Shown: piece by piece, positions 1-64,000 of the stretch
How the letters are laid out: each line of letters begins with the position of its first letter
How positions within the stretch are numbered: position 1 is the stretch's first letter
DNA from: Musicola paradisiaca NCPPB 2511
Lineage (GTDB): Bacteria > Pseudomonadota > Gammaproteobacteria > Enterobacterales > Enterobacteriaceae
Direction: 5' to 3'
Assembly: GCF_000400505.1 (NCBI RefSeq)
Contig: NZ_CM001857.1
Coordinates: forward strand, 2,470,257-2,534,256
DNA length: 64,000 nucleotides
Translations under genes and position numbers: made by a program
Notes under the pieces: model-generated
The model's database searches: none
Told to the model about the DNA's origin: nothing
What the model saw: only the letters and a program-made list of their open reading frames with translations

Positions 1-1
1 C

Positions 2-1222
2 ATTCAGGCATTACCGACACAGAAAATACAGGATCAGTTTCAGAAATCTTTTGAAGAATATCAAAAACAGAACGACGCGCTGAATGACAGATCCGTCTCC
101 AGCAGCAGCCAGAATTATGATTACAGCGTTATTATCATTACTGTTTGTGTGATTATTCTCGTCGTCATCGCAACCGGCAGCTGGCGCTATATCCGCCATG
201 TATTATTGAAGCCGCTAAATAAGGTGATCGTGCATCTGAACCATATTTCCCGTGGCGATCTCACCCAATCGCTGGCACTGGCGAACAGCAATGAAATCGG
301 CCAATTAGCCGACAGCGTGCGACATATGCAAACATCGCTGACGGCGACCGTCGATAAAGTACGCACCAGCGCCGACGAGATTTATCGCAGCGCCAGCGAA
401 ATCGCCAACGGCAACAGCGACCTCTCTTCCCGTACCGAGCAGCAATCCGCCTCGCTGGTGGAGACGGCCGCCAGCATGGAACAACTGACCGCCACCGTAA
501 AACAGAATGCGGAGAACGCGCGACATGCCTCCCAACTGGCGCTGAGCGCATCGGAAACCGCGCATAAAGGGCTGAAAATGGTGGATAACGTGATCAACAC
601 CATGGGGCAAATCAGCACCAGCTCCCAGAAAATCAGCGACATCACCGGGCTTATCGACAGCATCGCCTTTCAGACCAACATTCTGGCGCTCAATGCGGCG
701 GTAGAAGCGGCGCGTGCCGGCGAACAAGGGCGCGGGTTCGCGGTGGTCGCCAGCGAAGTCCGCAATCTGGCCACCCGCAGTGCCGATGCCGCCCGCGAAA
801 TCAAAGGATTAATTGAAGATTCCGTCAATCGCGTGCGGGAAGGTCATGAGTTGGTCTCCTCCACCGGAGAGACGATGGGCGAACTGGTTGGCGCCGTCAC
901 CCGCGTGACGGACATCATGGGCGAGATTTCCTCGGCGTCCGAAGAACAGAGCCGCGGCATCGACCAGATCAGCCAGGCGGTCAGCGAGATGGATCGGGTT
1001 ACGCAACAAAACGCCGTGCTGGTGGAAGAGTCGGCTAATGCCGCCGTGTCGCTGGAAGAACAGAGCAACAGCCTTAACCAGTCGGTCGCACTGTTCCAAT
1101 TGTCCGGCATGCCGACAGCCGCCATCGGTGAAAAAACACGCCGACCGGCGCCCAGGATGCTCGCCAACGCCCCGGTTCAGCCCCCCCAGGCATCCCATGA
1201 CACCCATTGGGAAACGTTCTGA
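2..1222 (+). CDS. Methyl-accepting chemotaxis protein, 3' part (5' end outside window)
   Basis: The reading frame is open from base 2 and the start lies before the window. What remains is the end of a periplasmic ligand-binding region, one membrane segment (about 128-178, a run of V/I residues ending in ATGSWRY), a HAMP domain ([14 protein letters not shown]...) and the whole cytoplasmic signalling domain. The conserved hairpin tip ([20 protein letters not shown]) that contacts CheA and CheW is intact. The protein ends in HWETF, the type of C-terminal pentapeptide that tethers the CheR methyltransferase and CheB esterase. This is therefore a high-abundance-type, Tsr/Tar-like transducer of the inner membrane. 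The ligand cannot be told because the sensor domain is missing. Confidence 0.95.
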
Positions 1223-1260
1223 TCGCCCGACGCGCAGGCATCCATGCGCGTCGTTGTACC

Positions 1261-1292
1261 GCCGGGCGCCCCTCCTGCCCGGCGTTGTTTTT
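1261..1292 (+). terminator. Rho-independent terminator of the chemotaxis receptor gene
   Basis: A perfect 7-bp GC stem (GCCGGGC at 1261-1267 with GCCCGGC at 1277-1283) is followed by GTTGTTTTTT. It lies 39 bases after the receptor stop codon. The rest of 1293-1560 shows no convincing gene. Confidence 0.85.
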
Positions 1293-1560
1293 TCCGCACG
1301 TCAGCGGCGCCGGCCTCCCGTCAGAACGCTGCGACGTTGCCGTGATGCCGGCGTCAGAAAGCCGACGCCAGCGCCCGGAGACGGTAGCCTTTGTGTCGTG
1401 TTCCCGAAAATGACATCATGCTCCGAACCGATATTCGTCTATTCGTCGGCATCGGGCGGCGACACGGTGTCGATTTGACGATGCGCCGTTCACTCCGAGT
1501 CGCCATCCCCGATGACGTTGCCAGTATCGCACGGCGCCAGACCGCCTAAGGATCACACCC

Positions 1561-2262
1561 ATGTCACCTATTCCCCCGTTGTCCATTGGACTATTGCTGT
1601 TTCCCCGCTTAACGCAGCTCGACCTGACCGGCCCTTACGAGATATTCGCCCGAATACCGCAGGCGAGCGTGCATCTGATTTGGAAAGATCGTGCGCCGGT
1701 CAGCGCCGATCGCGGGCTGGGTCTGATGCCGTCAACCACCTTCGACGACTGCCCCGACCTTGATCTGATCTGCGTCCCCGGCGGCCCCGGCCAGATTGAT
1801 CTGATGGCGGATGACCAAACGCTGACGTTCCTCCGGCACAAAGCGGCGCAGGCCCGATGGATCACCTCGGTATGCACCGGTTCGCTGGTACTTGGCGCCG
1901 CAGGCCTGCTGCGGGGATACCGGGCCACGTCCCACTGGTCGGCATTGGATCAGCTGGCGTTACTCGGCGCGGAGCCGGTCGCCGAGCGAGTCGTACGGGA
2001 CAGGAACCGCATCACCGGCGCGGGCGTTACCTCCGGCATCGATTTTGCCCTCAGCGTCGTAGCGGATATTTACGGGGCAGAGCTTGCCCAGCGCATCCAG
2101 CTACAAATGGAGTACGATCCACACCCGCCGTTCAATGCCGGTTCGCCTCGCACCGCGCCCGTGGACATCACCCATAGCGTTCAAACGAGTATCGCCGACT
2201 TCACCGCACATCGGCGCCAGATGACGGAACAGGCCGCCGCCCGGCTTGACCTGACGAACTGA
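1561..2262 (+). CDS. DJ-1/PfpI family protein, isonitrile hydratase-like
   Basis: This 233-residue protein has the DJ-1/PfpI fold. An early acidic position lies in DLTGPYEIF (about residues 21-29), and the nucleophile elbow SVCTGSLVLGAAGLL carries Cys105, followed by the ATSHW motif. Order and length fit the isonitrile hydratase (InhA) branch of the superfamily, which hydrates R-NC to N-substituted formamides. The same branch also contains AraC-like GATase1 relatives with other or unknown activities, so the substrate is an inference. There is no signal peptide, so the protein is probably cytoplasmic. It appears to be a single gene, with a terminator directly behind it and a terminator in front. 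Confidence 0.85.
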   Translation: MSPIPPLSIGLLLFPRLTQLDLTGPYEIFARIPQASVHLIWKDRAPVSADRGLGLMPSTTFDDCPDLDLICVPGGPGQIDLMADDQTLTFLRHKAAQARWITSVCTGSLVLGAAGLLRGYRATSHWSALDQLALLGAEPVAERVVRDRNRITGAGVTSGIDFALSVVADIYGAELAQRIQLQMEYDPHPPFNAGSPRTAPVDITHSVQTSIADFTAHRRQMTEQAAARLDLTN

Positions 2263-2270
2263 ACCGCGCA

Positions 2271-2300
2271 CCGGGCGGCCCCACCGCCCGGCCTTTCGTT
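2271..2300 (+). terminator. Likely terminator after the DJ-1/PfpI gene
   Basis: An 8-bp stem CCGGGCGG (2271-2278) / CCGCCCGG (2284-2291) with a 5-base loop is followed by CCTTTCGTT. The T-run is short, so termination strength is uncertain. Confidence 0.6.
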
Positions 2301-2606
2301 ATCACCGCCCAGACGGTTTCGCCTGCACGCCGCTCGCGTCATCCTCATCGCCCGCCGCGTGGCCCATCGTCCACCATTCGACCGATACCCTACTGTTTTT
2401 GAAGAAAAAAGCAGCGTATTGAGCGTGACTCGCGCTCACCCACGCCGTCCGTTGTTTGCTGGATAACAAACCAACCGCCATCGCGCCCCCGCCCGGCAGC
2501 GAACTGATTTAATGCAGGTCTGTGCACAGCCCAACAATATGCGGCGCAATTCTCGTGCGGATATCGCTGTGCCAACACCGCAACCTTCTCACTACCGGAC
2601 CCAACC
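2301..2606. other. Intergenic stretch before the lysis cassette
   Basis: About 300 bases with no gene I can support. It must hold the promoter of the lysis genes. I see no clear sigma-70 consensus, phage repressor operator or attachment site in it. Confidence 0.5.
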
Positions 2607-2921
2607 ATGAACGAAACAGACAAAAACCTCATTTCCCTGTTCATCATCGGCATGTTGATTGCCGTCGGCAAAGTGCTGGCAGGCAGCGAGCCCATCACAC
2701 TACGGCTGTTCGTCGGCCGGGTATTGCTGGGCGGCTTTGTCTCGATGATGGCCGGGATCGCGCTGGTGCAGTTTCCCGACCTGTCGCCCGTGGCGATTAA
2801 CGGTATCGGCGCTGCGCTGGGCATCGCCGGCTACCAAACCATCGAACTGATCATCCAGCGCCGCATCCGGCAACTGAATGAAAAAAACGCCAACCAGGAG
2901 GACAAACACGATGAGCAATAA
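2607..2921 (+). CDS. Phage-type holin
   Basis: This is a 104-residue protein with up to three hydrophobic segments (about residues 8-27, 34-57 and 63-80) and a strongly charged C-terminal tail (RRIRQLNEKNANQEDKHDEQ). This is the typical build of a two/three-helix holin, which forms inner-membrane lesions that release the endolysin to the periplasm. The assignment rests on size, topology and position. The gene overlaps the endolysin start by 11 bases, and the spanin genes follow. The ribosome binding site in front of the ATG is weak. No antiholin was recognised. Its codon use and GC content resemble the host, so the cassette is probably an old, domesticated acquisition. Confidence 0.85.
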   Translation: MNETDKNLISLFIIGMLIAVGKVLAGSEPITLRLFVGRVLLGGFVSMMAGIALVQFPDLSPVAINGIGAALGIAGYQTIELIIQRRIRQLNEKNANQEDKHDEQ

Positions 2922-3402
2922 TAGCCCCAACATCACCGCCTTCCTCGACATGCTGGCATTTTCCGAAGGCACCGCCACACACCCGTTGACGCAAAACCGC
3001 GGCTATGACGTGATCGTCACCGGCATTGACGGCAAGCCGGAAATTTTTACCGACTATCACGACCATCCCTTCGCCGACGGACGCCCCGCCAAGGTCTTCA
3101 ACCGTCAGGGGCAGCGCTCCACCGCCGCCGGCCGCTACCAGCAGCTCTATCGCTACTGGCCCGCTTACAAGAACCGACTCCGGCTGCCGGATTTCAGCCC
3201 CGCCTCGCAGGACACCCTGGCGATCCAACTCATCCGCGAACAAAAAGCGCTGGACGCCGTGATTGCCGGCCGCATCGCCTGTGCCATCGGCCTGTGCAAC
3301 AACATCTGGGCATCGTTGCCGGGCGCGGGTTACGGGCAGCGGGAGCACAACCTCGACCGGCTGCTGACCTGTTATCAACAATCCGGCGGGAGGCTGGCAT
3401 GA
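2911..3402 (+). CDS. Lambda R-like endolysin (lytic transglycosylase)
   Basis: This 163-residue protein resembles the lambda R endolysin along its length: AFLDMLAFSEGT near the N-terminus with the catalytic Glu at position 19, then GYDVIV, FTDYHDHPF, STAAGRYQ, FSPASQD, and NNIWASLPGAGYGQ near the C-terminus. Lambda R cleaves the MurNAc-GlcNAc bond and leaves an anhydro end. There is no signal peptide, so export should depend on the upstream holin. The start at 2911 is chosen because AGGAGG ends about 8 bases before it. An in-frame ATG at 2878 has no such site and would overlap the holin gene more. The stop overlaps the Rz start as ATGA. Confidence 0.93.
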   Translation: MSNNSPNITAFLDMLAFSEGTATHPLTQNRGYDVIVTGIDGKPEIFTDYHDHPFADGRPAKVFNRQGQRSTAAGRYQQLYRYWPAYKNRLRLPDFSPASQDTLAIQLIREQKALDAVIAGRIACAIGLCNNIWASLPGAGYGQREHNLDRLLTCYQQSGGRLA

Positions 3403-3848
3403 AAGATTGGTTGATTGCCGCCGCAGCGGCGCTGACGTTGTTTTCCGGTATCGCCCTGCAATCCTGGCGGCTGCACAATGCACGGCTGCTCAACGAACAG
3501 CAGGCGCAAACGCTGGCACTGCAACAAACCACACTGGACGAAACATCCCGTCAACTCACCACACTGGCCGTTCAGGCCGAACAGACCAACAACGAGCAAG
3601 CGCGACTGCGCGAACGGGCGGCCGATACCCAGGCCGCGCTCTCCGAACGTCAAAAAACCATTGCGAGGTTACAACATGAGAACGATGCACTTAAACGCTG
3701 GGCTGATACCGCTCTGCCTGCTGATATTATCCGGTTGCGCCAGCGCCCCGTCCTCACCGGCGGTCACGCTTACCGTGAATGGCTGTCCCAGACTAATGCC
3801 CTGTCGCTTTCCGGCGGCCAGCCCACAGACCAACGGCGATCTGAATAG
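3399..3848 (+). CDS. Rz-like inner-membrane spanin
   Basis: This 149-residue protein has one N-terminal membrane segment (about residues 4-22) and a long predicted coiled coil rich in Q, L, E and R (about 25-95). This is the build of an i-spanin, which spans the periplasm and, with its lipoprotein partner, disrupts the outer membrane in the last step of lysis. The ATG overlaps the endolysin stop (ATGA), implying translational coupling. A second gene, the outer-membrane partner, starts inside it in the +1 frame at 3676. Sequence similarity in spanins is low in general, so the call rests on topology and the nested arrangement. Confidence 0.88.
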   Translation: MKDWLIAAAAALTLFSGIALQSWRLHNARLLNEQQAQTLALQQTTLDETSRQLTTLAVQAEQTNNEQARLRERAADTQAALSERQKTIARLQHENDALKRWADTALPADIIRLRQRPVLTGGHAYREWLSQTNALSLSGGQPTDQRRSE

Positions 3849-3960
3849 CCAACTGGACGACACCGAGGCCGCGCTGGCCGACTGCGCCGATCAGGTGGAC
3901 AGCATCATCGCCTGCCAGCAACAGGCCAGCGCCGCCGCCCTTCCCGCCCGGCACATCTGA
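3676..3960 (+). CDS. Rz1-like outer-membrane spanin lipoprotein, overlapping Rz
   Basis: This 94-residue lipoprotein precursor starts inside the Rz gene in another frame and runs 112 bases past its end. The signal peptide ends in a lipobox LSGC, with the lipidated Cys at position 21. The mature part begins ASAPSSP and is rich in A, Q and D with several Cys residues. A GAGGT sequence lies upstream of the ATG. It is longer than lambda Rz1 (60 residues) and more like o-spanins of P2-like phages. Its partner is the Rz-like protein. Together they link inner and outer membranes. Confidence 0.85.
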   Translation: MRTMHLNAGLIPLCLLILSGCASAPSSPAVTLTVNGCPRLMPCRFPAASPQTNGDLNSQLDDTEAALADCADQVDSIIACQQQASAAALPARHI

Positions 3961-4190
3961 GCGTCTCATCGGGCGCCGCTGAGCGTCCCGCCCGGCACCG
4001 CAGACTTACCCTGCCATACCTGTCATACCTGCCATGACCGCCGCCCGGCGGTCATGCTTGTTACTGGCCCCTCAGACGCCGCTGGCGCGAGCGATAGGGC
4101 AACGTATCCCGCCGGAAATCTCCCTCTGCGCTTCCCCGGTGCAACCACGCTTAACTGGGTGGCCAGCGCCGCCCGGCGGCCTTTTCACTC

Positions 4191-4664
4191 TCACGCGGCA
4201 TAGCGCGCCTGCGGTTCGCAGGACACCGGGAAGTTCACCGAATTGGCGATAAAACAGAGATGGTGCGCCTGCTCATGCAGCGTCAACGCCAGCGCCAAAT
4301 CGTCGCCATCACGCACGGTCACTACCGGCCGTAATGTCACGCCGGAAAAATAACCGCCGCGCGCCGCGTCCTCCTGCATGACGCCCAGCGCCTCATCCTC
4401 ATAGGCGAGCACCGAAATGCCGGAGGTGGCGCACAGGTGGAGATACCAGAGTTTATGGCAGGCGCTTAACGAAGCCACCAGCAGATCCTCCGGGTTCCAG
4501 CGCCCGGCATCGCCGCGAAACGCCGGATCTGCCGAACCGGGAATATCCGGTTTGCCCGGTACGCTGATTCGGTGCTGACGACCGTAAGCCCGATAGTCCT
4601 CCGTACCGGCGCCCACATTCCCTTCCCACGTTACCTTGACCGCATAGCGATGTTCACCCTTCAT
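4191..4664 (-). CDS. OsmC family peroxiredoxin-like protein
   Basis: This 157-residue protein has the two conserved cysteines of the OsmC/Ohr superfamily: Cys69 in LSACHKLWYLH and Cys137 in HLCFIANSVNFPV. In characterised members these thiols reduce organic hydroperoxides. The GDAGRWNPEDLLVASLSAC context is typical of the OsmC-like rather than the Ohr branch. The start at 4664 is preceded by AAGGAA at suitable distance. Upstream in-frame starts run into the divergent gene. It is transcribed away from the DUF1800 operon with about 225 bases between the two starts. The substrate is unknown. Confidence 0.9.
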   Translation of the reverse strand: MKGEHRYAVKVTWEGNVGAGTEDYRAYGRQHRISVPGKPDIPGSADPAFRGDAGRWNPEDLLVASLSACHKLWYLHLCATSGISVLAYEDEALGVMQEDAARGGYFSGVTLRPVVTVRDGDDLALALTLHEQAHHLCFIANSVNFPVSCEPQARYAA

Positions 4665-4888
4665 GCCCGTTCCTTCTTCGTTGACAACCAGAGCCGTCAT
4701 GGTGTCCCGGAACGGCGGACATGGCAATCTGCACGCGCGGTTTTCTGGTAGCGCTTCGCAATACGCAACGAAGGAACCGTTCCCCAGAGAGGAACGGTTC
4801 CCCATTGTCGGCCCCGACGAACACATGGATGCTTCCCTCGCTTACGGTTCGAACCCCCCCTTCCCCTGGCATAAAAGGAATCCGCGAT

Positions 4889-6775
4889 ATGGCTTTGGTA
4901 CCCTGGTGGGCGTTGCTGCGCACTTTCCATCTTGCGGCGCCGGCCGCGCTGTTGCTGTCGAGCGCCGCTCAGGCGCTGACACCGGACGACGCCGCGCATT
5001 TGCTCGGACGCACCAGCTTCGGCGCCGACACGCAGGAGATGGCCGCTTACCTGCCGCTGACCCGCGAACAGGCGGTAGAGCGTCTACTCGATTCGCTCAC
5101 CGCGCCTCCCTATTTGCAGCCGCCGCGTTTCGTTTCTCAACCGCGACCCAATTACTGGGGCCATAACTGGGAAAGCAACGAGGTTATTTTTTACCGCATC
5201 AATGAAATTCAGCAGTTACAGAGCGGGTGGATGCAGGAAATGATCGAAACCCCAACGCCGTTTGCCGATCGGCTGGCGTTGTTCTGGCACGGCCATTTCG
5301 TCTCCCGCTTTCAAAACACCCGCATTTCCGCGCCCTTCTACGATCAACTACAGGTATTTCGCCAGTGGGGCGGTCGCAATTTTCGCGAGCTACTGCGGGC
5401 AATCTTGCGGGATCCGATGATGTTGAGCGGCCTGGACAATGTCCAAAATACGCGCTCGCACCCTAACGAAAACCTGGCCAGAGAGCTGATGGAACTGTTC
5501 ACGTTGGGCGTGGGAAACTACACCGAGCAGGATGTTAAAACGGTAGCCCGGCTGCTGGCCGGCCATTCCGTGGAGAGAGAAAACGGCTGGCGTTACCGGC
5601 TGAACGAGGCCGACGCCGACAGCGGAGAAAAAACCATTCTGGGCCGGACTCTCGCCGCCGGCAAAACCGACGCCATCGACGATCTGGTGGATATTTTGCT
5701 GGCACAACCGCAAACGGCGGAATTCATCGCCAAAAAATTCTTCCTCGACTTCGTCGCGCCACAGCCCGACCCGCAAGAGATCACCCGTCTGGCGGCCATC
5801 CTGCGTGATAGCGACTATGATCTGACGGTGTTCCTGCGTGCGCTCTTGTCCAGCGACGCATTCTGGCGGCCCCAGAACCGTCTCAGCCTGATCAAATCGC
5901 CGCTGGAGCTGATCGTCGGTTTCGCCCGCACCACCCAGCTACGGATGCCGGACTACAAAATTCTGGTGGATTATGCCGACATGCTCGGCCAGAGCGCCTT
6001 CATGGCGCCGGATGTCTCCGGCTGGAAAGGCGGCAACCATTGGCTTTCCATCAGCAGCCTGGTCAACCGTGCGCGTGTTATGCGCCGCCTCTGGGTGGCG
6101 GTGGCGCAATCACGCCAATACCCGCCCGACGTCACAGCCGGGCTCCGTCTGCGTTTCAGTTCGGAGTACCGCGCCACGCCGGCACGTTTCACCGTCAACA
6201 TGGATGGCGTCCCCGTCGGCACCATTACCGCCGCCGCCGGGCTCCGCACTCTGGAGGATGAGAAAGCCTCGAACGAATCCGGCGCGTTGAAGCCTATGTG
6301 GGAAAACGCCGTCATCCCGTTGCCCGCGTTACCCGCCAATCCACGTAGCATGACGATTGAATTTATTCCGCCGGATACGGACACTCACCTGTTCATTAAT
6401 TGGATCGCGTTAAACGGCCGACGCTACTCGCCCATGAATGCTCGCTGGGTGGGTGCAGAGCGCGGCCGATGCCCGACCGACGTACCGCGGGGCGCATTTT
6501 ATTGCCCGGCAAAATTACAGTTCGACCTGACGCCCATCGATAACGATCAGGCGACGCTGGCCGATCTGCACGCACCGCTCAACGCCAACATCGAGTACGG
6601 CACCGCCCACCTGCAACTGACGCCGACGACCGGCGACCGGCCGCATGGCCTGCCAGCACGCGCGTCGGACACCACACCGGCGCCGGTGCTGATACAGACG
6701 GCGCAGGACATTGACCGGCTCCGCGAAGAGGCCTTTCGCGCCTACACCTTCGATCCTGCTTATCACCTCAAATAG
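4889..6775 (+). CDS. DUF1800 family secreted protein
   Basis: This 628-residue protein has a Sec-type signal peptide (about residues 1-30, ending SSAAQA). Family hallmarks are present: DDAAHLLGRTSFGA near the mature N-terminus, RLALFWHGHFVS, NENLARELMELFTLGVGNYTEQDV, and the SGWKGGNHWLS block. DUF1800 proteins have no established biochemical role. They are commonly encoded next to a Tat-exported DUF1501 protein, as here. The start at 4889 has AGGAA about 9 bases upstream. An earlier ATG at 4721 would add 56 residues with no family similarity and would spoil the signal peptide. It is the first gene of an operon that continues at 6791 and 8036. Confidence 0.92.
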   Translation: MALVPWWALLRTFHLAAPAALLLSSAAQALTPDDAAHLLGRTSFGADTQEMAAYLPLTREQAVERLLDSLTAPPYLQPPRFVSQPRPNYWGHNWESNEVIFYRINEIQQLQSGWMQEMIETPTPFADRLALFWHGHFVSRFQNTRISAPFYDQLQVFRQWGGRNFRELLRAILRDPMMLSGLDNVQNTRSHPNENLARELMELFTLGVGNYTEQDVKTVARLLAGHSVERENGWRYRLNEADADSGEKTILGRTLAAGKTDAIDDLVDILLAQPQTAEFIAKKFFLDFVAPQPDPQEITRLAAILRDSDYDLTVFLRALLSSDAFWRPQNRLSLIKSPLELIVGFARTTQLRMPDYKILVDYADMLGQSAFMAPDVSGWKGGNHWLSISSLVNRARVMRRLWVAVAQSRQYPPDVTAGLRLRFSSEYRATPARFTVNMDGVPVGTITAAAGLRTLEDEKASNESGALKPMWENAVIPLPALPANPRSMTIEFIPPDTDTHLFINWIALNGRRYSPMNARWVGAERGRCPTDVPRGAFYCPAKLQFDLTPIDNDQATLADLHAPLNANIEYGTAHLQLTPTTGDRPHGLPARASDTTPAPVLIQTAQDIDRLREEAFRAYTFDPAYHLK

Positions 6776-6790
6776 CCACCGGAGAACGTT

Positions 6791-8008
6791 ATGCGCTCAT
6801 CCTATCGATACTCACGCCGGGAATTACTGAAATTATTCGGCGGCGTCTCGCTGCTTTCGTTACTGCCGGGGGCATTGCAGGCCAACGCGCCACAGGACAT
6901 CAGCCAGCGCATTGGCGCCCGTCGGCTGATTATCGTCGAACTGTTCGGCGGCAACGATGCCCTCAATACCTTGATTCCCTACCGGGATCCGCTGTATGCA
7001 CACTATCGGCCTACCCTGTCGCTTCCGGTGCGTGACGTCATTCCCCTCAATGATGAGCTGGCCTTGCACCCCGCGCTGAAAACATTGAACGGCCTTTTTC
7101 AGTCGGGCGAGATGGCGATCGTTCAGGAGGTCGGCTACCCCAATAACAGCCTGTCGCACTTTGATTCGACCACGATCTGGGGTACGGCGATCACCGACGC
7201 CGCCGTGCGATCCGGTTGGGTTGGTCGGGTGGTGCGGGACAATCCGCGCTGGGCGGAAAAAAACGACGCCGACGGCATCATCCTTTCCGGTTCGAACATT
7301 TTTATGGATGAAAAAGGCGTCAGGCCGCTGGAAATTCAAGATGCCAAAGCGCTGTTGCGCCCCGCTTACGGCGAGCTGAATACCGACCATCTGGCCGTCA
7401 ATCCGTCAACGGAATATCTTTCCAACCTACTGAAAAATCACCGTCTTATCTCCGATCGCATCCGCCAAAAACTCAAAGGCGACAATAGCTTTGAGCGCCT
7501 GTTCAAATACCCGGGCCAAAGCTACCTCGAACCGCTTTACGTGCAGGCGGCGCAACTGCTGTGGTTGATCGACAGCGGCGTTGAAACGCCGGTATTTAAA
7601 ATCGGCCTGTCCGGCTTCGACCTGCACACCCAACTTGCGCAGCAGCACGGGCCATTGCTGGCTAGCGTCGAGCGCGTATTGCTGGGGCTGCGTCAGGGAT
7701 TGAAAGCGATGGGCGTCTGGGACAACACGCTGATCCTGGTGCAATCCGAATTCGGCCGTCGACCGGCGGAAAATGCGTCCGGCGGGACTGATCACGGATC
7801 CAGCGGCGTCGTGCTGCTGCTGGGCGGTTCGCTGGAGGGAGGACTGTACGGCACCCGTAGCGGTCTGGAGACGCTGGACGGCGTGGGCAATCCGTATTTC
7901 ACCACCGATTTTCGCACGATCTACTCCAGCATCGTCTCCCGGTTCTGGCGACTACCGGAAAACCCGCTGGCGGCGGAAGGGTTCCCCCCGATGGCGTTCC
8001 GGTTATAA
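6791..8008 (+). CDS. DUF1501 family protein, Tat-exported
   Basis: This 405-residue protein begins with a twin-arginine signal: SRRELLKLF at residues 8-16, a hydrophobic stretch, then ALQANA. It should therefore fold, perhaps around a cofactor or metal, before export to the periplasm. DUF1501 belongs to the alkaline-phosphatase/sulfatase-like superfamily. The blocks IIVELFGGNDALNTLIPY, GYPNNSLSHFDSTTIW, GFDLHTQLAQQHG and QSEFGRRPAENASGGTDHGSSGV fit that, with the Asp and His residues suggesting metal binding. It starts 16 bases after the DUF1800 stop, behind GGAGAACGTT, and is followed 27 bases later by the glycosyltransferase gene. Function is unknown. Confidence 0.92.
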   Translation: MRSSYRYSRRELLKLFGGVSLLSLLPGALQANAPQDISQRIGARRLIIVELFGGNDALNTLIPYRDPLYAHYRPTLSLPVRDVIPLNDELALHPALKTLNGLFQSGEMAIVQEVGYPNNSLSHFDSTTIWGTAITDAAVRSGWVGRVVRDNPRWAEKNDADGIILSGSNIFMDEKGVRPLEIQDAKALLRPAYGELNTDHLAVNPSTEYLSNLLKNHRLISDRIRQKLKGDNSFERLFKYPGQSYLEPLYVQAAQLLWLIDSGVETPVFKIGLSGFDLHTQLAQQHGPLLASVERVLLGLRQGLKAMGVWDNTLILVQSEFGRRPAENASGGTDHGSSGVVLLLGGSLEGGLYGTRSGLETLDGVGNPYFTTDFRTIYSSIVSRFWRLPENPLAAEGFPPMAFRL

Positions 8009-8035
8009 CTCTCTGACAAATTGGAGCTCGTGCTT

Positions 8036-9922
8036 ATGAGACACACACCCCCCGCAAGCCGGGAATATACGCCTCCCGTGCCGGTGCCTTACCCCGGACG
8101 AACAGCCACCTGCATCAGGCAAAATATGTGGCTATCCGGCCCGGAATTGCCGCTCCGCAGCCACGTTACCGCCTGCATTACGCTGTACAACGAACCCCTG
8201 CGGGTTTTATTGCCGACGCTCATCTCGCTTATCGAAAACCATCATCACATGAAAACACGCCGGCCGGCCGGGGAACCGTTGGTGTCGTGCCTCCTGATTG
8301 ATGGCGAGGCGCATCTTCACCCGGAGGTTAGGGCGCTGCTGCTTGCGCTGGGTTGGACGCCGTCTTTTCCTGCGGCCCCGTCGGACGACAACAGCGTCCA
8401 TATTCAGCACCTCTCCCTGTCTCTGGATACGCTCCATACGGCGCTGAATCTCCCCGCCGACGGCGATGCGCGCCCGATGCCCCTGCTGATTGCCGCCAAA
8501 CAACACAACCGCGGCAAGTTGGATTCGCACGCCTGGTTTTTCCGCCATATCTGCCGCCTTATTACGCCGGACTATATTTTGCAGATCGACGCCGGTTCCA
8601 TTCCTGCTGCGAATTGTCTGCCGCTATTACTGGATCACATGGCGCTGCGCCCCGACTGCGGCGCGCTGGCGGCCAGAATCGTTACACGCCCGCCGTCGGG
8701 GCTCAACCCGGTAACGAACTGGCAATATGGCGATTTTATCTGGGAAAAAATAACCGACTGGCCGGTCAGCAACTTGCTGCGCTATATGGAAGTGGTGCCG
8801 GGCCAGTGCAGCCTGATTCGTTATTCCACGTTCTGCTCTTCCCACGACGCCGTGGCAACGCCCATGCATCGCTATTTACGCGGTCTGGCTGCGCAAGGGT
8901 TGCTCGAACGCAATCAGTTTTTGGCCGAAGACCGGGTGCTGGGGTTTGAAATCGTTAACGCGCCACACCATCAGGCCACCACCGAATATGAGCCCAACGC
9001 CGTACTGGAAACCGATCCCTGCCCGACGTTCGCCGAACTGGTACGTCAACGTCGCCGCTGGATCAACAGCACGTTAGCCGTCAGGATCGCTACGCTATCG
9101 GCGCTGCCGGCGCTACTCCGGCATGCAGCGCTCTCGCCAATGCGTAAGCTGGAAATCCTGCTGTCGATGCTGTGGAATTACAGCCAGTTGTTGACGCTGT
9201 TTGTTTTCCCCGCGTTGATGGCGGTTATCTGCTCGTTGACCGTTAACCGCCTGGTACCGGCATCCATGAATGGCTTGCCCGCATCGCAGCCGCTGGGTTC
9301 TTTCGCCGCCGGCGGATTTATTCTGTTCTGGGCCGGCATCCTGCTGTGCAGCCGAATTTACAGTGTGAGCAGCCCGTGGGGATTACGCCTGCACCGACTC
9401 CTGGCTTCACTGTTGGCGGTGACAATCAATCTGCTGTTAGTCACCGGCCCGGTGCTTCAGCTTTTTTGGCATTATCCCGGCGGGTCGTTATCGCTGCTGG
9501 CGCTTGTATTACTGGCCGTTGCGCTGCATTCGCCCGATCATTTTCATAATCTCTGGCGATTTATCCTGCTCTATTTCCCGCTGTTTACCTCTTTCAGTTT
9601 TTATCTCACCAGCTATGCGCTGGCCAATTTCAGCGATACCAGTTGGGGAACGAAGGGGCTTTTGCATGGCAAAACCACGCGGCGCTGGTCAATGATTCGT
9701 GATGGTATGCTGATTTTCTGGGTTGTCGCCGCCAGCATCATGGCTGCCTGGGTCATTGCGCTGGGCGAACAAGCCGCCGTGGCGGTCATTACCGGGATGG
9801 TTATTTTTACGCTGGCGCGTTATGTCGTGGCTATCTTGTGCAGCGTTTCCGCGCTGTTCCGCAAGCCGATCACGTTCGCGGAACGTTTCCCCTGGCGTCA
9901 CCGTCTCGACGGTGAACTCTAA
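8036..9922 (+). CDS. Membrane glycosyltransferase family 2, chitin-synthase-like
   Basis: This 628-residue protein has a GT2 catalytic domain (about residues 45-360): TACITLYNE at the start of the fold, an Asp-containing ILQIDAGS, the acidic AEDR motif (about residue 300) and QRRRWINST starting at residue 338. The QxxRW signature marks processive synthases, and the extended QRRRWINST form is the signature seen in chitin synthases. About seven membrane segments follow from residue 370 to the end. It therefore probably polymerises a UDP-sugar and extrudes the chain through the inner membrane. Product identity is an inference. GGAG lies 9 bases before the ATG. It is the third gene of the DUF1800-DUF1501 operon. 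Confidence 0.88.
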   Translation: MRHTPPASREYTPPVPVPYPGRTATCIRQNMWLSGPELPLRSHVTACITLYNEPLRVLLPTLISLIENHHHMKTRRPAGEPLVSCLLIDGEAHLHPEVRALLLALGWTPSFPAAPSDDNSVHIQHLSLSLDTLHTALNLPADGDARPMPLLIAAKQHNRGKLDSHAWFFRHICRLITPDYILQIDAGSIPAANCLPLLLDHMALRPDCGALAARIVTRPPSGLNPVTNWQYGDFIWEKITDWPVSNLLRYMEVVPGQCSLIRYSTFCSSHDAVATPMHRYLRGLAAQGLLERNQFLAEDRVLGFEIVNAPHHQATTEYEPNAVLETDPCPTFAELVRQRRRWINSTLAVRIATLSALPALLRHAALSPMRKLEILLSMLWNYSQLLTLFVFPALMAVICSLTVNRLVPASMNGLPASQPLGSFAAGGFILFWAGILLCSRIYSVSSPWGLRLHRLLASLLAVTINLLLVTGPVLQLFWHYPGGSLSLLALVLLAVALHSPDHFHNLWRFILLYFPLFTSFSFYLTSYALANFSDTSWGTKGLLHGKTTRRWSMIRDGMLIFWVVAASIMAAWVIALGEQAAVAVITGMVIFTLARYVVAILCSVSALFRKPITFAERFPWRHRLDGEL

Positions 9923-10062
9923 GGAGGTCTCACCATTACGCCCGCTTCGGATATCGGAAACCGTTGCCGGGGCGGGTCATACGCTCAGCAGCTGGCGCGG
10001 GCGCCATTCGCCCGCCCCGCATAAAGTCCCTCCCGGCAGGCGTTATTGGCGCGACGCGGCGG

Positions 10063-10521
10063 TTACAGGCCGTCCATCCGCAGCATTTTGCGCAATGAAC
10101 GCGCGGTGACACCAAAATCCCGCGCGATCTGATGCATCCCGATGCCCTGAGCCAGCACGGATTTGACGGCGACTTTCCTTAACCCCAGGAATATCCCCCA
10201 TGCGGAAGGGATATCCAATACGCCGCTCGGCGCCGTATTGCGGGTAAAGGTCGCGTAGGTTTTTTCAGAAATGGCGATCCCGGTTTTTTCTATAAACCGA
10301 ATGCGATCCTTATTCAGGTATAGGCGACTGCCGCCATGAAGACGAACAAATTCCGACATACAATCGAAACCGTCATTCTCAATCAGTTCGGAAATCATCC
10401 AGGGCAATGTGGAGAGAATACTGACTTTGTGGTGGTCATAAAATTTTTCTAATTCTTTGAAATTTGGTTCATCAGCATGAGGAAGCCCAGAGAATATCTT
10501 TTTCAGCGAATAATAATCCAT
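10063..10521 (-). CDS. Uncharacterised protein with C-terminal helix-turn-helix
   Basis: I do not recognise this 152-residue protein. Its last third (IGMHQIARDFGVTARSLRKML) reads as a helix-turn-helix, similar in style to Mor/resolvase-type DNA-binding helices, so a DNA-binding regulator is possible. The N-terminal two thirds are mixed alpha/beta with no motif I know. The start at 10521 is preceded by AAGGAAAT at good spacing; the ATG at 10539 is not. It stands alone at the border of an AT-rich patch and may be horizontally acquired. Confidence 0.7.
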   Translation of the reverse strand: MDYYSLKKIFSGLPHADEPNFKELEKFYDHHKVSILSTLPWMISELIENDGFDCMSEFVRLHGGSRLYLNKDRIRFIEKTGIAISEKTYATFTRNTAPSGVLDIPSAWGIFLGLRKVAVKSVLAQGIGMHQIARDFGVTARSLRKMLRMDGL

Positions 10522-10607
10522 GTTATTTCCTTCATCCATGAATGGTATTGTCGTTATTCCGACGGACAGTTATTCCAGACGATGACAATTAACGATAAAT
10601 ATTGATC

Positions 10608-10802
10608 TATACCTAAAATAATTCGAGTTGCAGGACAACACGCTCGCGTGTTGAACAACGCCACGCGTTGGCCCTTTAGGGCAAGGCTCGTAAGAGCCTT
10701 GTAACGCGGCAAGAGAGCGAATCCCGATGCGCTTACTCAGGTAAGTGATTCGGGTGAGCAAACGCCGCCAACACACCGGCAACGTGAAGTATGACGGGTA
10801 TA
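10608..10802. repeat. Intergenic repeat element, copy 1 (long form)
   Basis: The element begins TATACCTAAAATAATTCGAG and ends GAAGTATGACGGGTATA. It contains the internal block GAGAGCGAATCCCGATG...AGTGATTCGGGTGAGC. The ends are imperfect inverted repeats. It is about 195 bp, and compared with the 127-bp copy at 16337-16463 it carries an extra block near the left end with its own short inverted repeats. Elements of this look are scattered in Pectobacteriaceae and related genera. An open frame across 10570-10782 is a by-product of the element. Confidence 0.8.
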
Positions 10803-11211
10803 ATGAATAATTAGCATGATATTAAATATATCCTCTTAAAGTAATATCACTGAATAATCAAAAAATCACAACGCCGTACCTATTTATGCAATCCATCAAT
10901 GCTATTGACCCGATAATATATCCGACATTTCAGATTGATAACGCCTCATACTCGATCTGGCCGACATGACGATGATGTTAACGCCTGCCCCATCGGATTG
11001 TTTTGCTCATCATGTTATTCACGGGGTTCACGTTGCTAATACGCGGATGTTACTCAGGCGTCCCTGTCGCTTATCGCCGTAAGCAACAGGGATTCGGCGT
11101 CATTGCCTGCAACTCGCATTATCCATGACATAGCAGGCGAATAACGATCACTGTCATCATTACTCCGTGCAGATTTACCGTGCCAGGTGCGGGATAACAG
11201 GGGTATCGGTA
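10803..11211. other. AT-rich intergenic stretch
   Basis: About 400 bases after the repeat element with no coding potential that I can defend on either strand. No tRNA or clear terminator is seen. Confidence 0.5.
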
Positions 11212-11514
11212 TCACTGCGGTGCGGCGTTATTTTGCTGGCGCCATCGGGTTACGCGCTCTTTTGTCACTTCATTTTTATAACACGTCGGCGCGGCGCCAC
11301 CTTTGCGGCTCCAGGCGCTGCGACCGCCGCAGGTGCTGCCGTTCCTGGCTGAATTATACGGGCAGGCGCATGTGCCGGAATACCCGGCTATCGATTCATC
11401 GATTATTTTTTGTTTAACCTGATCATCACTGAGTCGCATATTTCGCGCCTCAGCCTGATTCAGGAAAAGAAAAGCAGTCACCGCAAACATTATCGTGAGC
11501 ATAATTCGTCTCAT
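11212..11514 (-). CDS. Small secreted cysteine-containing protein
   Basis: This 100-residue protein has a clear signal peptide (MRRIMLTIMFAVTAFLFLNQAEA). The mature part has the block GTCACPYNSARNGSTCGGRSAWS followed by APTCY, with four Cys residues that could form two disulfides in the periplasm. I recall this Cys-Pro-Tyr-Asn / Cys-Gly-x-Arg-Ser pattern from small hypothetical proteins of many proteobacteria and their plasmids or phages, but no function is known to me. GGATGA lies just upstream of the start. It stands alone in an AT-rich patch. Confidence 0.8.
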   Translation of the reverse strand: MRRIMLTIMFAVTAFLFLNQAEARNMRLSDDQVKQKIIDESIAGYSGTCACPYNSARNGSTCGGRSAWSRKGGAAPTCYKNEVTKERVTRWRQQNNAAPQ

Positions 11515-11860
11515 TTCATCCTCCAGAAGAAAATAGTATTAGCCTGTACGGCAAAATAATTGCCATTATATTAAAAGTAATAATACCGACCACCTGCCGT
11601 GATATTTCTCAAAAAACAATCAATAGTCAGGCATGATTAATAAGTATTGATAAGGCGAATAGCAATTCGAATATTTACACGAACAAGAGTGATGACAAGC
11701 ATTCCGCCGTCACCGAAGGCGATGTTGATTGCGTCTCAAGGGGTATAGTTAATACGTTAAAAAGAAACCGCTGACATTCTGTTTGATTTAACGCCAACGA
11801 CAATCAGGCCGCGCCGAAACCTGTTGATGACCACGCCCACAAGGCGGTTGAGTGGGCCAT
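11515..11860. other. AT-rich intergenic stretch
   Basis: About 350 bases between the small secreted protein and the ydcH terminator. I see no gene, RNA or repeat in it. Confidence 0.5.
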
Positions 11861-11895
11861 AAAAAACCGCCGCAGGCTGGGCAACGCGGCGGTTT
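11861..11895 (-). terminator. Rho-independent terminator of ydcH
   Basis: Read on the minus strand, a stem CCGCCGC / GCGGCGG with a 12-base loop is followed by TTTTTT. It starts about 30 bases after the ydcH stop codon. Confidence 0.85.
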
Positions 11896-11925
11896 CATTA
11901 TCAATAAACCCAAAAGCCAACAAAA

Positions 11926-12153
11926 TCAGGCCGTAGGATGAACACTTTCCTCCTGCAAGATCTTGTAAATTTCATCTTTCAGATGCAGCTTCTCTTTTTT
12001 GAGCCTGACGACTTCATCGCCGTACCCCTGACGGTTAGCCCCTTCAAGCCGGGCGATATCATGGTCAAGCTGGTTATGTTGTTCAAACAACAGCATAAAG
12101 CGGGGGTGCTCGAGTTTAAGACGAGAGATCAACTCGCGATATTCTGGAAACAT
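11926..12153 (-). CDS. ydcH: YdcH family protein (DUF465)
   Basis: This 75-residue, highly charged, helical protein (MFPEYRELISRLKLEHPRFMLLFEQHNQLDHDIARLEG...) matches the YdcH/DUF465 family in size and in the HPRF...LFxxHNxLDxxI pattern with a following coiled coil. The molecular role is unknown; it is a small cytoplasmic protein. AGAGGACG lies 6 bases before the ATG and a strong terminator follows, so it is a monocistronic gene. Confidence 0.9.
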   Translation of the reverse strand: MFPEYRELISRLKLEHPRFMLLFEQHNQLDHDIARLEGANRQGYGDEVVRLKKEKLHLKDEIYKILQEESVHPTA

Positions 12154-12582
12154 GAAACGTCCTCTGGTTAGTCATGGTTAACCGCAAACGTGTTGCCTAC
12201 CGCGTTGACATCAACAAGCAACAGAATAAAGCCTAGTCGATTCCTCCCGGAAAAAATGTGTACCCCGCCCTATTTGGGAGTATTCCACCCAGCGCCACTC
12301 CAGCGAACAGCCGCGATACGCGCCACCCAACGCGCTGCAGAGCCAATGTAAATTTCACGTAATCGCCCGCTCCGGACTTATCGCCGAATACGCATTTTGT
12401 GCTATCGTGCGCACGGAAAATCAAAGCACGTTGGATTCATTCAGCACATCCCAATCCCTCTTTCTTAATTCTCCACATTGCACCATGGAATCTTATGCGA
12501 CAGGCATACTCTAACACCCAACATAACTCACCATGCTGTATAGCTTTTCATGTCATACCTCATTGATGATACAAGGAATACC
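12154..12582. other. Intergenic region between ydcH and lpxP
   Basis: About 430 bases between divergent genes. It must carry both promoters. In E. coli lpxP is RpoE-dependent and cold-induced, but I could not identify a convincing sigma-E element by eye. No gene is supported. Confidence 0.5.
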
Positions 12583-13506
12583 ATGAACAAAGCGGTTCGT
12601 TTTTCAGGCGCTTTCTTCCACCCCCGTTACTGGCTGCTCTGGTGCGGGCTTATCGTTCTGTTTCTGCTGGTTCAGCTTCCTTACCCCTGGTTGGTGCGCG
12701 TGGGTAAATATTCCGGAAAAGCGGCACGCCCCTTGCTGAAAAGGCGGGAACGCATCGCCAGGCGGAATATCGATCTGTGTTTCCCAACCTATTCCGACGC
12801 CGCAAAGGAAAAACTGATCGATGAAAATTTCGTTTCTCTCGGCATGGCGCTGGTGGAGACAGGCATGGCCTGGTTCTGGCCGGATCGCCGCATCCGTCGT
12901 TGGTTCGATGTGCAGGGTTACGGCAACCTGTGTGACGCGCAGCAGAATAAGCGCGGTGTGATGGTCGTCGGCGTGCATTTTATGTCGCTGGATCTCGGCG
13001 GCCGGGTGATGGGGCTGTGTCAACCCATGATGGCCATGTACCGCCCGCACAATAACCCGTTGTTGGAATGGGTGCAGACACGCGGCCGGATGCGTTCGAA
13101 TAAAGCGATGATTGACCGACGCAATCTGAAAGAAATGGTCAACGCCCTCAAACAGGGCGAAGCAGTCTGGTTTGCGCCCGATCAGGACTATGGCCCTAAA
13201 GGCAGCACCTTCGCGCCGTTTTTCGCCGTCAACAGCGTAGCCACCACCAACGGCACCTATGTGCTCTCCCGGCTCTCGAATGCCGCCATTTTGACCATCA
13301 CGCTGATTCGAAAATCGGACAACAGCGGCTATCGGCTATTCATCGAACCGGAACTGATGGATTATCCCAAGAATGACGAATCCGCCGCCGCGGCGTATAT
13401 AAATCGAGTGATTGAAAAAGAAATCCTGCGCGCACCGGCGCAATACCTGTGGATTCACCGGCGTTTTAAAACCCGGCCGGTGGGCGAAAAATCGCTGTAT
13501 GCATAA
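12583..13506 (+). CDS. lpxP: Kdo2-lipid IVA palmitoleoyltransferase LpxP
   Basis: This 307-residue acyltransferase of the LpxL/LpxM/LpxP family adds the secondary acyl chain to the 2' position of lipid A at the inner membrane. The catalytic HxxxxD motif is His132-Asp137 in GVHFMSLDLGG. One membrane anchor lies at about residues 19-37. The blocks CQPMMAMYRPHNNPLLEWVQTRGRMRSNKAM and the C-terminus IHRRFKTRPVGEKSLYA are closer to E. coli LpxP (cold-induced, palmitoleate) than to LpxL (laurate). AAGGAA precedes the ATG at 12583, and the upstream ATG at 12550 has no such site. Nearby cspA gives another cold-associated gene. Confidence 0.9.
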   Translation: MNKAVRFSGAFFHPRYWLLWCGLIVLFLLVQLPYPWLVRVGKYSGKAARPLLKRRERIARRNIDLCFPTYSDAAKEKLIDENFVSLGMALVETGMAWFWPDRRIRRWFDVQGYGNLCDAQQNKRGVMVVGVHFMSLDLGGRVMGLCQPMMAMYRPHNNPLLEWVQTRGRMRSNKAMIDRRNLKEMVNALKQGEAVWFAPDQDYGPKGSTFAPFFAVNSVATTNGTYVLSRLSNAAILTITLIRKSDNSGYRLFIEPELMDYPKNDESAAAAYINRVIEKEILRAPAQYLWIHRRFKTRPVGEKSLYA

Positions 13507-13982
13507 GTTCATACCGGGATGATGACTTCCGGGTGCAGCTACCGGTGCACGATGCGCCGGTCATGCCGCCAGCCAGGCGACCGAATGGCAAAAACGTTGT
13601 TGGCCGACGGTACCGGGCTCTTCTTGTGATAACGGCATTTGGAGCTCAATGCGTCTAATAGCATTATTGTTATAGCGATGATGACCACCGACACGTTGCG
13701 AATAGCCGCCTTCGGTCATGAAAATATTGTTGGTTACACCAATATCCGGTTGCTTAGACAATGTCAGTCTGAACGCTCAATCGAATTATTTGTCATAATA
13801 AATCCGCCCCGTTTAACCGCATATCATGTCGTCCCGAAAACCGGATCGTAACCGAATTTCCCGTTATTTTTAGTTTCTCTACTCATCGCGAAAAATATGC
13901 TCGGTTGACGAAAATCGCAATTACCCTTGCAGGAAGTCATCATTTTCGATTTCACTGTTTCATTACACTGTAAATAGACAAC
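13507..13982. other. Intergenic region between lpxP and cspA
   Basis: About 475 bases. A TTG-initiated 66-codon frame on the minus strand (13561-13761) has no ribosome binding site and no recognised family, so I do not call it. CCGGGATGATGACTTCCGGG right after lpxP may be a weak hairpin. Nothing else is visible. Confidence 0.5.
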
Positions 13983-14010
13983 AAAAAACCCCGGCTTTAC
14001 GCCAGGGTTT
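13983..14010 (-). terminator. Terminator of cspA
   Basis: On the minus strand a stem ACCCTGGC / GCCGGGGT (one G-U pair, loop GTAAA) is followed by TTTTT. It lies about 75 bases after the cspA stop, so the message has a short 3' untranslated region. Confidence 0.75.
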
Positions 14011-14083
14011 AATAGAAAACTTATCTTGACTGCTCCGGTTTAAACCCTCATCGCTATCGCAAGTTAAGCCTCATTGCTCAGTG

Positions 14084-14296
14084 TTACAGTACGGTAACGT
14101 TGCCAGCCGCAGGCCCTTTCTGGCCTTGCTGAATCACGAACTCCACTTTCTGGCCTTCGTACAGCGTTTTGTAGTCATCAGACTGGATAGCGGAAAAATG
14201 TACGAATACATCTTTGCTACCGTTATCCGGAGTAATAAAACCGAAGCCTTTACCCGCATCAAACCATTTTACCAAACCAGTCATTTTATTAGACAT
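14084..14296 (-). CDS. cspA: Cold shock protein CspA
   Basis: This 70-residue cold-shock domain protein binds single-stranded RNA and DNA and acts as an RNA chaperone in the cytoplasm. RNP1 (KGFGFI) and RNP2 (VFVHF) are intact. The order [12 protein letters not shown]...[17 protein letters not shown]...EGQKVEF...[10 protein letters not shown] is closest to E. coli CspA. The start at 14296 is preceded by AAAGGTAAT, the same as in E. coli cspA. The long leader upstream is the diagnostic feature (separate entry). Expression should be post-transcriptionally cold-induced. Confidence 0.95.
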
Positions 14297-14459
14297 AGAG
14301 ATTACCTTTAATATATAGAGCCTTCCGGCGATATGGCCTGCATGACAGATTTTAATTAGCGTTTTAAATATAGGAGGCACAAAAAGAAGGGGTATCTATG
14401 GATAACTCTTGAATTATGGCTGCTTTACTAACGTGCTTTAATGTCTGTATATCAAACCG
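14297..14459 (-). promoter_or_regulatory. cspA 5' leader with cold box (RNA thermosensor)
   Basis: The minus-strand leader of about 160 nt matches the E. coli cspA leader along its length. It has CGGTTTGATATACAG at the 5' end, the cold box at 14435-14454 (TGATATACAGACATTAAAGC), then TTCAAGAGTTATC, GATACCCCT, AAAATCTGT, GCCATATCGCCG-AAGGC and finally TTAAAGGTAAT before the ATG. In E. coli this leader refolds with temperature and gives an efficiently translated structure in the cold. The conserved segments are seen directly; the mechanism is from established knowledge. Confidence 0.88.
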
Positions 14460-14841
14460 ACGCAGCATTAACGCATGTATAATTATTTTTAGCAAGATTT
14501 CTTTTTATTTTAATTAAAAATGCAATAACGGCACGATCCGTTTTTACCGCCTTCGGGATATTGTTCGGCATTATTCTCCTTGCATTTCAACAGGGTTTAG
14601 GAAAAATTGCAGGTTAGCATTAGCCTATTTATCTACGTTTCATGACGCCATGGCCAGCCGGGTCGCCGGCAGAAATGAATGCGAAAAACGGATGCATGCC
14701 AAAATTGGTCGGTGATAACGCTATGCAGGTGGAGGATGACTCTCCCGATCTTCGTGAAAAAAATAAATCACCCTTTAGCCCAGAGGCAGCATTTCCGTCC
14801 AGAGGCGGGAATGATTCTTTTTAGTTTAAGAATCAATGGAT
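14460..14841. other. Region upstream of cspA, up to SdsR
   Basis: About 380 bases. The cspA promoter must lie in its first 60 bases on the minus strand; a TGCGTTAATG element near 14462-14475 may be the extended -10. A 60-codon plus-strand frame at 14642-14824 has no family and no ribosome binding site and is not called. No pphA homologue is present, unlike the E. coli sdsR locus. Confidence 0.5.
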
Positions 14842-14944
14842 AAAAAAAAGACCGAATACGATTCCTGTATCCGGTCTAGGGAAATGGCTCTTAGGAGAGA
14901 GCCGTGCGCTAAAAGTTGGCATTTGTGCAGGCCATGTTCTGACC
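14842..14944 (-). ncRNA. sdsR: Small RNA SdsR (RyeB)
   Basis: The minus strand reads CCTGCA...ATGCCAACTTTTAGCGCACGGCTCTCTCC...GAGCCATTTCCC, then a terminator hairpin around GAATCGTATTCGG with a T8 tail. This is nearly identical to enterobacterial SdsR, an abundant Hfq-binding stationary-phase sRNA that represses targets such as ompD and mutS in relatives. The position beside yebY is conserved. Length is about 103 nt as in E. coli. The 5' end is set by homology and by the sigma-S -10 element 6 bases upstream. The antisense RNA SraC (RyeA) may be encoded on the opposite strand but cannot be delimited here. Confidence 0.93.
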
Positions 14945-14950
14945 CGCTCC

Positions 14951-14960
14951 TTAAGCGTAG
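14951..14960 (-). promoter_or_regulatory. Sigma-S type -10 element of sdsR
   Basis: CTACGCTTAA on the minus strand fits the RpoS-preferred extended -10 (CTACxCTTAA) and lies at the right distance from the predicted SdsR 5' end. SdsR of E. coli and Salmonella is strictly sigma-S dependent. Confidence 0.85.
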
Positions 14961-15122
14961 ACGACTCGTTTCCAATTTCCAGTTTCCCATTATTCCCCCC
15001 GCACCTTTCCGCAACATTCAGTACACTCTGTGACAACACGCGCAAAGCTGAAATGATTGCCATTTCAGGCTCGCATTCTGCGGATCTCGTGTTTGGCATA
15101 TACTGAAACAGGGGCGTTGCTT

Positions 15123-15491
15123 TCACTGGCACAGCATCTGCGCACGCTCAATAAAGGGCTGCAGGCTGATTTTTCGGCCAGGTTGCGCCGGGTCGTCCAG
15201 CTGTATCACATCCAATGCGGCGGCGTTGACCTTGCCTGAGCGAACCTGCTCGCGTGCGATGTCGTTGAGCGGATACTGCATCAGCGTACTGGGGTTTATC
15301 ACATACAACGCATTACCGGGGCGGCATATCAACTGCACCTCTTCCCGATTGAACGCCCAACGGGCGCCATATTCCAGTTTACTGAGATTGGCAATCCTGG
15401 GCGCAGCCCACACGCTGGCGGACAGCGTCGTCAGCACCAGTGACAAGACGAACCTTTTCATCACGAACCTTTTCAATACGAACTTTTTCAT
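15123..15491 (-). CDS. yebY: YebY family protein (DUF2511)
   Basis: This is a small exported protein of about 122 residues. The core [37 protein letters not shown] and C-terminal FIERAQMLC match enterobacterial YebY, including two conserved Cys. A signal peptide is present ([12 protein letters not shown]). The function is not established; in E. coli it is encoded with copC/copD homologues, suggesting a periplasmic copper-related role. The N-terminus contains a threefold 15-bp repeat (15448-15492) giving [15 protein letters not shown], longer than in relatives. GGAATG lies just upstream; ATG at 15494 is equally possible. Confidence 0.9.
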
Positions 15492-15670
15492 CATTCATTC
15501 CATGTATACGGTTTTCGCGGATGATAGCGGCAGCTACGGGGGAAGTCGAGCCAACGGCGACATGGACAGCATGGACGACAAGGCGGGAGGGGAAAACTTA
15601 CGGCACGGCGACGTCATGGCGCAAACAGGGCAATACCGACGACCACCGACGGTATTGCCGCACGACACGG

Positions 15671-16171
15671 TTATGCTGATGGCGTCGCCATCTTTTTCAG
15701 ATCCTGATCGATAAAGAACAGCCCGCCTTCGTTGGCGTTGACCATACCCAGTTTGTCGAGGATCGATTTGAACAGTTTCTCTTCTTCGTGCTGTTCGGCG
15801 ACGTACCACTGTAGGAAATTGAAGGTGGAGTAGTCCTGCAACGTGATGGCGGCATGGGCCAGTTCATTAATCTTGCTGGTAATCAACTGTTCATGCTCAT
15901 AAGTCAATGTGAAAACCTCCTGCAATGAGGCGAAATCCACCGGCGGCGCGGCAATAGCGCCCAGCACCGGTAAACTCCCCGTGTCATCCAGGTAATCGAA
16001 CAGGCGCTGCATATGTTCCATTTCTTCACGGGAATGACTTTTCAAGAAACCGGAGGCGCCTTCAAACCCTTTGTCGCCGCACCAGGCGCTCATTTGCAAA
16101 TATAAATTGGCTGAATAAAACTCCAGATTAAGTTGTTCATTCAACTTTTGGATCATTTCTTTTTTTAACAT
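15671..16171 (-). CDS. ftnA: Non-heme ferritin FtnA
   Basis: This 166-residue four-helix ferritin forms a cytoplasmic 24-mer that oxidises Fe(II) and stores it as mineral. Ferroxidase ligands are visible in [14 protein letters not shown] (Glu), [13 protein letters not shown] (Glu and His), [18 protein letters not shown] (Glu), and the C-terminal block [19 protein letters not shown]. The length is as in E. coli FtnA. In E. coli ftnA lies elsewhere; here it sits between yebY and copD on the same strand. A Fur-box-like sequence lies about 130 bases upstream of the start. Confidence 0.97.
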
Positions 16172-16301
16172 AGCCGTTCCTTATTTTACTGGCAGGTGAT
16201 TGACACGGGAAATTATGCATTGAAACAACAAAACCACAAACAAAAATTAACCAAAGCATCAAGCAATTCAACTTAAATTCAAAACGTTATCACTTTTCAT
16301 T

Positions 16302-16320
16302 GATAATTATTTTCATTTTT
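16302..16320 (-). promoter_or_regulatory. Possible Fur box upstream of ftnA
   Basis: GATAATTATTTTCATTTTT agrees with the 19-bp Fur consensus at roughly 14 positions and lies 130 bases before the ftnA start. In E. coli, Fur-Fe activates ftnA from distant upstream sites by counteracting H-NS. The surrounding AT-rich DNA would fit that model, but the match is imperfect. Confidence 0.45.
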
Positions 16321-16336
16321 CTGATCCCTCATCATT

Positions 16337-16463
16337 TATCCCCAAAATAATTCTGGCTGCCGGAAGTCAACCAGAGAGTGAATCCCGATGAACTCCCCCG
16401 GATAAAAGATTCGGGTGAACGAACGCAACCAATACGCCTGCAATGTGCAGTATGACGGCTATA
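16337..16463. repeat. Intergenic repeat element, copy 2 (short form)
   Basis: This 127-bp element starts TATCCCCAAAATAATTC and ends CAGTATGACGGCTATA. It has the internal GAGAGTGAATCCCGATGA and GATTCGGGTGAACGAACGCA blocks of the copy at 10608-10802. It lies between ftnA and copD and contains no gene. Confidence 0.8.
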
Positions 16464-16590
16464 TTTGACGCATCTTGCCCGGTGGTAATTATTGTTATTG
16501 CGGGAGTCGCCCATTGATAAAAAAACCTCTCCGGATTATTCAGTCGCGATGCCACCACATACAGCAGCAGGCAGGAAACGCGACGGCGAC

Positions 16591-17469
16591 TTAGCCGGGA
16601 GAACGGGTGGCAAAATCGCTAACCAGCAACAACACCAGTAACGCCAGGAGCATGCCTGTACTCGTCAGGCGGAAAAACCAACGCTCCGCCCAGCGAGTAC
16701 AGCCACGAAATCGGGGTACAACCCGGTAGCGGTTAAACAGTGCTATGCCGACCATCAACGCCACCAGCACGACTTTAAGCGCCAGTAACTGGTTATACCG
16801 CAAAGAAAAATCCAGCGGCCAGCCAGCAATAAAGCCGACGTTTATCATCCCGGTCAAGATCGAGCCCGCCACGGCGAAGTGCGCCACGCAGGAAAAATGC
16901 AACATGGTGCGGATCGCCATAGCCCGCCATTGCGGATGCGTTGACGCCCTTACCAGCCAGAACAATGGCGGCAACCCGCCGACCCAGAACGCAGTAAAGA
17001 TCAGATGTAACGCCTGATTGGCGCGCTGCAACATCCCCGGCCCGCCCTCCAGCACGGCGGCATGCCCGGTGAACGCCATGCCGACCAGCTGCGCCAGCGC
17101 CGCCAGCAACACCAGCCGCTGCCGCATCATTCCCGGCGACAAGAGCGACAGGCAGCCCAGCAGCGCGGCGATCGGCTGCCAGCGCCATGCCTGACCGAAC
17201 CGGGTATCCAGCACCGCCTGCCACACCGCAAGATCACGCAGATTCAGCCAGTCGCCGCTCATCAACACCAGTTGCAGCGCCAGCAATGCCCCGGCGCTCA
17301 ACAAGGTGACGCCGCAACAGATCATCAGCAGGAACCGCAACTGATATTGCAGACGAGCGCGATACGCCGGCGGGGCCAACAGGGCGCCATAGCAGGCACC
17401 ACCAGCCAGCAACATCAGCGCGACAACGTGCACCCAGCGCAACAGCACATAAAACCATTCCGGCGTCAT
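16591..17469 (-). CDS. copD: Copper resistance membrane protein CopD family (YebZ)
   Basis: This 292-residue protein has about eight membrane segments, starting WFYVLLRWVHVVALMLLAGG. The blocks FTGHAAVLEGG...RANQALHLIFTAFWVGGLPPLFWL and LHFSCVAHFAVAGSILTGMINVGF are typical of CopD/YebZ, with conserved His residues that may bind copper or heme in the membrane. CopD proteins are thought to move copper across the inner membrane together with periplasmic CopC. The enterobacterial order is copC-copD-yebY, but here no copC homologue lies upstream (17470-17705) and ftnA has come between copD and yebY. Confidence 0.92.
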   Translation of the reverse strand: MTPEWFYVLLRWVHVVALMLLAGGACYGALLAPPAYRARLQYQLRFLLMICCGVTLLSAGALLALQLVLMSGDWLNLRDLAVWQAVLDTRFGQAWRWQPIAALLGCLSLLSPGMMRQRLVLLAALAQLVGMAFTGHAAVLEGGPGMLQRANQALHLIFTAFWVGGLPPLFWLVRASTHPQWRAMAIRTMLHFSCVAHFAVAGSILTGMINVGFIAGWPLDFSLRYNQLLALKVVLVALMVGIALFNRYRVVPRFRGCTRWAERWFFRLTSTGMLLALLVLLLVSDFATRSPG

Positions 17470-17705
17470 GGTTCACTTCACATCACAACGACGGCCAGGG
17501 CATCACCGGCCGTTAATACACGCTGGCGACGCCGCCCGGCGTCGTTCATCCAGAAAGAAAACGTAGGCTTCGGCATTGTCTGTTCTTCGGGGGAGGCATC
17601 ATCATTAACGGCGCAGCATACGCACTTCTCTCTGGTGTGTCGACGCAGCATTTGCCAACCTCCACGTTCTGCATTACCTTGTGGCGCAACCGACAGGAGG
17701 AGATC

Positions 17706-17936
17706 ATGACACAAAATCTGGCCGAGCTTTCTTTCGAAGAGATGGAGAGAGTGAATGTGGATCTGGCGGCATCCGGTATTGCTTTTCGCGAGCGCTACAA
17801 TATGCCGGTGATTGCGGCAGAGATAGAACAACAACAGCCCGAAGCATTGCGCGCTTATTTCCGCGAACGGCTTGCCCATTATCGGGAAATCTCCCATCAG
17901 TTCTCGACCCTGCCCTACGATCCTGAAGCGAAATAA
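17706..17936 (+). CDS. holE: DNA polymerase III theta subunit HolE
   Basis: This 76-residue protein (NLAELSFEEMERVNVDLAASGIAFRERYNMPVIAAEIEQQQPEALRAYFRERLAHYR) matches HolE. Theta binds the epsilon proofreading exonuclease (DnaQ) in the Pol III core and stabilises it. AGGAGGAG 5 bases before the ATG fixes the start. It is encoded divergently from copD, the same neighbourhood as in E. coli (holE next to the copC/copD locus and close to ptrB). Confidence 0.96.
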   Translation: MTQNLAELSFEEMERVNVDLAASGIAFRERYNMPVIAAEIEQQQPEALRAYFRERLAHYREISHQFSTLPYDPEAK

Positions 17937-18075
17937 TCCGCTTAACACCCGGCGCCGTCGGCGGGCTCCTCCTCACGACGGCGCTCACCGGCGGATGAAA
18001 GCGCCGTCGCCGACACACTGTTTACGGCCCCATTGATAGCCAACGCCTTTTTCACCAGCCCGAGCGGGCGTATTT

Positions 18076-18194
18076 TCATCCCTCATCTCTCATCCCTCAT
18101 CCCTCATCCCTCATCCTTCATCCTTCATCCTTCATCCTTCATCCTTCATCCTTCATCCTTCATCCTTCATCCTTCATCCTTCATCCTTCATCCG
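18076..18194. repeat. Tandem repeat, 7-bp unit, 17 copies
   Basis: Seventeen contiguous units of TCATCCY run from 18076. The first units are TCATCCC/TCATCTC and from 18111 they are uniformly TCATCCT, ending in TCATCCG. The uniform part is likely to be unstable by slippage. It lies between holE and the small basic protein gene, outside any coding sequence. Apart from this array, 17937-18332 shows no gene. Confidence 0.95.
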
Positions 18195-18332
18195 CAGGAT
18201 TAAATCACTACAAACACCCTGTCATTCCAGAATATTCCGCGCCGGTAAAGCGCATTTTTTTACTTGCATCGCCCAACGAACAGGAGGTTAATAAACGGGC
18301 AAACCTACCTTTTATCAAGCGAGGCAACGAAA

Positions 18333-18449
18333 ATGAGTAAAGGAATGGATCGCAAGCGAGACGGCAAGAAAAAACCGTTGAAAACCGCCGCAGAAAAGCG
18401 GGCGGAAAAGCGTGCCAAACGAGCTCAGCCGCAACCCGACAGCAACTGA
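18333..18449 (+). CDS. Small basic protein, 38 residues
   Basis: A short frame encodes MSKGMDRKRDGKKKPLKTAA followed by EKRAEKRAKRAQPQPDSN: very Lys/Arg/Ala-rich, without membrane segment or signal. GAGG lies 8 bases before the ATG. I have the impression of similar small Lys-rich proteins in other enterobacteria but cannot name a family. A nucleic-acid or ribosome-associated role would be guesswork. The upstream in-frame ATG at 18264 gives an extension without a ribosome binding site. Confidence 0.6.
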   Translation: MSKGMDRKRDGKKKPLKTAAEKRAEKRAKRAQPQPDSN

Positions 18450-18698
18450 GTTCCCTGCGTAACCGGCCGTCACCCGGCGACGACAGCGCCCTCCCCGCAC
18501 TTCGGTGCCCGAATGACCTGCCCTGCCGCTGAATGGCGCTGACTGATCGAGACAACCACCAGCACCCGTGTGCGTCAGTCAAATTGCGGAACCTGCATTA
18601 TGCTATCCCTGTATCGCCTCATGCAGTGAGGGGCCGGACGGCGAATCCGCCTGACACGCCGTGTCGGGTTTGATGCACCGCCCGGCTCCGCTATAGTG

Positions 18699-20759
18699 TC
18701 AGGCCGGCCCGCCAGCCCCCGCCGCATCCTGCCCGCGCACCATCAGCAAGAAAGCATACTCCAGCGCAATATCCTCGAAAGCAGCAAAACGGCCAGATTT
18801 ACCACCATGACCGGCTCGCATATCGGTGCAGAGCAGCAGCAGGTTATCATCCGTTTTCAATTCGCGCAGTTTCGCCACCCATTTGGCAGGTTCCCAATAC
18901 TGCACCTGGGAATCATGCAGCCCGGTCGTGACCAGCACATGCGGATACGCCTGCGACGTCACGCCGTCATACGGGCTGTACTGGAGAATATAGCGATAGC
19001 TGGCTTCTTCATTGGGGTTGCCCCACTCGTCATATTCCCCGGTGGTCAACGGAATCGACTCATCAAGCATGGTGGTCACGACATCCACAAACGGCACCTG
19101 CGCCACCATTCCCCGGTACAGTGACGGCGCCATATTGGCCACCGCCCCCATCAGTAAACCGCCGGCACTGCCGCCCATGGCGAACACCTGCCCGGCGTCG
19201 CCATACCCCTGCGCCACCAGCGCCTGCGTCACATCGATGAAATCCGTGAACGTATTCATCTTGTTAAGCAGACGCCCGCCGTCATGCCAGCGCTGCCCCA
19301 ACTCGCCGCCGCCGCGAATATGCGCCAGCGCGAAGACGAAACCACGATCCAGCAAACTCAACCGGCTGATGCTGAACTCCGGATCCATACTGCTGCCGTA
19401 GGCGCCATAGCCGTAAACCAACAACGGATTTTTGCCCAACTGACAGTGCTGACGGTGATACACCAGCGATACCGGGATCGGCTCGCCGTCGCGGGCGGCG
19501 ATCCACAACCGCTCGCTGCAATAGTCATCCGCGCTAAACCCCTTGACGTCCGATTGTTTCAACACCTGCTGGTTGCCGGTAGCCATATCCAGCTCATACA
19601 CGGTGGACGGCGTCGTCATGGACGAGTAGCCATAGCGCAACCGCGATGTCTCGGGCGTCGGATTAAACGTCAGCCAGGCGACGTATGTCGGATCGTTGAA
19701 GGCGATCGCCCGATCACTCCCCGTCTGCCAGTTCACATAACGCAGATGCGTCAACCCCTGTTCCCGCTCTTCCAGCACATACCAGTCATCAAACAGCACG
19801 AACCCTTCCAGCACCCGCTCGGCCCGCGGCGGCACCAGCGTTTCCCAGGCATCCTCTCCGGCATCGAGGGCGCGATACAGCCCAAACGTTTTGCCGCCGC
19901 GGTTGGAGCGGACATAGAAGCGATCGTGAAGGTGGTCGAGTTCGTACTCGTGATCAGGCCGGCGGGGCACAAAGACCTGCGGTACCGCATGCGGGTCGTC
20001 CGCATCCAACAGCAGGATTTCCGTGCTGGTGGTGCTGCTGAGATAGATCAGGATATAGCGCTCGGAAAAGGTTTTATCCAGGCTTAAATAGAACGCATCG
20101 TCCGCCTCTTCATACACCAGCACATCCCGCGCCGGGTCATCCCCCAGCCGGTGACGGTAGACCTGATAAGGCAACAGCGTCTGCGGATGCTTGCGAACGT
20201 AATACAACGTCTGCGAATCCGCGCTCCACTCGACGGCGGAAGAGACATTCTCCAACGTGTCCGCCAGCCATTCGCCGCTGGCAAGATCGCGCACCGTGAC
20301 ACGGTACTGACGGCGCGACAGCACATCCTCCGCCACTGCCATCAGACGGGTGTTCGGGCTGATGGCCAGCGCCCCCAACTGATAAAATTCATGCCCTGCG
20401 GCCCGCTGGTTGCCATCCAGCAAAATCTGCCAGGCGTCGCTTTCCGACTCCGGCTGACGTTGGTGAATGGCGTACTCTTTACCCGGCTCGAACCGGCTTT
20501 GGTAACGGTAGCCGCGTTTCACATAAGGCACCAACCAATCCGCCGGCGGTACGCGCGCCACCATTTCGTCATACAGCGATTGCCGCACGGCGGCGAACGG
20601 CGCCATCACCTGCTCGCTGTAGCGATTCTCCTCCTGCAACCAGGCCAACACGGCGGGGTCTTCGCGATCGTTATCACGCATCCAGTAATAGTTATCGATA
20701 CGGGTATCGCCGTGCAGGGTTAAAGCATGGGGACGTTTCTCGGCGATGGGGGCTTTCAT
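18699..20759 (-). CDS. ptrB: Oligopeptidase B (protease II)
   Basis: This 686-residue cytoplasmic serine peptidase of family S9A cleaves short peptides after Arg and Lys. It has an N-terminal beta-propeller (about residues 80-400) and a C-terminal alpha/beta-hydrolase domain. The nucleophile Ser is in [15 protein letters not shown], the catalytic Asp in [14 protein letters not shown] and the His in [10 protein letters not shown]. The N-terminal [26 protein letters not shown] is characteristic. The length equals E. coli PtrB (686). It lies close to holE as in E. coli, but exoX and yobB are missing between them. Confidence 0.96.
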
Positions 20760-21096
20760 GAGGGGACTCCTGTGCTGACGCGCCGGTTTGGATTGGGCGC
20801 AAGCGTGCCACGGATCAATCGCTGGATCCAGCCTGCCCGGGCTGTCCGTTGATTTTCCTGAAGCGGCTCCGCATTTTTTATCCGCTGTTTAACCGTTCTA
20901 CTCCGCGTTTACGATACGCATCCCAGCGGATGGCGGATGTTTCTGCTCCGGTTATGGCACCGCACTTGTCCTGCCGGTATCGCGAGGCTTGCGCCAGATT
21001 CCTGAGCGGATGCGCACGCAAACGTTTTCGCTTATACTTCGGGCGGTTCGGATTACCCGTTTTGATTTTTTCACAACACCATCAGGTATCAGGCTT
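20760..21096. other. Divergent promoter region ptrB/purT
   Basis: About 335 bases between the divergent starts. It holds the PurR box listed separately and presumably both promoters. No gene is supported. Confidence 0.5.
21016..21031 (+). promoter_or_regulatory. PurR operator of purT
   Basis: ACGCAAACGTTTTCGC is an almost perfect 16-bp PurR box (ACGCAAACGTTTNCNT), 65 bases before the purT start. In E. coli purT belongs to the PurR regulon, where hypoxanthine or guanine acts as co-repressor. Confidence 0.9.
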
Positions 21097-22275
21097 ATGT
21101 TAACAATGGGAACAGCCCTGCGCCCCGGCGCTACCCGCGTTATGCTGCTGGGTTCGGGCGAGCTGGGAAAAGAAGTGGCGATTGAGTGTCAACGTCTGGG
21201 GATTGAGGTGATCGCGGTCGATCGCTACGCCGATGCGCCTGCCATGCAGGTCGCCCACCGCAGCCATGTCATCAATATGCTGGACGGCGACGCGCTGACG
21301 CAGCTGGTGGCGCTGGAGCGCCCTGACTACATCGTGCCTGAAATCGAAGCTATCGCCACGGAAACCCTGGTGGCGCTGGAGCAACAGGGGCAAAAAGTGG
21401 TGCCCTGTGCCGAAGCTACCCGTCTGACCATGAACCGGGAAGGCATTCGGCGGCTGGCGGCTGAAACCCTTGGTTTGCCGACCTCCACCTACCGTTTCGC
21501 CGCCGATGAGCGTGCGTTTCGTCAGGCCGCCGACGAGCTGGGTTATCCCTGCATCGTCAAGCCGGTGATGAGCTCTTCCGGCAAGGGGCAAAGCCTGATT
21601 CGCTGCGCCGATCAGCTTGAAAATGCCTGGCGCTACGCGCAAGAAGGCGGCCGTGCCGGCGGCGGCAAGGTGATTGTTGAAGGGGTGGTCAAATTCGACG
21701 TCGAAATCACCCTGCTCACTATCCATGCCGCCGACGGCCTGCATTTTTGCGACCCGATCGGCCACCGGCAGGAAGATGGCGACTACCGTGAGTCCTGGCA
21801 GCCGCAGCAGATGAGCCCGCTGGCGCTGGAGCGCGCCAAAGCGATCGCCGGCAAGGTGGTCAGCGCGCTCGGCGGTTACGGCCTGTTCGGCGTGGAGTTG
21901 TTTGTGTGCGGCGATGAGGTGATTTTCAGCGAAGTGTCGCCGCGCCCGCACGATACCGGCATGGTTACGCTGATTTCCCAGGAGCTGTCCGAGTTCGCGC
22001 TGCATGTGCGCGCATTCCTTGGGCTGCCGATCGGCGCCATTCGTCAGTACGGCCCGTCGGCCTCTGCGGTGATCCTCCCTGAACTGACCAGCAGCGACGT
22101 GCGTTATCAGGGGCTTGAACAGGCGCTGCAACCGCATACGCAAATCCGTTTGTTCGGTAAACCGGACATCGCCGGCAAACGCCGGATGGGCGTGGCGCTC
22201 GCCGTCGCCGACAGCACCGACGCAGCCGTCGCGCTGGCTAAAGCCGTCGCTGCCGCCGTCAACGTCAGCGGCTAA
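21097..22275 (+). CDS. purT: Formate-dependent phosphoribosylglycinamide formyltransferase PurT
   Basis: This 392-residue ATP-grasp enzyme uses ATP and formate to turn GAR into formyl-GAR in purine synthesis, a folate-independent alternative to PurN. The N-terminus [31 protein letters not shown], the central [17 protein letters not shown] and the [28 protein letters not shown] metal/ATP block match E. coli PurT closely, and length is the same. The start at 21097 aligns with the E. coli start. A PurR box precedes it. Confidence 0.97.
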
Positions 22276-22368
22276 TACCGCAGCGGGCCGCTAGTGATGG
22301 CTATCGGCCCGTGCCACCGCATGAAACCGTGGCGCGATACCCACGCCATCCGTGATTAAAGGCGCCGC

Positions 22369-22845
22369 CTAGCGCTTCCACCACCACACCTGTCGTTGCT
22401 CCCGCCGATGTTCACCCGACGTTGTCGCCGGCGTTTTGGAGAGAAACAGCCCCGCCAGAATCAGCACGACGCCCCCTATCTGCACCCACGGCGCCGTCGT
22501 CGCATGACTGAATGCGTCGGCCAACACACCGGTCAGCATTTGGCCGCCAATCACCAGCAGCGTGGCCTTCATCGCGCCCAACCGCGGCAATACGTAGCTG
22601 TTGACGGCGACAAACAATGCGCCGATGACGCCCCCCAACCAGGCGAAGGCAGGGGCGCCGCTCGGCACCGCGCTGCGCAGATCGCCGGACAAACACAACG
22701 TCAGCGTCAGGAATAAAAACCCCAGTAGATGATTCCAAAACGACGCAAAAAACGCGCTTCGGGCCATACCCAGTCGTCCATTCAACAACCGGCTCAAGGC
22801 GATGCATCCCCCGTTAAGCACCGCCAGTATCATCATGATAGCCAT
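22369..22845 (-). CDS. Small DMT-family transporter, YdcZ-like (DUF606), second of pair
   Basis: This 158-residue protein has about five membrane segments and the LNGRLG...FWNHLLGFLFL...GGQMLTGVLADAF pattern of the DUF606/YdcZ family. These half-size drug/metabolite transporter relatives often occur as pairs, probably forming heterodimers. It begins one base after the stop of the first subunit gene (22847-23308). The charged tail GEHRREQRQVWWWKR is expected in the cytoplasm. The substrate is unknown. A LysR gene lies divergently upstream and is the likely regulator. Confidence 0.85.
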   Translation of the reverse strand: MAIMMILAVLNGGCIALSRLLNGRLGMARSAFFASFWNHLLGFLFLTLTLCLSGDLRSAVPSGAPAFAWLGGVIGALFVAVNSYVLPRLGAMKATLLVIGGQMLTGVLADAFSHATTAPWVQIGGVVLILAGLFLSKTPATTSGEHRREQRQVWWWKR

Positions 22846-22846
22846 G

Positions 22847-23308
22847 TCACCGTCCCGCCATGATCAGCAGCAGCGTCCCCGCCAACACGCACAGCAATGC
22901 GCCGCCATCACGCGGCGTCAGCCGGCGTTTAGCCATGCCGAACCCGCCGCACACGTCCGTCGCCATACCGAACAGCATCTGCCCCAGCAACATCAGCGCC
23001 AGCGATCCGGACAGCGCCAACGGGCTATTGACGGTGATGGCCGCCAGCAGAACCGTCATCGCGCCGGGAATGCCGCCTAACCATGCCCACCAGGGCGCAG
23101 GCTGGCCCGACGACACAGCCGATTGTTGCCCCAAAAAACACAATCCTCGCAACAGTACGCCCGCAGCAAGCGTACCGATGCCATGAGCAACCCAGGACGC
23201 CGCGGCCGGTGAGCTGTAAACCGCCAGTTGACTGTTAAGGCCAATCATGGCGGAAAGCAATGCGCCGGCGCCGATCGCCAGCCCGCCTGACCCAATATTC
23301 ATACGCAT
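22847..23308 (-). CDS. Small DMT-family transporter, YdcZ-like (DUF606), first of pair
   Basis: This 153-residue, about five-segment membrane protein (AIGAGALLSAMIGLNSQLAVYSSPAAASWVAHGIGTLAAGVLL...GQMLFGMATDVCGGFG) is homologous to the next gene. The two are separated by one base and are surely cotranslated, consistent with a heteromeric exporter. The pair is divergent from the LysR-type regulator at 23413 with about 100 bases between the starts. Confidence 0.85.
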   Translation of the reverse strand: MRMNIGSGGLAIGAGALLSAMIGLNSQLAVYSSPAAASWVAHGIGTLAAGVLLRGLCFLGQQSAVSSGQPAPWWAWLGGIPGAMTVLLAAITVNSPLALSGSLALMLLGQMLFGMATDVCGGFGMAKRRLTPRDGGALLCVLAGTLLLIMAGR

Positions 23309-23385
23309 ACATGATCCTCGTTATGGATTTCGGCAGGCATTTTAGCGGGTGACGACATCCTCTATAATCCATCCCATACGAAACT

Positions 23386-23410
23386 GATTGTTTATCTATA
23401 GGCAACAATC
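23386..23410. promoter_or_regulatory. Inverted repeat, probable LysR-type operator
   Basis: GATTGTT (23386-23392) and AACAATC (23404-23410) form a perfect 7-bp inverted repeat with an 11-base spacer, containing the T-N11-A pattern of LysR-type sites. It ends 2 bases before the regulator start codon, so binding could repress the regulator itself as well as control the divergent DUF606 pair. Confidence 0.6.
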
Positions 23411-23412
23411 CT

Positions 23413-24420
23413 ATGAACGATTTTTCTTCTCTGCCGGTGTTCGTCGCCGTGGTGGAAAGCGGCAGTTTTTCAGCGGCGGGCAAACGGCTGAATCTGTCAA
23501 AATCAGCGGTCAGTAAACGCCTGAGCCAGCTGGAAGAGCGGCTGGGCGTTCGCCTGCTGCATCGCACCACCCGGCAGCTCAGCCTGACGGAGGCGGGCAG
23601 CGATTACTACGATTACGCGCAACGGGCACTGCAACTGGCGCAGCAGGCGGAAGACGCGGTTACACAGTTGCAAGAACGGCCTCAGGGAACATTGCGCGTC
23701 AGCGCGCCGATGGCGTTCGGGCTGCGTCATATTTCTCCCCTGTTGCCGATATTTCTGCACCGTTATCCCGAGGTCAGTGTCGATCTCTTGATGGATGATC
23801 GGGTGGTGGATTTGGTGGGCGAAGGGTTCGATTTAGCGGTACGTATCGGCCAGTTGCCGGATTCCAGCCTGATAGCCCGTCGGCTCGCCCCGTGTTTCAG
23901 TGTGCTGTGCGCCGCGCCGGATTACCTGCAACGTACCGACGTCCCTCAGCATATCGATGCGCTGAAGCACCACAATTGTTTGTTTTATCTCTATTTCAAA
24001 GGTGGGGTTGAATGGAGTTTCGAGGGCCCGGACGGCCCGGTGCGCTTTCAGCCTCATGGCAATTATCGCGCTAATAACAGCGAAGCGTTGTTCGATGCGC
24101 TGCTGGCGGGCGTCGGTATTTGCCAGGTACCCAAATTCATCGTCGGGCCGGCGTTGAGCGAAGGCCGGCTGGTGGAGGTGCTGCCGCAGTACCGCCTGCC
24201 GGAACACAGTATCTACGCGGTTTACCCGGAACGGCGCCACCTGCCGGCTAAAGTGCGGGTGTTCATCGACTTTCTCAGCCAGCATCTGGGCGAAGGCTCG
24301 GACTACCGCCGGGATTACGAATACGCCGCCAACCCAGGCGCGCGCGACGCGCCTCTACGCCCCAACCCCGGAAAGGAACCGCCTGCCCGCCCGGATAGCC
24401 GTGAAGAGGCAGCTTGCTAA
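23413..24420 (+). CDS. LysR family transcriptional regulator
   Basis: This 335-residue protein has an N-terminal winged HTH (FVAVVESGSFSAAGKRLNLSKSAVSKRLSQLEERLGVRLLHRTTRQLSLTEAG) and a periplasmic-binding-protein-like effector domain from about residue 90 (GTLRVSAPMAFGLRHISPLLPIFLHRYPEV). This is the common AaeR/DmlR-like subgroup. A Pro/Arg-rich tail of about 35 residues (NPGARDAPLRP...) is longer than usual. No strong Shine-Dalgarno is visible; an inverted repeat occupies that position. Divergent from the DUF606 transporter pair, it most probably controls them. The effector is unknown. Confidence 0.9.
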   Translation: MNDFSSLPVFVAVVESGSFSAAGKRLNLSKSAVSKRLSQLEERLGVRLLHRTTRQLSLTEAGSDYYDYAQRALQLAQQAEDAVTQLQERPQGTLRVSAPMAFGLRHISPLLPIFLHRYPEVSVDLLMDDRVVDLVGEGFDLAVRIGQLPDSSLIARRLAPCFSVLCAAPDYLQRTDVPQHIDALKHHNCLFYLYFKGGVEWSFEGPDGPVRFQPHGNYRANNSEALFDALLAGVGICQVPKFIVGPALSEGRLVEVLPQYRLPEHSIYAVYPERRHLPAKVRVFIDFLSQHLGEGSDYRRDYEYAANPGARDAPLRPNPGKEPPARPDSREEAAC

Positions 24421-24423
24421 CAT

Positions 24424-24450
24424 TAAAAACGCCGCAAGTCGATTGCGGCG
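24424..24450 (-). terminator. Terminator of xynA
   Basis: The stem CGCCGCAA / TTGCGGCG (8 bp, loop of 5) is followed on the minus strand by TTTTT. It sits between the convergent LysR and xynA genes and may act on both sides. Confidence 0.8.
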
Positions 24451-24474
24451 CAAGAATAAACCCTCATTACATCG

Positions 24475-25716
24475 TCATTGACTCACAAAGGTTGTCACAC
24501 TCAGCGGATTGAGCCATACGTTTGTTTTTCCACTGTTATCAACCTGATATGACCCGCCATATCCCACATTCAACGTCTCTGATGTGCTGTATTTTGCAAA
24601 TTTACCGACATCCGCGTGGCTAATGTTCAGTGTTAACAGTTGATCTGAGTCGTTCGTGTTGACTGCCACAATAACCATCTTCCCTTCTGCGTTCTTATAG
24701 GCAGTAAGGTGAACATTTGTCTGGGGGTTTTCCGTGGCTTGAATACGCTGGAACCCAGGGCGAACAAATTTGGCATATTGCGCCATCACATAACCACGTT
24801 TACTGACGTTGCCATCCTCGGTCAATAACCCATAGGAGCGGCGGATATACCACCAGACATACGCATTATAATTGGCGACCATGCTGGCATTCAGTTCAGT
24901 GGCGACATCAAGCGCCGATGACCAGTTATTGGCAGATTGCTTTGAATCAACATAATGCTCCGTCATCCAAAGTTGTTTACCGGCATTTTGCGCTAACGGG
25001 TAAGATTTAGGCGTTGTGCCATATAAATGCCCACCGACGATTGCTACGTATTGTGACGCATCGCTGTCATTTAATGTCGGGTCGGTTAAATTATGGTTAA
25101 AATTTAATGACTCGCCGACAATAACCTTAAGGGAACCGAATTTAGCGCCCTGTGATTTGAGATAATTTTTAAAATCATCACCACTCCATTCACACGATTC
25201 ATAATCAGGTTTCCAGTCAGGTTCGTTTTGTATAGAAATAGCATAAATAGGCGCACCCTGATTTTGCATATAATTTGAAAAATCTAAAAGATGCGAGGTA
25301 TAGCCGGAGTAATGCTCTGTCAGTAAACGCCCGCCATTGATCAGGCTATTGTTACTTTTCATATATGCCGGCGGTGTCCAGGGCGTCGCCATTATTTTTG
25401 CGCCCAACGTAGACACCTGACGTGCGCTCGATACCTGCTTATTCCATTTATTGGAATCCGGATCTATGCGTATGCGCATAATAGAGAGCCCGATTTGCCC
25501 GGTATCATTCCCGAAGGCAGTATTAATTTGATCTGTCGTCAGGTCGTTAATCCACCCAACGCCATTCATCCCACCAAACCCTTGAATTGTCTGATAATTA
25601 ACATCCGCATCAATACTTACTGTTGCCGCATGCACAGACAGTGCGATGGTGGTGGCCGAAACCAGAACCGTCGCACGTAAACAATGACGTACCCAGTCAT
25701 TTACCTTTCCATTCAT
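24475..25716 (-). CDS. xynA: Glucuronoxylanase XynA (GH30 subfamily 8)
   Basis: This 413-residue secreted enzyme has a signal peptide (cleavage near Ala30) and otherwise a single GH30 (beta/alpha)8 plus beta-sandwich fold. The catalytic residues are Glu165 (IQNEPDW, acid/base) and Glu253 (MTEHYVD, nucleophile), at the numbering known for Erwinia chrysanthemi XynA. The IRRSYGLL block carries the Arg that recognises the glucuronic acid side chain, so it should cut glucuronoxylan of plant walls next to MeGlcA branches. The start at 25716 gives the published length and has AAGGA upstream. The gene is clearly more AT-rich than its neighbours, suggesting transfer. Confidence 0.96.
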   Translation of the reverse strand: MNGKVNDWVRHCLRATVLVSATTIALSVHAATVSIDADVNYQTIQGFGGMNGVGWINDLTTDQINTAFGNDTGQIGLSIMRIRIDPDSNKWNKQVSSARQVSTLGAKIMATPWTPPAYMKSNNSLINGGRLLTEHYSGYTSHLLDFSNYMQNQGAPIYAISIQNEPDWKPDYESCEWSGDDFKNYLKSQGAKFGSLKVIVGESLNFNHNLTDPTLNDSDASQYVAIVGGHLYGTTPKSYPLAQNAGKQLWMTEHYVDSKQSANNWSSALDVATELNASMVANYNAYVWWYIRRSYGLLTEDGNVSKRGYVMAQYAKFVRPGFQRIQATENPQTNVHLTAYKNAEGKMVIVAVNTNDSDQLLTLNISHADVGKFAKYSTSETLNVGYGGSYQVDNSGKTNVWLNPLSVTTFVSQ

Positions 25717-25737
25717 CGTATTCATCCTTAATAACAT

Positions 25738-26102
25738 GATTATTGGAAAAAACAGGAAATAATGAATTTATTCATTCCTAAAAAACGATAAAAATAAAAC
25801 ATAAAACCATCTCATGGTAAATTGAAATGGCAGCTCATTTATATTTCATTTCTATATTGTTTTCCAGCTCAGACCTATAATTATTTTATCTAAAGATTAA
25901 AGATCTATCCCCTAAATAATTCGCATTGCCGAATAACCGGCTGACGTGTTAAACAACGCCAGGTATTGGCGCTTTAGGACAGAGAGGTAAATACCGATAA
26001 ATTGACTGCGGCAAGTGATTGGAATGAACAACGCCGCCAACGCGACCCGCAATATCGCCAACGCGACTCGCCAGAAAACATCGCCCCCCGAATACGCTGA
26101 AA
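25738..26102. other. AT-rich region upstream of xynA
   Basis: Very AT-rich to about 25905, then a degenerate copy of the intergenic repeat (separate entry). It must contain the xynA promoter. I see no KdgR box or other known operator. Confidence 0.5.
25906..26056. repeat. Intergenic repeat element, copy 3 (degenerate)
   Basis: The left end TATCCCCTAAATAATTCGCATTGC, the middle GTGTTAAACAACGCCA and GCGCTTTAGGACAG, and AAGTGATTGGAATGAACAACGCCGCCAACGCG match parts of the copy at 10608-10802. The right end (GTATGACGGGTATA in copy 1) is lost, so the element is a decayed long-form copy. The right boundary is approximate. Confidence 0.7.
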
Positions 26103-26130
26103 TAAAAAAACCGCAGGGGATACCTGCGGT
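26103..26130 (-). terminator. Terminator of eda
   Basis: On the minus strand CCGCAGG / CCTGCGG with a short loop is followed by TTTTTTT, about 60 bases after the eda stop. Confidence 0.88.
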
Positions 26131-26191
26131 GATAATACGACACCCTGAAACGATAGTATGAATATCGTGGTGTCAGCCAGGTTGACGTCGC

Positions 26192-26833
26192 TTACGCGGT
26201 TGCGCCGGCCACGGCTTCGCGCGCCAGATCGGTAATGCGGGCATATTCGCCGCTTTCCAATGCATCCGTCGGCACCAGCCAGGAACCGCCTACGCACAGC
26301 ACGCTTTTCAGCGCCAGATAGTCGCGGTAGTTTTTCGGCGTAATGCCGCCGGTTGGGCAGAAGCGCACTTTGCCGAACGGGCCGGCGATCGCCTGCAATG
26401 CCTTGACGCCGCCGTTGGCTTCCGCCGGGAAGAATTTAAATTCATTCAGGCCGTAATCCAGGCCCAGCATCAATTCGGACACCGTGCTGATACCCGGAAT
26501 CAACGGGATGGTGCCCGCGACGGCGGCTTTCAGCAGCGGCTCGGTCAGGCCTGGGCTGATGGCGAATTGCGCGCCGGCGTCGGTCACTTCGGCCAGTTGC
26601 TGCGGGTTCAGCACCGTCCCCGCGCCCACGATGGCGTCCGGCACTTCGTTGGCGATCAGGCGAATAGCCTCGACGGCGCAGTCGGTACGCAACGTCAGCT
26701 CCAGCACGCGCACTCCGCCCGCGACCAGCGCTTTCGCCATCGGTACCGCGTGCTCCAGTTTGTTGATCACGATGACAGGAACAACAGGACCGGCTGTCAG
26801 AATGCTTTCCGCACTGGTTTTCCAGTTTTTCAT
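26192..26833 (-). CDS. eda: KDPG/KHG aldolase
   Basis: This 213-residue class I aldolase cleaves 2-keto-3-deoxy-6-phosphogluconate to pyruvate and glyceraldehyde 3-phosphate. The Schiff-base Lys133 ([12 protein letters not shown]) and Glu45 (VLELTLRT) are in the same positions as in E. coli Eda. In Dickeya this activity (kdgA) is the last step of pectin catabolism through KDG. GGAGAAGATTCTCA precedes the ATG at 26833; an upstream ATG is unlikely. It lies downstream of zwf on the same strand with 130 bases between; edd, which stands between them in E. coli, is absent. Confidence 0.96.
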
Positions 26834-27000
26834 TGAGAATCTTCTCCAGTCATGCCCAATGGGCATCAATTAATGATCTGGCGCGCCCCTGCCACAGGGA
26901 TCCGCGGAGACCCGCGAACGTCCGACCGCACCGTCAGCCCAGGCGATTCGCCTGTTTATTGCTAACGGTTTTCCCCGCCACAGCGACGGGGCAAAACCGC

Positions 27001-28476
27001 TTATTCCACTTCGTTCCAGGAGCGGCCGTCACGGGTGATCATCGCCACCGACGCCACCGGCCCCCAGGTTCCCGCCTGATACGGCTTCGGCGAGTCGTTA
27101 TCCATCGACCAGGCATCCATAATGGAATCCACCCATTTCCAGGCTTCTTCCACTTCATCGCGCCGGACGAACAACGCCTGAATCCCGCGCATGGTTTCCA
27201 GCAGCAAACGCTCATAGGCATCGGCCAGATGCTGCTGATTGAACGTTTCCGAAAAACTCAAATCCAGTTTGGTGGTTTGCAGCCGGTGCTTGTGATCCAG
27301 CCCCGGGATCTTGTTCAGAATCTGAATCTCCACCCCTTCATCCGGTTGCAGGCGGATAATCAGTTTGTTCTGCGGCAGTTGCTGATAAGAATCGCTGAAC
27401 AGGTTGAGCGCCGGGTTTTTGAAATACACCACCACTTCCGAACACTTGCTCGGCAGGCGTTTGCCGGTGCGCAGATAAAACGGCACGCCCGACCAGCGCC
27501 AGTCGTCGATATCGACGCGGATCGCCACAAACGTTTCGGTGTTGCTGGTTTTGTTGGCGCCCTCTTCTTCCAGATAACCCGGCACTTTTTTACCCTGCAC
27601 GAAACCGCTGGTGTACTGGCCGCGCACCGTGACGTCGTGCACGTTGGAGCGATCGATACGGCGCAGCGAGCGCAGCACTTTTACTTTTTCATCGCGGATA
27701 CGGTCGGTCGAGAGATCCGCCGGCGGCGACATGGCGATCATGGTCAGAATCTGCAACAAATGGTTCTGGATCATATCGCGCATCTGTCCGGCCTTATCGA
27801 AGTAACCCCAGCGCCCCTCGATGCCGACTTCTTCCGCCACGGTGATCTGCACATGATCAATGGTGCGATTATCCCAATTGTTGGCGAACAGCGAGTTGGC
27901 AAACCGCAGCGCCAGCAGGTTGAGCACCGTCTCTTTGCCCAGATAGTGGTCGATACGGTAGACCTGACATTCGTCGAAATATTTGGCCACCTGATTGTTG
28001 ATGGCGCGGGAGGAGTTCAGATCGGTGCCCAGCGGTTTTTCCATCACGACCCGGGTCGGCTCTTTGTTCAGCCCGGCTTCGCCCAACCCGCGACAAATGG
28101 CGCCGAACGTGCTCGGCGGCATGGCGAAATAGTTGATGGTGACACGGTTTTGTTGGTCAAGCATGGCGCCGAGACGGGCAAAACCGGCGGTGTCCTCCAC
28201 ATCCAGATTGCAGAAGTCAAGCCGCTCGCTCAGGGTGCTCCACAATGTTGCATCCACCGGCTCCTTGAGGAAGGTGTCCAGCGCATCCTGCACTACTTTA
28301 ACGTAATCGGCTTTACTCCAGTCCGCACGTCCCACCCCGATGATGCGGGTTTCCGGATGAATATGGCCTGCCTTTTCCAGTTGATACAGTGAAGGCAACA
28401 ACTTACGGCGCGCCAGGTCGCCCTTCGCACCGAAAATCACCAGGTCACACGCCTGAGCCGTTGACGTTACCGCCAT
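27001..28476 (-). CDS. zwf: Glucose-6-phosphate 1-dehydrogenase
   Basis: This 491-residue enzyme makes 6-phosphogluconolactone and NADPH, the entry of the oxidative pentose phosphate pathway. The N-terminal DLVIFGAKGDLARRKLLPSLY is the nucleotide-binding fold, RIDHYLGKE the substrate/catalytic signature, and DHVQITVAEEVGIEGRWGYFDKAGQMRDMIQNHLLQ the dimer/catalytic block. Length equals E. coli Zwf. GGAG lies upstream of the ATG at 28476. A perfect HexR box is centred about 33 bases upstream of the start, and hexR is divergent. Confidence 0.97.
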   Translation of the reverse strand: MAVTSTAQACDLVIFGAKGDLARRKLLPSLYQLEKAGHIHPETRIIGVGRADWSKADYVKVVQDALDTFLKEPVDATLWSTLSERLDFCNLDVEDTAGFARLGAMLDQQNRVTINYFAMPPSTFGAICRGLGEAGLNKEPTRVVMEKPLGTDLNSSRAINNQVAKYFDECQVYRIDHYLGKETVLNLLALRFANSLFANNWDNRTIDHVQITVAEEVGIEGRWGYFDKAGQMRDMIQNHLLQILTMIAMSPPADLSTDRIRDEKVKVLRSLRRIDRSNVHDVTVRGQYTSGFVQGKKVPGYLEEEGANKTSNTETFVAIRVDIDDWRWSGVPFYLRTGKRLPSKCSEVVVYFKNPALNLFSDSYQQLPQNKLIIRLQPDEGVEIQILNKIPGLDHKHRLQTTKLDLSFSETFNQQHLADAYERLLLETMRGIQALFVRRDEVEEAWKWVDSIMDAWSMDNDSPKPYQAGTWGPVASVAMITRDGRSWNEVE

Positions 28477-28501
28477 TTTCAATCTCCTCATTGCAGGGCA
28501 C

Positions 28502-28516
28502 TGTAATTTTATTACA
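28502..28516. promoter_or_regulatory. HexR operator in front of zwf
   Basis: TGTAATTTTATTACA matches the HexR consensus (TGTAATNNNATTACA) perfectly. It lies just upstream of zwf in the zwf-hexR divergent region and should give KDPG-relieved repression. Confidence 0.85.
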
Positions 28517-28840
28517 GAACTAATGTACTCTTTTTGACTTTACCCAGTAAACCTGAAAAAAAACCACATTCTGCTTATTTGCTGGTACGACAAGGCTTAA
28601 GATGTCATTGGGCACCGCAGCAAAACCTATCTGGCATCTGCCCAAAAAAGAAATTTTCTGTCTTTTCTGACAATGAATTACTATTTTGAAAGTTAGACAC
28701 AAGTCATATTCTGACAAAAAAAGCCGGCGGCGTGTTACTCAGCCCTCTGCAACGGCCGGACGCCCGTAGTATATTTCATCCATTCCGCATTGGTTTACCC
28801 CAAGGCAGCCAATGAAAATACCATAGATGGTCACTGTTAT
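28517..28840. other. zwf-hexR divergent intergenic region
   Basis: About 325 AT-leaning bases holding the two promoters. Apart from the HexR box, I see no further element or gene. Confidence 0.5.
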
Positions 28841-29711
28841 ATGAATATGCTGGAAAAAAATCCAGAGTCATCTAGAGCTGTTGAGTAAATCGGAAAGAAA
28901 AGTGGCGGAAGTCATTCTCGCCTCGCCGCAGACAGCCATCCATGCCAGTATCGCCGCCCTCGCCGGCTTGGCGGAAGTGAGTGAGCCCACCGTCAACCGT
29001 TTCTGCCGTCGTCTCGACACCAAAGGTTTCCCCGATTTCAAACTCCATCTGGCGCAGAGCCTGGCCAACGGCACGCCTTACGTGAACCGTAATGTGGAAG
29101 AGAGCGATTCGGTGGAGTCCTATACCAGCAAAATCTTCGAGTCGGCGATGGCGGGTCTTGAATACGCCAAATCCAACATCGACGTTCAGGCGGTCAACCG
29201 GGCGGTCGATTTGCTGACCCAGGCGCGGAAAATTTCCTTCTTCGGTTTCGGCGCCTCGGCGGCTGTCGCCCATGACGCCATGAACAAGTTCTTTCGCTTC
29301 AATATTCCCGTGGTGTACTTTGACGATCTGGTGATGCAGCGCATGGGTTGCATGAACTCCAGCGAAGGCGACGTGGTGGTGCTGATTTCCCACACCGGTC
29401 GCACCAAGAACATGGTTGAAATGGCGCGGCTGGCGCGGGAGAACGACGCCACCGTCATCGCCATCACCTCCGGCGGTTCGCCGCTGGCGCGGGAAGCATC
29501 GCTCACGTTGCAGGTCGAAGTGCCGGAAGACACCGACATGTATATGCCGATGGTGTCGCGCATTGCGCAGTTGACGCTGATCGATGTGCTGGCCACCGGA
29601 TTTACGCTGCGGCGCGGCGCGAAATTCCGGGATAACTTGAAGCGCGTCAAAGAAGCATTAAAAGAATCGCGTTTTGATAAGGAAGAACGATTCAGCAGTC
29701 CTTTTAACTAG
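28841..29711 (+). pseudogene. hexR: hexR, RpiR-family repressor of central carbon genes, with +1 frameshift at codon 6
   Basis: The family N-terminus is encoded from ATG 28841: MNMLEK in the first frame, then IQSHLELLSKSERKV only after removing one A from the A7 run at 28854-28860. The gene is 871 bases long, one more than a multiple of three. From 28881 a continuous 276-codon frame (TTG start possible) encodes the rest: HTH (IAALAGLAEVSEPTVNRFCRRLDTKGFPDFKLHLAQ), a SIS domain with ISFFGFGASAAVAHDAMNKFFRF and VVVLISHTGRTKNMVEMA. HexR binds KDPG and represses zwf, eda and others. The break could be a sequencing error, a real mutation, or be bypassed by slippage or an internal start. Confidence 0.85.
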
Positions 29712-29884
29712 TTTGTCGTAATATCGGGTGACTGCGGCGCCGCTCCCCGGAATGGAGCGCCAGCCCGTTACCTTAAAACCAGGCACGGCATCCGGCCGGG
29801 GGCGCGTACAGGCAAGCATCGCCTTTCCCCTCCTCCTGCCGTTACCACATTACAAACACGCTTCACCAGTCAACGGAGTTATAC

Positions 29885-31327
29885 ATGTCCAGACGGCTCA
29901 GAAGAACCAAAATCGTTACCACACTGGGGCCGGCTACCGACCGCGACAATAATCTGGAAAAGATTATCGCCGCAGGCGCTAACGTAGTCCGCCTGAACTT
30001 CTCCCACGGCACTCAGGAAGACCATCAGCTGCGCGCTGACCGGGTGCGCGAAGTCGCAGCGAAACTGGGTCGTCATGTCGCCATTTTGGGCGACTTGCAG
30101 GGGCCGAAAATCCGTGTATCCACGTTCAGGGAAGGAAAGATTTTCCTCAATGTGGGCGATAAATTCCTGCTGGATGCCAACCTCGGCAAAGGTGAAGGCG
30201 ATAAAGAAAAAGTCGGCATCGACTACAAAGGCTTGCCGGACGACGTGGTTCCCGGCGATATCCTGCTGCTGGATGATGGCCGTGTGCAACTGAAAGTCCT
30301 GGGCGTGGACGGCATGAAAGTCTACACCGAGGTGACGGTAGGCGGCCCGTTGTCTAACAACAAGGGCATCAACAAACTGGGCGGCGGCTTGTCGGCGGAA
30401 GCGTTGACGGAAAAAGACAAGGCCGACATCATCATCGCCGCCAAAATCGGCGTCGATTACCTGGCGGTCTCGTTCCCCCGTACCGGCGAAGACTTGCATT
30501 ATGCCCGTCGGCTGGCTCGCGAAGCCGGCTGCCAGGCCAAGATTGTTTCCAAAGTGGAGCGCGCCGAAGCGGTAAGCACCGATGACGCCATGGACGACAT
30601 CATCCTGGCCTCTGACGTCGTCATGGTGGCGCGCGGCGATCTGGGCGTGGAAATCGGCGACCCGGAACTGGTCGGTATTCAGAAAAAACTGATCCGTCGC
30701 GCCCGTAAGCTGAACCGTGCGGTCATCACCGCCACCCAGATGATGGAATCGATGATCACTAATCCGATGCCGACCCGCGCCGAAGTCATGGACGTGGCCA
30801 ACGCGGTATTGGATGGCACCGACGCCGTCATGCTGTCGGCGGAAACCGCAGCGGGGCAATACCCGGCGGAAACCGTAGCGGCGATGGCCAAAGTCTGTGT
30901 CGGCGCGGAAAAAATCCCCAGCATCAACGTCTCCAAACACCGCCTTGATATCCAGTTCGACAATGTTGAAGAATCCGTCGCCATGTCCGCCATGTACGCG
31001 GCCAACCACCTGAAAGGGGTAACGGCCATCATTGCGATGACCGAATCCGGCCGCACCGCGCTGATGATGTCCCGCATCAGTTCCGGCCTGCCGATCTTCG
31101 CGATGTCCCGCCACGAGCACACGCTGAACCTGACGGCACTGTACCGCGGCGTAACGCCGGTGCAGTTCTCCAGCTACACGGACGGCGTCGCCGCCGCCAA
31201 TGATGCGGTGCTGTTACTGCGCGACAAAGGCTTCCTGATGTCCGGCGATCTGGTGATCGTCACCCAAGGCGACGTGATGGGCACGGTAGGCACCACCAAT
31301 ACCGTCCGTATTCTGCGCGTCGAATAA
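29885..31327 (+). CDS. pykA: Pyruvate kinase II
   Basis: This 480-residue enzyme converts phosphoenolpyruvate and ADP to pyruvate and ATP. It shows [37 protein letters not shown], the catalytic [45 protein letters not shown] and [15 protein letters not shown]. Length and the absence of the extra residues of PykF point to the AMP-activated PykA type, as does its place after hexR. GGAG lies before the ATG. A strong terminator follows. Confidence 0.97.
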
Positions 31328-31370
31328 GGCCGATACGCCGGCGGTTCCATTGCGGGACGCCGACAAAGAA

Positions 31371-31401
31371 AAAGCGGGGTGATATATGCCCCGCTTTTTT
31401 A
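31371..31401 (+). terminator. Terminator of pykA
   Basis: AAAGCGGGG / CCCCGCTTT with an 8-base loop, followed by a T-run. The symmetric A/T flanks allow action on both strands. Confidence 0.9.
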
Positions 31402-31750
31402 TGTTATATCCGCCGAATTTCACATTGCCGGTGTGTTGTCCCGATGACGTATTCTCAGGGCTGCAACCAAGGCTATGCCATGCTGCTCTATGGCACTGTT
31501 GTTTACCGCTATGGCACCGTCGTTTTACCGCAATAACATCGGTCACAATAACATCGTTTGGTAACGACGATGACCTGGCTTAGTTAATAACGGAAATTCG
31601 CTGCCCTCTCAATTAAAATTATTGAGCGCCTAACGGTTCGAGTCATTCAGAATAATAGCGGCGGCATCCTTTCCGCCCGCGCATGGTTATTTATATAAAA
31701 ACCATTATTTCGTTAAAATAATTTTTCCGATTCGCTTTTAGCCGGGAATA
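31402..31750. other. Intergenic region pykA to secreted protein gene
   Basis: About 350 bases with small degenerate repeats (CTATGGCACTG / CTATGGCACCG near 31489-31520 and AATAACATCG twice near 31530-31556). No gene is supported. Confidence 0.45.
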
Positions 31751-32194
31751 TTACTGTACGCTACTCTTCGGCGTGGTGACGCCTTCATTTTTGACCGGGC
31801 TGGATTTTTCAGCCACGCTGTCTTTAACCGCCGACTGACTCTCTTTTTCCGCCTGATGTTGTTTCATGGGGTTTTTATGTTCGCTTTGCTCTTTCTTCGC
31901 TGCGGTGGTCTTCGCTGCCGTGTTTTCCATCGTGCCGACAGTTTTCTCCGCCTTCATCTTGCCGGCGGCGCCAACCGGGGTTTTGATGACGGCGGCATCG
32001 GTTTCGGGCTTAGCCGCCGCGCTCGTATTGGCTTTATCCACCGCTTTGCCCAATGCGGATTCAGCAGATGCCGGTTTTGCACTGGTGGCTGCTACGGCGT
32101 CATTCGCGCTTTTTTCCACCGTGGTGGTTGCAGCATTGGCAGAGACATACGCTGTTGCCAGTAAAACGCCTAAAAACAGTGGTTTCATATTCAT
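31751..32194 (-). CDS. Secreted low-complexity Ala/Lys/Thr-rich protein
   Basis: This 147-residue protein has a clear signal peptide (PLFLGVLLATAYVSANA). The mature part is low-complexity, rich in A, K, T, E and S (TVEKSANDAVAATSAKPASAESALGKAV...), with no Cys and no recognised domain, and is probably intrinsically disordered in the periplasm or outside. AAAGGATATTCACA precedes the ATG. It looks like a periplasmic stress or envelope protein by composition only; function is unknown to me. It stands alone between pykA and lpxM. Confidence 0.75.
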   Translation of the reverse strand: MNMKPLFLGVLLATAYVSANAATTTVEKSANDAVAATSAKPASAESALGKAVDKANTSAAAKPETDAAVIKTPVGAAGKMKAEKTVGTMENTAAKTTAAKKEQSEHKNPMKQHQAEKESQSAVKDSVAEKSSPVKNEGVTTPKSSVQ

Positions 32195-32778
32195 TGTGAA
32201 TATCCTTTAAAAGAGAATCTTTTTTTATTAGCCCCACCAAATAAGCCGTCTGAATACGTTGCGTTATTTGTCCTGGCTAATGATTGAAGCCGGTATCGCT
32301 TGGCTTCGTGGCTATTAAATCAAAATGAAAAATAAAAAGAACAGGGAATATTCCTAGAATAAATACCGGGGATAAAAACCCTGTTTATCGGATTTTTTAT
32401 AAGTTCCACTTCCTCGTTTGGGTGATCAAATTTAACTATTACAGGTTATTTTAAATTTCATGAATAGGTATTAATTCTGCTTCAGTGGGTTGAAAACCGA
32501 AAAGTTATCCACAAATGCTTGTCGCAAATCGTTGCCCCCTTGGTCGCGCTGCAAAATAAACGTTACCCGTTCGCGCATTACAGCGCGGCATCATGGCGTA
32601 AACGCCGCCCTCACCTCACTTCAGGCAAGCTGCTCGCGTCGCGCTATCGGCGCTAAATCGGGGAGGATACCGCGGTGCTACACGGAGGGAGGCCAATTGC
32701 CGCGTACCGGGCGGTTTGGCAAAACGGTTGGCGGGTGTCCCGGCGAGGGAGCGGTGCGGGACACCCGGATTGCATCGC
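32195..32778. other. AT-rich intergenic region before lpxM
   Basis: About 580 bases. The first 300 are very AT-rich. A plus-strand frame at 32490-32849 has no family similarity and runs antisense into lpxM, so it is not called. No RNA gene is evident. Confidence 0.45.
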
Positions 32779-33758
32779 TTAGCGCGGGTAGAGATCGTTG
32801 CGCAGATAAGGCTCGGTTTCGCCCGGTTGGCGTGTTTTCAGCAATTTGAGGATCCAGGTGTACTGTTCCGGATTCGGGCCGACCAATGCTTCAACTTCTT
32901 CATTCATGCGCCGGGCAATGTAGCTATCCTCGGCGCCAGCCAGATCCCGCATCGCCGGGCGCACCAAGATATCCAGCCGCGACGTCTTGCTGTCATACAC
33001 CGGAAACAGCGGCACGATCTCCGCCCGACACACCTTCATCAGCCGGCCAATCGCCGGTAAGGTCGCCTTGTAGGTAGCGAAAAAATCAACAAATTCGCTG
33101 TGCTCCGCGCCGTGATCTTCATCAGGCAGATAGTAGCCCAAAAAGCCATCCCTGACTGACCCGACAAAGGGTTTGATGCCATCGTTGCGCGTATGCAGAC
33201 GCCCGCCGAACCGCAGACGCAGCTTATTCCACAGATAGTCGACCAACGCATTTTTCTGGTTGTGCATCATGGCGGCGATTTGATGCCCGCGCTGGCTCAT
33301 CAGCATCGCCGGAATGTCTATCGCCCACCCGTGCGGCACCAGAAAAATGATATTGCGCTGCTGCTCACGCAACTGTTCGATCATCTCCATGCCATGCCAA
33401 CGCACCCGCTCGCCCGCAAGCCTGCCGGGCAGAATAGCCAGCTCCACCATCAACACCATCGACTGTGTCGCGGTAGCGAACATGTCATCGATAATCCGCT
33501 CGCGCTGCGCCTCCGACAGATCCGGCATACACAGCAATAATTAATGCGCGCCCGCCGACGCGCCCCGCCGGATAAGCGCCCGACCAGCCGGCCTAACGCG
33601 CCCAACACCGGGTCGCGCCACCGCGGCGGAACGCAGGCCACTGCGGCCATCACACCGGCCCCCAGCCAGACACCCCAGTAGCGCGGGTGTAAAAAAGCCG
33701 GCTTGAAGCTGGGGATAAATTCGGCGTTGCTTTTTCTTTCTTTCTTTTCCTGTTCCAT
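32779..33758 (-). pseudogene. lpxM: lpxM (msbB), lipid A myristoyltransferase, with -1 frameshift
   Basis: The two frames together encode a complete LpxM of about 326 residues: [45 protein letters not shown]...[10 protein letters not shown], then (after adding one base) [24 protein letters not shown]. The catalytic HGWAID (HxxxxD) lies in FLVPHGWAIDIPAMLM, and the C-terminus reads PEQYTWILKLLKTR. LpxM adds the last secondary acyl chain to the 3' position of lipid A. The break lies at 33539-33541, where AAATTAATG is expected and AATTAATG is present. It could be a sequencing error; if real, the strain would make penta-acyl lipid A. Its place next to mepM is conserved. Confidence 0.85.
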
Positions 33759-33907
33759 GCGACGACTCTTTGTTACTGCCTCCGCCAATCATAATGGCTG
33801 AGAGGGGGTTTGCAATTTACACGGCTGAACCTCTGGAGCGTATTTTTCCATCGGCAAAAAAAACAGCCGGCAGCACTGGCTACCGGCTGTTATCAGAGGC
33901 AATACCG

Positions 33908-35368
33908 TTAATCATCAAACTTCAACTGCGGCAGGTAATCTTTGACGCGCGCCAGATACTCGCGGCGGTCTTTACCCACCAGCCCTTCGGAGCGCGGCAA
34001 CTTGGCCGTCAGCGGGTTCACGGCCTGCTGATTGATCCAGATTTCATAATGCAGATGCGGGCCGGTCGAACGGCCGGTATTGCCGGAAAGGCCGATACGA
34101 TCACCGCGCTTCACCCGCTGACCCGGTTTCACCAGCAACCGCGTCATATGCATATAACGGGTGGTATATTGGCGGCCGTGGCGAATCGCAATGTAATTGC
34201 CGGCTTCGCTATCACGCTCGGCCACCACCACTTCGCCATCACCGGCAGCCAACACCGGCGTCCCCACCGGCATGGAGAAATCGACGCCGCGATGCGGTGC
34301 GATTCGCCCCGTCACCGGATTCAGGCGGCGCGGGTTAAAGTTGGAGGAGATTTTGAACTGCTTCATCGTCGGGAAACGCAGGAAACCCCGCGATAATCCG
34401 GCGCCTTCACGATCGTAAAATTTGCCGTCGTCGGCACGGAATGCATAGTAATTCTTGCCGCCGGTACGCAGACGCACCGCCTGCAATTCGGTTTGTTCGG
34501 TGTGGCCATCCAGCATTTCGCGGGACGTCAGGACGGAAAACTCGTCGTCTTTGCGCACCTTGTGCAAATCCAGTTGCCACTGCAAGGCACGAATCACTTC
34601 CCGGGCCTCATTGGCGGTCAAGCCGGCGGACTGCGCGCTACTGACAAAACTGCCGTTCATCCGACCGGTAAAGACCTTGTCCTGCCAGTCGCCCTCAATA
34701 TTTTCCACTTCTTCAGTGAAGATATTGCCTTTACGAGTATACGTGCGGCTTTCACGGCGGGAGACCTGCCAGCTGAGGGTCTGCAACGCGCCGTCGTCAT
34801 CAAGCGTCCAGGACAATTGCTGGCCGATCTTGAGGTTACGCAACGAAGTATGCCGATCCGCCAGCGCGGAAATATCCGACATATCAATACCATACTGGGT
34901 CAGGATGCTGCTCAGCGTATCGCCGGACGTCACGACATATTCATGACTGCCATCGTCTTCTTCTTCCGACTTCCCGTCCGGGATGCCTTGCGTAGTGGAG
35001 GGCTGATCCAGCGGTTCGCTGTCGGCCATCGGCGCGGCAGCCGACGCGCTGACGCTGGCAGCGGCGCCTGACGCAGTGGCCTCGGGCGCGGTGTTAATGT
35101 TCGGCGTGGAGGCGCTGCGCCCCTCGCCCAGCGGCGGAACCGGCGTGGTATCCAGCGGTTCGCTGGCGGGAGGATTGAGCGTCTGGTAATGATTGATGTC
35201 GCCGTCGATGTCTTTCACCATGGCGGGCGCATCGTTAACCGGCGGATATGTCACTGGCCGCCAGACTGCGGCAGCCAGTGTGATAAAAGTCAACGACCCC
35301 AGCATCACGCGATGGGGTCGGGGCAGACTGTTATACGCCAGAGTGATAGTTCGGACTATCTGCTGCAC
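33908..35368 (-). CDS. mepM: Murein DD-endopeptidase MepM
   Basis: This 486-residue envelope protein is anchored by an N-terminal membrane segment (HRVMLGSLTFITLAAAVW). It has a LysM domain (EYVVTSGDTLSSILTQYGI), the OapA-like and lytic regions, and a C-terminal M23 peptidase with zinc ligands in HRGVDFSMPVGTPV and HLHYEIWINQQAVNP. MepM cuts D-Ala-mDAP cross-links to allow wall growth. It is about 45 residues longer than E. coli MepM owing to a Pro/Ala/Ser-rich linker (about residues 45-130). It lies between lpxM and znuA as in E. coli. Confidence 0.96.
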   Translation of the reverse strand: MQQIVRTITLAYNSLPRPHRVMLGSLTFITLAAAVWRPVTYPPVNDAPAMVKDIDGDINHYQTLNPPASEPLDTTPVPPLGEGRSASTPNINTAPEATASGAAASVSASAAAPMADSEPLDQPSTTQGIPDGKSEEEDDGSHEYVVTSGDTLSSILTQYGIDMSDISALADRHTSLRNLKIGQQLSWTLDDDGALQTLSWQVSRRESRTYTRKGNIFTEEVENIEGDWQDKVFTGRMNGSFVSSAQSAGLTANEAREVIRALQWQLDLHKVRKDDEFSVLTSREMLDGHTEQTELQAVRLRTGGKNYYAFRADDGKFYDREGAGLSRGFLRFPTMKQFKISSNFNPRRLNPVTGRIAPHRGVDFSMPVGTPVLAAGDGEVVVAERDSEAGNYIAIRHGRQYTTRYMHMTRLLVKPGQRVKRGDRIGLSGNTGRSTGPHLHYEIWINQQAVNPLTAKLPRSEGLVGKDRREYLARVKDYLPQLKFDD

Positions 35369-35380
35369 TTGTTCCTATCC

Positions 35381-36403
35381 TCATCTCCTTTCATTCAGGC
35401 AGCTCAGATACTGCTCGGACAAATGGCGTAAAAAGTTTACGTAACCGTCCTTATCCAGGGTGATGTCACTTCCCAATGGATCCAGCACGCCGATGCGCAC
35501 GTCAGTTCCCTTGGCGACAGCATTGATGACCGCTGGCCTGAATTGTGGTTCAGCAAAAATACAAACCGCTTTATGCTCAACCAACTGTGTTCGAATTTGG
35601 TGTAAGCGCTGTGCACCGGGCTGAATGATCGGGTTGATAGTGAAATATCCCGACGGGCGTAGTCCATAATGCTGCTCGAAATAGCTGTATGCATCATGAA
35701 ACACAACATAGCCCTTGCCTCGCACAGGCGTCAGCATATTAACAACATTTTTATCTACCTGCGCAAGTTTCTCAGTGAAATTACGCAGATTTACGTCCAG
35801 TTTGTCTTTATTCTGCGGCATGCGTTCCAGCAATCGGTCGTGGATCGCCACAGCGACAGCCTGCGCCATCTCCGGCGACAGCCAGATGTGCATATTGAAT
35901 TCGCCATGATGATGCTCATCTGCTTCATTATCATGCGAATTCTGGCCGACATCATGAGAATGCCCGTCTTTGGCGTGCATATCATGATCAACGTCATGGG
36001 AAGCCGTGTTTTCTTCTTCATCATCGTCGTGATGTGATTCGCGCAACAAATTATCACGCACCGCAGGAAGCGAGCTCAGCGCCAGATTGCGCTCGGCAGG
36101 CAGCGGTTGCAGGGCTTTTTGTAAAAACGCTTCCATCTCCGGCCCAATCCACACCACCAGATCGGCGCGTTGTAACCGCTGAACATCCGCCGGACGCAGC
36201 GCATAATCGTGCGGCGACGCGCCATCCGGCAGCAGTACGTCGGTTGTGGTCACGCCATCGGTGATGGCCGCCGCAATAAACCCCAACGGGCGAATTGACG
36301 TCAACACCGCGGAGGACGCCGCCGACGAGGCGCATACCCCGGTCAGCAACACGCCGGCGGCGAGTATGGTTTTCAGCCATTTATCATGAGTAGAGCGCAG
36401 CAT
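35381..36403 (-). CDS. znuA: Zinc ABC transporter periplasmic binding protein ZnuA
   Basis: This 340-residue protein has a signal peptide (to about Ala32, [10 protein letters not shown]) and the cluster-9 metal-binding fold. The ligands are in [12 protein letters not shown] and [10 protein letters not shown], and a later His lies in [15 protein letters not shown] His/Asp-rich loop (residues 123-168, [20 protein letters not shown]...) is typical of ZnuA and thought to collect zinc. It delivers Zn(II) to ZnuBC. It is divergent from znuC with a Zur-box-like palindrome between. Confidence 0.97.
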
Positions 36404-36432
36404 AACCCTTCATCCATCGATTTTTATACGAA

Positions 36433-36457
36433 AAACGGTTATATTATAACGTCACGT
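36433..36457. promoter_or_regulatory. Zur-box-like palindrome between znuA and znuCB
   Basis: The core GTTATATTATAAC (36438-36450) is palindromic and lies in the 75-base divergent region, at the place and with the AT-rich core of the enterobacterial Zur operator. Zn-loaded Zur would shut off both transcripts. Confidence 0.75.
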
Positions 36458-36478
36458 ATTCTCTGCAACCCAAAATCT

Positions 36479-37237
36479 ATGGCAACACTCGTTTCACTGG
36501 ATAATATCGGCGTACAGTTCGGCAACCGTCCGATACTCACCGATATCACCCTCCGGCTACAGGCCGGCCGCATTCTGACGCTACTGGGCCCCAACGGCGC
36601 GGGCAAATCCACGCTGGTGCGCGTGGTGTTGGGATTATTGCCCCCCACCAGCGGCCGTCTTGAGCGCGCGCCCCACCTGCGCATCGGTTATGTCCCGCAG
36701 AAACTGCATCTTGACGTCACGCTGCCGCTGACCGTCAATCGCTTTATGCGGCTGCGCCCCGGCGTCAAACGCGACGACATCATGCCCGCCCTCAAGCGCG
36801 TACAGGCGGGGCACCTGCTGGAACAACCGATGCAAAAACTCTCCGGCGGCGAAACCCAGCGCGTTCTGCTCGCACGCGCCATTCTCAACCAGCCGCAATT
36901 GCTGGTGCTGGACGAACCGACCCAGGGTGTCGACGTCAACGGCCAACTGGCGCTGTACGAACTGATCAACCAGCTGCGGCAGGAGTACCAGTGCGGCGTA
37001 TTGATGGTCTCCCATGATCTGCATCTGGTGATGGCCAAAACCGACGAAGTGCTGTGCCTCAATCAGCATGTCTGCTGCTCCGGCGCGCCGGAAGTGGTTT
37101 CGCTGCATCCGGAATTCCTCGCCATGTTCGGGCATCGGGGGGCTGAACAGCTGGCCATCTACCGTCATCACCACAACCACCGGCATGACCTGAACGGCAA
37201 AATCATTCTGAAACGACAGGACGGAAACAACGCATGA
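36479..37237 (+). CDS. znuC: Zinc ABC transporter ATP-binding protein ZnuC
   Basis: This 252-residue ATPase has Walker A ([15 protein letters not shown]), the signature [14 protein letters not shown], Walker B ([12 protein letters not shown]) and the H-loop ([10 protein letters not shown]). The His-rich tail [15 protein letters not shown] is typical of ZnuC. It energises ZnuB-mediated zinc uptake. The start at 36479 aligns with E. coli ZnuC. The stop overlaps the znuB start (ATGA). Confidence 0.97.
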
Positions 37238-38019
37238 TTGAACTACTGCTGCCCGGCTGGCTGGCGGGGATGTTTTTGTCCATCGCGGCGGGCCCGCTCG
37301 GTTCCTTTGTGGTCTGGCGACGCATGTCCTACTTCGGCGATACGCTGGCGCATGCCTCGCTGCTGGGCATCGCTCTGGGGCTGTTGCTGGACATCAATCT
37401 GTTTTATGCGGTGATAACCGTCACGCTGATGCTGGCCTGCGGGCTGGTCTGGCTGGAGCGCCGCCCCTGGCTGGCGATCGACACCCTGTTGGGGATCATG
37501 GCGCACAGCGCACTATCGCTGGGGCTGGTGGTGGTCAGTCTGATGAACACTATCCGGATTGATCTGATGGCGTACCTGTTCGGCGACCTGTTGTCCGTCA
37601 CGACGGACGATCTGTGGATGATTGGCCCCGGCGTATTGCTGGTGGTGATGGTTCTGTGCTGGCAATGGCGTTCGCTGCTGTCCATGACCATCAGCCCGGA
37701 GCTGGCGCACGTAGACGGCGTCTCGATCCAGCGAACCAAACTGCTGTTGATGCTGATCACCGCGCTCACTATCGGCCTGGCGATGAAATTCGTCGGCGCG
37801 TTGATCATCACCTCATTGCTGATCATTCCTGCGGCCACCGCCCGCCGCTTCGCGCGCACGCCGGAACAGATGGCGCTGCTCGCCATCGCCGTCGGGATGC
37901 TGGCGGTCACTGGCGGGCTGGCCTTTTCCGCCGACGCCAACACGCCAGCGGGCCCGTCGGTGGTACTGTGCGCATCGCTGCTGTTCATACTCAGCCTGCT
38001 GAAAAAACAATCGGCCTGA
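37234..38019 (+). CDS. znuB: Zinc ABC transporter permease ZnuB
   Basis: This 261-residue permease has about seven to eight membrane segments and the family pattern [30 protein letters not shown] and [27 protein letters not shown]. With ZnuC and ZnuA it forms the high-affinity zinc importer. It is coupled to znuC by a 4-base overlap. Confidence 0.97.
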
Positions 38020-38170
38020 CGCAGCCCGTCCGGCCCTCAATGCATGAAGAGCAAATCAGTATCGGTGTGTTTTAACCTTGGCGGGTTTCCCGTCAGCCGA
38101 TGGGCCGGCGGGAACAAGGCGGGAACAAGGAAAGGCGGACGGCTATTTTTCCTGCGGGTAGCGGCTGAAC

Positions 38171-39175
38171 CTACTCTTCCCGGCTCAGGCCGAAATGACG
38201 ATAGGCGTGCTGCGTGGCGATGCGTCCACGCGGGGTGCGCTGCAAAAAGCCCTGCTGAATCAGGTAGGGCTCCAGCACATCTTCGATGGTTTCACGTTCT
38301 TCGCCGATCGCAGCGGCCAGATTATCCAGCCCCACCGGCCCGCCCATGAATTTGTCGATCACCGCCAGCAGCAGTTTGCGATCCATATAGTCGAAACCTT
38401 CCGCATCCACCGCCAGCATATCCAATGCCTGCATCGCCACCTCCATCGTGATGACGCCGTCGGATTTCACTTCGGAGAAATCGCGCACCCGCCGCAACAG
38501 GCGGTTGGCGATACGCGGCGTGCCGCGGGAACGGCGGGCGACTTCCAGCGCGCCTTCGTCCGTCATCTCCAGCCCCAGACACTGGGCGCTGCGCTGCACG
38601 ATGTGCTGCAAGTCGGCCACCTGATAGAACTCAAGACGCTGCACGATGCCGAAGCGATCGCGCAGCGGCGAGGTCAGCGAACCGGCGCGGGTGGTGGCCC
38701 CGACCAGCGTGAACGGCGGCAAATCCAGTTTGATGGATCGCGCCGCCGGGCCTTCGCCGATCATGATATCAAGCTGGTAATCCTCCATCGCCGGGTAGAG
38801 CACCTCCTCCACCACCGGCGAAAGACGATGAATCTCGTCGATGAACAGCACGTCATGCGGTTCAAGGTTGGTGAGCAGCGCCGCCAGATCGCCTGCTTTC
38901 TCCAGCACCGGGCCGGAAGTGGTGCGCAAATTCACCCCCATTTCGTTGGCGACGATATTCGCCAGCGTGGTTTTGCCCAACCCCGGCGGGCCAAAAATCA
39001 GCAGATGGTCAAGCGCGTCGCCGCGTTTGCGGGCCGCCTGAATAAAAATCTCCATCTGCTCGCACACTTTCGGTTGCCCGACGTACTCAGCCAGCGTCTT
39101 GGGGCGAATGGCGCGATCCTGTACTTCCTCTTCGGCGATGACGCTGGGTGAAATCAGACGGTCGGCTTCAATCAT
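38171..39175 (-). CDS. ruvB: Holliday junction branch migration helicase RuvB
   Basis: This 334-residue AAA+ ATPase has Walker A ([15 protein letters not shown]), Walker B ([12 protein letters not shown]), sensor [20 protein letters not shown], and a C-terminal winged helix ([17 protein letters not shown]). RuvB hexamers pump DNA through the RuvA-bound junction. It follows ruvA with 7 bases between. In E. coli ruvC is close by; here about 12 kb of accessory DNA separates ruvA from ruvC. Confidence 0.98.
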
Positions 39176-39182
39176 GTTTACC

Positions 39183-39797
39183 TCACAACGCGGCGCGCAG
39201 CGCTTCCCTGATCAGGGTTTCACAATCGGCGTCCGGACGCGCCACCTTGCTGACCATCCGCGCCGCCTCCTGCGGTTTGTAGCCCAGCGCCACCAGCGCG
39301 GCCTCGGCTTCCGCCTGCGGATCCGGTTCGTCGGCCTTGCCGGCCGTCGCCGGCAGCGAGATATCACTGGCGGCGGTAAACAGATCGCCATTCAACCCTT
39401 TGAAGCGATCTTTCATCTCCACCACCAGACGTTCGGCGGTTTTCTTGCCGACGCCTGGCAGTTTTACCAGCGCGCCGATCTCTTCACGCTCCACGGCGAA
39501 AACGAACTGCTGCGCCGACATCCCCGAGAGGATCGCCAGCGCCAGCTTCGGCCCGACGCCATTGACCTTGATCAGCTCGCGAAACAGAGAACGCTCCTGC
39601 TTATTGTTGAAACCGAACAGCAGTTGCGCGTCTTCCCGCACCACGAAATGAGTAAAAATCACGCTTTCCTGACCGAGCTCCGGCAGCTCGTAGAAGCAGG
39701 TCATCGGCATATGCACTTCATAGCCCACCCCGGCGGCTTCAATCAGCACCAGCGGCGGCTGCTTTTCCAATACGATGCCTCTCAGACGACCTATCAC
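39183..39797 (-). CDS. ruvA: Holliday junction binding protein RuvA
   Basis: This 204-residue protein begins at a GTG (39797) as in E. coli ruvA, giving [15 protein letters not shown], with AGAGGA 8 bases before. Domain I (OB fold), domain II with helix-hairpin-helix motifs ([15 protein letters not shown] and [19 protein letters not shown]) and domain III ([19 protein letters not shown]) are complete. It targets RuvB to the junction. Confidence 0.97.
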
Positions 39798-40072
39798 GCG
39801 GTTTTTCCTCTTTCCAATAGCACTAAATGTTGGCGTATAGCTTATAACACAAAAAAAGTGGCGCATACACAAAAGCTGTATGCATATCCAGATTGCGATG
39901 CCGCTCGCCGTTTAAAGGCCCGAATGACGGGCGTTGCACAGGATGGGGGAAGCCGAACAAGGGGGCGCCGCGCCGTCAATCCGACCGCTCGGCCAGCGCC
40001 ACCCCCGATGAGGGAAAACCGGGCGCGTCGCCCGGTGAGTCAAGCTATACGGCCAGCGCCGAACCGACGGCG
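39798..40072. other. Intergenic region with GC-rich motif
   Basis: No gene. CCCGATGAGGGAAAACCGGG at 40004-40023 recurs almost exactly at 41319-41338 on the other side of the nickel permease gene. The sequence after it (GCGCGTCGCCCGGTGAGTC) may form hairpins. Confidence 0.5.
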
Positions 40073-41104
40073 TCAGGCGGCCTGATTATCCAGCGCGTCG
40101 TACTTTTTCCAGCGGTAGTTACACAGCGAAATCACCCAGCAGGCGATAAACAGCGCGATCACGTAAAAACCGGCGTTGCCCAGTTGGTCGTTCATGTCAT
40201 CCACCAGACGCCACGCGCCGGCATGCAGGTCAAACTTGTCCGCCAACAGGCCGAGCGCCTCCAGCCCGCCGATAAACACCGCCACCACCACCGACGACGC
40301 GGTAATGGTCATGTTGTAGTAAAGCTTGCGCTGCGGCTTGCTGAACGCCCAGCCGTAGGCGCCCACCATCAGCACGTTATCGAGCGTATCCACCAACGCC
40401 ATGCCGCAGGTGAACAGCGCGGGAAACAGCATGATCGACCAGATCGACATGCCCTGCGAGGCGCCCGCCGCCGAGAGGCCCAGCACGCCGATTTCCGTCG
40501 CGGTATCAAACCCCAACCCGAACAGGAACCCCACCAGGTACATGTGCCAGCTTTTGTTCACCAGCCGGAATGTGGAACGGAACAACCACCCCAGCACGCC
40601 GGAGGCCGGCGCCGCCGCTATCACTTCCGGCGTCAGGCGCTGACCTTGTTTGAAGCGCTGGAAATTGCGCCAGACGCTACGCAGGATCACCAGATTCACT
40701 ACCGCCATCAGCAACAGGAAAGCGGCGGACACCGAGGTGCCGATCACGCCGCCCACGTCGTGGAACCAAGTCATATCGTCCTGAAACGCCGTCGCCGTTG
40801 CCGCCAGCGCCAGCGACGCCAGCACCACGATGGTGGAGTGGCCGAGCGAGAACCAGGTGCCGACGCCCAGCGGACGCTTCCCTTCCTGCATCATTTTGCG
40901 GGTCACGCTGTCGATGGCGGCGATATGATCCGCATCCACCGCATGACGCAGCCCAAAACACCAGGCCAGCAGGCAGGTCGCCACCAGCGCAGCATTGTCG
41001 TGAAACATCGCCACGGCCAGCAGCCATACCGCCACATTGATAACAACCAGACAGCCTAAAATAACCACAGCGCGCGGGTTTTTCCGCAGTAACGAAGACA
41101 ACAT
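40073..41104 (-). CDS. Nickel/cobalt permease (NiCoT, HoxN/NixA family)
   Basis: This 343-residue, about eight-segment membrane protein carries the NiCoT signature RHAVDADHIAAIDSVTRK in segment II, WFSLGHSTIVV and GFLFGLGFDTATEIG. These His/Asp residues form the selectivity filter. It imports Ni(II), perhaps also Co(II). AAGGG precedes the ATG. A NikR-like palindrome at 41155-41181 suggests repression by nickel. It sits at the ruvA-side edge of the accessory block. Confidence 0.93.
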   Translation of the reverse strand: MLSSLLRKNPRAVVILGCLVVINVAVWLLAVAMFHDNAALVATCLLAWCFGLRHAVDADHIAAIDSVTRKMMQEGKRPLGVGTWFSLGHSTIVVLASLALAATATAFQDDMTWFHDVGGVIGTSVSAAFLLLMAVVNLVILRSVWRNFQRFKQGQRLTPEVIAAAPASGVLGWLFRSTFRLVNKSWHMYLVGFLFGLGFDTATEIGVLGLSAAGASQGMSIWSIMLFPALFTCGMALVDTLDNVLMVGAYGWAFSKPQRKLYYNMTITASSVVVAVFIGGLEALGLLADKFDLHAGAWRLVDDMNDQLGNAGFYVIALFIACWVISLCNYRWKKYDALDNQAA

Positions 41105-41154
41105 GAGAACCCTTCCAATCGATCCGGCGGCAGGTGTCGTCGGGGAAACAGTGA

Positions 41155-41181
41155 GTATGAAAGTTTATGGATTTTTCATAC
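41155..41181. promoter_or_regulatory. NikR-like operator upstream of the NiCoT gene
   Basis: GTATGA (41155-41160) and TCATAC (41176-41181) are exactly the half-sites of the E. coli NikR operator, here with a 15-base spacer instead of 16. The inner bases AAAG/TTT extend the dyad (GTATGAAA...TTTCATAC). It lies 51 bases upstream of the permease start. Confidence 0.7.
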
Positions 41182-41441
41182 AACCGCATGTTGTCGCAGA
41201 TCAAAGACGGGCGGAATTTTCGGGTGGAACGTCGGCACCGGCAAGATAAACACCGCTTCCCCGCCGCAGGAAAGCCGGGCCGCCGCCCGGTGCGTCAAAC
41301 CGTTCGACCCGCACGGCGCCCGATAAGGGAAAACCGGGCCCACCACCCGAGGCATCACGCCATTCGGGCGGCATGGGGGCAATCAAGGAAAACCGACCCC
41401 CGCCGACTGACGGGAGCCCGGTCTATTGCAGTGAAATAGCG

Positions 41442-43452
41442 TTAGCGCGCCAGCAGCGCTTCCGCCTGATGCAGCAGGTTGTCGAGGGTAAAGCCATAGC
41501 GCGCAAACAGTTGCCCGGCCGGGGCCGATTCACCGAAGTCGCGCATCCCCACCACGGCGCCGTGCAACCCGACATACTTGTACCAGTAGTCGGCGATGCT
41601 CGCCTCGACCGCGATGCGTGCGCTTACCGCTGAGGGCAGCACCGCTTCGCGGTAAGCGGCATCCTGCTGGTCGAACACGTCGCAAGACGGCATCGACACC
41701 ACCCGAACCGCCACCCCGCGCGCCGACAGCACTTCCCACGCGGCCACCGCCAGCGCGACTTCCGACCCGGTGGCGATCACAATCAGCCTGGGCGGCAGCG
41801 TACCGTCTTTCAATACATAGCCGCCCCGCGCGATCGCCGCCAGTTGCGCGTCGTTGCGCGGCTGTTGCGCCAGATTCTGGCGCGACAAGATCAGCGCCGT
41901 CGGGCCGTCATGCCGCTGCACCGCCTGTTGCCAGGCCACCGCGGTTTCCACCTGATCGCACGGGCGCCACACGCTGAGATTCGGCGTCACCCGCAGCATC
42001 GCCAGCTGTTCCACCGGCTGGTGGGTCGGGCCATCCTCCCCGAGCCCGATAGAGTCGTGGGTGTAGACCAGCACCTGACGTTGCTTCATCAGCGCCGCCA
42101 TGCGCACCGCGTTACGGGCGTATTCGACGAACATCAGGAAGGTGGCGGTATACGGCAGGAAACCGCCGTGCAACGCCATCCCATTGGCGATGGCGGTCAT
42201 GCCGAACTCCCGCACGCCGTAGTGCACATAGTTGCCGGCCGGATCTTCATTCAACGGCCGGGAGCCGGACCACAGCGTCAGGTTGCTCGGCGCCAGATCG
42301 GCGGAGCCGCCCACCAGCTCCGGCAACAGCGGGCCAAAGGCATTCAGGGCGTTCTGCGAGGCCTTGCGGCTGGCAATCTCCGCCGGGTTAGCCTGCAAGC
42401 CGGCGATGAACGCCTGCGCGTCATCCGCGAATGTTGACGGCAACTCGCCGCGCATACGGCGGGTAAACGCCGCCGCCAGCGCGGGAAACGCGCGCGCATA
42501 ATCCGCAAACCGCGCCGCCCAGGCGTTTTCCCTTGCCTGACCAACCTCCCGCGCATCCCACTGCGCACGGATTTCCGGCGGGATCACGAACGGCGGGTAT
42601 GGCCAGCCCAGCGCTTCGCGGGCCGCCGCCACCTCCGCAGGCCCCAGCGGCGCGCCGTGGGACTCGTGGCTGCCGGCCTTGTTGGGCGAACCGAAGCCAA
42701 TCACGGTTTTGCACATCAGCAGCGACGGCTTATCGCCGACTGCGCGCGCGGCGTTGATCGCCGCACGGATCGCCGCCTCGTCGTGCCCGTCAATGCCGCG
42801 CACTACATGCCAACCGTAAGCCTCAAACCGGGCGGCGGTGTCGTCGGTAAACCAACCGTCGACATGACCATCGATGGAGATGCCGTTGTCGTCGTAAAAC
42901 GCCACCAGCTTGCCTAGCTTCAGCGTCCCCGCCAGCGAGCACACCTCGTGGGAAATGCCCTCCATCATGCAACCGTCGCCCAGAAACACATAGGTGTAGT
43001 GGTCGACCAGGGTATGCCCCGGCCGGTTGAACTGCGCCGCCAGAGTACGTTCGGCCAGCGCCATCCCGACGGCGTTGGCGATGCCCTGCCCCAACGGCCC
43101 GGTTGTGGTTTCCACGCCGGGCGTGACGTCCACCTCCGGGTGTCCCGGCGTTTTTGCTGTGCATCTGCCGGAAATTTTTCAGCTCCTCCAGCGGTAGCGC
43201 ATAGCCGGTCAGATGCAGCAGGCTGTAAAGCAGCATCGAGGCGTGGCCGTTGGAGAGCACAAACCGGTCGCGGTTAGGCCAATCGGGGTTGGCGGGGTTA
43301 TGGTGCAGAAACTCGCGCCACAGCACGGTGGCCATATCCGCCATGCCCATCGGCGCGCCGGGGTGGCCGGAATTGGCCTGCTGTACCGCGTCCATACTCA
43401 GTGCGCGAACCGCATTGGCTAATGGCCGTGCGGTGTAATCAGAGTGCGTCAT
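41442..43452 (-). pseudogene. tkt: Transketolase of the accessory cluster, with +1 frameshift
   Basis: Two frames make one transketolase of about 669 residues. The first (from 43452) encodes [41 protein letters not shown]...NFRQMHSK. The second encodes [31 protein letters not shown] to the end, including the ThDP site ([40 protein letters not shown]) and [17 protein letters not shown]. They join if one A is removed from the A5 run at 43151-43155 (T5 on the plus strand). Transketolase moves C2 units between sugar phosphates and accepts erythrose 4-phosphate. It overlaps no neighbour and follows the transaldolase gene by 18 bases. Confidence 0.85.
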
Positions 43453-43470
43453 CGTTTGTCTCCCGGCGCG

Positions 43471-44421
43471 TTACATCAGGCTATGCAGCATATTTTCCAG
43501 CCGAATCTGATCGGCGGCGAACAGCCGGATACCTTCCGCCAGTTTGTCTACCGCCATCGGGTCGTCGTGGTGCTGCCACAGGAACTCCGCCTGCGTCATC
43601 GGGCTGGGGCGTGTTTCGCTGACCGCCTCGACGGACAATTGGCGCGGCAGCGGTTCATCGCACGCCTTCAGCTCGTTGAGCAGCGCCGGGGAGATGGTCA
43701 GCCGGTCGCAGCCCGCCAGCGCCGTCACCTGCGATTTCTTGCGGAAACTGGCCCCCATCACCACGGTGTCGTAACCGTGCGTTTTGTAATACTGGTAAAT
43801 GCGCCGCACCGAGGCCACCCCCGGATCGTCGCCGGGCTCCGCCGACGTTTGCGCGGGGTGGGCCTGATACCAGTCATAGATGCGCCCGACGAACGGCGAG
43901 ATCAAGTAGACGCCGGCTTCCGCACAGGCTCGTGCCTGCGCAAAGGAGAACAGCAGCGTCAGGTTGCATTGAATGCCCTCCTGCTCCAACTCTTCGGAGG
44001 CGCGGATCCCTTCCCAGGTCGCCGCCAGTTTGATCAGAATACGCGAGCGGTCGATGCCCTGTTCCTGATACAGCGCGATCAGCCGCCGCGCTCTGGCGAC
44101 GCACAGACCGCGATCCCAAGACAAGCGGGCGTCCACCTCGGTCGATACCCGGCCGGGCACCTGCCGCAGCACTTCCGCGCCGATGTTGACCGCCACCTGA
44201 TCACACGCATTGAGCAACCGGGTGGCGTCACTGCCGCCCTGCCGCTGCGCCTGCCCGACCGCATCGCGGATTAGGCTCTGATATTGGGGCAATTGCGCCG
44301 CCTTGAGGATTAAAGAGGGATTGGTAGTAGCGTCCTGCGGCGCGAACTGCCGGATGGCGTCGATATCGCCGGTATCCGCCACCACTACCGTGTACTGTTT
44401 TAAAGCATCCAGTTGGTTCAT
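43471..44421 (-). CDS. tal: Transaldolase (TalA type)
   Basis: This 316-residue class I transaldolase has the Schiff-base Lys131 in [13 protein letters not shown], Asp17 in ADTGDID and the blocks [12 protein letters not shown] and [16 protein letters not shown]. It is about as similar to E. coli TalA as the accessory pair talA-tktB suggests. It exchanges C3 units between sedoheptulose 7-phosphate/glyceraldehyde 3-phosphate and erythrose 4-phosphate/fructose 6-phosphate. It lies between the RpiB paralogue and transketolase in the cluster, so erythrose 4-phosphate handling is the common theme. Confidence 0.94.
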
Positions 44422-44453
44422 GGTTATTCCCCTACGCCAGGTCTTGCGACGGA

Positions 44454-44912
44454 CTATTCGGCAATATGTTGATTTTGATAGTAATCGATACGTTCCACCT
44501 TCGCCGCCGAGCCGCCGCCTTCATACTCGGCATTCAGCCAGGCGCGAATAATCTGCTTGCCCAGTTCAGCGCCGATCACCCGGGCGCCCAACGTGACGAT
44601 CTGCGCGTTGTTGCTTTTCCGCGCCCGCTCCGCCGAGAACGTATCGTGGCACTGCGCGGCACGAATGCCCGGCACTTTGTTCGCCACAATGCTCATCCCA
44701 ATGCCGGTGCCGCAGATTAAAATGCCGCGATCCTGCTGACCGGCTTTAATCGACATGGCGACGGCGTGCGCCACATCCGGGTAATAACGGTTATCCGCAT
44801 TTTTATCGCTGCTGAAATCCACCCAGGGAATATTGAGCGAATCGAGATAATTCGTAATGGTACTGCGTAATTCATACGCAGCGTCATCCGCACCAATGGC
44901 GATTGGTTTCAT
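44454..44912 (-). CDS. RpiB/LacAB-family sugar-phosphate isomerase paralogue
   Basis: This 152-residue protein has the RpiB fold: [17 protein letters not shown] at the N-terminus, [61 protein letters not shown] with the catalytic Cys in ICGTGIG. The usual GSDHAG motif is GADDAA here, so the substrate-binding His is replaced by Asp, pointing away from ribose 5-phosphate. Known RpiB paralogues in erythritol/tetritol pathways (EryI, DerI/LerI) isomerise tetrulose 4-phosphate to erythrose 4-phosphate, which would fit this cluster. AAGGA lies before the ATG at 44912. Confidence 0.88.
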
Positions 44913-44961
44913 GATTAACATCCTTACTTCAGATTAATGAAATTTTAATTCAGTCGAATTT

Positions 44962-45333
44962 TCAGCACGGTTCAGAAATAATGATATTTCCTGAACCCGG
45001 TAATTTATCCGGTATATTCCCCTTAACATGTACCGTCCCCGGTAATTCCGCCGTGGCACTGCCGTCGAATAACAGCGTGATATGTCCCAGCTCGCGTAAA
45101 TTATGGTTGGCGACATCGCCGACGGCGGTAATCACATAATTCTTGCCGTCTAATTCCAACTGCTGATCCACCGCCAGCGGCTGGAACCATTCATCATCCT
45201 GATGCAGCAGGCAGTACGCCCCCAGATCCGGCGGCACGCAATCGCTGAACAGAATCACGCGATTGTCCTGCCGCATCGCCTCCGCCTCCTGACCGACGGC
45301 GCGGATCGTCGCTTGCCACACGACATGTCTCAT
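44962..45333 (-). CDS. PTS sorbitol/glucitol-type EIIA component (SrlB-like)
   Basis: This 123-residue protein matches EIIA-Gut: WQATIRAVGQEAEAM, PPDLGAYCLLHQD, QQLELDGKNYVITAVGDVANHNLRELGHITLLFDGSATAELPGTVHVKG. His44 (in CLLH) corresponds to the phosphorylated His43 of E. coli SrlB. It should take phosphate from HPr. No EIIC is present in the window; the partner is most likely the EIIB domain fused to the kinase two genes upstream (46515-48233). The gene starts 10 bases after the stop of the permease gene, behind GGGGGCAGGA. Confidence 0.93.
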   Translation of the reverse strand: MRHVVWQATIRAVGQEAEAMRQDNRVILFSDCVPPDLGAYCLLHQDDEWFQPLAVDQQLELDGKNYVITAVGDVANHNLRELGHITLLFDGSATAELPGTVHVKGNIPDKLPGSGNIIISEPC

Positions 45334-45343
45334 TCCTGCCCCC

Positions 45344-46351
45344 TCATTTCGCTTTATCCGCCGGCGAGTTGAACGGCTGCCCCGCCGCTTGCGTTGCCGG
45401 CGCTTCGGCATCGGTTTTACGCAGGCGCTTGTCAAACCAGGCCACCAGCACCGGCGCGGTGAGCATGGTGATGATGCTGGCGGTCGCCAGTTGCGCGGTG
45501 GCGGCATCAACGAATGCCTGTAGCGTCGGGTCTGCCTGGGCCACCATCGCCGGCGTCAAGGCCGAACTGGCCGCCGTGGTGCCGAGCGCCGCGCCGAGTG
45601 CGGTTTTCTTCTTCAAAAACAGGTTGTACAAGAAGTAGAAGACAATCGCGGTCAGGGCGGAAATGCCGCCTAACAGGATGCCGGACAGCCCGGCGCTGAA
45701 CACCGTATTCATGCTGGAGTTGGCGCCGATCGCAAACGACATGATGATGATGATCAGCGGCTGGGAGGCGGCGCACAACTGTTTGAATTTCTCATCAATA
45801 TTGCCCCACATCATCCCGACCAGCAGCGGCACCAGCATCGACAGCAACGCCTCGAACGGAATATTGGCCAACCCGCTGACCCCCAATACCACCATGGTGA
45901 CGAACGGCCCATCCTTGATGCAGAACACGGAAATGGCCCCGGCGTCGCTGGCGTCGCCATAGTTGCTGCACAGCGCGATATACAACGAGCTGTTGGAGCT
46001 GGTAATACAGGCCACCAACGCCAGCGTAGAAATACCGACGAAGCCCGCCGGCCCGAACATGGCGCCCATAATCCACACCGCCAGCGCGCCGGCGGCAAAT
46101 TTCAGCATCAACAAGACTGCGCCTTTATATAACGGCAGCCCGGCTTGGCGAATATTGATCGACGCGCCGCAAATCAGCAGGAATATCCCCATCATCGCGC
46201 TGGAACCGGCTTTAAATAATGCCGTCGTCGGGCCGCCTATTTTTAACATCGACGGGAAAAAGGTATTAATTAATATGGCAAGGATTAATGGAATAATAAT
46301 CAACCCGCCGGGGAACTTATTCATCTTGTCAAACAGATTTATATTTTTCAT
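45344..46351 (-). CDS. 2-keto-3-deoxygluconate permease family transporter (KdgT-like)
   Basis: This 335-residue membrane protein has about ten segments and the family blocks KMNKFPGGLIIIPLILAILINTFFP, SSNSSLYIALCSNYGDASDAGAISVFCIKDGPFVTMVVLG and GTTAASSALTPAMVAQADP. KdgT is a proton symporter for sugar acids. Homologues adjacent to DUF1537 and PdxA2 genes in other enterobacteria probably carry C4 acids such as threonate or erythronate. The hydrophilic C-tail (KTDAEAPATQAAGQPFNSPADKAK) is longer than usual. It is not the pectinolysis kdgT by context. It is cotranscribed with the EIIA gene. Confidence 0.92.
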   Translation of the reverse strand: MKNINLFDKMNKFPGGLIIIPLILAILINTFFPSMLKIGGPTTALFKAGSSAMMGIFLLICGASINIRQAGLPLYKGAVLLMLKFAAGALAVWIMGAMFGPAGFVGISTLALVACITSSNSSLYIALCSNYGDASDAGAISVFCIKDGPFVTMVVLGVSGLANIPFEALLSMLVPLLVGMMWGNIDEKFKQLCAASQPLIIIIMSFAIGANSSMNTVFSAGLSGILLGGISALTAIVFYFLYNLFLKKKTALGAALGTTAASSALTPAMVAQADPTLQAFVDAATAQLATASIITMLTAPVLVAWFDKRLRKTDAEAPATQAAGQPFNSPADKAK

Positions 46352-46514
46352 GGTGTTTCTCTTTTGTAGGGTAGAGTCACATCAGGCCTATTTTTATTAA
46401 ATAGATTCGGCCCATATCCTGAATAATACGCATAGCGAAAAATAGGCTCAGGGTATCCGCGCACTGAATCAATACCGAACTATTCACCCGCGGATAGGTT
46501 ATTTTTCAGCTATG

Positions 46515-48233
46515 TTACTGCGTCGCTTCGCGATAAATATGTTCAACGATGGTATGAATCACCTCATCCGAGCCGGTCAGCCCGCCTTTGCCGACGCACA
46601 CCAACCCGTTGTAATCACCGCCGATGATCCTGACCAAATCGGTCTGCGGTATCACGTAATCCACCATTTCGATGCCGCTGGCGCCCAATCGTCTGAGCAC
46701 GTTCACCATGGTGTCGCCCCCGGTCATGTACAACCCGCGAATTTCGCCGCCGCCGGCATCCAGCACCGCCCGGACGATATCCCCCAGCCCACGGTTGATA
46801 TTGTCGGCCGCCTGCCCGTGCGCCAGCCCAAAGCGTTGCTCCTCCTGTGCTAAATCCAGCAACCGCCCGGTCAGCGCCGATTCGAACACGAAAATGGCAT
46901 TGCGATGTGTGCGCACGCACTCCTGCGCCTGACGCACCACCCGCTGCACTTCAATCTCGGCCGAGTGTTCCCGGTCAATCAGCAGTTCCGCATCCACCGG
47001 GATATGGCACACGCGCGCGTCCTGTTCGATCAGCCGGGTTAGCTGGCGTTTGGTCACGGGCGTGGCGCTGCCCGCCACCACCACCACCGACCCTTGCTGT
47101 TGGCTCACCGGCACCGGCGTTGCTTCCGGGCGCGGTTCATCGCGGATCATCTCCCGCGCCCAGGCCAGCCGTTCGGTAAACGGCCCCGGATCCACCGCCA
47201 GTACGTTCCAGTTCAGCAGCGTCACCGCCCGGGCGATGGTTTCGACATCCGCCAATGAGATGGCATCCACCACCATGATGCGCGAGCCGTTTTGCTGCAA
47301 CTGGCTCAGCGCCTGGCTGACCGCGTCGTACCCCTTGAGCACGCAGGATAACGCGATGTGGCCGACGTGGTGGTGCGTCTGCGCGGCCAGCAGTTCCGGC
47401 ACAAAGGTTTCCGTCACCGGGGTGCGCACGTCTTTAGCCACATCGGTGCACGACAGCGCCACCGAGTCGATGACCGAGTAGCCGCCCACCAGAATCCGAC
47501 GCGATTGCGGCATCGCCGGCACGACGACCGCCACGGTTTCCTGCGGCAACACCTCCAGCATGGCATCGATTTCATAGCCAATGCCGCCGCGCAGCGTGGT
47601 ATCGACGCGCTTGGTGAAGTAGCGCGCCCCGCGCGCCTGCAACGACAGCGTGGCCTGGCGCACCAATTGTTGCGCTTCCGCTTTCGGCAGTGGCCGGCTA
47701 TTGCTGCTGATCACCATCGCCTGCCAGTCTGAATCGCAGGCGTCGAAGGAATCCGCGTCAAAAAAGGCCGCGGTTCTGATGCCGCTGCGCGCCAGCAACA
47801 CCCCGACGGTGGTCGCGCCGGTCAGGTCATCCGCCACGATGCCCAGCCGGTCGCCCTGCCCGCCTTCGCTGCGCAGTTGCACCCCGGCCGGCGTGACGCC
47901 GGACACGTAAATATCGTCACGGATAAACGCCGCCAGCGGCCCGGTTTTGCCGGTGGGGTGCAGGTTGATGGTGGGAATGCCGCGTTTGGGGTACAGGCCG
48001 CAGCGCAGCGTGCCGCCGCAATCGATCACCACCAGCCCGATCTCCTGCTCCTCCGGTTCGCCGTGCTTAAACACGTCCACCGCGTCCCAGCCGGTCAACT
48101 CCATCAAGCGATCCACCACCGCCGGGCGAATACCTCCGGTGATATAGGCAATCTTTTTCCCCGCCGTTACTTCAAGGCTCAAGGGCCCGCCCCAGCCTTT
48201 GCTGCCGCGGGTAATTTCCAGATAACGTTTCAT
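46515..48233 (-). CDS. Fusion: PTS sorbitol-type EIIB domain + DUF1537 four-carbon acid sugar kinase
   Basis: This 572-residue protein has two parts. Residues 1-120 closely match the N-terminal EIIB domain of E. coli Srl[79 protein letters not shown]. Cys72 and Cys78 are conserved, one being the expected phosphorylation site. Residues 128-572 are a complete DUF1537 kinase: [20 protein letters not shown] at the start of the domain, KRVDTTLRG, and the nucleotide-site [15 protein letters not shown] near the C-terminus. DUF1537 kinases phosphorylate threonate/erythronate-like acids at C4. The downstream operon encodes a matching EIIA but no EIIC. AAGGAGA precedes the ATG. I know no described protein with this domain order. 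Confidence 0.93.
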
Positions 48234-48259
48234 GCGGTTCTCCTTGCTCAGGAAGGCGT

Positions 48260-48278
48260 GTACCCGGCTTGCGGGTAC
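48260..48278. other. Hairpin between pdxA2 and the EIIB-kinase gene
   Basis: GTACCCG / CGGGTAC with a 5-base loop lies in the 55-base gap inside the operon. There is no T-run, so it is more likely an mRNA processing or stability element than a terminator. Confidence 0.45.
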
Positions 48279-48288
48279 CTGCCTGCGG

Positions 48289-49314
48289 TTATCGGTGTTT
48301 CATCTTCCAGTAGCGTGCCGCCACCAGCGTTGACTCCAGCATGCTGACGGTGCCGGCCTTGCCGGTACCGGCGATATCAAACGCCGTGCCGTGGTCAACC
48401 GAGCTGCGCATAAACGGCAGGCCGAAGGTGATAGTGACCGAGCGCTCGAAGTCCAGCGTCTTGCAGGCGATATGCCCCTGATCGTGGTAGAGAGAAAGGA
48501 TCGCGTCGTAATGCCCCAGTTTGCCCTGGTGGAAAACCGAGTCGGCCGGAACCGGCCCGATCGCATTGATACCGAGCGCCTGCGCCGCCTGAACCGCCGG
48601 AATGAGGTTGTCTTTCTCCTCATGCCCGAACAGCCCGTTGTCAGACGCATGGGGGTTGAGCGCGGCGACCGCGATGCGTGGTTGCGGGATATTCAGCGCG
48701 GTGAATTCATGGTGGATCTGCTGTACGCAGGCCAGTACCCGTTCTTTGTTGGCATAGTCGCAGGCGTCTTTCAGCGCCATATGACGGCTGACGAAGAACA
48801 CGCGCAGTTTCTGCACATGGAACATGGTCAGACCGTAATCGGAGCCGGTTTCCACCTGATAGATCTCGGTATGGCCGGGCAGCTTGCAGCCCGCCAGTTT
48901 GATGGCTTCTTTATGGATCGGCGCGGTGGAGACCACGTCAATCTCGCCGGCCATGCCCAGCGCGATGGATTTCATCACGTAATCCAGCGACATCTGGCCG
49001 GCCAGTTTCTGCACTTTCCCCCAGACGATGCTGTCGCAGTCGTAGTCGCCGGTCTCCAGCACATCCAGCGTTCCCCAGGTGAAGCGGGCTTCGGCCGGCG
49101 AGTGAATCACGTTGATGGCGAAGTCGCAGTTCCAGATGGCCATCGCCCGTTGGATGATCGGCACTGAACCGATCAAAAACGGCCGGCACTCCTCATACAC
49201 CGCTTGATTCATCATGGTGGCGACGGAGATTTCCGGGCCAATGCCCGCCGGGTCGCCGATGGTAAGGGCTACGACAGGTTTGTTATCAACAACAGGTTTG
49301 TTATCAACCGACAT
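48289..49314 (-). CDS. pdxA2: PdxA2-type 4-phospho sugar acid dehydrogenase
   Basis: This 341-residue protein belongs to the PdxA family: [74 protein letters not shown] and [10 protein letters not shown]. The metal-binding His/Asp residues are present. PdxA2 paralogues next to DUF1537 kinases oxidise 4-phospho-D-threonate or -erythronate with NAD and release CO2 to give dihydroxyacetone phosphate. Context here indicates that role rather than vitamin B6 synthesis. The start at 49314 has AAGGTG upstream. An 18-bp tandem duplication near the start gives [12 protein letters not shown]. Confidence 0.92.
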
Positions 49315-49559
49315 ATTTTTCACCTTTTTCATATGGCCAGAACAACCAAATGTTCATATGTTCACTTAAATAACTTTTGTTAGGTGGCAGTTTACGGTAA
49401 GAAAAACAAATAACCTTGAATAAGGTCACGTTTCATACAGAAATATCCTTGACCGGAGAAATGTGTGATCGAACATTTGTTTTGGTCATGATTATAAGTA
49501 ACGCGATAAGGACTTTTGTTACCCTCACCGCAGACGAATAGTGATAACGGGAGTGATTA
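49315..49559. promoter_or_regulatory. Divergent promoter region of the C4-acid cluster
   Basis: Between pdxA2 and tpiA2. AAATGTTC at 49348-49355 recurs inverted as GAACATTT at 49471-49478, and ACTTTTGTTA occurs twice in direct orientation (near 49372 and 49510). Such paired sites are good candidates for operators of the SorC-family regulator at 50534. TGTGA at 49464-49468 could be half of a CRP site. Confidence 0.55.
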
Positions 49560-50346
49560 ATGAGAAACCTGATGCTGGGCACCAGTTGGAAAATGAACAA
49601 AACCCTGGAAGAGGCCAACGCCTATTGCGATGTGTTGGTTAATCGGCTCAATGCGGCGGCCGGCCCCCACATCCAGCCATTCGTCATCCCCCCTTTTACC
49701 CTGATTCGTGAGGTGACGACGCGCTTGCGTCAGGGCGGCGTCAACTGCCTGACCGGCGCCCAGAACATGCACTATGCCGATGCCGGCGCCTGGACCGGGG
49801 AAATCTCACCGGCCATGGTGCGCGACTGCGGTGCGACGCTGGTGGAGCTGGGCCATTCGGAACGGCGGCGCGACTTTGCCGAAAATGACGCGGATATTCA
49901 GAAAAAAAGTACAGGCCGCGCTACGCTATCAGCTACGGCCGCTGGTGTGCGTCGGTGACAGCGCGCAGGAAAAAGGCTGGGGGGTCTCGATTGAAACCGT
50001 CGTGCGTCAGATGAAAATCGCCCTGGCCGGGCTGGCGCGCCCGCAGGTTGAACAGGTGATCATCGCGTATGAACCCGTGTGGGCGATCGGCGACGGCGGC
50101 ACCCCGGCGACGGCCGATGAAGCGCAAACCATACACCGCGCCCTGCGGCAGGCGCTGGCGGATACCTACGGCCCGGACACGGCGGAAAACGTGACGTTGC
50201 TGTACGGTGGCAGCGTAAATCCGCATAATAGTTCGGCGCTGATCCAATGCCCTGATATCGATGGATTATTCATCGGCCGCTCGGCATGGGACGCTGAGGG
50301 TTTTTGTCGATTGGCGCACAACGCCGCGACGTGGCGGGAACGTTAA
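49560..50346 (+). pseudogene. tpiA2: Triosephosphate isomerase paralogue (TpiA2/EryH-like), with +1 frameshift
   Basis: Two frames form one TIM-barrel protein of about 261 residues. MRNLMLGTSWKMNKTLEEANAYCDVL (catalytic Lys and Asn), VELGHSERRRDFAENDADIQKK, then VQAALRYQLRPLVCVGDSAQE, IIAYEPVWAIGDGGTPAT (catalytic Glu) and LLYGGSVNPHNS. They join if one A is removed from the A7 run at 49902-49908. The GTSWKMNKT form is seen in TpiA2/EryH paralogues, which act on tetrulose 4-phosphates, but conversion of the DHAP made by PdxA2 is equally possible. GGGAG precedes the ATG. Divergent from the rest of the cluster. Confidence 0.85.
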
Positions 50347-50533
50347 ACCTACCGTCGCGCCTGCGTTGGCGCTGCACCGGCGTCATTGCACATGTCGTCG
50401 CCCGCGTGAGCCGCAGCCCACATTCAGTCAGAAGGATCCTGCACGCCGGCCCCTGTCGATGGCGGTCGGCGAAGGAATAATGGCGAGACACGACCTGGTG
50501 CCTCACTGCAACCCTACAATGGCGAGTTAACCC

Positions 50534-51496
50534 ATGAGTGAATTCGATTCAGACAGCGAACTGCTGACGGAAATTGCCGTCGCCTATTACGAAAACGAAC
50601 AGACGCAAGAAGAGATCGCCAGCCGTTTCGGTATCTCCCGCATCAAGGTCGGGCGCCTGCTGAAACGCGCGCGCGCGGAAGGTATCGTCGAAATCAATGT
50701 GCGCTACCACCCGGTTTTCAGTTCGCAGATCGAACAGCAGTTCATCCGGAGTTTCGGCATCAAACGCGCGCTGATCGCCCTCGACCATCACGATGAAGAA
50801 GAACAACGTCAGCAGGTGGCGTCGTTGGTTTCCACCTACCTGTCCAGCATCATCAAAAACGGCATGACGGTTGCGGTGGGGCAAGGCCGCAACGTCGCCG
50901 CCGTCGCCAGCCATGTCGGCGTCTTTCCCGAACGGCAGTGCAGGTTCATTTGCGGCATCGGCGGCACCAAACGCGACGGCGAGCTGATCGACGCCGACCA
51001 CATCAGCCGGCATCTGGCGCGCAAGTTCAACGCCAGCAGCGAAACCCTGTACGCCCCGGCCTACGTGGAAAACTCAGCGATGAAAGCCGCCTTCATGCAG
51101 AACCGCTTGATTAGCGAAACGCTGGATCGCGCCAGCAAGGCGGACATCGCGCTGGTGGGGTTGGGGGACATGAACGAAAACAGTTTTATGGTGCAACTGG
51201 GCTGGTTTACCTCGCAGGAGATCATCACCGCACGCCAGGAACAGGGCGTTGTCGGCGATATCGCCGGTTATTCTTTCCTCGATATGCAGGGCACGCCGGT
51301 GGACACCGTGATGAACGACCGGGTGATTGGGCTCAGCCCGGAACAGTTGCGCAAAATCCCCTGCGTCATCGCCATCGCCGCCGAGAATACCAAGGCCACC
51401 GCGATACTGGCGGCTTTACGCTCCGGGATTATCGATGTGATCGCCACCAGCGCCAGCAATGCCCGCACGGTGCTGAACCTGGAACAGGCGAAATAG
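50534..51496 (+). CDS. SorC/DeoR-type sugar-binding transcriptional regulator
   Basis: This 320-residue protein has an N-terminal HTH (LLTEIAVAYYENEQTQEEIASRFGISRIKVGRLLKRARAEGIVEINV) and a C-terminal SorC sugar-phosphate-binding domain (GMTVAVGQGRNVAAVASHV, ADIALVGLGDMNENSF, IIDVIATSASNARTVLNL). EryD, the erythritol repressor of Brucella, belongs to the same family. It most probably controls the divergent C4 cluster in response to a phosphorylated intermediate. It lies 187 bases after tpiA2. The ribosome binding site (GGCGAG) is weak. Confidence 0.92.
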   Translation: MSEFDSDSELLTEIAVAYYENEQTQEEIASRFGISRIKVGRLLKRARAEGIVEINVRYHPVFSSQIEQQFIRSFGIKRALIALDHHDEEEQRQQVASLVSTYLSSIIKNGMTVAVGQGRNVAAVASHVGVFPERQCRFICGIGGTKRDGELIDADHISRHLARKFNASSETLYAPAYVENSAMKAAFMQNRLISETLDRASKADIALVGLGDMNENSFMVQLGWFTSQEIITARQEQGVVGDIAGYSFLDMQGTPVDTVMNDRVIGLSPEQLRKIPCVIAIAAENTKATAILAALRSGIIDVIATSASNARTVLNLEQAK

Positions 51497-51627
51497 CGCT
51501 GCTGAAAAGCGGCCGCGCATGGCGGCCGATGGGAAACCGATGATCGGGCCTCGCCCCTGACCTGACGAGCGACGCCCACGGCGCCGAGGGGATAGCGAGG
51601 AACATCGACCGTCAACGCCATCGACTA

Positions 51628-52149
51628 TCAACGCAATCGACCGCGCGCCAGCGTCAGCCGGTCGCTACCGATACGGGTGAGGTTTTGGCTGAAATGGCAA
51701 TGGGTGATGGCGATGGCCAGCGCATCCGCTGCGTCCGCCTGCGGGTTGGCGGGCAGTTTCAGCAACGAGCGCACCATGTGCTGCACCTGGCTTTTCTCCG
51801 CCGCCCCGGTGCCGACCACCGTCTGCTTCACCTGCCGGGCGGCGTATTCAAACACCGGTAACGACTGGTTAACCGCCGCGACTATCGCCGCGCCGCGCGC
51901 CTGGCCCAGCTTGAGCGCCGAGTCGGCGTTACGCGCCATGAACACTTGTTCAATCGCCACGCAGTCCGGCTGGAATTGGGTAATGATTTCGCTGACGCCG
52001 GCAAAAATCAGCTTTAACCGGCCGGGGATGTCGTCCACCACCGTGCGGATACAACCGCTACCAAGGTAGCTGATTTGCCGGCCTTGTTGACGCACCACGC
52101 CATACCCCGTGATGCGCGAACCGGGATCAATGCCGAGAATAATACTCAT
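51628..52149 (-). CDS. ruvC: Holliday junction resolvase RuvC
   Basis: This 173-residue endonuclease cuts Holliday junctions symmetrically. The acidic active site is visible: Asp7 in [14 protein letters not shown], Glu in [23 protein letters not shown], and two Asp in [14 protein letters not shown]. The start at 52149 gives the E. coli length and has GGGAG upstream. It is followed upstream by yebC on the same strand (40-base gap). Its usual partners ruvAB are 12 kb away because of the inserted cluster. Confidence 0.97.
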
Positions 52150-52189
52150 CGTCACGCTCCCGGTTCACCGTGGCAGGGATCGCACGCCA

Positions 52190-52933
52190 TTACAGCAGCG
52201 CCGCTACCTCGTCGGAGATCTCACCGTTGTGGTAAACCTCCTGCACGTCGTCGCAGTCTTCCAGCATATCGATCAGCCGCATCAGTTTCGGTGCGGTTTC
52301 CGCATCCATATCCGCCCTTGTGGACGGGATCATGGAGACTTCGGCGGATTCAGCCACAAACCCGGCGGCGTCCAGCGCATCCTTCACCTGGCCGAAGGTT
52401 TCCCACGGCGTGAAGACATCGATCGCGCCGTCGTCGAAGGAGAGCACGTCGTCAGCGCCCGCTTCCAGCGCCGCATCCATCAGGGTGTCTTCGTCCAGGC
52501 CCGGTGCGTAGGAGATCACGCCCTTCTTGCTGAACAGATAGGCTACCGAGCCGTCGGTACCGAGGTTGCCGCCGCATTTGGTAAACGCATGACGCACTTC
52601 GGACACGGTACGGTTACGGTTATCGCTCAGACATTCCACCATCACGGCGGTACCGCCGGGGCCGTAGCCTTCATAAATGATGGTTTCCATGTTGGCGTCA
52701 TCATCGCCGCCCACGCCGCGGGCGATGGCGCGGTTCAGGGTGTCGCGCGTCATGTTGTTGGTCAGCGCTTTATCGACAGCGGCGCGCAGGCGCGGGTTGG
52801 AGCCGGGATCGCCGCCGCCCAGCCTGGCCGCCGTCACCAGCTCACGAATAATTTTGGTGAAAATCTTGCCGCGCTTGGCATCCTGCGCCGCTTTACGATG
52901 TTTGGTGTTGGCCCACTTACTATGACCTGCCAT
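52190..52933 (-). CDS. yebC: YebC/PmpR family regulator
   Basis: This 247-residue protein ([32 protein letters not shown]...) has the three-domain YebC fold and the conserved [23 protein letters not shown]. YebC proteins have been described as DNA-binding regulators, and more recently members of the family have been linked to translation of proline-rich stretches. Conserved synteny with ruvC and aspS. Confidence 0.97.
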
Positions 52934-53075
52934 AAAAATCTCCGAAAAAGGCCTGTATCCCCGTGATCCCCCACGCGATTGTTGCGTCGGTTCCGTCGCT
53001 TACCCCGGTGTGTTTTGATAAACCACCGACGTTCCGCCCGGTCGCCGCCTTAACATCACGCGGGTGCCACGAAGG

Positions 53076-53519
53076 TCAGGCTGGACAAATAACAAATTCT
53101 TCAATCGCCTGCCGGTTGCTCCAGGATATGGTCAACCGAGCCGCCGCCGGGGCATCCAGCCACTGGTAAGCAAGGTGTTCACTGATGATCACCTCACGTT
53201 CTGTTGGCAACGCCAGACAGAACCAGTGCTCCAGATTGTGCGTTACGCCCGGCGCGTAGCGACGTCTTAAATGAGCAAAAAGCTCGAATTCCACACTGCG
53301 ATGGCAGTCAATCAGCGGCAACGCCTCGGCGGCGATATCGATATCGACTTCTTCCTTTACTTCACGCAGCGCGGCACACCTTGCGGTTTCGCCCGCCTCC
53401 AGACTGCCAGTGACCGATTGCCAGAAGCTTGGGTCATCACGGCGCTGAAGCATCAGCACCCTGCCGGTATCACGGGCGTAAATCACCACCAGAACCGATA
53501 CGGGGCGCTTATAGTTCAT
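53076..53519 (-). CDS. nudB: Dihydroneopterin triphosphate diphosphatase NudB
   Basis: This 147-residue Nudix hydrolase removes pyrophosphate from dihydroneopterin triphosphate in folate synthesis. The Nudix box is complete: GSLEAGETARCAALREVKEEVDI. KRPVSVLVVIYARDTGRVLMLQRRDDPSFWQSVTG and the C-terminal LTISWSNRQAIEEFVI match enterobacterial NudB. The start at 53519 follows the aspS stop by one base, so translation is coupled. Confidence 0.95.
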   Translation of the reverse strand: MNYKRPVSVLVVIYARDTGRVLMLQRRDDPSFWQSVTGSLEAGETARCAALREVKEEVDIDIAAEALPLIDCHRSVEFELFAHLRRRYAPGVTHNLEHWFCLALPTEREVIISEHLAYQWLDAPAAARLTISWSNRQAIEEFVICPA

Positions 53520-53520
53520 C

Positions 53521-55326
53521 TCAATGATTCTCTGAGCCATTCTCGGCGGCATCCTGCGCCGCTTTGCCCTTGCCCACCACCGCGATGGAGAGCTCTTCCA
53601 ACGCCGCCGGATTGGCGAAGCTCGGCGCTTCGGTCATCAGACAGGCAGCCGCGGTGGTTTTCGGGAAGGCGATAACATCGCGAATGTTGTCGGTGCCGGT
53701 CAGCAGCATCACCAGACGATCCAGCCCGAAAGCCAGACCGGCGTGCGGCGGGGTACCGAACTTGAGCGCGTCCAGCAGGAAGCCGAATTTTTCGCGCTGC
53801 TGGTGTTCGTCGATGCCGAGAATGCGGAACACCGTCTGCTGCATCTCACCGTGATGAATACGCACTGAACCGCCGCCGACTTCGTAGCCGTTCAGCACCA
53901 TGTCGTAGGCGTTGGCGATAGCGGCGGTCGGGTTGGCCGCCAGCTCGGACGGCGCCATATCGCGCGGGGCGGTAAACGGATGGTGCATCGCCGCCAGGCC
54001 GCCTTCGCCGTCGTCTTCAAACATCGGGAAGTCGATGACCCACAGCGGCTGCCAGCTGTTTTCGTTGGTAATTTTCAGGTCGCGCCCCAGTTTCAGACGC
54101 AGCGCGCCCAATGCATCCGTCACCACTTTGGCGCTGTCGGCGCCGAAGAACAGGATATCCCCGTCCTGCGCCGCGGTGCGATCCAGCAACGCCGCCAGAA
54201 CCGCCTCACTGAGGAACTTGGCGACCGGGCTCTGCACGCCTTCCAGCCCTTTGGCCTTCTCGTTGACCTTGATATAAGCCAGCCCCTTGGCGCCGTAGAT
54301 TTCGATGAACTTGGCGTATTCGTCGATCTGCTTACGGCTCAGCTGGCCGCCGCCCGGCACGCGAATCGCCGCCACACGGCCTTTTGGATCGTTGGCCGGG
54401 CCGGAGAACACTTTGAAATCGACATCGTTGAGCAGGTCAGCGACGTCCACCAGTTCCAGCGGGTTACGCAAGTCCGGTTTGTCGGAACCAAAGCGACGCA
54501 TGGCTTCGGCGAAGGTCATGATCGGGAAGTCGCCCAGATCCACACCGTTGATCTCCAGCCACAGTTCGCGCACCAGTTTTTCCATCACTTCACGCACCTG
54601 CGGCGCGGTCATGAACGAGGTTTCCACGTCGATCTGGGTAAATTCCGGCTGACGGTCGGCGCGCAGGTCTTCGTCGCGGAAACATTTGACGATCTGGTAG
54701 TAGCGGTCAAAACCGGACATCATCAGCAACTGTTTGAACAGCTGCGGCGACTGCGGCAGCGCATAGAATTTGCCTTTGTGCACGCGGCTCGGCACCAGAT
54801 AGTCGCGGGCGCCTTCCGGCGTGGCTTTGGTCAGCATCGGGGTTTCGATATCAAGGAAACCGTGGCTGTCCATAAAACGGCGCACGAAGCTGGTGATGCG
54901 GGCGCGGGTTTTCAGGCGCTGGGCCATTTCCGGACGGCGCAGATCCAGGTAGCGGTATTTCAGCCGCGCTTCTTCGGTGTTGTTCTGGTTGGAGTCCAGC
55001 GGCAGCGGCTCGGCGCGGTTGATGATGCTCAGCGCGGAGGCAAACACTTCCACCTCGCCGGTGGCCATGTCTTTATTGATTTGGCTATCAGGACGAGCAC
55101 GCACGGTGCCGGTCAGTTGGATGCAGAATTCGTTGCGTAGCTCGGAAGCCAGCGTGAACGCATCCTGACGATCCGGGTCGAAGAACACCTGCACCAGACC
55201 TTCGCGGTCGCGCATGTCAATGAAGATCAAACCACCCAGATCACGGCGGCGGTTAACCCAGCCGCACAGCGTTACTTCCTGGCCCACGTGGGACAAATTC
55301 AACTGCCCGCAATATTCAGTACGCAT
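53521..55326 (-). CDS. aspS: Aspartyl-tRNA synthetase
   Basis: This 601-residue class IIb synthetase has the N-terminal OB-fold anticodon-binding domain ([26 protein letters not shown]), motif 2 ([20 protein letters not shown]), the bacterial GAD insertion (about residues 290-420) and motif 3 ([15 protein letters not shown]). It charges tRNA-Asp. Slightly longer than E. coli (590) because of the C-terminal tail [17 protein letters not shown]. First gene of the aspS-nudB-yebC-ruvC run. Confidence 0.98.
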
Positions 55327-55621
55327 TACGATGTCCTTTTACACCGCCGCCGATCCCATCACGCGCGCCTGTCGGCGGCGAATTGAGGCTGTCAGGCTGG
55401 TCGGCATGATTTTTCTGGAGTTGTGTCCAATAAAAAAAGGGGAACATTATAAAGGCATTTCCCCCTCGCAATAAATACGATGGTAGCGGTCTGTACGCCG
55501 CCCCGCACACACTTTTTTGTTTTTTTCCTGCGTTTGGCTGCCGGCTACACAATTGCGGGGTATGATGCCATCAACCTGTTACATTCGAGCAACACCTCAG
55601 AAACCCTCGGAACGGAACGTT

Positions 55622-56434
55622 ATGTACATCGGTTTACCGCAATGGCAGCACCCGGCATGGAGCCGACTGGGTTTGCACGACCTGGCGGATTACGCCCGTT
55701 ATTTCAACTGCGTCGAAGGCAACACCACCTTTTACGCCCTGCCCGCCGCCGAGTCGGTACTGCGCTGGCGTGACATGACGCACGATGCATTCCGCTTCTG
55801 TTTCAAATTCCCCGCCGTTATCAGCCATCAGGCCGCGCTGCGCCACTGCCAGCAGCCGGTGGCGGAGTTTTTCCGCTGCATCGAACCGCTCGGCCCAAGG
55901 CTGGGGCAGCTCTGGCTTCAGTTACCGGCGGCGTTCGGCCCGGATCAGCTAGAGGTGCTGTGGCAATTTATGGCGGCGTTGCCGACGGGGTTCAGCTACG
56001 GCGTGGAGGTGCGTCATCCGCTGTTTTTCGCCAAGGGGGATGCCGAAAGGCACCTGAATCAGGGATTGCATCAGCGTGGTATCAACCGGGTGATCATGGA
56101 CAGCAGACCGGTTCATCACGCGCAACCCACCAGCGATGCGTTGCGGGACGCCCAGCGTAAAAAACCGAAGGTGCCGTTGCATGTGGTTCGTACCGCCGAC
56201 GAACCGCTGATCCGTTTTATCGGCAATGAAGACCCGGCGGACAACCTGCGCTGGTTCACGCCCTGGATCGACAAACTGGCAGCATGGCGGGCGCATTCCC
56301 CCTATCTGTTCATCCATACCGCCGGTACCGCCAGCGCGCCGGCATTGGCGCAAGCGTTATGGCCGCAGCTCGATGCCGCCATTCCCGGCCTGCCGCCCTG
56401 CCCGGACTGGCCGCAGCAGTCGTCGCTGTTTTGA
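55622..56434 (+). CDS. yecE: YecE family protein (DUF72)
   Basis: This 270-residue protein (MYIGLPQWQHPAWSRLGLHDLADYARYFNCVEGNTTFYALP...) has the DUF72 TIM-barrel fold; RFCFKFPAVISHQAALRHC, YGVEVRHPLFFAKG, and the end PQQSSLF match E. coli YecE. The function is not established. The start at 55622 aligns with the family and an upstream in-frame start adds an unrelated stretch. Divergent from aspS. The usual downstream neighbours yecN-cmoA-cmoB are displaced by the five-gene operon at 56674-61025. Confidence 0.94.
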   Translation: MYIGLPQWQHPAWSRLGLHDLADYARYFNCVEGNTTFYALPAAESVLRWRDMTHDAFRFCFKFPAVISHQAALRHCQQPVAEFFRCIEPLGPRLGQLWLQLPAAFGPDQLEVLWQFMAALPTGFSYGVEVRHPLFFAKGDAERHLNQGLHQRGINRVIMDSRPVHHAQPTSDALRDAQRKKPKVPLHVVRTADEPLIRFIGNEDPADNLRWFTPWIDKLAAWRAHSPYLFIHTAGTASAPALAQALWPQLDAAIPGLPPCPDWPQQSSLF

Positions 56435-56673
56435 CCGGTAGCGACGCAACGGCGCCACAATGCAGGATTTCGCGCCCTCCCGGTCGGCTTGCGAAGGGGC
56501 TTCACGGGGAAACCGAGCGGCGTCGGAGCAACATGCCCGCCACGCCGTTCTCCGTATATTCATGCCGGGTTGCCACCCGTCACATTCAAGCGGTGGTGAT
56601 ATCAGGCCGTGGTGATATCAGGCGCGTAGTCCCAGGTGCGTAGTATCAGACATGTCGTTCCAGGCTTGTCATC

Positions 56674-57918
56674 TCAGGCGTGTTGATAATAAGCCCCGGC
56701 GGATTCCAGCCCGCGAATGGTTGCGTAATCCTGCCAGAGTTGCTCTTTTTGGTGGCTGACTAAGTAGACGGTGCCAGGCTGGCTGAAAACATCTTTAGTC
56801 TGCTCGACGTTATTGCCGTCAGCGACATACATTTCCACTTTTTTGAACGAGCCCAATGTCTGCAACTGCGACACAGACCCATCCGGTGCGAAAACAGCCT
56901 GTTCAGGGCTGATCAGGCAGACATTAAAGGAATGGTTTTTCAGCCGATAATAGGGCGCAACCGTCAGCGCCATAAATTTTTCAGGGTCGGTAATCGCTAT
57001 CGCGGTTGCGAGGAGTTGACCAAGCCCCGTGGTGACGCACGCGACATCGGGCCGTAAGATGCCGTCGCTTCTGGCCGCAATTTCAACCAGACAAGGCCCA
57101 TCGGCCGTTAGCATGACTTCGGCATGGCTGGGGCCGTTTTTAATCCCCAGACACGCGCACACACCTCGGGTATAGTCCGCCAGCGCGTTGAATTCCGGAT
57201 AAGACGCATCAATAATTTCATCGATATCGTAAACAATATTGCCTGAATCCAGCTTTTTCTTATGATACTTAACCATTTCCGTCACCAGAATATTCCCGGC
57301 GAGCGACACAAAATTCACCACATATTCAGTCCCCTTCAGATATTCCTGAAAAAGAACTGCCTCATTAATAATATTAAGCTTATTTTTCTTTTTGGATATT
57401 TGCTCAAATGCGCGTTGTGTCTCTTCACGGCTATTACAAATAAACACGCCGTCCGAACCTGCACTTTCCAGCGGTTTTAACACGACCGGATAATGTTGAG
57501 CATCAAGCCATGCTTGTGCATCTTGCCATGTACTGACGGCTATTTGCTGCGCCGCTTTCAGGCCGCCCGCCCGGAGTGTTTCGATCATATCGAATTTATT
57601 GCGTCGCGCCGACGTTTTGGCAAAATCATTTTGATAAGGCAGCGCCAACGCATGATTTAATTGGTCTGCTAACATCACGCCGCTTTCAGCGCCAGCGATA
57701 ATAACCTCGGCGCCGAATTTCTTAATAAAGGCCAGCGTTTGATCCATAACATCATGAACCAGTGCGTTTTCATAAATAGAAAAATCAAAACCATTATAAT
57801 AATAATCATCCAGCTGCGCGCTGGATGAAATATGAACCAGCTCACAGCCTCTATGGTGTAATTCTTTAGCAATAAATTTTCCCGATGAAAAACCATCGAC
57901 CACCGCCACTTTTTTCAT
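56674..57918 (-). CDS. ATP-grasp carboxylate-amine ligase
   Basis: This 414-residue ATP-grasp enzyme has an N-terminal Rossmann-like part (KKVAVVDGFSSGKFIAKELHHRGCELVHISSS), the ATP-binding YPVVLKPLESAGSDGVFIC, FQEYLKGTEYVVNFVSL and the metal/nucleotide block GPSHAEVMLTADGPCLVEIAARSDG. This is the build of L-amino acid ligases (BacD/DdaF-like), which join a carboxylate to an amine through an acyl phosphate. Last gene of the operon, coupled to the transporter by a 4-base ATGA overlap. AT-rich compared with the core genes around it. Substrates are unknown. Confidence 0.9.
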   Translation of the reverse strand: MKKVAVVDGFSSGKFIAKELHHRGCELVHISSSAQLDDYYYNGFDFSIYENALVHDVMDQTLAFIKKFGAEVIIAGAESGVMLADQLNHALALPYQNDFAKTSARRNKFDMIETLRAGGLKAAQQIAVSTWQDAQAWLDAQHYPVVLKPLESAGSDGVFICNSREETQRAFEQISKKKNKLNIINEAVLFQEYLKGTEYVVNFVSLAGNILVTEMVKYHKKKLDSGNIVYDIDEIIDASYPEFNALADYTRGVCACLGIKNGPSHAEVMLTADGPCLVEIAARSDGILRPDVACVTTGLGQLLATAIAITDPEKFMALTVAPYYRLKNHSFNVCLISPEQAVFAPDGSVSQLQTLGSFKKVEMYVADGNNVEQTKDVFSQPGTVYLVSHQKEQLWQDYATIRGLESAGAYYQHA

Positions 57919-58853
57919 TTTGCCTCCTGTTTATTGCCCATCTGAAATTTACTTGCCCCTAACACCACCAGTAAAATAAGGATGCCGACGACCGCAGTAA
58001 TACTTTCCCAGGAGATAAAAATACGTTGATCAATAAACTGAAAGGCTAATGTAAAGACCGGCAGCAGCAACAACAATAAAGACACATGTATCGGATCCAG
58101 AACACTGATGGAGCTCTGTATCAAAAAGATAGGAATAATATGCCCGATAACCGACAACGCCAGGACGATCATAAAGAGATCAGTGCCTGGCCATAGTGAA
58201 ATTTGACTCACCGAGCAATAAACCAACGCGGAAAATAGCATTAACACATTTCTAAACCCTAATATCTCATAGGATTTCCAGCGCTTTTGACTTAAATCTT
58301 TTGAGAAAAAGGTATACAGAACCGTGCCGATTGCGCTGGATATCACACAGATAATCCCGATGGTTCGTTCAAGATGCGTCGTATTCGTCACCCCGCTTTT
58401 TCCCAGATAGGAATTGAGAAGCATCGCAATGACACCGGCCATCACCGCCCATGCGACAACGGATTCCAGCTTGGTTGGCGTCGAGGCCCCGGTGATGAAA
58501 TAGCGTGAAATAATAATGGTTAATGCCGGCCCACAGGCAACGGAAGCGATCCCGACCACCGCCGGTTCAAGGTATTTCAGCGAAATAATCAACCCGCCCC
58601 AATTAAGCAACACGGCAACATTCACCCACAACAGGAGCGGAATGCTGGTTTTGACTTTTTGGAGATAACCCTGGCGGTTCTTTACCACCGACAGCGTAAT
58701 AAAAAACGCCATTGACAATATAAAACAATAAACAATGAATACAGCTGGATTCAGGCGCTGGGTGATATTCGCCACGAAAACATCAAAAGCCGCACTAATG
58801 ATGCAAAAGACCACCCCAAAAACCACCCCGATGAGCACGCTATTCTTATTCAT
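57915..58853 (-). CDS. EamA/DMT family membrane transporter
   Basis: This 312-residue protein has ten predicted membrane segments in two EamA-type repeats (for example VLLNWGGLIISLKYLEPAVVGIASVACGPALTIII in the first half and LMIVLALSVIGHIIPIFLIQSSISVLDPIHVSLLLLLLPVFTLAF in the second). DMT proteins usually export small metabolites, so it probably releases the product of the operon. It starts 3 bases after the YggS-like gene and overlaps the ATP-grasp gene. Confidence 0.9.
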   Translation of the reverse strand: MNKNSVLIGVVFGVVFCIISAAFDVFVANITQRLNPAVFIVYCFILSMAFFITLSVVKNRQGYLQKVKTSIPLLLWVNVAVLLNWGGLIISLKYLEPAVVGIASVACGPALTIIISRYFITGASTPTKLESVVAWAVMAGVIAMLLNSYLGKSGVTNTTHLERTIGIICVISSAIGTVLYTFFSKDLSQKRWKSYEILGFRNVLMLFSALVYCSVSQISLWPGTDLFMIVLALSVIGHIIPIFLIQSSISVLDPIHVSLLLLLLPVFTLAFQFIDQRIFISWESITAVVGILILLVVLGASKFQMGNKQEAK

Positions 58854-58856
58854 GCG

Positions 58857-59516
58857 TTATGACCTTTCGCCAAATATGGCGCTACCAACCCGAACCATCG
58901 TCGAGTTATAGCACAACGCGAGTTTATAATCATTACTCATTCCCATACTTAATTGTGGGAAATGGTATTTCTCAGTAATAGCGCTCATCTGACTGAAATA
59001 GACACTGACATCCTTTTCGTTAGGCGGTATACACATTACCCCTTCAATACAGATATTATCCAGACGGGAGACATGAGCAAACACATCGTCAAAGTCATTA
59101 ACACTGACGCCGCTTTTTTGTGGCTCATCGCCGATATTTATCTGGATAAATATTTTTTGCGTTTTACCCAGCGATTTTGCGCAGGATGAGATCTTGTCAG
59201 CTAACGACGCTCTATCGACAGATTGAATCACATCAAAAAACTCTACAATTTTGGCGACTTTTCTCGATTGTAAACCACCAATAAAATGTAACTCCAGATC
59301 CTCATATTGATTTCTGAGTGCGTCCCATTTATTTATCGCTTCATCAACCCGGCTTTCCCCAAAACAGCGGTGGCCTGCATGGATTAATGGCTGTATTTTA
59401 TCCATGGTGTGGAATTTAGACACCACCAACAACCTCGCCGCTCTGGAAACCGCCTCAACCGACGCTTTGATTCCCAGATAGTTATCTAATGCTTCCTCAT
59501 TGCTATACTTCATCAT
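58857..59516 (-). CDS. YggS-like PLP-binding protein (alanine racemase N-terminal fold)
   Basis: This 219-residue protein resembles YggS/PLPBP: LLVVSKFHTMDKIQPLIHAGHRCFGESRVDEAINKW, LHFIGGLQSRKVAKIVEFFDVIQSVDR, IQINIGDEPQKSGVS, LSMGMSNDYKLAL and VRVGSAIFGER. The PLP Lys34 is in VSKFH. YggS proteins manage PLP and affect amino acid pools. It is shorter and more diverged than the housekeeping YggS, so a dedicated role in the pathway is likely. The ATGATG start overlaps the stop of the phosphoribosyltransferase gene. Confidence 0.9.
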   Translation of the reverse strand: MMKYSNEEALDNYLGIKASVEAVSRAARLLVVSKFHTMDKIQPLIHAGHRCFGESRVDEAINKWDALRNQYEDLELHFIGGLQSRKVAKIVEFFDVIQSVDRASLADKISSCAKSLGKTQKIFIQINIGDEPQKSGVSVNDFDDVFAHVSRLDNICIEGVMCIPPNEKDVSVYFSQMSAITEKYHFPQLSMGMSNDYKLALCYNSTMVRVGSAIFGERS

Positions 59517-60076
59517 TTCACCACAGTGACTTTATCTGCTGTGACATGGATCTTCAAAATAGACGTAATCTCATGACCGGTTTGTGTTCTGACTTTTTCC
59601 CGCCCGTGGTTTTGTATTTTTTCTACCGCACAAATGATCTTTTCAATTTTCCCGCCTGCATTTTCGACCGCATTGACTAATGAGATCACGGCGCCCCCTG
59701 TACTTAAGGTATCATCAATCACAATAACGCGGTCGCCTTGATTAATACCATTCAAATACATTTTCCCTTCAAAATATTCTGATTTAATCTCAACGACATT
59801 ATTATTAAGCTCGCTAAGACTATAGGGATACCATCTCGCCATGGCTAACGGCTTCCCGGTCAGCAATGATAGAGTGGTCGCTAAAGGTGCGCCTTTATCT
59901 TCTTCCGTAATGATTTTGTCAAAATCGATATTGAGGTGTTTTAATATCTCATACGCCACTTCCATAAGCACCTGTGGCCTTAATGCCGGGAGTTGGTCAG
60001 TAAACTCATTCACCGTCGTCAACGACTTCCCTGAATTCACCACTCTGGCTTGGGTATAAATTTCCTTTAATAACAT
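59513..60076 (-). CDS. Phosphoribosyltransferase family protein
   Basis: This 187-residue protein carries the PRPP-binding signature RVIVIDDTLSTGGAVISLVNAVENAGG and an ITEEDKGAPLATTLSLLTGKPL segment typical of type I phosphoribosyltransferases of the adenine/orotate kind. It could attach ribose 5-phosphate to a base-like substrate, or bind nucleotides in a regulatory way. AAGGA lies 8 bases before the ATG at 60076. It follows the PLP enzyme gene by 10 bases and overlaps the YggS-like gene. Confidence 0.88.
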   Translation of the reverse strand: MLLKEIYTQARVVNSGKSLTTVNEFTDQLPALRPQVLMEVAYEILKHLNIDFDKIITEEDKGAPLATTLSLLTGKPLAMARWYPYSLSELNNNVVEIKSEYFEGKMYLNGINQGDRVIVIDDTLSTGGAVISLVNAVENAGGKIEKIICAVEKIQNHGREKVRTQTGHEITSILKIHVTADKVTVVK

Positions 60077-60086
60077 GCCATCGTCC

Positions 60087-61025
60087 TTACTTTGAATATT
60101 CCGGATAAATACCATCCCAGCGGCTCTTATACTTCCAGGCGCTGTCAAAAAATAATGTAACTATGATTTTATTATGGATATCTTCCATCAAGCTTTCGCT
60201 CATCACAATATTCGAACCACACGTAGGGCCGATACCCAATCCATTGCTGTCGATAAACGCCCGCATTCTCTCCCAGGCAAGCTCGCCATTAACCACTTTA
60301 ATTTCATCGATTAAATCCAAATCGGTATTTATCGATAATACCCCCGCGCCCAACCCCATTAAATTGTGGCTATGGTGCTTAAACGTGATGCCCTTCCTTT
60401 TCGCATAGACAGGGGCTGATTTATCCACTTCAATCCCTATCGTTTTAATATCAGGGTATGCTTGTTTTAAAACCTTAGCGATGCCGGAGAATGTTCCCCC
60501 GGTGCCAATTGAGCAGACAAAATAATCAGGGCTTACGTCTTTTTCTCGTAACTGAGCAATAATTTCCTGGCCGCAGGAAAACCATGCTTTCATATTTAAC
60601 GTCGTCCCAGCCTGATTGAGATAAAACGTATTCTGGTTGGTCTCAACATAGTTAAGGGCGGCTTCAACCGACCCATTCAGAAATTTCTCCTTGGGGGTTT
60701 CTACGACGGTGCCGCCAAACATTCTGATCTGTTCAAGCCGTTCCGCCGTCATACCTTCAGGCATGAACACAACCACACGATAGCCTTTCTGCTGCCCTAT
60801 CCACGCTAACGCTGCGCCGCCATTTCCCGTGGAGCAATCAACCAGCGTCATTCCTGGGGCGATTTTATTTTCGCGTTCAAGCGTATTAATAATATGCAGA
60901 AACGTCCTGTCTTTATGACTACCGGTCGGATTCTGGAATTCACATTTAGCAAACAACCTATTCCCATTGAACGCTAAATTTGATAGTTCCACTAGTGCCG
61001 TATTTCCTATATCGCACAATTTCAT
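60087..61025 (-). CDS. Cysteine synthase-like PLP enzyme (fold type II)
   Basis: This 312-residue protein belongs to the tryptophan synthase beta/cysteine synthase superfamily. The PLP Lys38 is in NPTGSHKDRTFLHI, followed by DCSTGNGGAALAW and the phosphate-binding CSIGTGGTFSGIAKVLKQAYP. PTCGSNIVMSESL lies near the end. Relatives perform beta-replacement on O-activated serine, or threonine-synthase-like chemistry. It is the first gene of the operon and probably makes an unusual amino acid. A 17-bp repeat array lies upstream. Confidence 0.9.
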   Translation of the reverse strand: MKLCDIGNTALVELSNLAFNGNRLFAKCEFQNPTGSHKDRTFLHIINTLERENKIAPGMTLVDCSTGNGGAALAWIGQQKGYRVVVFMPEGMTAERLEQIRMFGGTVVETPKEKFLNGSVEAALNYVETNQNTFYLNQAGTTLNMKAWFSCGQEIIAQLREKDVSPDYFVCSIGTGGTFSGIAKVLKQAYPDIKTIGIEVDKSAPVYAKRKGITFKHHSHNLMGLGAGVLSINTDLDLIDEIKVVNGELAWERMRAFIDSNGLGIGPTCGSNIVMSESLMEDIHNKIIVTLFFDSAWKYKSRWDGIYPEYSK

Positions 61026-61913
61026 GCAACCATTCCTAATAAATCAAGACGAAAGATGAAAGATAACCATCCATTTAATAACCACAGCTATTTAATAACT
61101 ACAGCTATTTAATAACCACAGCCATTTAATGGCCATTTGATAAATACAGCCATTTAACGAACATAGCCATTTAATAAAAATGGCTGTTAAATAAAAACGA
61201 TGATCACGCAAAAACACTCATCGCATAAGAAATCATCACGTAAAAATCACTGAATAAAAATAGCCATCCAATACGCATATTACCAGCCTGAATTTGATAC
61301 TCTTATTCAAAAAACGAGTCAAGCGTATTTTTATAATTCATACATTCGTCATTAATCATTACTTAGGCGTCTATTTATTCCATCCCGTATAATCAATAAA
61401 TCACAATAAGCATCTGGGTATTACTCGCATTAAAAGCAGCAATATTTTATTTATCATGTCGTTTTTTAAACATTGCGCGTTTATTCGTGATGAATAGTTT
61501 ATTTATTACCATAGGATTTTCTTATTTTTATTGCATGATATTACAGCCATTATTTCCCAACATGATCACAACAGAATTAACAATAAAATAAAAATCTCCT
61601 TTTCATCATTAACAACGTCATTCTGAATTTACCCCGGTGAATCCACCTGTCGGTGAATAATGTTATTTCTAAACGAAGATAAAAATGGCATCGAGAGGCG
61701 GGTTAGCCGGCATTGATATCCGCCATATTTCGCATTGCAGATGCGCGGGCCGCCTGTTTGAGCATGTCGATTTTTATTACGCCAGAGCCGCCGGGATGAC
61801 TCCTTTCTCCACGAAAAATCACCTACAATGTGCGCGCCTGTTTTATGCGGTGTCAGTCCGACGCCCCGGCTTTCGGCGCTGCGGACATGTTTGGTCAGGG
61901 AGTGGAGTGTAAT
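61026..61913. other. Long AT-rich region upstream of the five-gene operon
   Basis: Almost 900 bases between the PLP enzyme gene and yecN, very AT-rich to about 61700. It contains the 17-bp repeat array (separate entry). A 75-codon plus-strand frame at 61685-61912 has no family and no clear ribosome binding site. No RNA gene is recognised. Confidence 0.5.
61073..61185. repeat. Imperfect 17-bp tandem repeats
   Basis: Units of the type ATTTAATAACCACAGCY start at 61073, 61090, 61107, 61135, 61152 and 61169, with one shortened 11-bp unit at 61124. The array begins 48 bases upstream of the start of the PLP enzyme gene, so it lies in or next to the promoter of the five-gene operon. Confidence 0.85.
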
Positions 61914-62309
61914 ATGGTCAGTGCGCTCTATGTGGTACTCGGCGCAATCTTGTTAATCAAATTGTCGATAGATGTGGTGAAGCTGCGGATGCAGTACCGT
62001 GTGGCGTATGGCGATGGCGGTTTTTATGAACTGCAAACCGCGATCCGCGTCCACGGTAACGCAGTGGAATACATCCCTATCGGCGCCATTATGCTGGTGC
62101 TGATGGAGATGAACGGCGCCTTAAACGCCATGGTTCATCTGTGCGGCATTCTGCTGATGCTGGGTCGGCTGTGTCATTACTATGGTTTGCGGCATCGGGA
62201 GTTCGGTTGGCGGCGTTCCGGTATGGCGGCCACCTATGTGTCGTTGGTGCTGATGGTGGTGTTCAATCTCTATTATTTGCCCTGGGAGCTGGTGTTTACG
62301 CTGCGATAA
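61914..62309 (+). CDS. yecN: MAPEG family membrane protein YecN
   Basis: This 131-residue protein has about four membrane segments. LRMQYRVAYGDGGFYELQTAIRVHGNAVEYIPIGAIMLVLMEMNG matches the MAPEG family (membrane-associated eicosanoid/glutathione metabolism), and size equals E. coli YecN. A glutathione-dependent activity is possible but unproven. GGAGTGTAAT precedes the ATG. Core synteny with cmoAB resumes here. Confidence 0.93.
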   Translation: MVSALYVVLGAILLIKLSIDVVKLRMQYRVAYGDGGFYELQTAIRVHGNAVEYIPIGAIMLVLMEMNGALNAMVHLCGILLMLGRLCHYYGLRHREFGWRRSGMAATYVSLVLMVVFNLYYLPWELVFTLR

Positions 62310-62405
62310 CCGCGTTCGCCAGCAGCAGGAATACGCAACATCTGCGACGGTAAGGGCGCCCCCCCTTACCGTCTTTCGTTCATCAACCGCCGCACTTTCT
62401 GCTAG

Positions 62406-64000
<1,595 letters not shown>

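Follow-up and report, generated by a model that had tools for sequence, protein, structure and literature searches.

The window analysed here is a 64,000-nucleotide stretch of the Musicola paradisiaca NCPPB 2511 genome. Open reading frames and Pfam matches placed three co-directional + strand genes at positions 4889-9922, encoding a DUF1800 protein, a DUF1501 protein and a chitin synthase-type glycosyltransferase (CHS), with intergenic gaps of 15 and 27 bases respectively. The initial annotation had reported a DUF1800, a DUF1501 and a glycosyltransferase gene at this position, and matches to PF08811, PF07394 and PF01644 agreed with both the gene content and the coordinates. The DUF1800 gene (4889..6775, +; 628 aa) begins at ATG 4889 with AGGA upstream and was found in the same position in 13 other genomes. 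Its product matched PF08811 at E 6e-94 and carries a Sec-like signal peptide (residues 1-28), a core domain predicted to be all-helical (residues 30-404; 4976..6100, +) and a C-terminal beta domain predicted to be CBM60-like (residues 417-575; 6137..6613, +). The DUF1501 gene (6791..8008, +; 405 aa) starts at ATG 6791, preceded by GGAG, and its product matched PF07394 at E 9e-28 and bears a Tat-type signal with RR at residues 9-10. Export of both DUF proteins, as had been suggested, is thus predicted from their signals. The glycosyltransferase gene (8036..9922, +) encodes a 628-aa GT2 protein in which an N-terminal catalytic domain is followed by membrane segments, the hydrophobic stretches running from residue 381 onward. 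A start at TTG 8021 was dropped for this gene in favour of ATG 8036, the best choice, which has GGAG upstream. The Pfam scan placed an OsmC gene (4191-4826) and a lipid-A acyltransferase gene (12550-13506) on the flanks of the trio.

Goncalves et al. (PMC5122149) described bacterial chitin synthase (chs) genes in 2016, among them those of Dickeya, Pectobacterium, Brenneria and Agrobacterium vitis and more distant ones in Teredinibacter, Cellvibrio and Pseudomonas cichorii. In that paper, DUF1800 and DUF1501 are reported to share the chs operon, OsmC and the lipid-A acyltransferase are listed among its neighbours, the Tat signal on DUF1501 is recognised and a common function is hypothesised for the three proteins. 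Both the gene order and the proposal that the three genes act together are therefore already known, and the window holds the same three genes with the same two neighbours. Compared with the sections consulted of that study, the extra DUF1800 domain and the DUF1501 fold described below are additional, as is a second, unlinked DUF pair in the window's genome. A 2019 study of Dickeya fangzhongdai (PMC6329079) gave DUF1501 and glycosyltransferase genes as species-specific. The prediction that bacteria synthesise chitin dates from 2016; in the literature searched we found neither a reported product nor experimental follow-up, and such studies may exist elsewhere.

The product of the third gene scored 68.2 bits with Chitin_synth_1 (PF01644; E 1e-18), for which the cut-off is 25, and its six PDB matches at E <= 1e-3 were all eukaryotic chitin synthases of oomycete or fungal origin (E 6e-29 to 6e-26). 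The PgaC and NodC models scored it at 16-20 bits, far under their cut-offs, so that it stands nearer to chitin synthases than to other processive GT2 enzymes. The motifs listed for PsChs1 (PMC9556331) were present in conserved or near-conserved form as TLYNE, DG, KLDSH, DAGS, QYGDF, VVPG, EDR, QRRRW and SWG, with DAGS and QYGDF here corresponding to DVGT and QHFEY in PsChs1. Alignment to PsChs1 further showed the D,D,D,Q(Q/R)XRW signature and SWG to be complete, comprising D89, D185, D299, QRRRW at residues 338-342 and SWG at residues 536-538. The EDR catalytic motif (residues 298-300) is encoded at 8927..8935 (+), and QRRRW, an acceptor-site signature of processive beta-glycosyltransferases, at 9047..9061 (+). 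On this sequence evidence the third gene is a division-1-type chitin synthase homologue with intact catalytic motifs, and synthesis of a beta-1,4-GlcNAc chain from UDP-GlcNAc is predicted for its product. The earlier description of a processive glycosyltransferase or polysaccharide synthase was therefore right as to a membrane glycosyltransferase and can be made more exact. Like the eukaryotic division-1 enzymes (PsChs1, fungal Chs), the protein belongs to the GT2 fold family and has the catalytic motifs, a membrane part and SWG, but it is distant from them in sequence, lacks Chitin_synth_1N and is encoded in a bacterial operon. Unlike synthase-dependent secretion systems of the Bcs and Pga type, the operon and its flanks contain no outer-membrane channel/TPR gene and no c-di-GMP (PilZ) partner gene in the region scanned (149-13506).

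Such a short synthase, devoid of an N-terminal regulatory domain, could also belong to an operon that makes and releases short soluble chitooligosaccharides as plant-surface signals or decoys, with DUF1501 and DUF1800 engaged in release or trimming and no anchored polymer. The hosts are plant-associated, and a soluble chitooligosaccharide product is suggested in PMC5122149, which also notes a chitoporin gene beside another chs. The window operon, however, has no chitoporin, and its CHS resembles polymer-forming synthases in retaining SWG and an extensive membrane part. Moreover, the NodC model scored CHS at 16.1 bits against a cut-off of 550, and we regard this alternative as somewhat unlikely.

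The identity of the sugar bears on another alternative. Most Pectobacterium genomes encode a CHS with a DegT/DnrJ aminotransferase (E 7e-82) fused to it, and a gene for a GalE-like epimerase follows. Such donor chemistry is in keeping with the proposed glycan operon, and it also means that the sugar may differ from plain GlcNAc in some genomes. This arrangement, which looks as if the donor were modified on site, and the DAGS/QYGDF departures from PsChs1 would both suit a glycan other than chitin, namely another HexNAc or modified amino-sugar polymer acted upon by DUF1501. Against such a product, the core donor-site motifs are kept and the fusion is absent from the CHS of the window, of Dickeya, of Rhizobium and of two Pectobacterium genomes; we judge it unlikely.

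Homologues of CHS were sought in genome contigs, where a single-sequence query found none and an alignment of four sequences did find them. The initial annotation had proposed a search for the three-gene arrangement in other genomes, and this search tied the glycosyltransferase to the DUF pair throughout, the opposite of the rare linkage that it had named as part of a refutation: in 14 out of 14 genomes with readable flanks, the chitin synthase gene lay directly 3′ of DUF1800-DUF1501, on the same strand and in the same order. These genomes represent the window's genus, Pectobacterium, Dickeya, Rhizobium skierniewicense and Allorhizobium taibaishanense, and as the order recurs across two classes the arrangement is not due to chance. 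The count covers one branch of bacterial CHS, and since the chs of Teredinibacter, Cellvibrio and Pseudomonas cichorii fall outside it and may lack the pair, the 14/14 figure applies to that one branch only. Chitin synthase is rare, occurring in 5 of 392 family-sample genomes and 2 of 398 phylum-sample genomes; it was present in 8 of the 25 Pectobacterium-genus and 3 of the 9 Dickeya-genus genomes, and the plasmid and phage collections yielded no relatives.

The DUF pair, on the other hand, is common and usually comes without chitin synthase: of 299 phylum genomes, 67 have DUF1800 and 71 have DUF1501, and about one in five of the sampled Pseudomonadota genomes holds the pair. The genome of the window itself contains a second DUF1800-DUF1501 pair (C1:3982232-3985000; L014 7227-9659) with neither a glycosyltransferase nor a CBM60-like domain, and the DUF1800 of this pair groups with ordinary DUF1800s in the tree. 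A pair so widespread beside so rare a synthase, together with a second pair that has no glycosyltransferase, means that a glycan role can be claimed for one clade only. The proposal that both families are glycan-related in general was consequently abandoned, as most pairs lack such a glycosyltransferase.

Within that clade the three proteins appear to have been inherited together. Their pairwise distances over 13 genomes correlate at r 0.98-0.99, values inflated by shared ancestry, and the chs-linked DUF1800s form one clade, as do the linked DUF1501s (support 99); the DUF1800 tree was built on the core domain only, with the extra-domain columns left out. Between the window and other genera the DUF proteins are 45-61% identical and CHS 33-47%, and this better conservation of the DUFs indicates that they are under selection and are not passengers. 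The DUF1800 of the window is as far from that of Rhizobium as from that of Pectobacterium (48-50% identity), which makes horizontal transfer clear. Transfer of this kind, the usual occurrence of the DUF pair without CHS and the phage-type genes on either side of the operon could all be accommodated if the pair were unrelated to the CHS product and the three genes had merely co-travelled on mobile DNA. We nevertheless find this highly improbable, given an order that stayed fixed in 14 genomes after deep divergence, DUF proteins that are better conserved than CHS and a DUF1800 domain restricted to the chs-linked clade.

This domain consists of about 155 extra residues (417-575), which in every chs-linked DUF1800 lie between the core and a conserved DPAYNLK-type tail. 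An HMM built for it matched every linked DUF1800 at 1e-69 to 1e-81 and 0 of 30 unlinked ones, and a profile search of 239 genomes was positive only in the two with chitin synthase, the other 237 being without it. The restriction of the domain to the chitin-synthase-linked DUF1800 clade, in the sample examined, is new here. A Pfam scan of the C-terminal domain returned no convincing family, and PDB sequence searches with DUF1800 and DUF1501 gave no significant match. A resemblance to CBM60/CBM36 had been proposed from the sequence pattern before any structure was considered, and the fold match was found afterwards: Foldseek ranked the CBM60 structures 2xfd and 2xhh first and second of about 350,000 PDB chains (probability 1.00, E 1.5e-3), with target TM-scores of 0.72 and 0.65, respectively. 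The AlphaFold model of DUF1800 has a mean pLDDT of 64.5, with many strands of the extra domain at about 75-87.

CBM60 modules bind sugars via calcium, and 2XFD has been described with cellobiose (PMC4444583). In its predicted beta-sandwich fold the extra domain resembles vCBM60 (2xfd/2xhh), but it differs in lacking a Pfam-level sequence match and in being part of a DUF1800 protein rather than a xylanase. None of five members matched the CBM60 Pfam model (PF16841) at E <= 10, hhalign against CBM60 was weak (probability 20% and 1%), and the calcium-ligand pattern ND..D..DY aligned only loosely with PPDTDTHLFINW. Membership of the CBM60 family was dropped on the absence of a PF16841 match and the hhalign value of 20%; because support at the sequence level is weak, we describe the domain as CBM60-like in predicted fold, on a model of moderate confidence.

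The DUF1501 protein carries the N-terminal sequence SRRELLK, whose Tat-type twin arginine was invariant in 10 of 10 homologues. Invariant residues D56, S122-H123, D277-x-H279, E320 and D334-H335 would suit a metal site. The top 50 Foldseek matches all belonged to the alkaline-phosphatase superfamily and included LtaS, YejM, EptC and carbohydrate sulfatases; with a best E of 1.3e-3 and a model pLDDT of only 52.9, the predicted fold weakly resembles that of the alkaline-phosphatase/sulfatase superfamily. BcsG is an enzyme that modifies a synthase product, cellulose. By analogy, DUF1501 may plausibly act as a periplasmic phospho- or sulfo-group enzyme on the glycan. With BcsG-, EptC- and LtaS-type enzymes it would share a superfamily-level fold and a periplasmic location, but it is predicted to be a soluble Tat substrate and not a membrane protein.

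We propose that the locus is a horizontally spread bacterial chitin-synthase operon in which DUF1800 holds the chain and DUF1501 trims or decorates it, a model whose biochemical steps we infer and which we give roughly an even chance of being correct. Judging by homology, CHS would sit at the inner membrane, build a beta-1,4 chain from UDP-GlcNAc or a close HexNAc donor and pass it to the periplasm. The Sec-exported DUF1800 protein would use its CBM60-like module to hold the nascent chain, as the predicted fold and the clade restriction suggest. The Tat-exported DUF1501 protein, putatively metal-dependent and alkaline-phosphatase-superfamily-like, might trim or decorate this chain with a phospho- or sulfo-group in the manner of EptC/LtaS/BcsG-type enzymes, and the result would be an amino-glycan that is either released in soluble form or displayed on the surface. 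The original suggestion that the DUF pair processes or anchors a surface glycan is thus supported in part, for the chs-linked clade, where the 14/14 linkage, the correlated distances and the CBM60-like module point in its favour. Elsewhere the pair mostly acts without CHS, and its basic activity may therefore be unrelated to glycans. A bolder proposal, which we hold to be possible though short of probable, is that this DUF1800 clade became a dedicated chitin-chain-handling partner through the gained CBM60-like module and forms, with DUF1501, a three-gene chitin or amino-glycan system without known counterpart. The extra domain, a single soluble unit of ~155 residues, offers a testable handle on the operon product and could assign a function to a DUF1800 protein for the first time. 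Soft-rot and crown-gall relatives carry these genes, and chitin-like oligomers act as plant immune signals in that setting.

Several minor observations were also made. The closest unlinked DUF1800 relative (L093 7475-10182, genome G561) is paired with DUF1501 and has no extra domain and no glycosyltransferase evident in an 18-kb stretch; it possibly represents a pre-recruitment form. A Hyphomicrobiales MAG (L020 134-2245) encodes a more distant chitin-synthase-like glycosyltransferase (34% identity); its gene lies at a contig edge and was excluded from the 14/14 count. The CHS of P. zantedeschiae and of the Pectobacterium-genus genome G818 (L015/L088, L090) lack the aminotransferase fusion seen in six further Pectobacterium-genus genomes. 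Just 5′ of the OsmC gene, at 2607-3960, lies a phage-type lysis cassette made of a holin (phrog_175/PF04550), an endolysin (phrog_90) and an Rz-like spanin (phrog_89). A 158-aa protein encoded at 10063-10539 (-) resembles a phage late transcription activator (phrog_836, E 6e-8), and a phrog_836-like gene was also found 3′ of the chs operon in the Dickeya-genus loci L013 and L017.

Follow-up and report, generated by a model that had tools for sequence, protein, structure and literature searches.

A single open reading frame of Musicola paradisiaca NCPPB 2511 encodes a 572 aa protein in which a sorbitol-type (Gut) PTS EIIB domain is fused to a DUF1537 acid-sugar kinase. The gene occupies 46515..48233 on the minus strand of the window, the 64,000-nucleotide stretch of DNA that was analysed, and was delimited from its ORF together with Pfam and phmmer matches. 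The best reading, to which we give a probability of roughly 60%, is that a relay running from HPr through a linked EIIA to this EIIB gates the kinase. For this relay we infer the phosphotransfer, the identity of the cysteine acceptor and the direction of the effect.

Domain architecture and gene neighbourhood

The original prediction held that the first 120 residues are a SrlE-like EIIB with its cysteine site and that the remaining residues are a full DUF1537 kinase, and a domain search bears out both halves. The EIIB domain, as delimited by Pfam and by invariant residues, spans residues 1-122 (47868..48233, minus strand). PF03612 (EIIBC-GUT_N) matches residues 5-123 with an E-value of 1.5e-48 and 165.4 bits against a cut-off of 22.8, and the DCGGTLRCG site includes C72 (its first cysteine and the presumed phospho-acceptor; codon 48018..48020) and C78 (its second; codon 48000..48002), both encoded on the minus strand and both invariant in 20 of 20 fusions. 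By phmmer, the solved SrlE, the glucitol/sorbitol PTS EIIB (PDB 9x2m), matches residues 4-120 (E 1.1e-48), aligned throughout and with an identical DCGGTLRCG site. The fusion differs from SrlE in that it keeps only the first ~120 residues, with the kinase replacing the rest, and in that the EIIC partner is absent in five genomes. Only positions 2-120 of the 184-position PF03612 profile are covered and positions 121-184 are absent, which suggests that only the EIIB portion of SrlE was acquired.

In the kinase half, an SBD_N acid-sugar binding domain at residues 130-355 (47169..47846, minus strand; PF07005, E 1.1e-59) is followed by an NBD_C nucleotide-binding domain at residues 384-558 (46560..47084, minus strand; PF17042, E 1.6e-30), and the presence of both assigns this half to DUF1537. 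Solved DUF1537 structures match residues 129-561 by phmmer, and the kinase motifs ADDLTGA, KR.DTTLRG, TGGDT and GKGG are invariant. An AlphaFold2 model of the whole protein (mean pLDDT 89, pTM 0.80) predicts the EIIB half as a folded domain joined to the kinase by a weaker block at residues 121-130, and the best Foldseek matches to this model are DUF1537 structures. An assembly artefact is ruled out because the ORF is free of frameshifts, orthologues in many other genomes have the same architecture, and the intact fusion sequences number 20.

The gene sits in a cluster whose usual order is pdxA2, EIIB-kinase, kdgT, EIIA, rpiB, tal and tkt, with a triose-phosphate-isomerase (TIM) homologue and a SorC-type regulator transcribed divergently. 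On the minus strand of the window these are a PdxA2-type 4-phospho-acid dehydrogenase, the putative next pathway step (48289..49332; NF002992 at 584 bits, PF04166), a KdgT-family acid-sugar permease (45344..46351; PF03812, 6.5e-108), an EIIA(Gut)-like protein that is the putative phosphate donor for the EIIB (44962..45333; PF03829, 1.1e-31) and the only EIIA-Gut of the genome, an RpiB-family sugar-phosphate isomerase (44454..44921; profile matches), a transaldolase (43471..44421; Pfam) and a transketolase (41442..43452; ORFs and intact relatives), all in one operon with the fusion. In an alignment, His44 of the EIIA (45202-45204, minus strand) corresponds to the His of the conserved YC..H motif in SrlB, which we take to be the active one. 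The coordinates and strand originally given for the fusion, and the position of the EIIA, were all correct. On the plus strand lie the TIM homologue (49560..50346; intact relatives match TIM models) and a SorC/DeoR-type sugar-binding regulator that is likely the local regulator (50534..51496; PF04198, 8.9e-80); we looked for a shared operator motif in the gap between pdxA2 and tpi and found none conserved.

Two of these neighbours are broken in the window's genome. Compared with intact relatives, the transketolase has a frameshift near residues 100-109, and its two parts are 74-79% identical to those relatives. The TIM homologue has one near residue 118, which suggests that the pathway may be decaying downstream in this genome, with the kinase still intact.

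Distribution, origin and a natural deletion

A genome-wide search for the same fusion recovered at least 20 distinct intact copies in Enterobacterales. Scanning named genomes located it in Klebsiella pneumoniae, K. oxytoca, K. spallanzanii, Raoultella, Kosakonia, Intestinirhabdus, Mixta, Pantoea, Erwinia, Pectobacterium, Serratia sp. H1w and Zophobihabitans. The genome samples were partial: a whole-protein match was present in 8 of 343 genomes of the family, the window's genome counted, and the same set contained a decayed copy (G316) and a kinase without EIIB (G315). No further fusion appeared in 369 sampled genomes of the class Gammaproteobacteria or in 399 sampled genomes of Bacillota, the phylum of a Bacillus relative, where near-complete EIIB-Gut matches sit in frames of about SrlE length. 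A full-length match was likewise absent from 5,426 E. coli genomes, in which the best matches are srlE. The original claim that no protein with this domain order has been described holds insofar as our search of open-licence papers found no account of the fusion, or of a PTS branch ending at such a kinase, but the architecture itself is common in Enterobacterales.

Some copies are damaged or displaced. One of the eight family matches (G396, L058:8047-9762, minus strand) has a single in-frame TAA after residue 286 and a split rpiB, suggesting decay or sequence error. In Enterobacter sp. EA-1 (L064 / L102), the whole cluster lies in many broken frames; this genome is rated 49% complete at 5.1 Mb and looks like a case of widespread decay or poor sequence. 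A K. pneumoniae plasmid (NZ_CP098173.1) bears the entire cluster, with the fusion annotated by NCBI as a ‘four-carbon acid sugar kinase family protein’; lolDE, nagK and cobB flank the cluster there, and the arrangement resembles a captured chromosomal segment.

In a phylogenetic tree, the fusion-borne EIIB domains cluster in a single group (98/94) separate from SrlE, so the fusion likely arose once. Unfused kinases come as close as 56% identity; the nearest occur in Bacillota and Actinomycetota in clusters that contain pdxA2 and often kdgT, rpiB or tpi, and neither EIIA nor EIIB was found within their flanks. Several genomes with an unfused kinase carry an ordinary SrlE-length gene elsewhere. 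A two-gene precursor, with a separate EIIB beside the unfused Bacillota kinases, was sought by blastp and profile search and none was found within the flanks.

The EIIB has been maintained together with the EIIA. Each of the 23 loci with an EIIA also has the EIIB fusion; they represent 20 distinct genomes, including decayed ones, and the count comes from related genomes and is uncorrected for phylogeny. The fusion loci without an EIIA are one whose contig ends inside kdgT (L066), one decayed remnant (L065) and that of Zophobihabitans, which encodes two further EIIA-Gut elsewhere in its genome. The kinase-only protein of G315 starts MEKHSLMGKGSK as its fused relatives do and continues almost directly with the linker, followed by a kinase frame that is open, and the tree places its kinase inside the fusion group; judged from sequence, its EIIB is deleted in frame. 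That genome has no EIIA-Gut, EIIC-Gut or EIIB-Gut anywhere, and it retains kdgT, pdxA2 and tal along with the open kinase. Loss of EIIB and EIIA with retention of the kinase suggests that the two behave as a unit, which the kinase is able to shed.

Where it is present, the EIIB is under strong purifying selection. Its dN/dS between pairs of the 20 fusions is 0.01-0.09, similar to that of the kinase. Of 109 positions in the EIIB, 57 do not vary, and these include C72 and C78. Consistent differences from SrlE occur at 5 sites only, and nearly all positions conserved in SrlE are kept. The YC..H motif of SrlB is retained by the linked EIIA of the fusion loci, with the exception of Pantoea sp. A4 (L076:12814-13167, plus strand), where the PF03829 match is kept, the conserved His is gone and the EIIB keeps both cysteines. 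Elsewhere, one genome (G080, locus L041) encodes a very divergent second EIIB-Gut beside an EIIA-like neighbour that lacks the usual YC..H motif.

A PTS branch and its possible outlets

The window's genome encodes EI, HPr, EIIA and EIIB, and PF03608 (EIIC-Gut) was not found in it, which makes this a PTS branch without a permease. Four other genomes (G325, G396, G507 and G515) similarly combine the fusion with one EIIA-Gut and no EIIC-Gut, and in these five the EIIA-EIIB branch would end at a soluble kinase rather than at a permease. EIIC-Gut is carried by 4 of the 10 genomes checked; G370, G432, G542 and Zophobihabitans have the fusion plus a sorbitol EIIC, and cross-talk could drain phosphate there.

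We propose that an ATP-dependent acid-sugar kinase of the DUF1537 type, accompanied by PdxA2 and KdgT, gained a sorbitol-type EIIB once as an N-terminal regulatory module. Phosphate would pass from PEP through EI and HPr to His44 of the linked EIIA and on to Cys72, setting the phosphorylation state of the EIIB. Where EIIC is missing, phosphorylated EIIB could pass its phosphate only to the kinase or in reverse to HPr, and with no permease to drain the phosphate its state would report the level of PEP and phosphorylated HPr, that is, the uptake of preferred PTS sugars. The kinase would likely be active while the EIIB is phosphorylated and restrained once preferred sugars strip the phosphate. 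Regulation is the simplest role for the relay, since the kinase possesses a conserved nucleotide domain and motifs of its own and its relatives, provided that their genes are functional, would work without EIIB. The predicted PTS control of the kinase thus gains support from comparative data: the domains, the conserved cysteine site, the linked EIIA with its His, the co-loss with EIIA and the absence of EIIC in five genomes. Counting against it are the Pantoea sp. A4 EIIA without its His, the Zophobihabitans fusion without a linked EIIA and the sorbitol EIIC of some genomes.

Among the alternatives, EIIB and EIIA might act on KdgT, by inducer exclusion or by tethering the kinase there, rather than on kinase activity. 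This is unlikely. The usual gene order of fusion, kdgT and EIIA would fit it, as would the predicted bile-acid-symporter-like fold of KdgT, whose fold matches include SbtA bound to the regulatory SbtB. However, KdgT had no EIIC-Gut match in the fold search, and so no inherited docking site for an EIIB; the Zophobihabitans fusion has no kdgT nearby, and G315 keeps kdgT without EIIA or EIIB. That KdgT might be an EIIC-Gut in disguise was rejected on the same search, which led to bile-acid-symporter folds (model pLDDT 74, and so of moderate weight).

It is improbable that phosphorylated EIIB gives its phosphate to the kinase, through bound ADP or to the acid sugar, making this a PEP-driven kinase like the PTS-linked dihydroxyacetone kinase, although DhaM and DhaL set a precedent (PMC3863723), five genomes lack an EIIC to take the phosphate, and the EIIB shares a polypeptide with the acid-sugar site. 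We give similarly low odds to its specific form, a permease-less EIIA-EIIB branch in which phosphate is fed within one chain to an already imported acid sugar. The nucleotide domain and motifs of the kinase are fully conserved, and the unfused relatives and G315 would work without EIIA and EIIB if their intact genes are functional. That unfused relatives and the G315 deletion keep the kinase suggests that catalysis can probably proceed without PTS phosphate.

We consider it very improbable that the EIIB is a non-functional relic or an appendix for solubility or folding, as the shedding of EIIB by G315 and the decayed clusters of several relatives might suggest, since its dN/dS is below 0.1, its active-site cysteine is invariant and the EIIA is co-retained. 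Least credible is that it still serves as the soluble EIIB of a sorbitol permease, its fusion to a kinase incidental: the EIIC-Gut genes noted above and the little sequence change from SrlE would allow this, but the five fusion genomes without any EIIC-Gut, the window's among them, and the missing C-terminal part of SrlE argue against it.

Substrate, known systems and significance

The DUF1537/PdxA2 pathway is already known, and we presume that PdxA2 with this kinase points to a four-carbon acid yielding DHAP by that route. With rpiB, tal, tkt and tpi as neighbours, the substrate could also be a five-carbon acid that enters via a tetrulose phosphate. All curated kinase equivalog models fall well below their cut-offs (199.8 bits against 450 for the D-threonate kinase NF047819 and 156.5 against 350 for the 3-oxo-tetronate kinase), and thus the substrate may differ from those of DtnK, LtnK, DenK and OtnK. 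The PdxA2 and RpiB proteins are also below the equivalog cut-offs for D-threonate-4-phosphate dehydrogenase and D-erythrulose-4-phosphate isomerase.

The fusion shares both domains, the motifs and a PdxA2 neighbour with the DUF1537 four-carbon acid sugar kinases, the family of those four enzymes (PDB 1yzy, 3dqq, 4xfm, 4xg0 and 5dmh). We know of no described DUF1537 kinase that bears a PTS domain, and the open-licence literature searched yielded none. DhaKLM resembles the fusion in coupling a PTS relay to a soluble kinase, and there DhaM transfers phosphate to ADP held by DhaL (PMC3863723). The two systems differ in that DhaM is a multidomain protein of the EIIA-Man family and the only phosphate source, whereas the kinase described here carries an EIIB-Gut on its own chain and has an intact nucleotide domain. 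NCBIfam NF011497, a model for a triose-phosphate isomerase-EIIB fusion known to us from its NCBI name alone, also places a PTS EIIB on a soluble metabolic enzyme, but its EIIB is of the glucose/sucrose type and the enzyme is an isomerase.

Most known cases of PTS control over carbon use involve either an EIIA that acts on other proteins or a regulator with PTS domains. Here, across a clade that spans gut and plant bacteria, an EIIB is built covalently into a metabolic kinase; it has an EIIA dedicated to it, and several of the genomes lack a permease. A ‘PTS IIA’ annotation in such clusters does not imply sorbitol transport, and the fusion would offer a system in which the coupling of acid-sugar catabolism to the PEP/HPr state can be tested directly.
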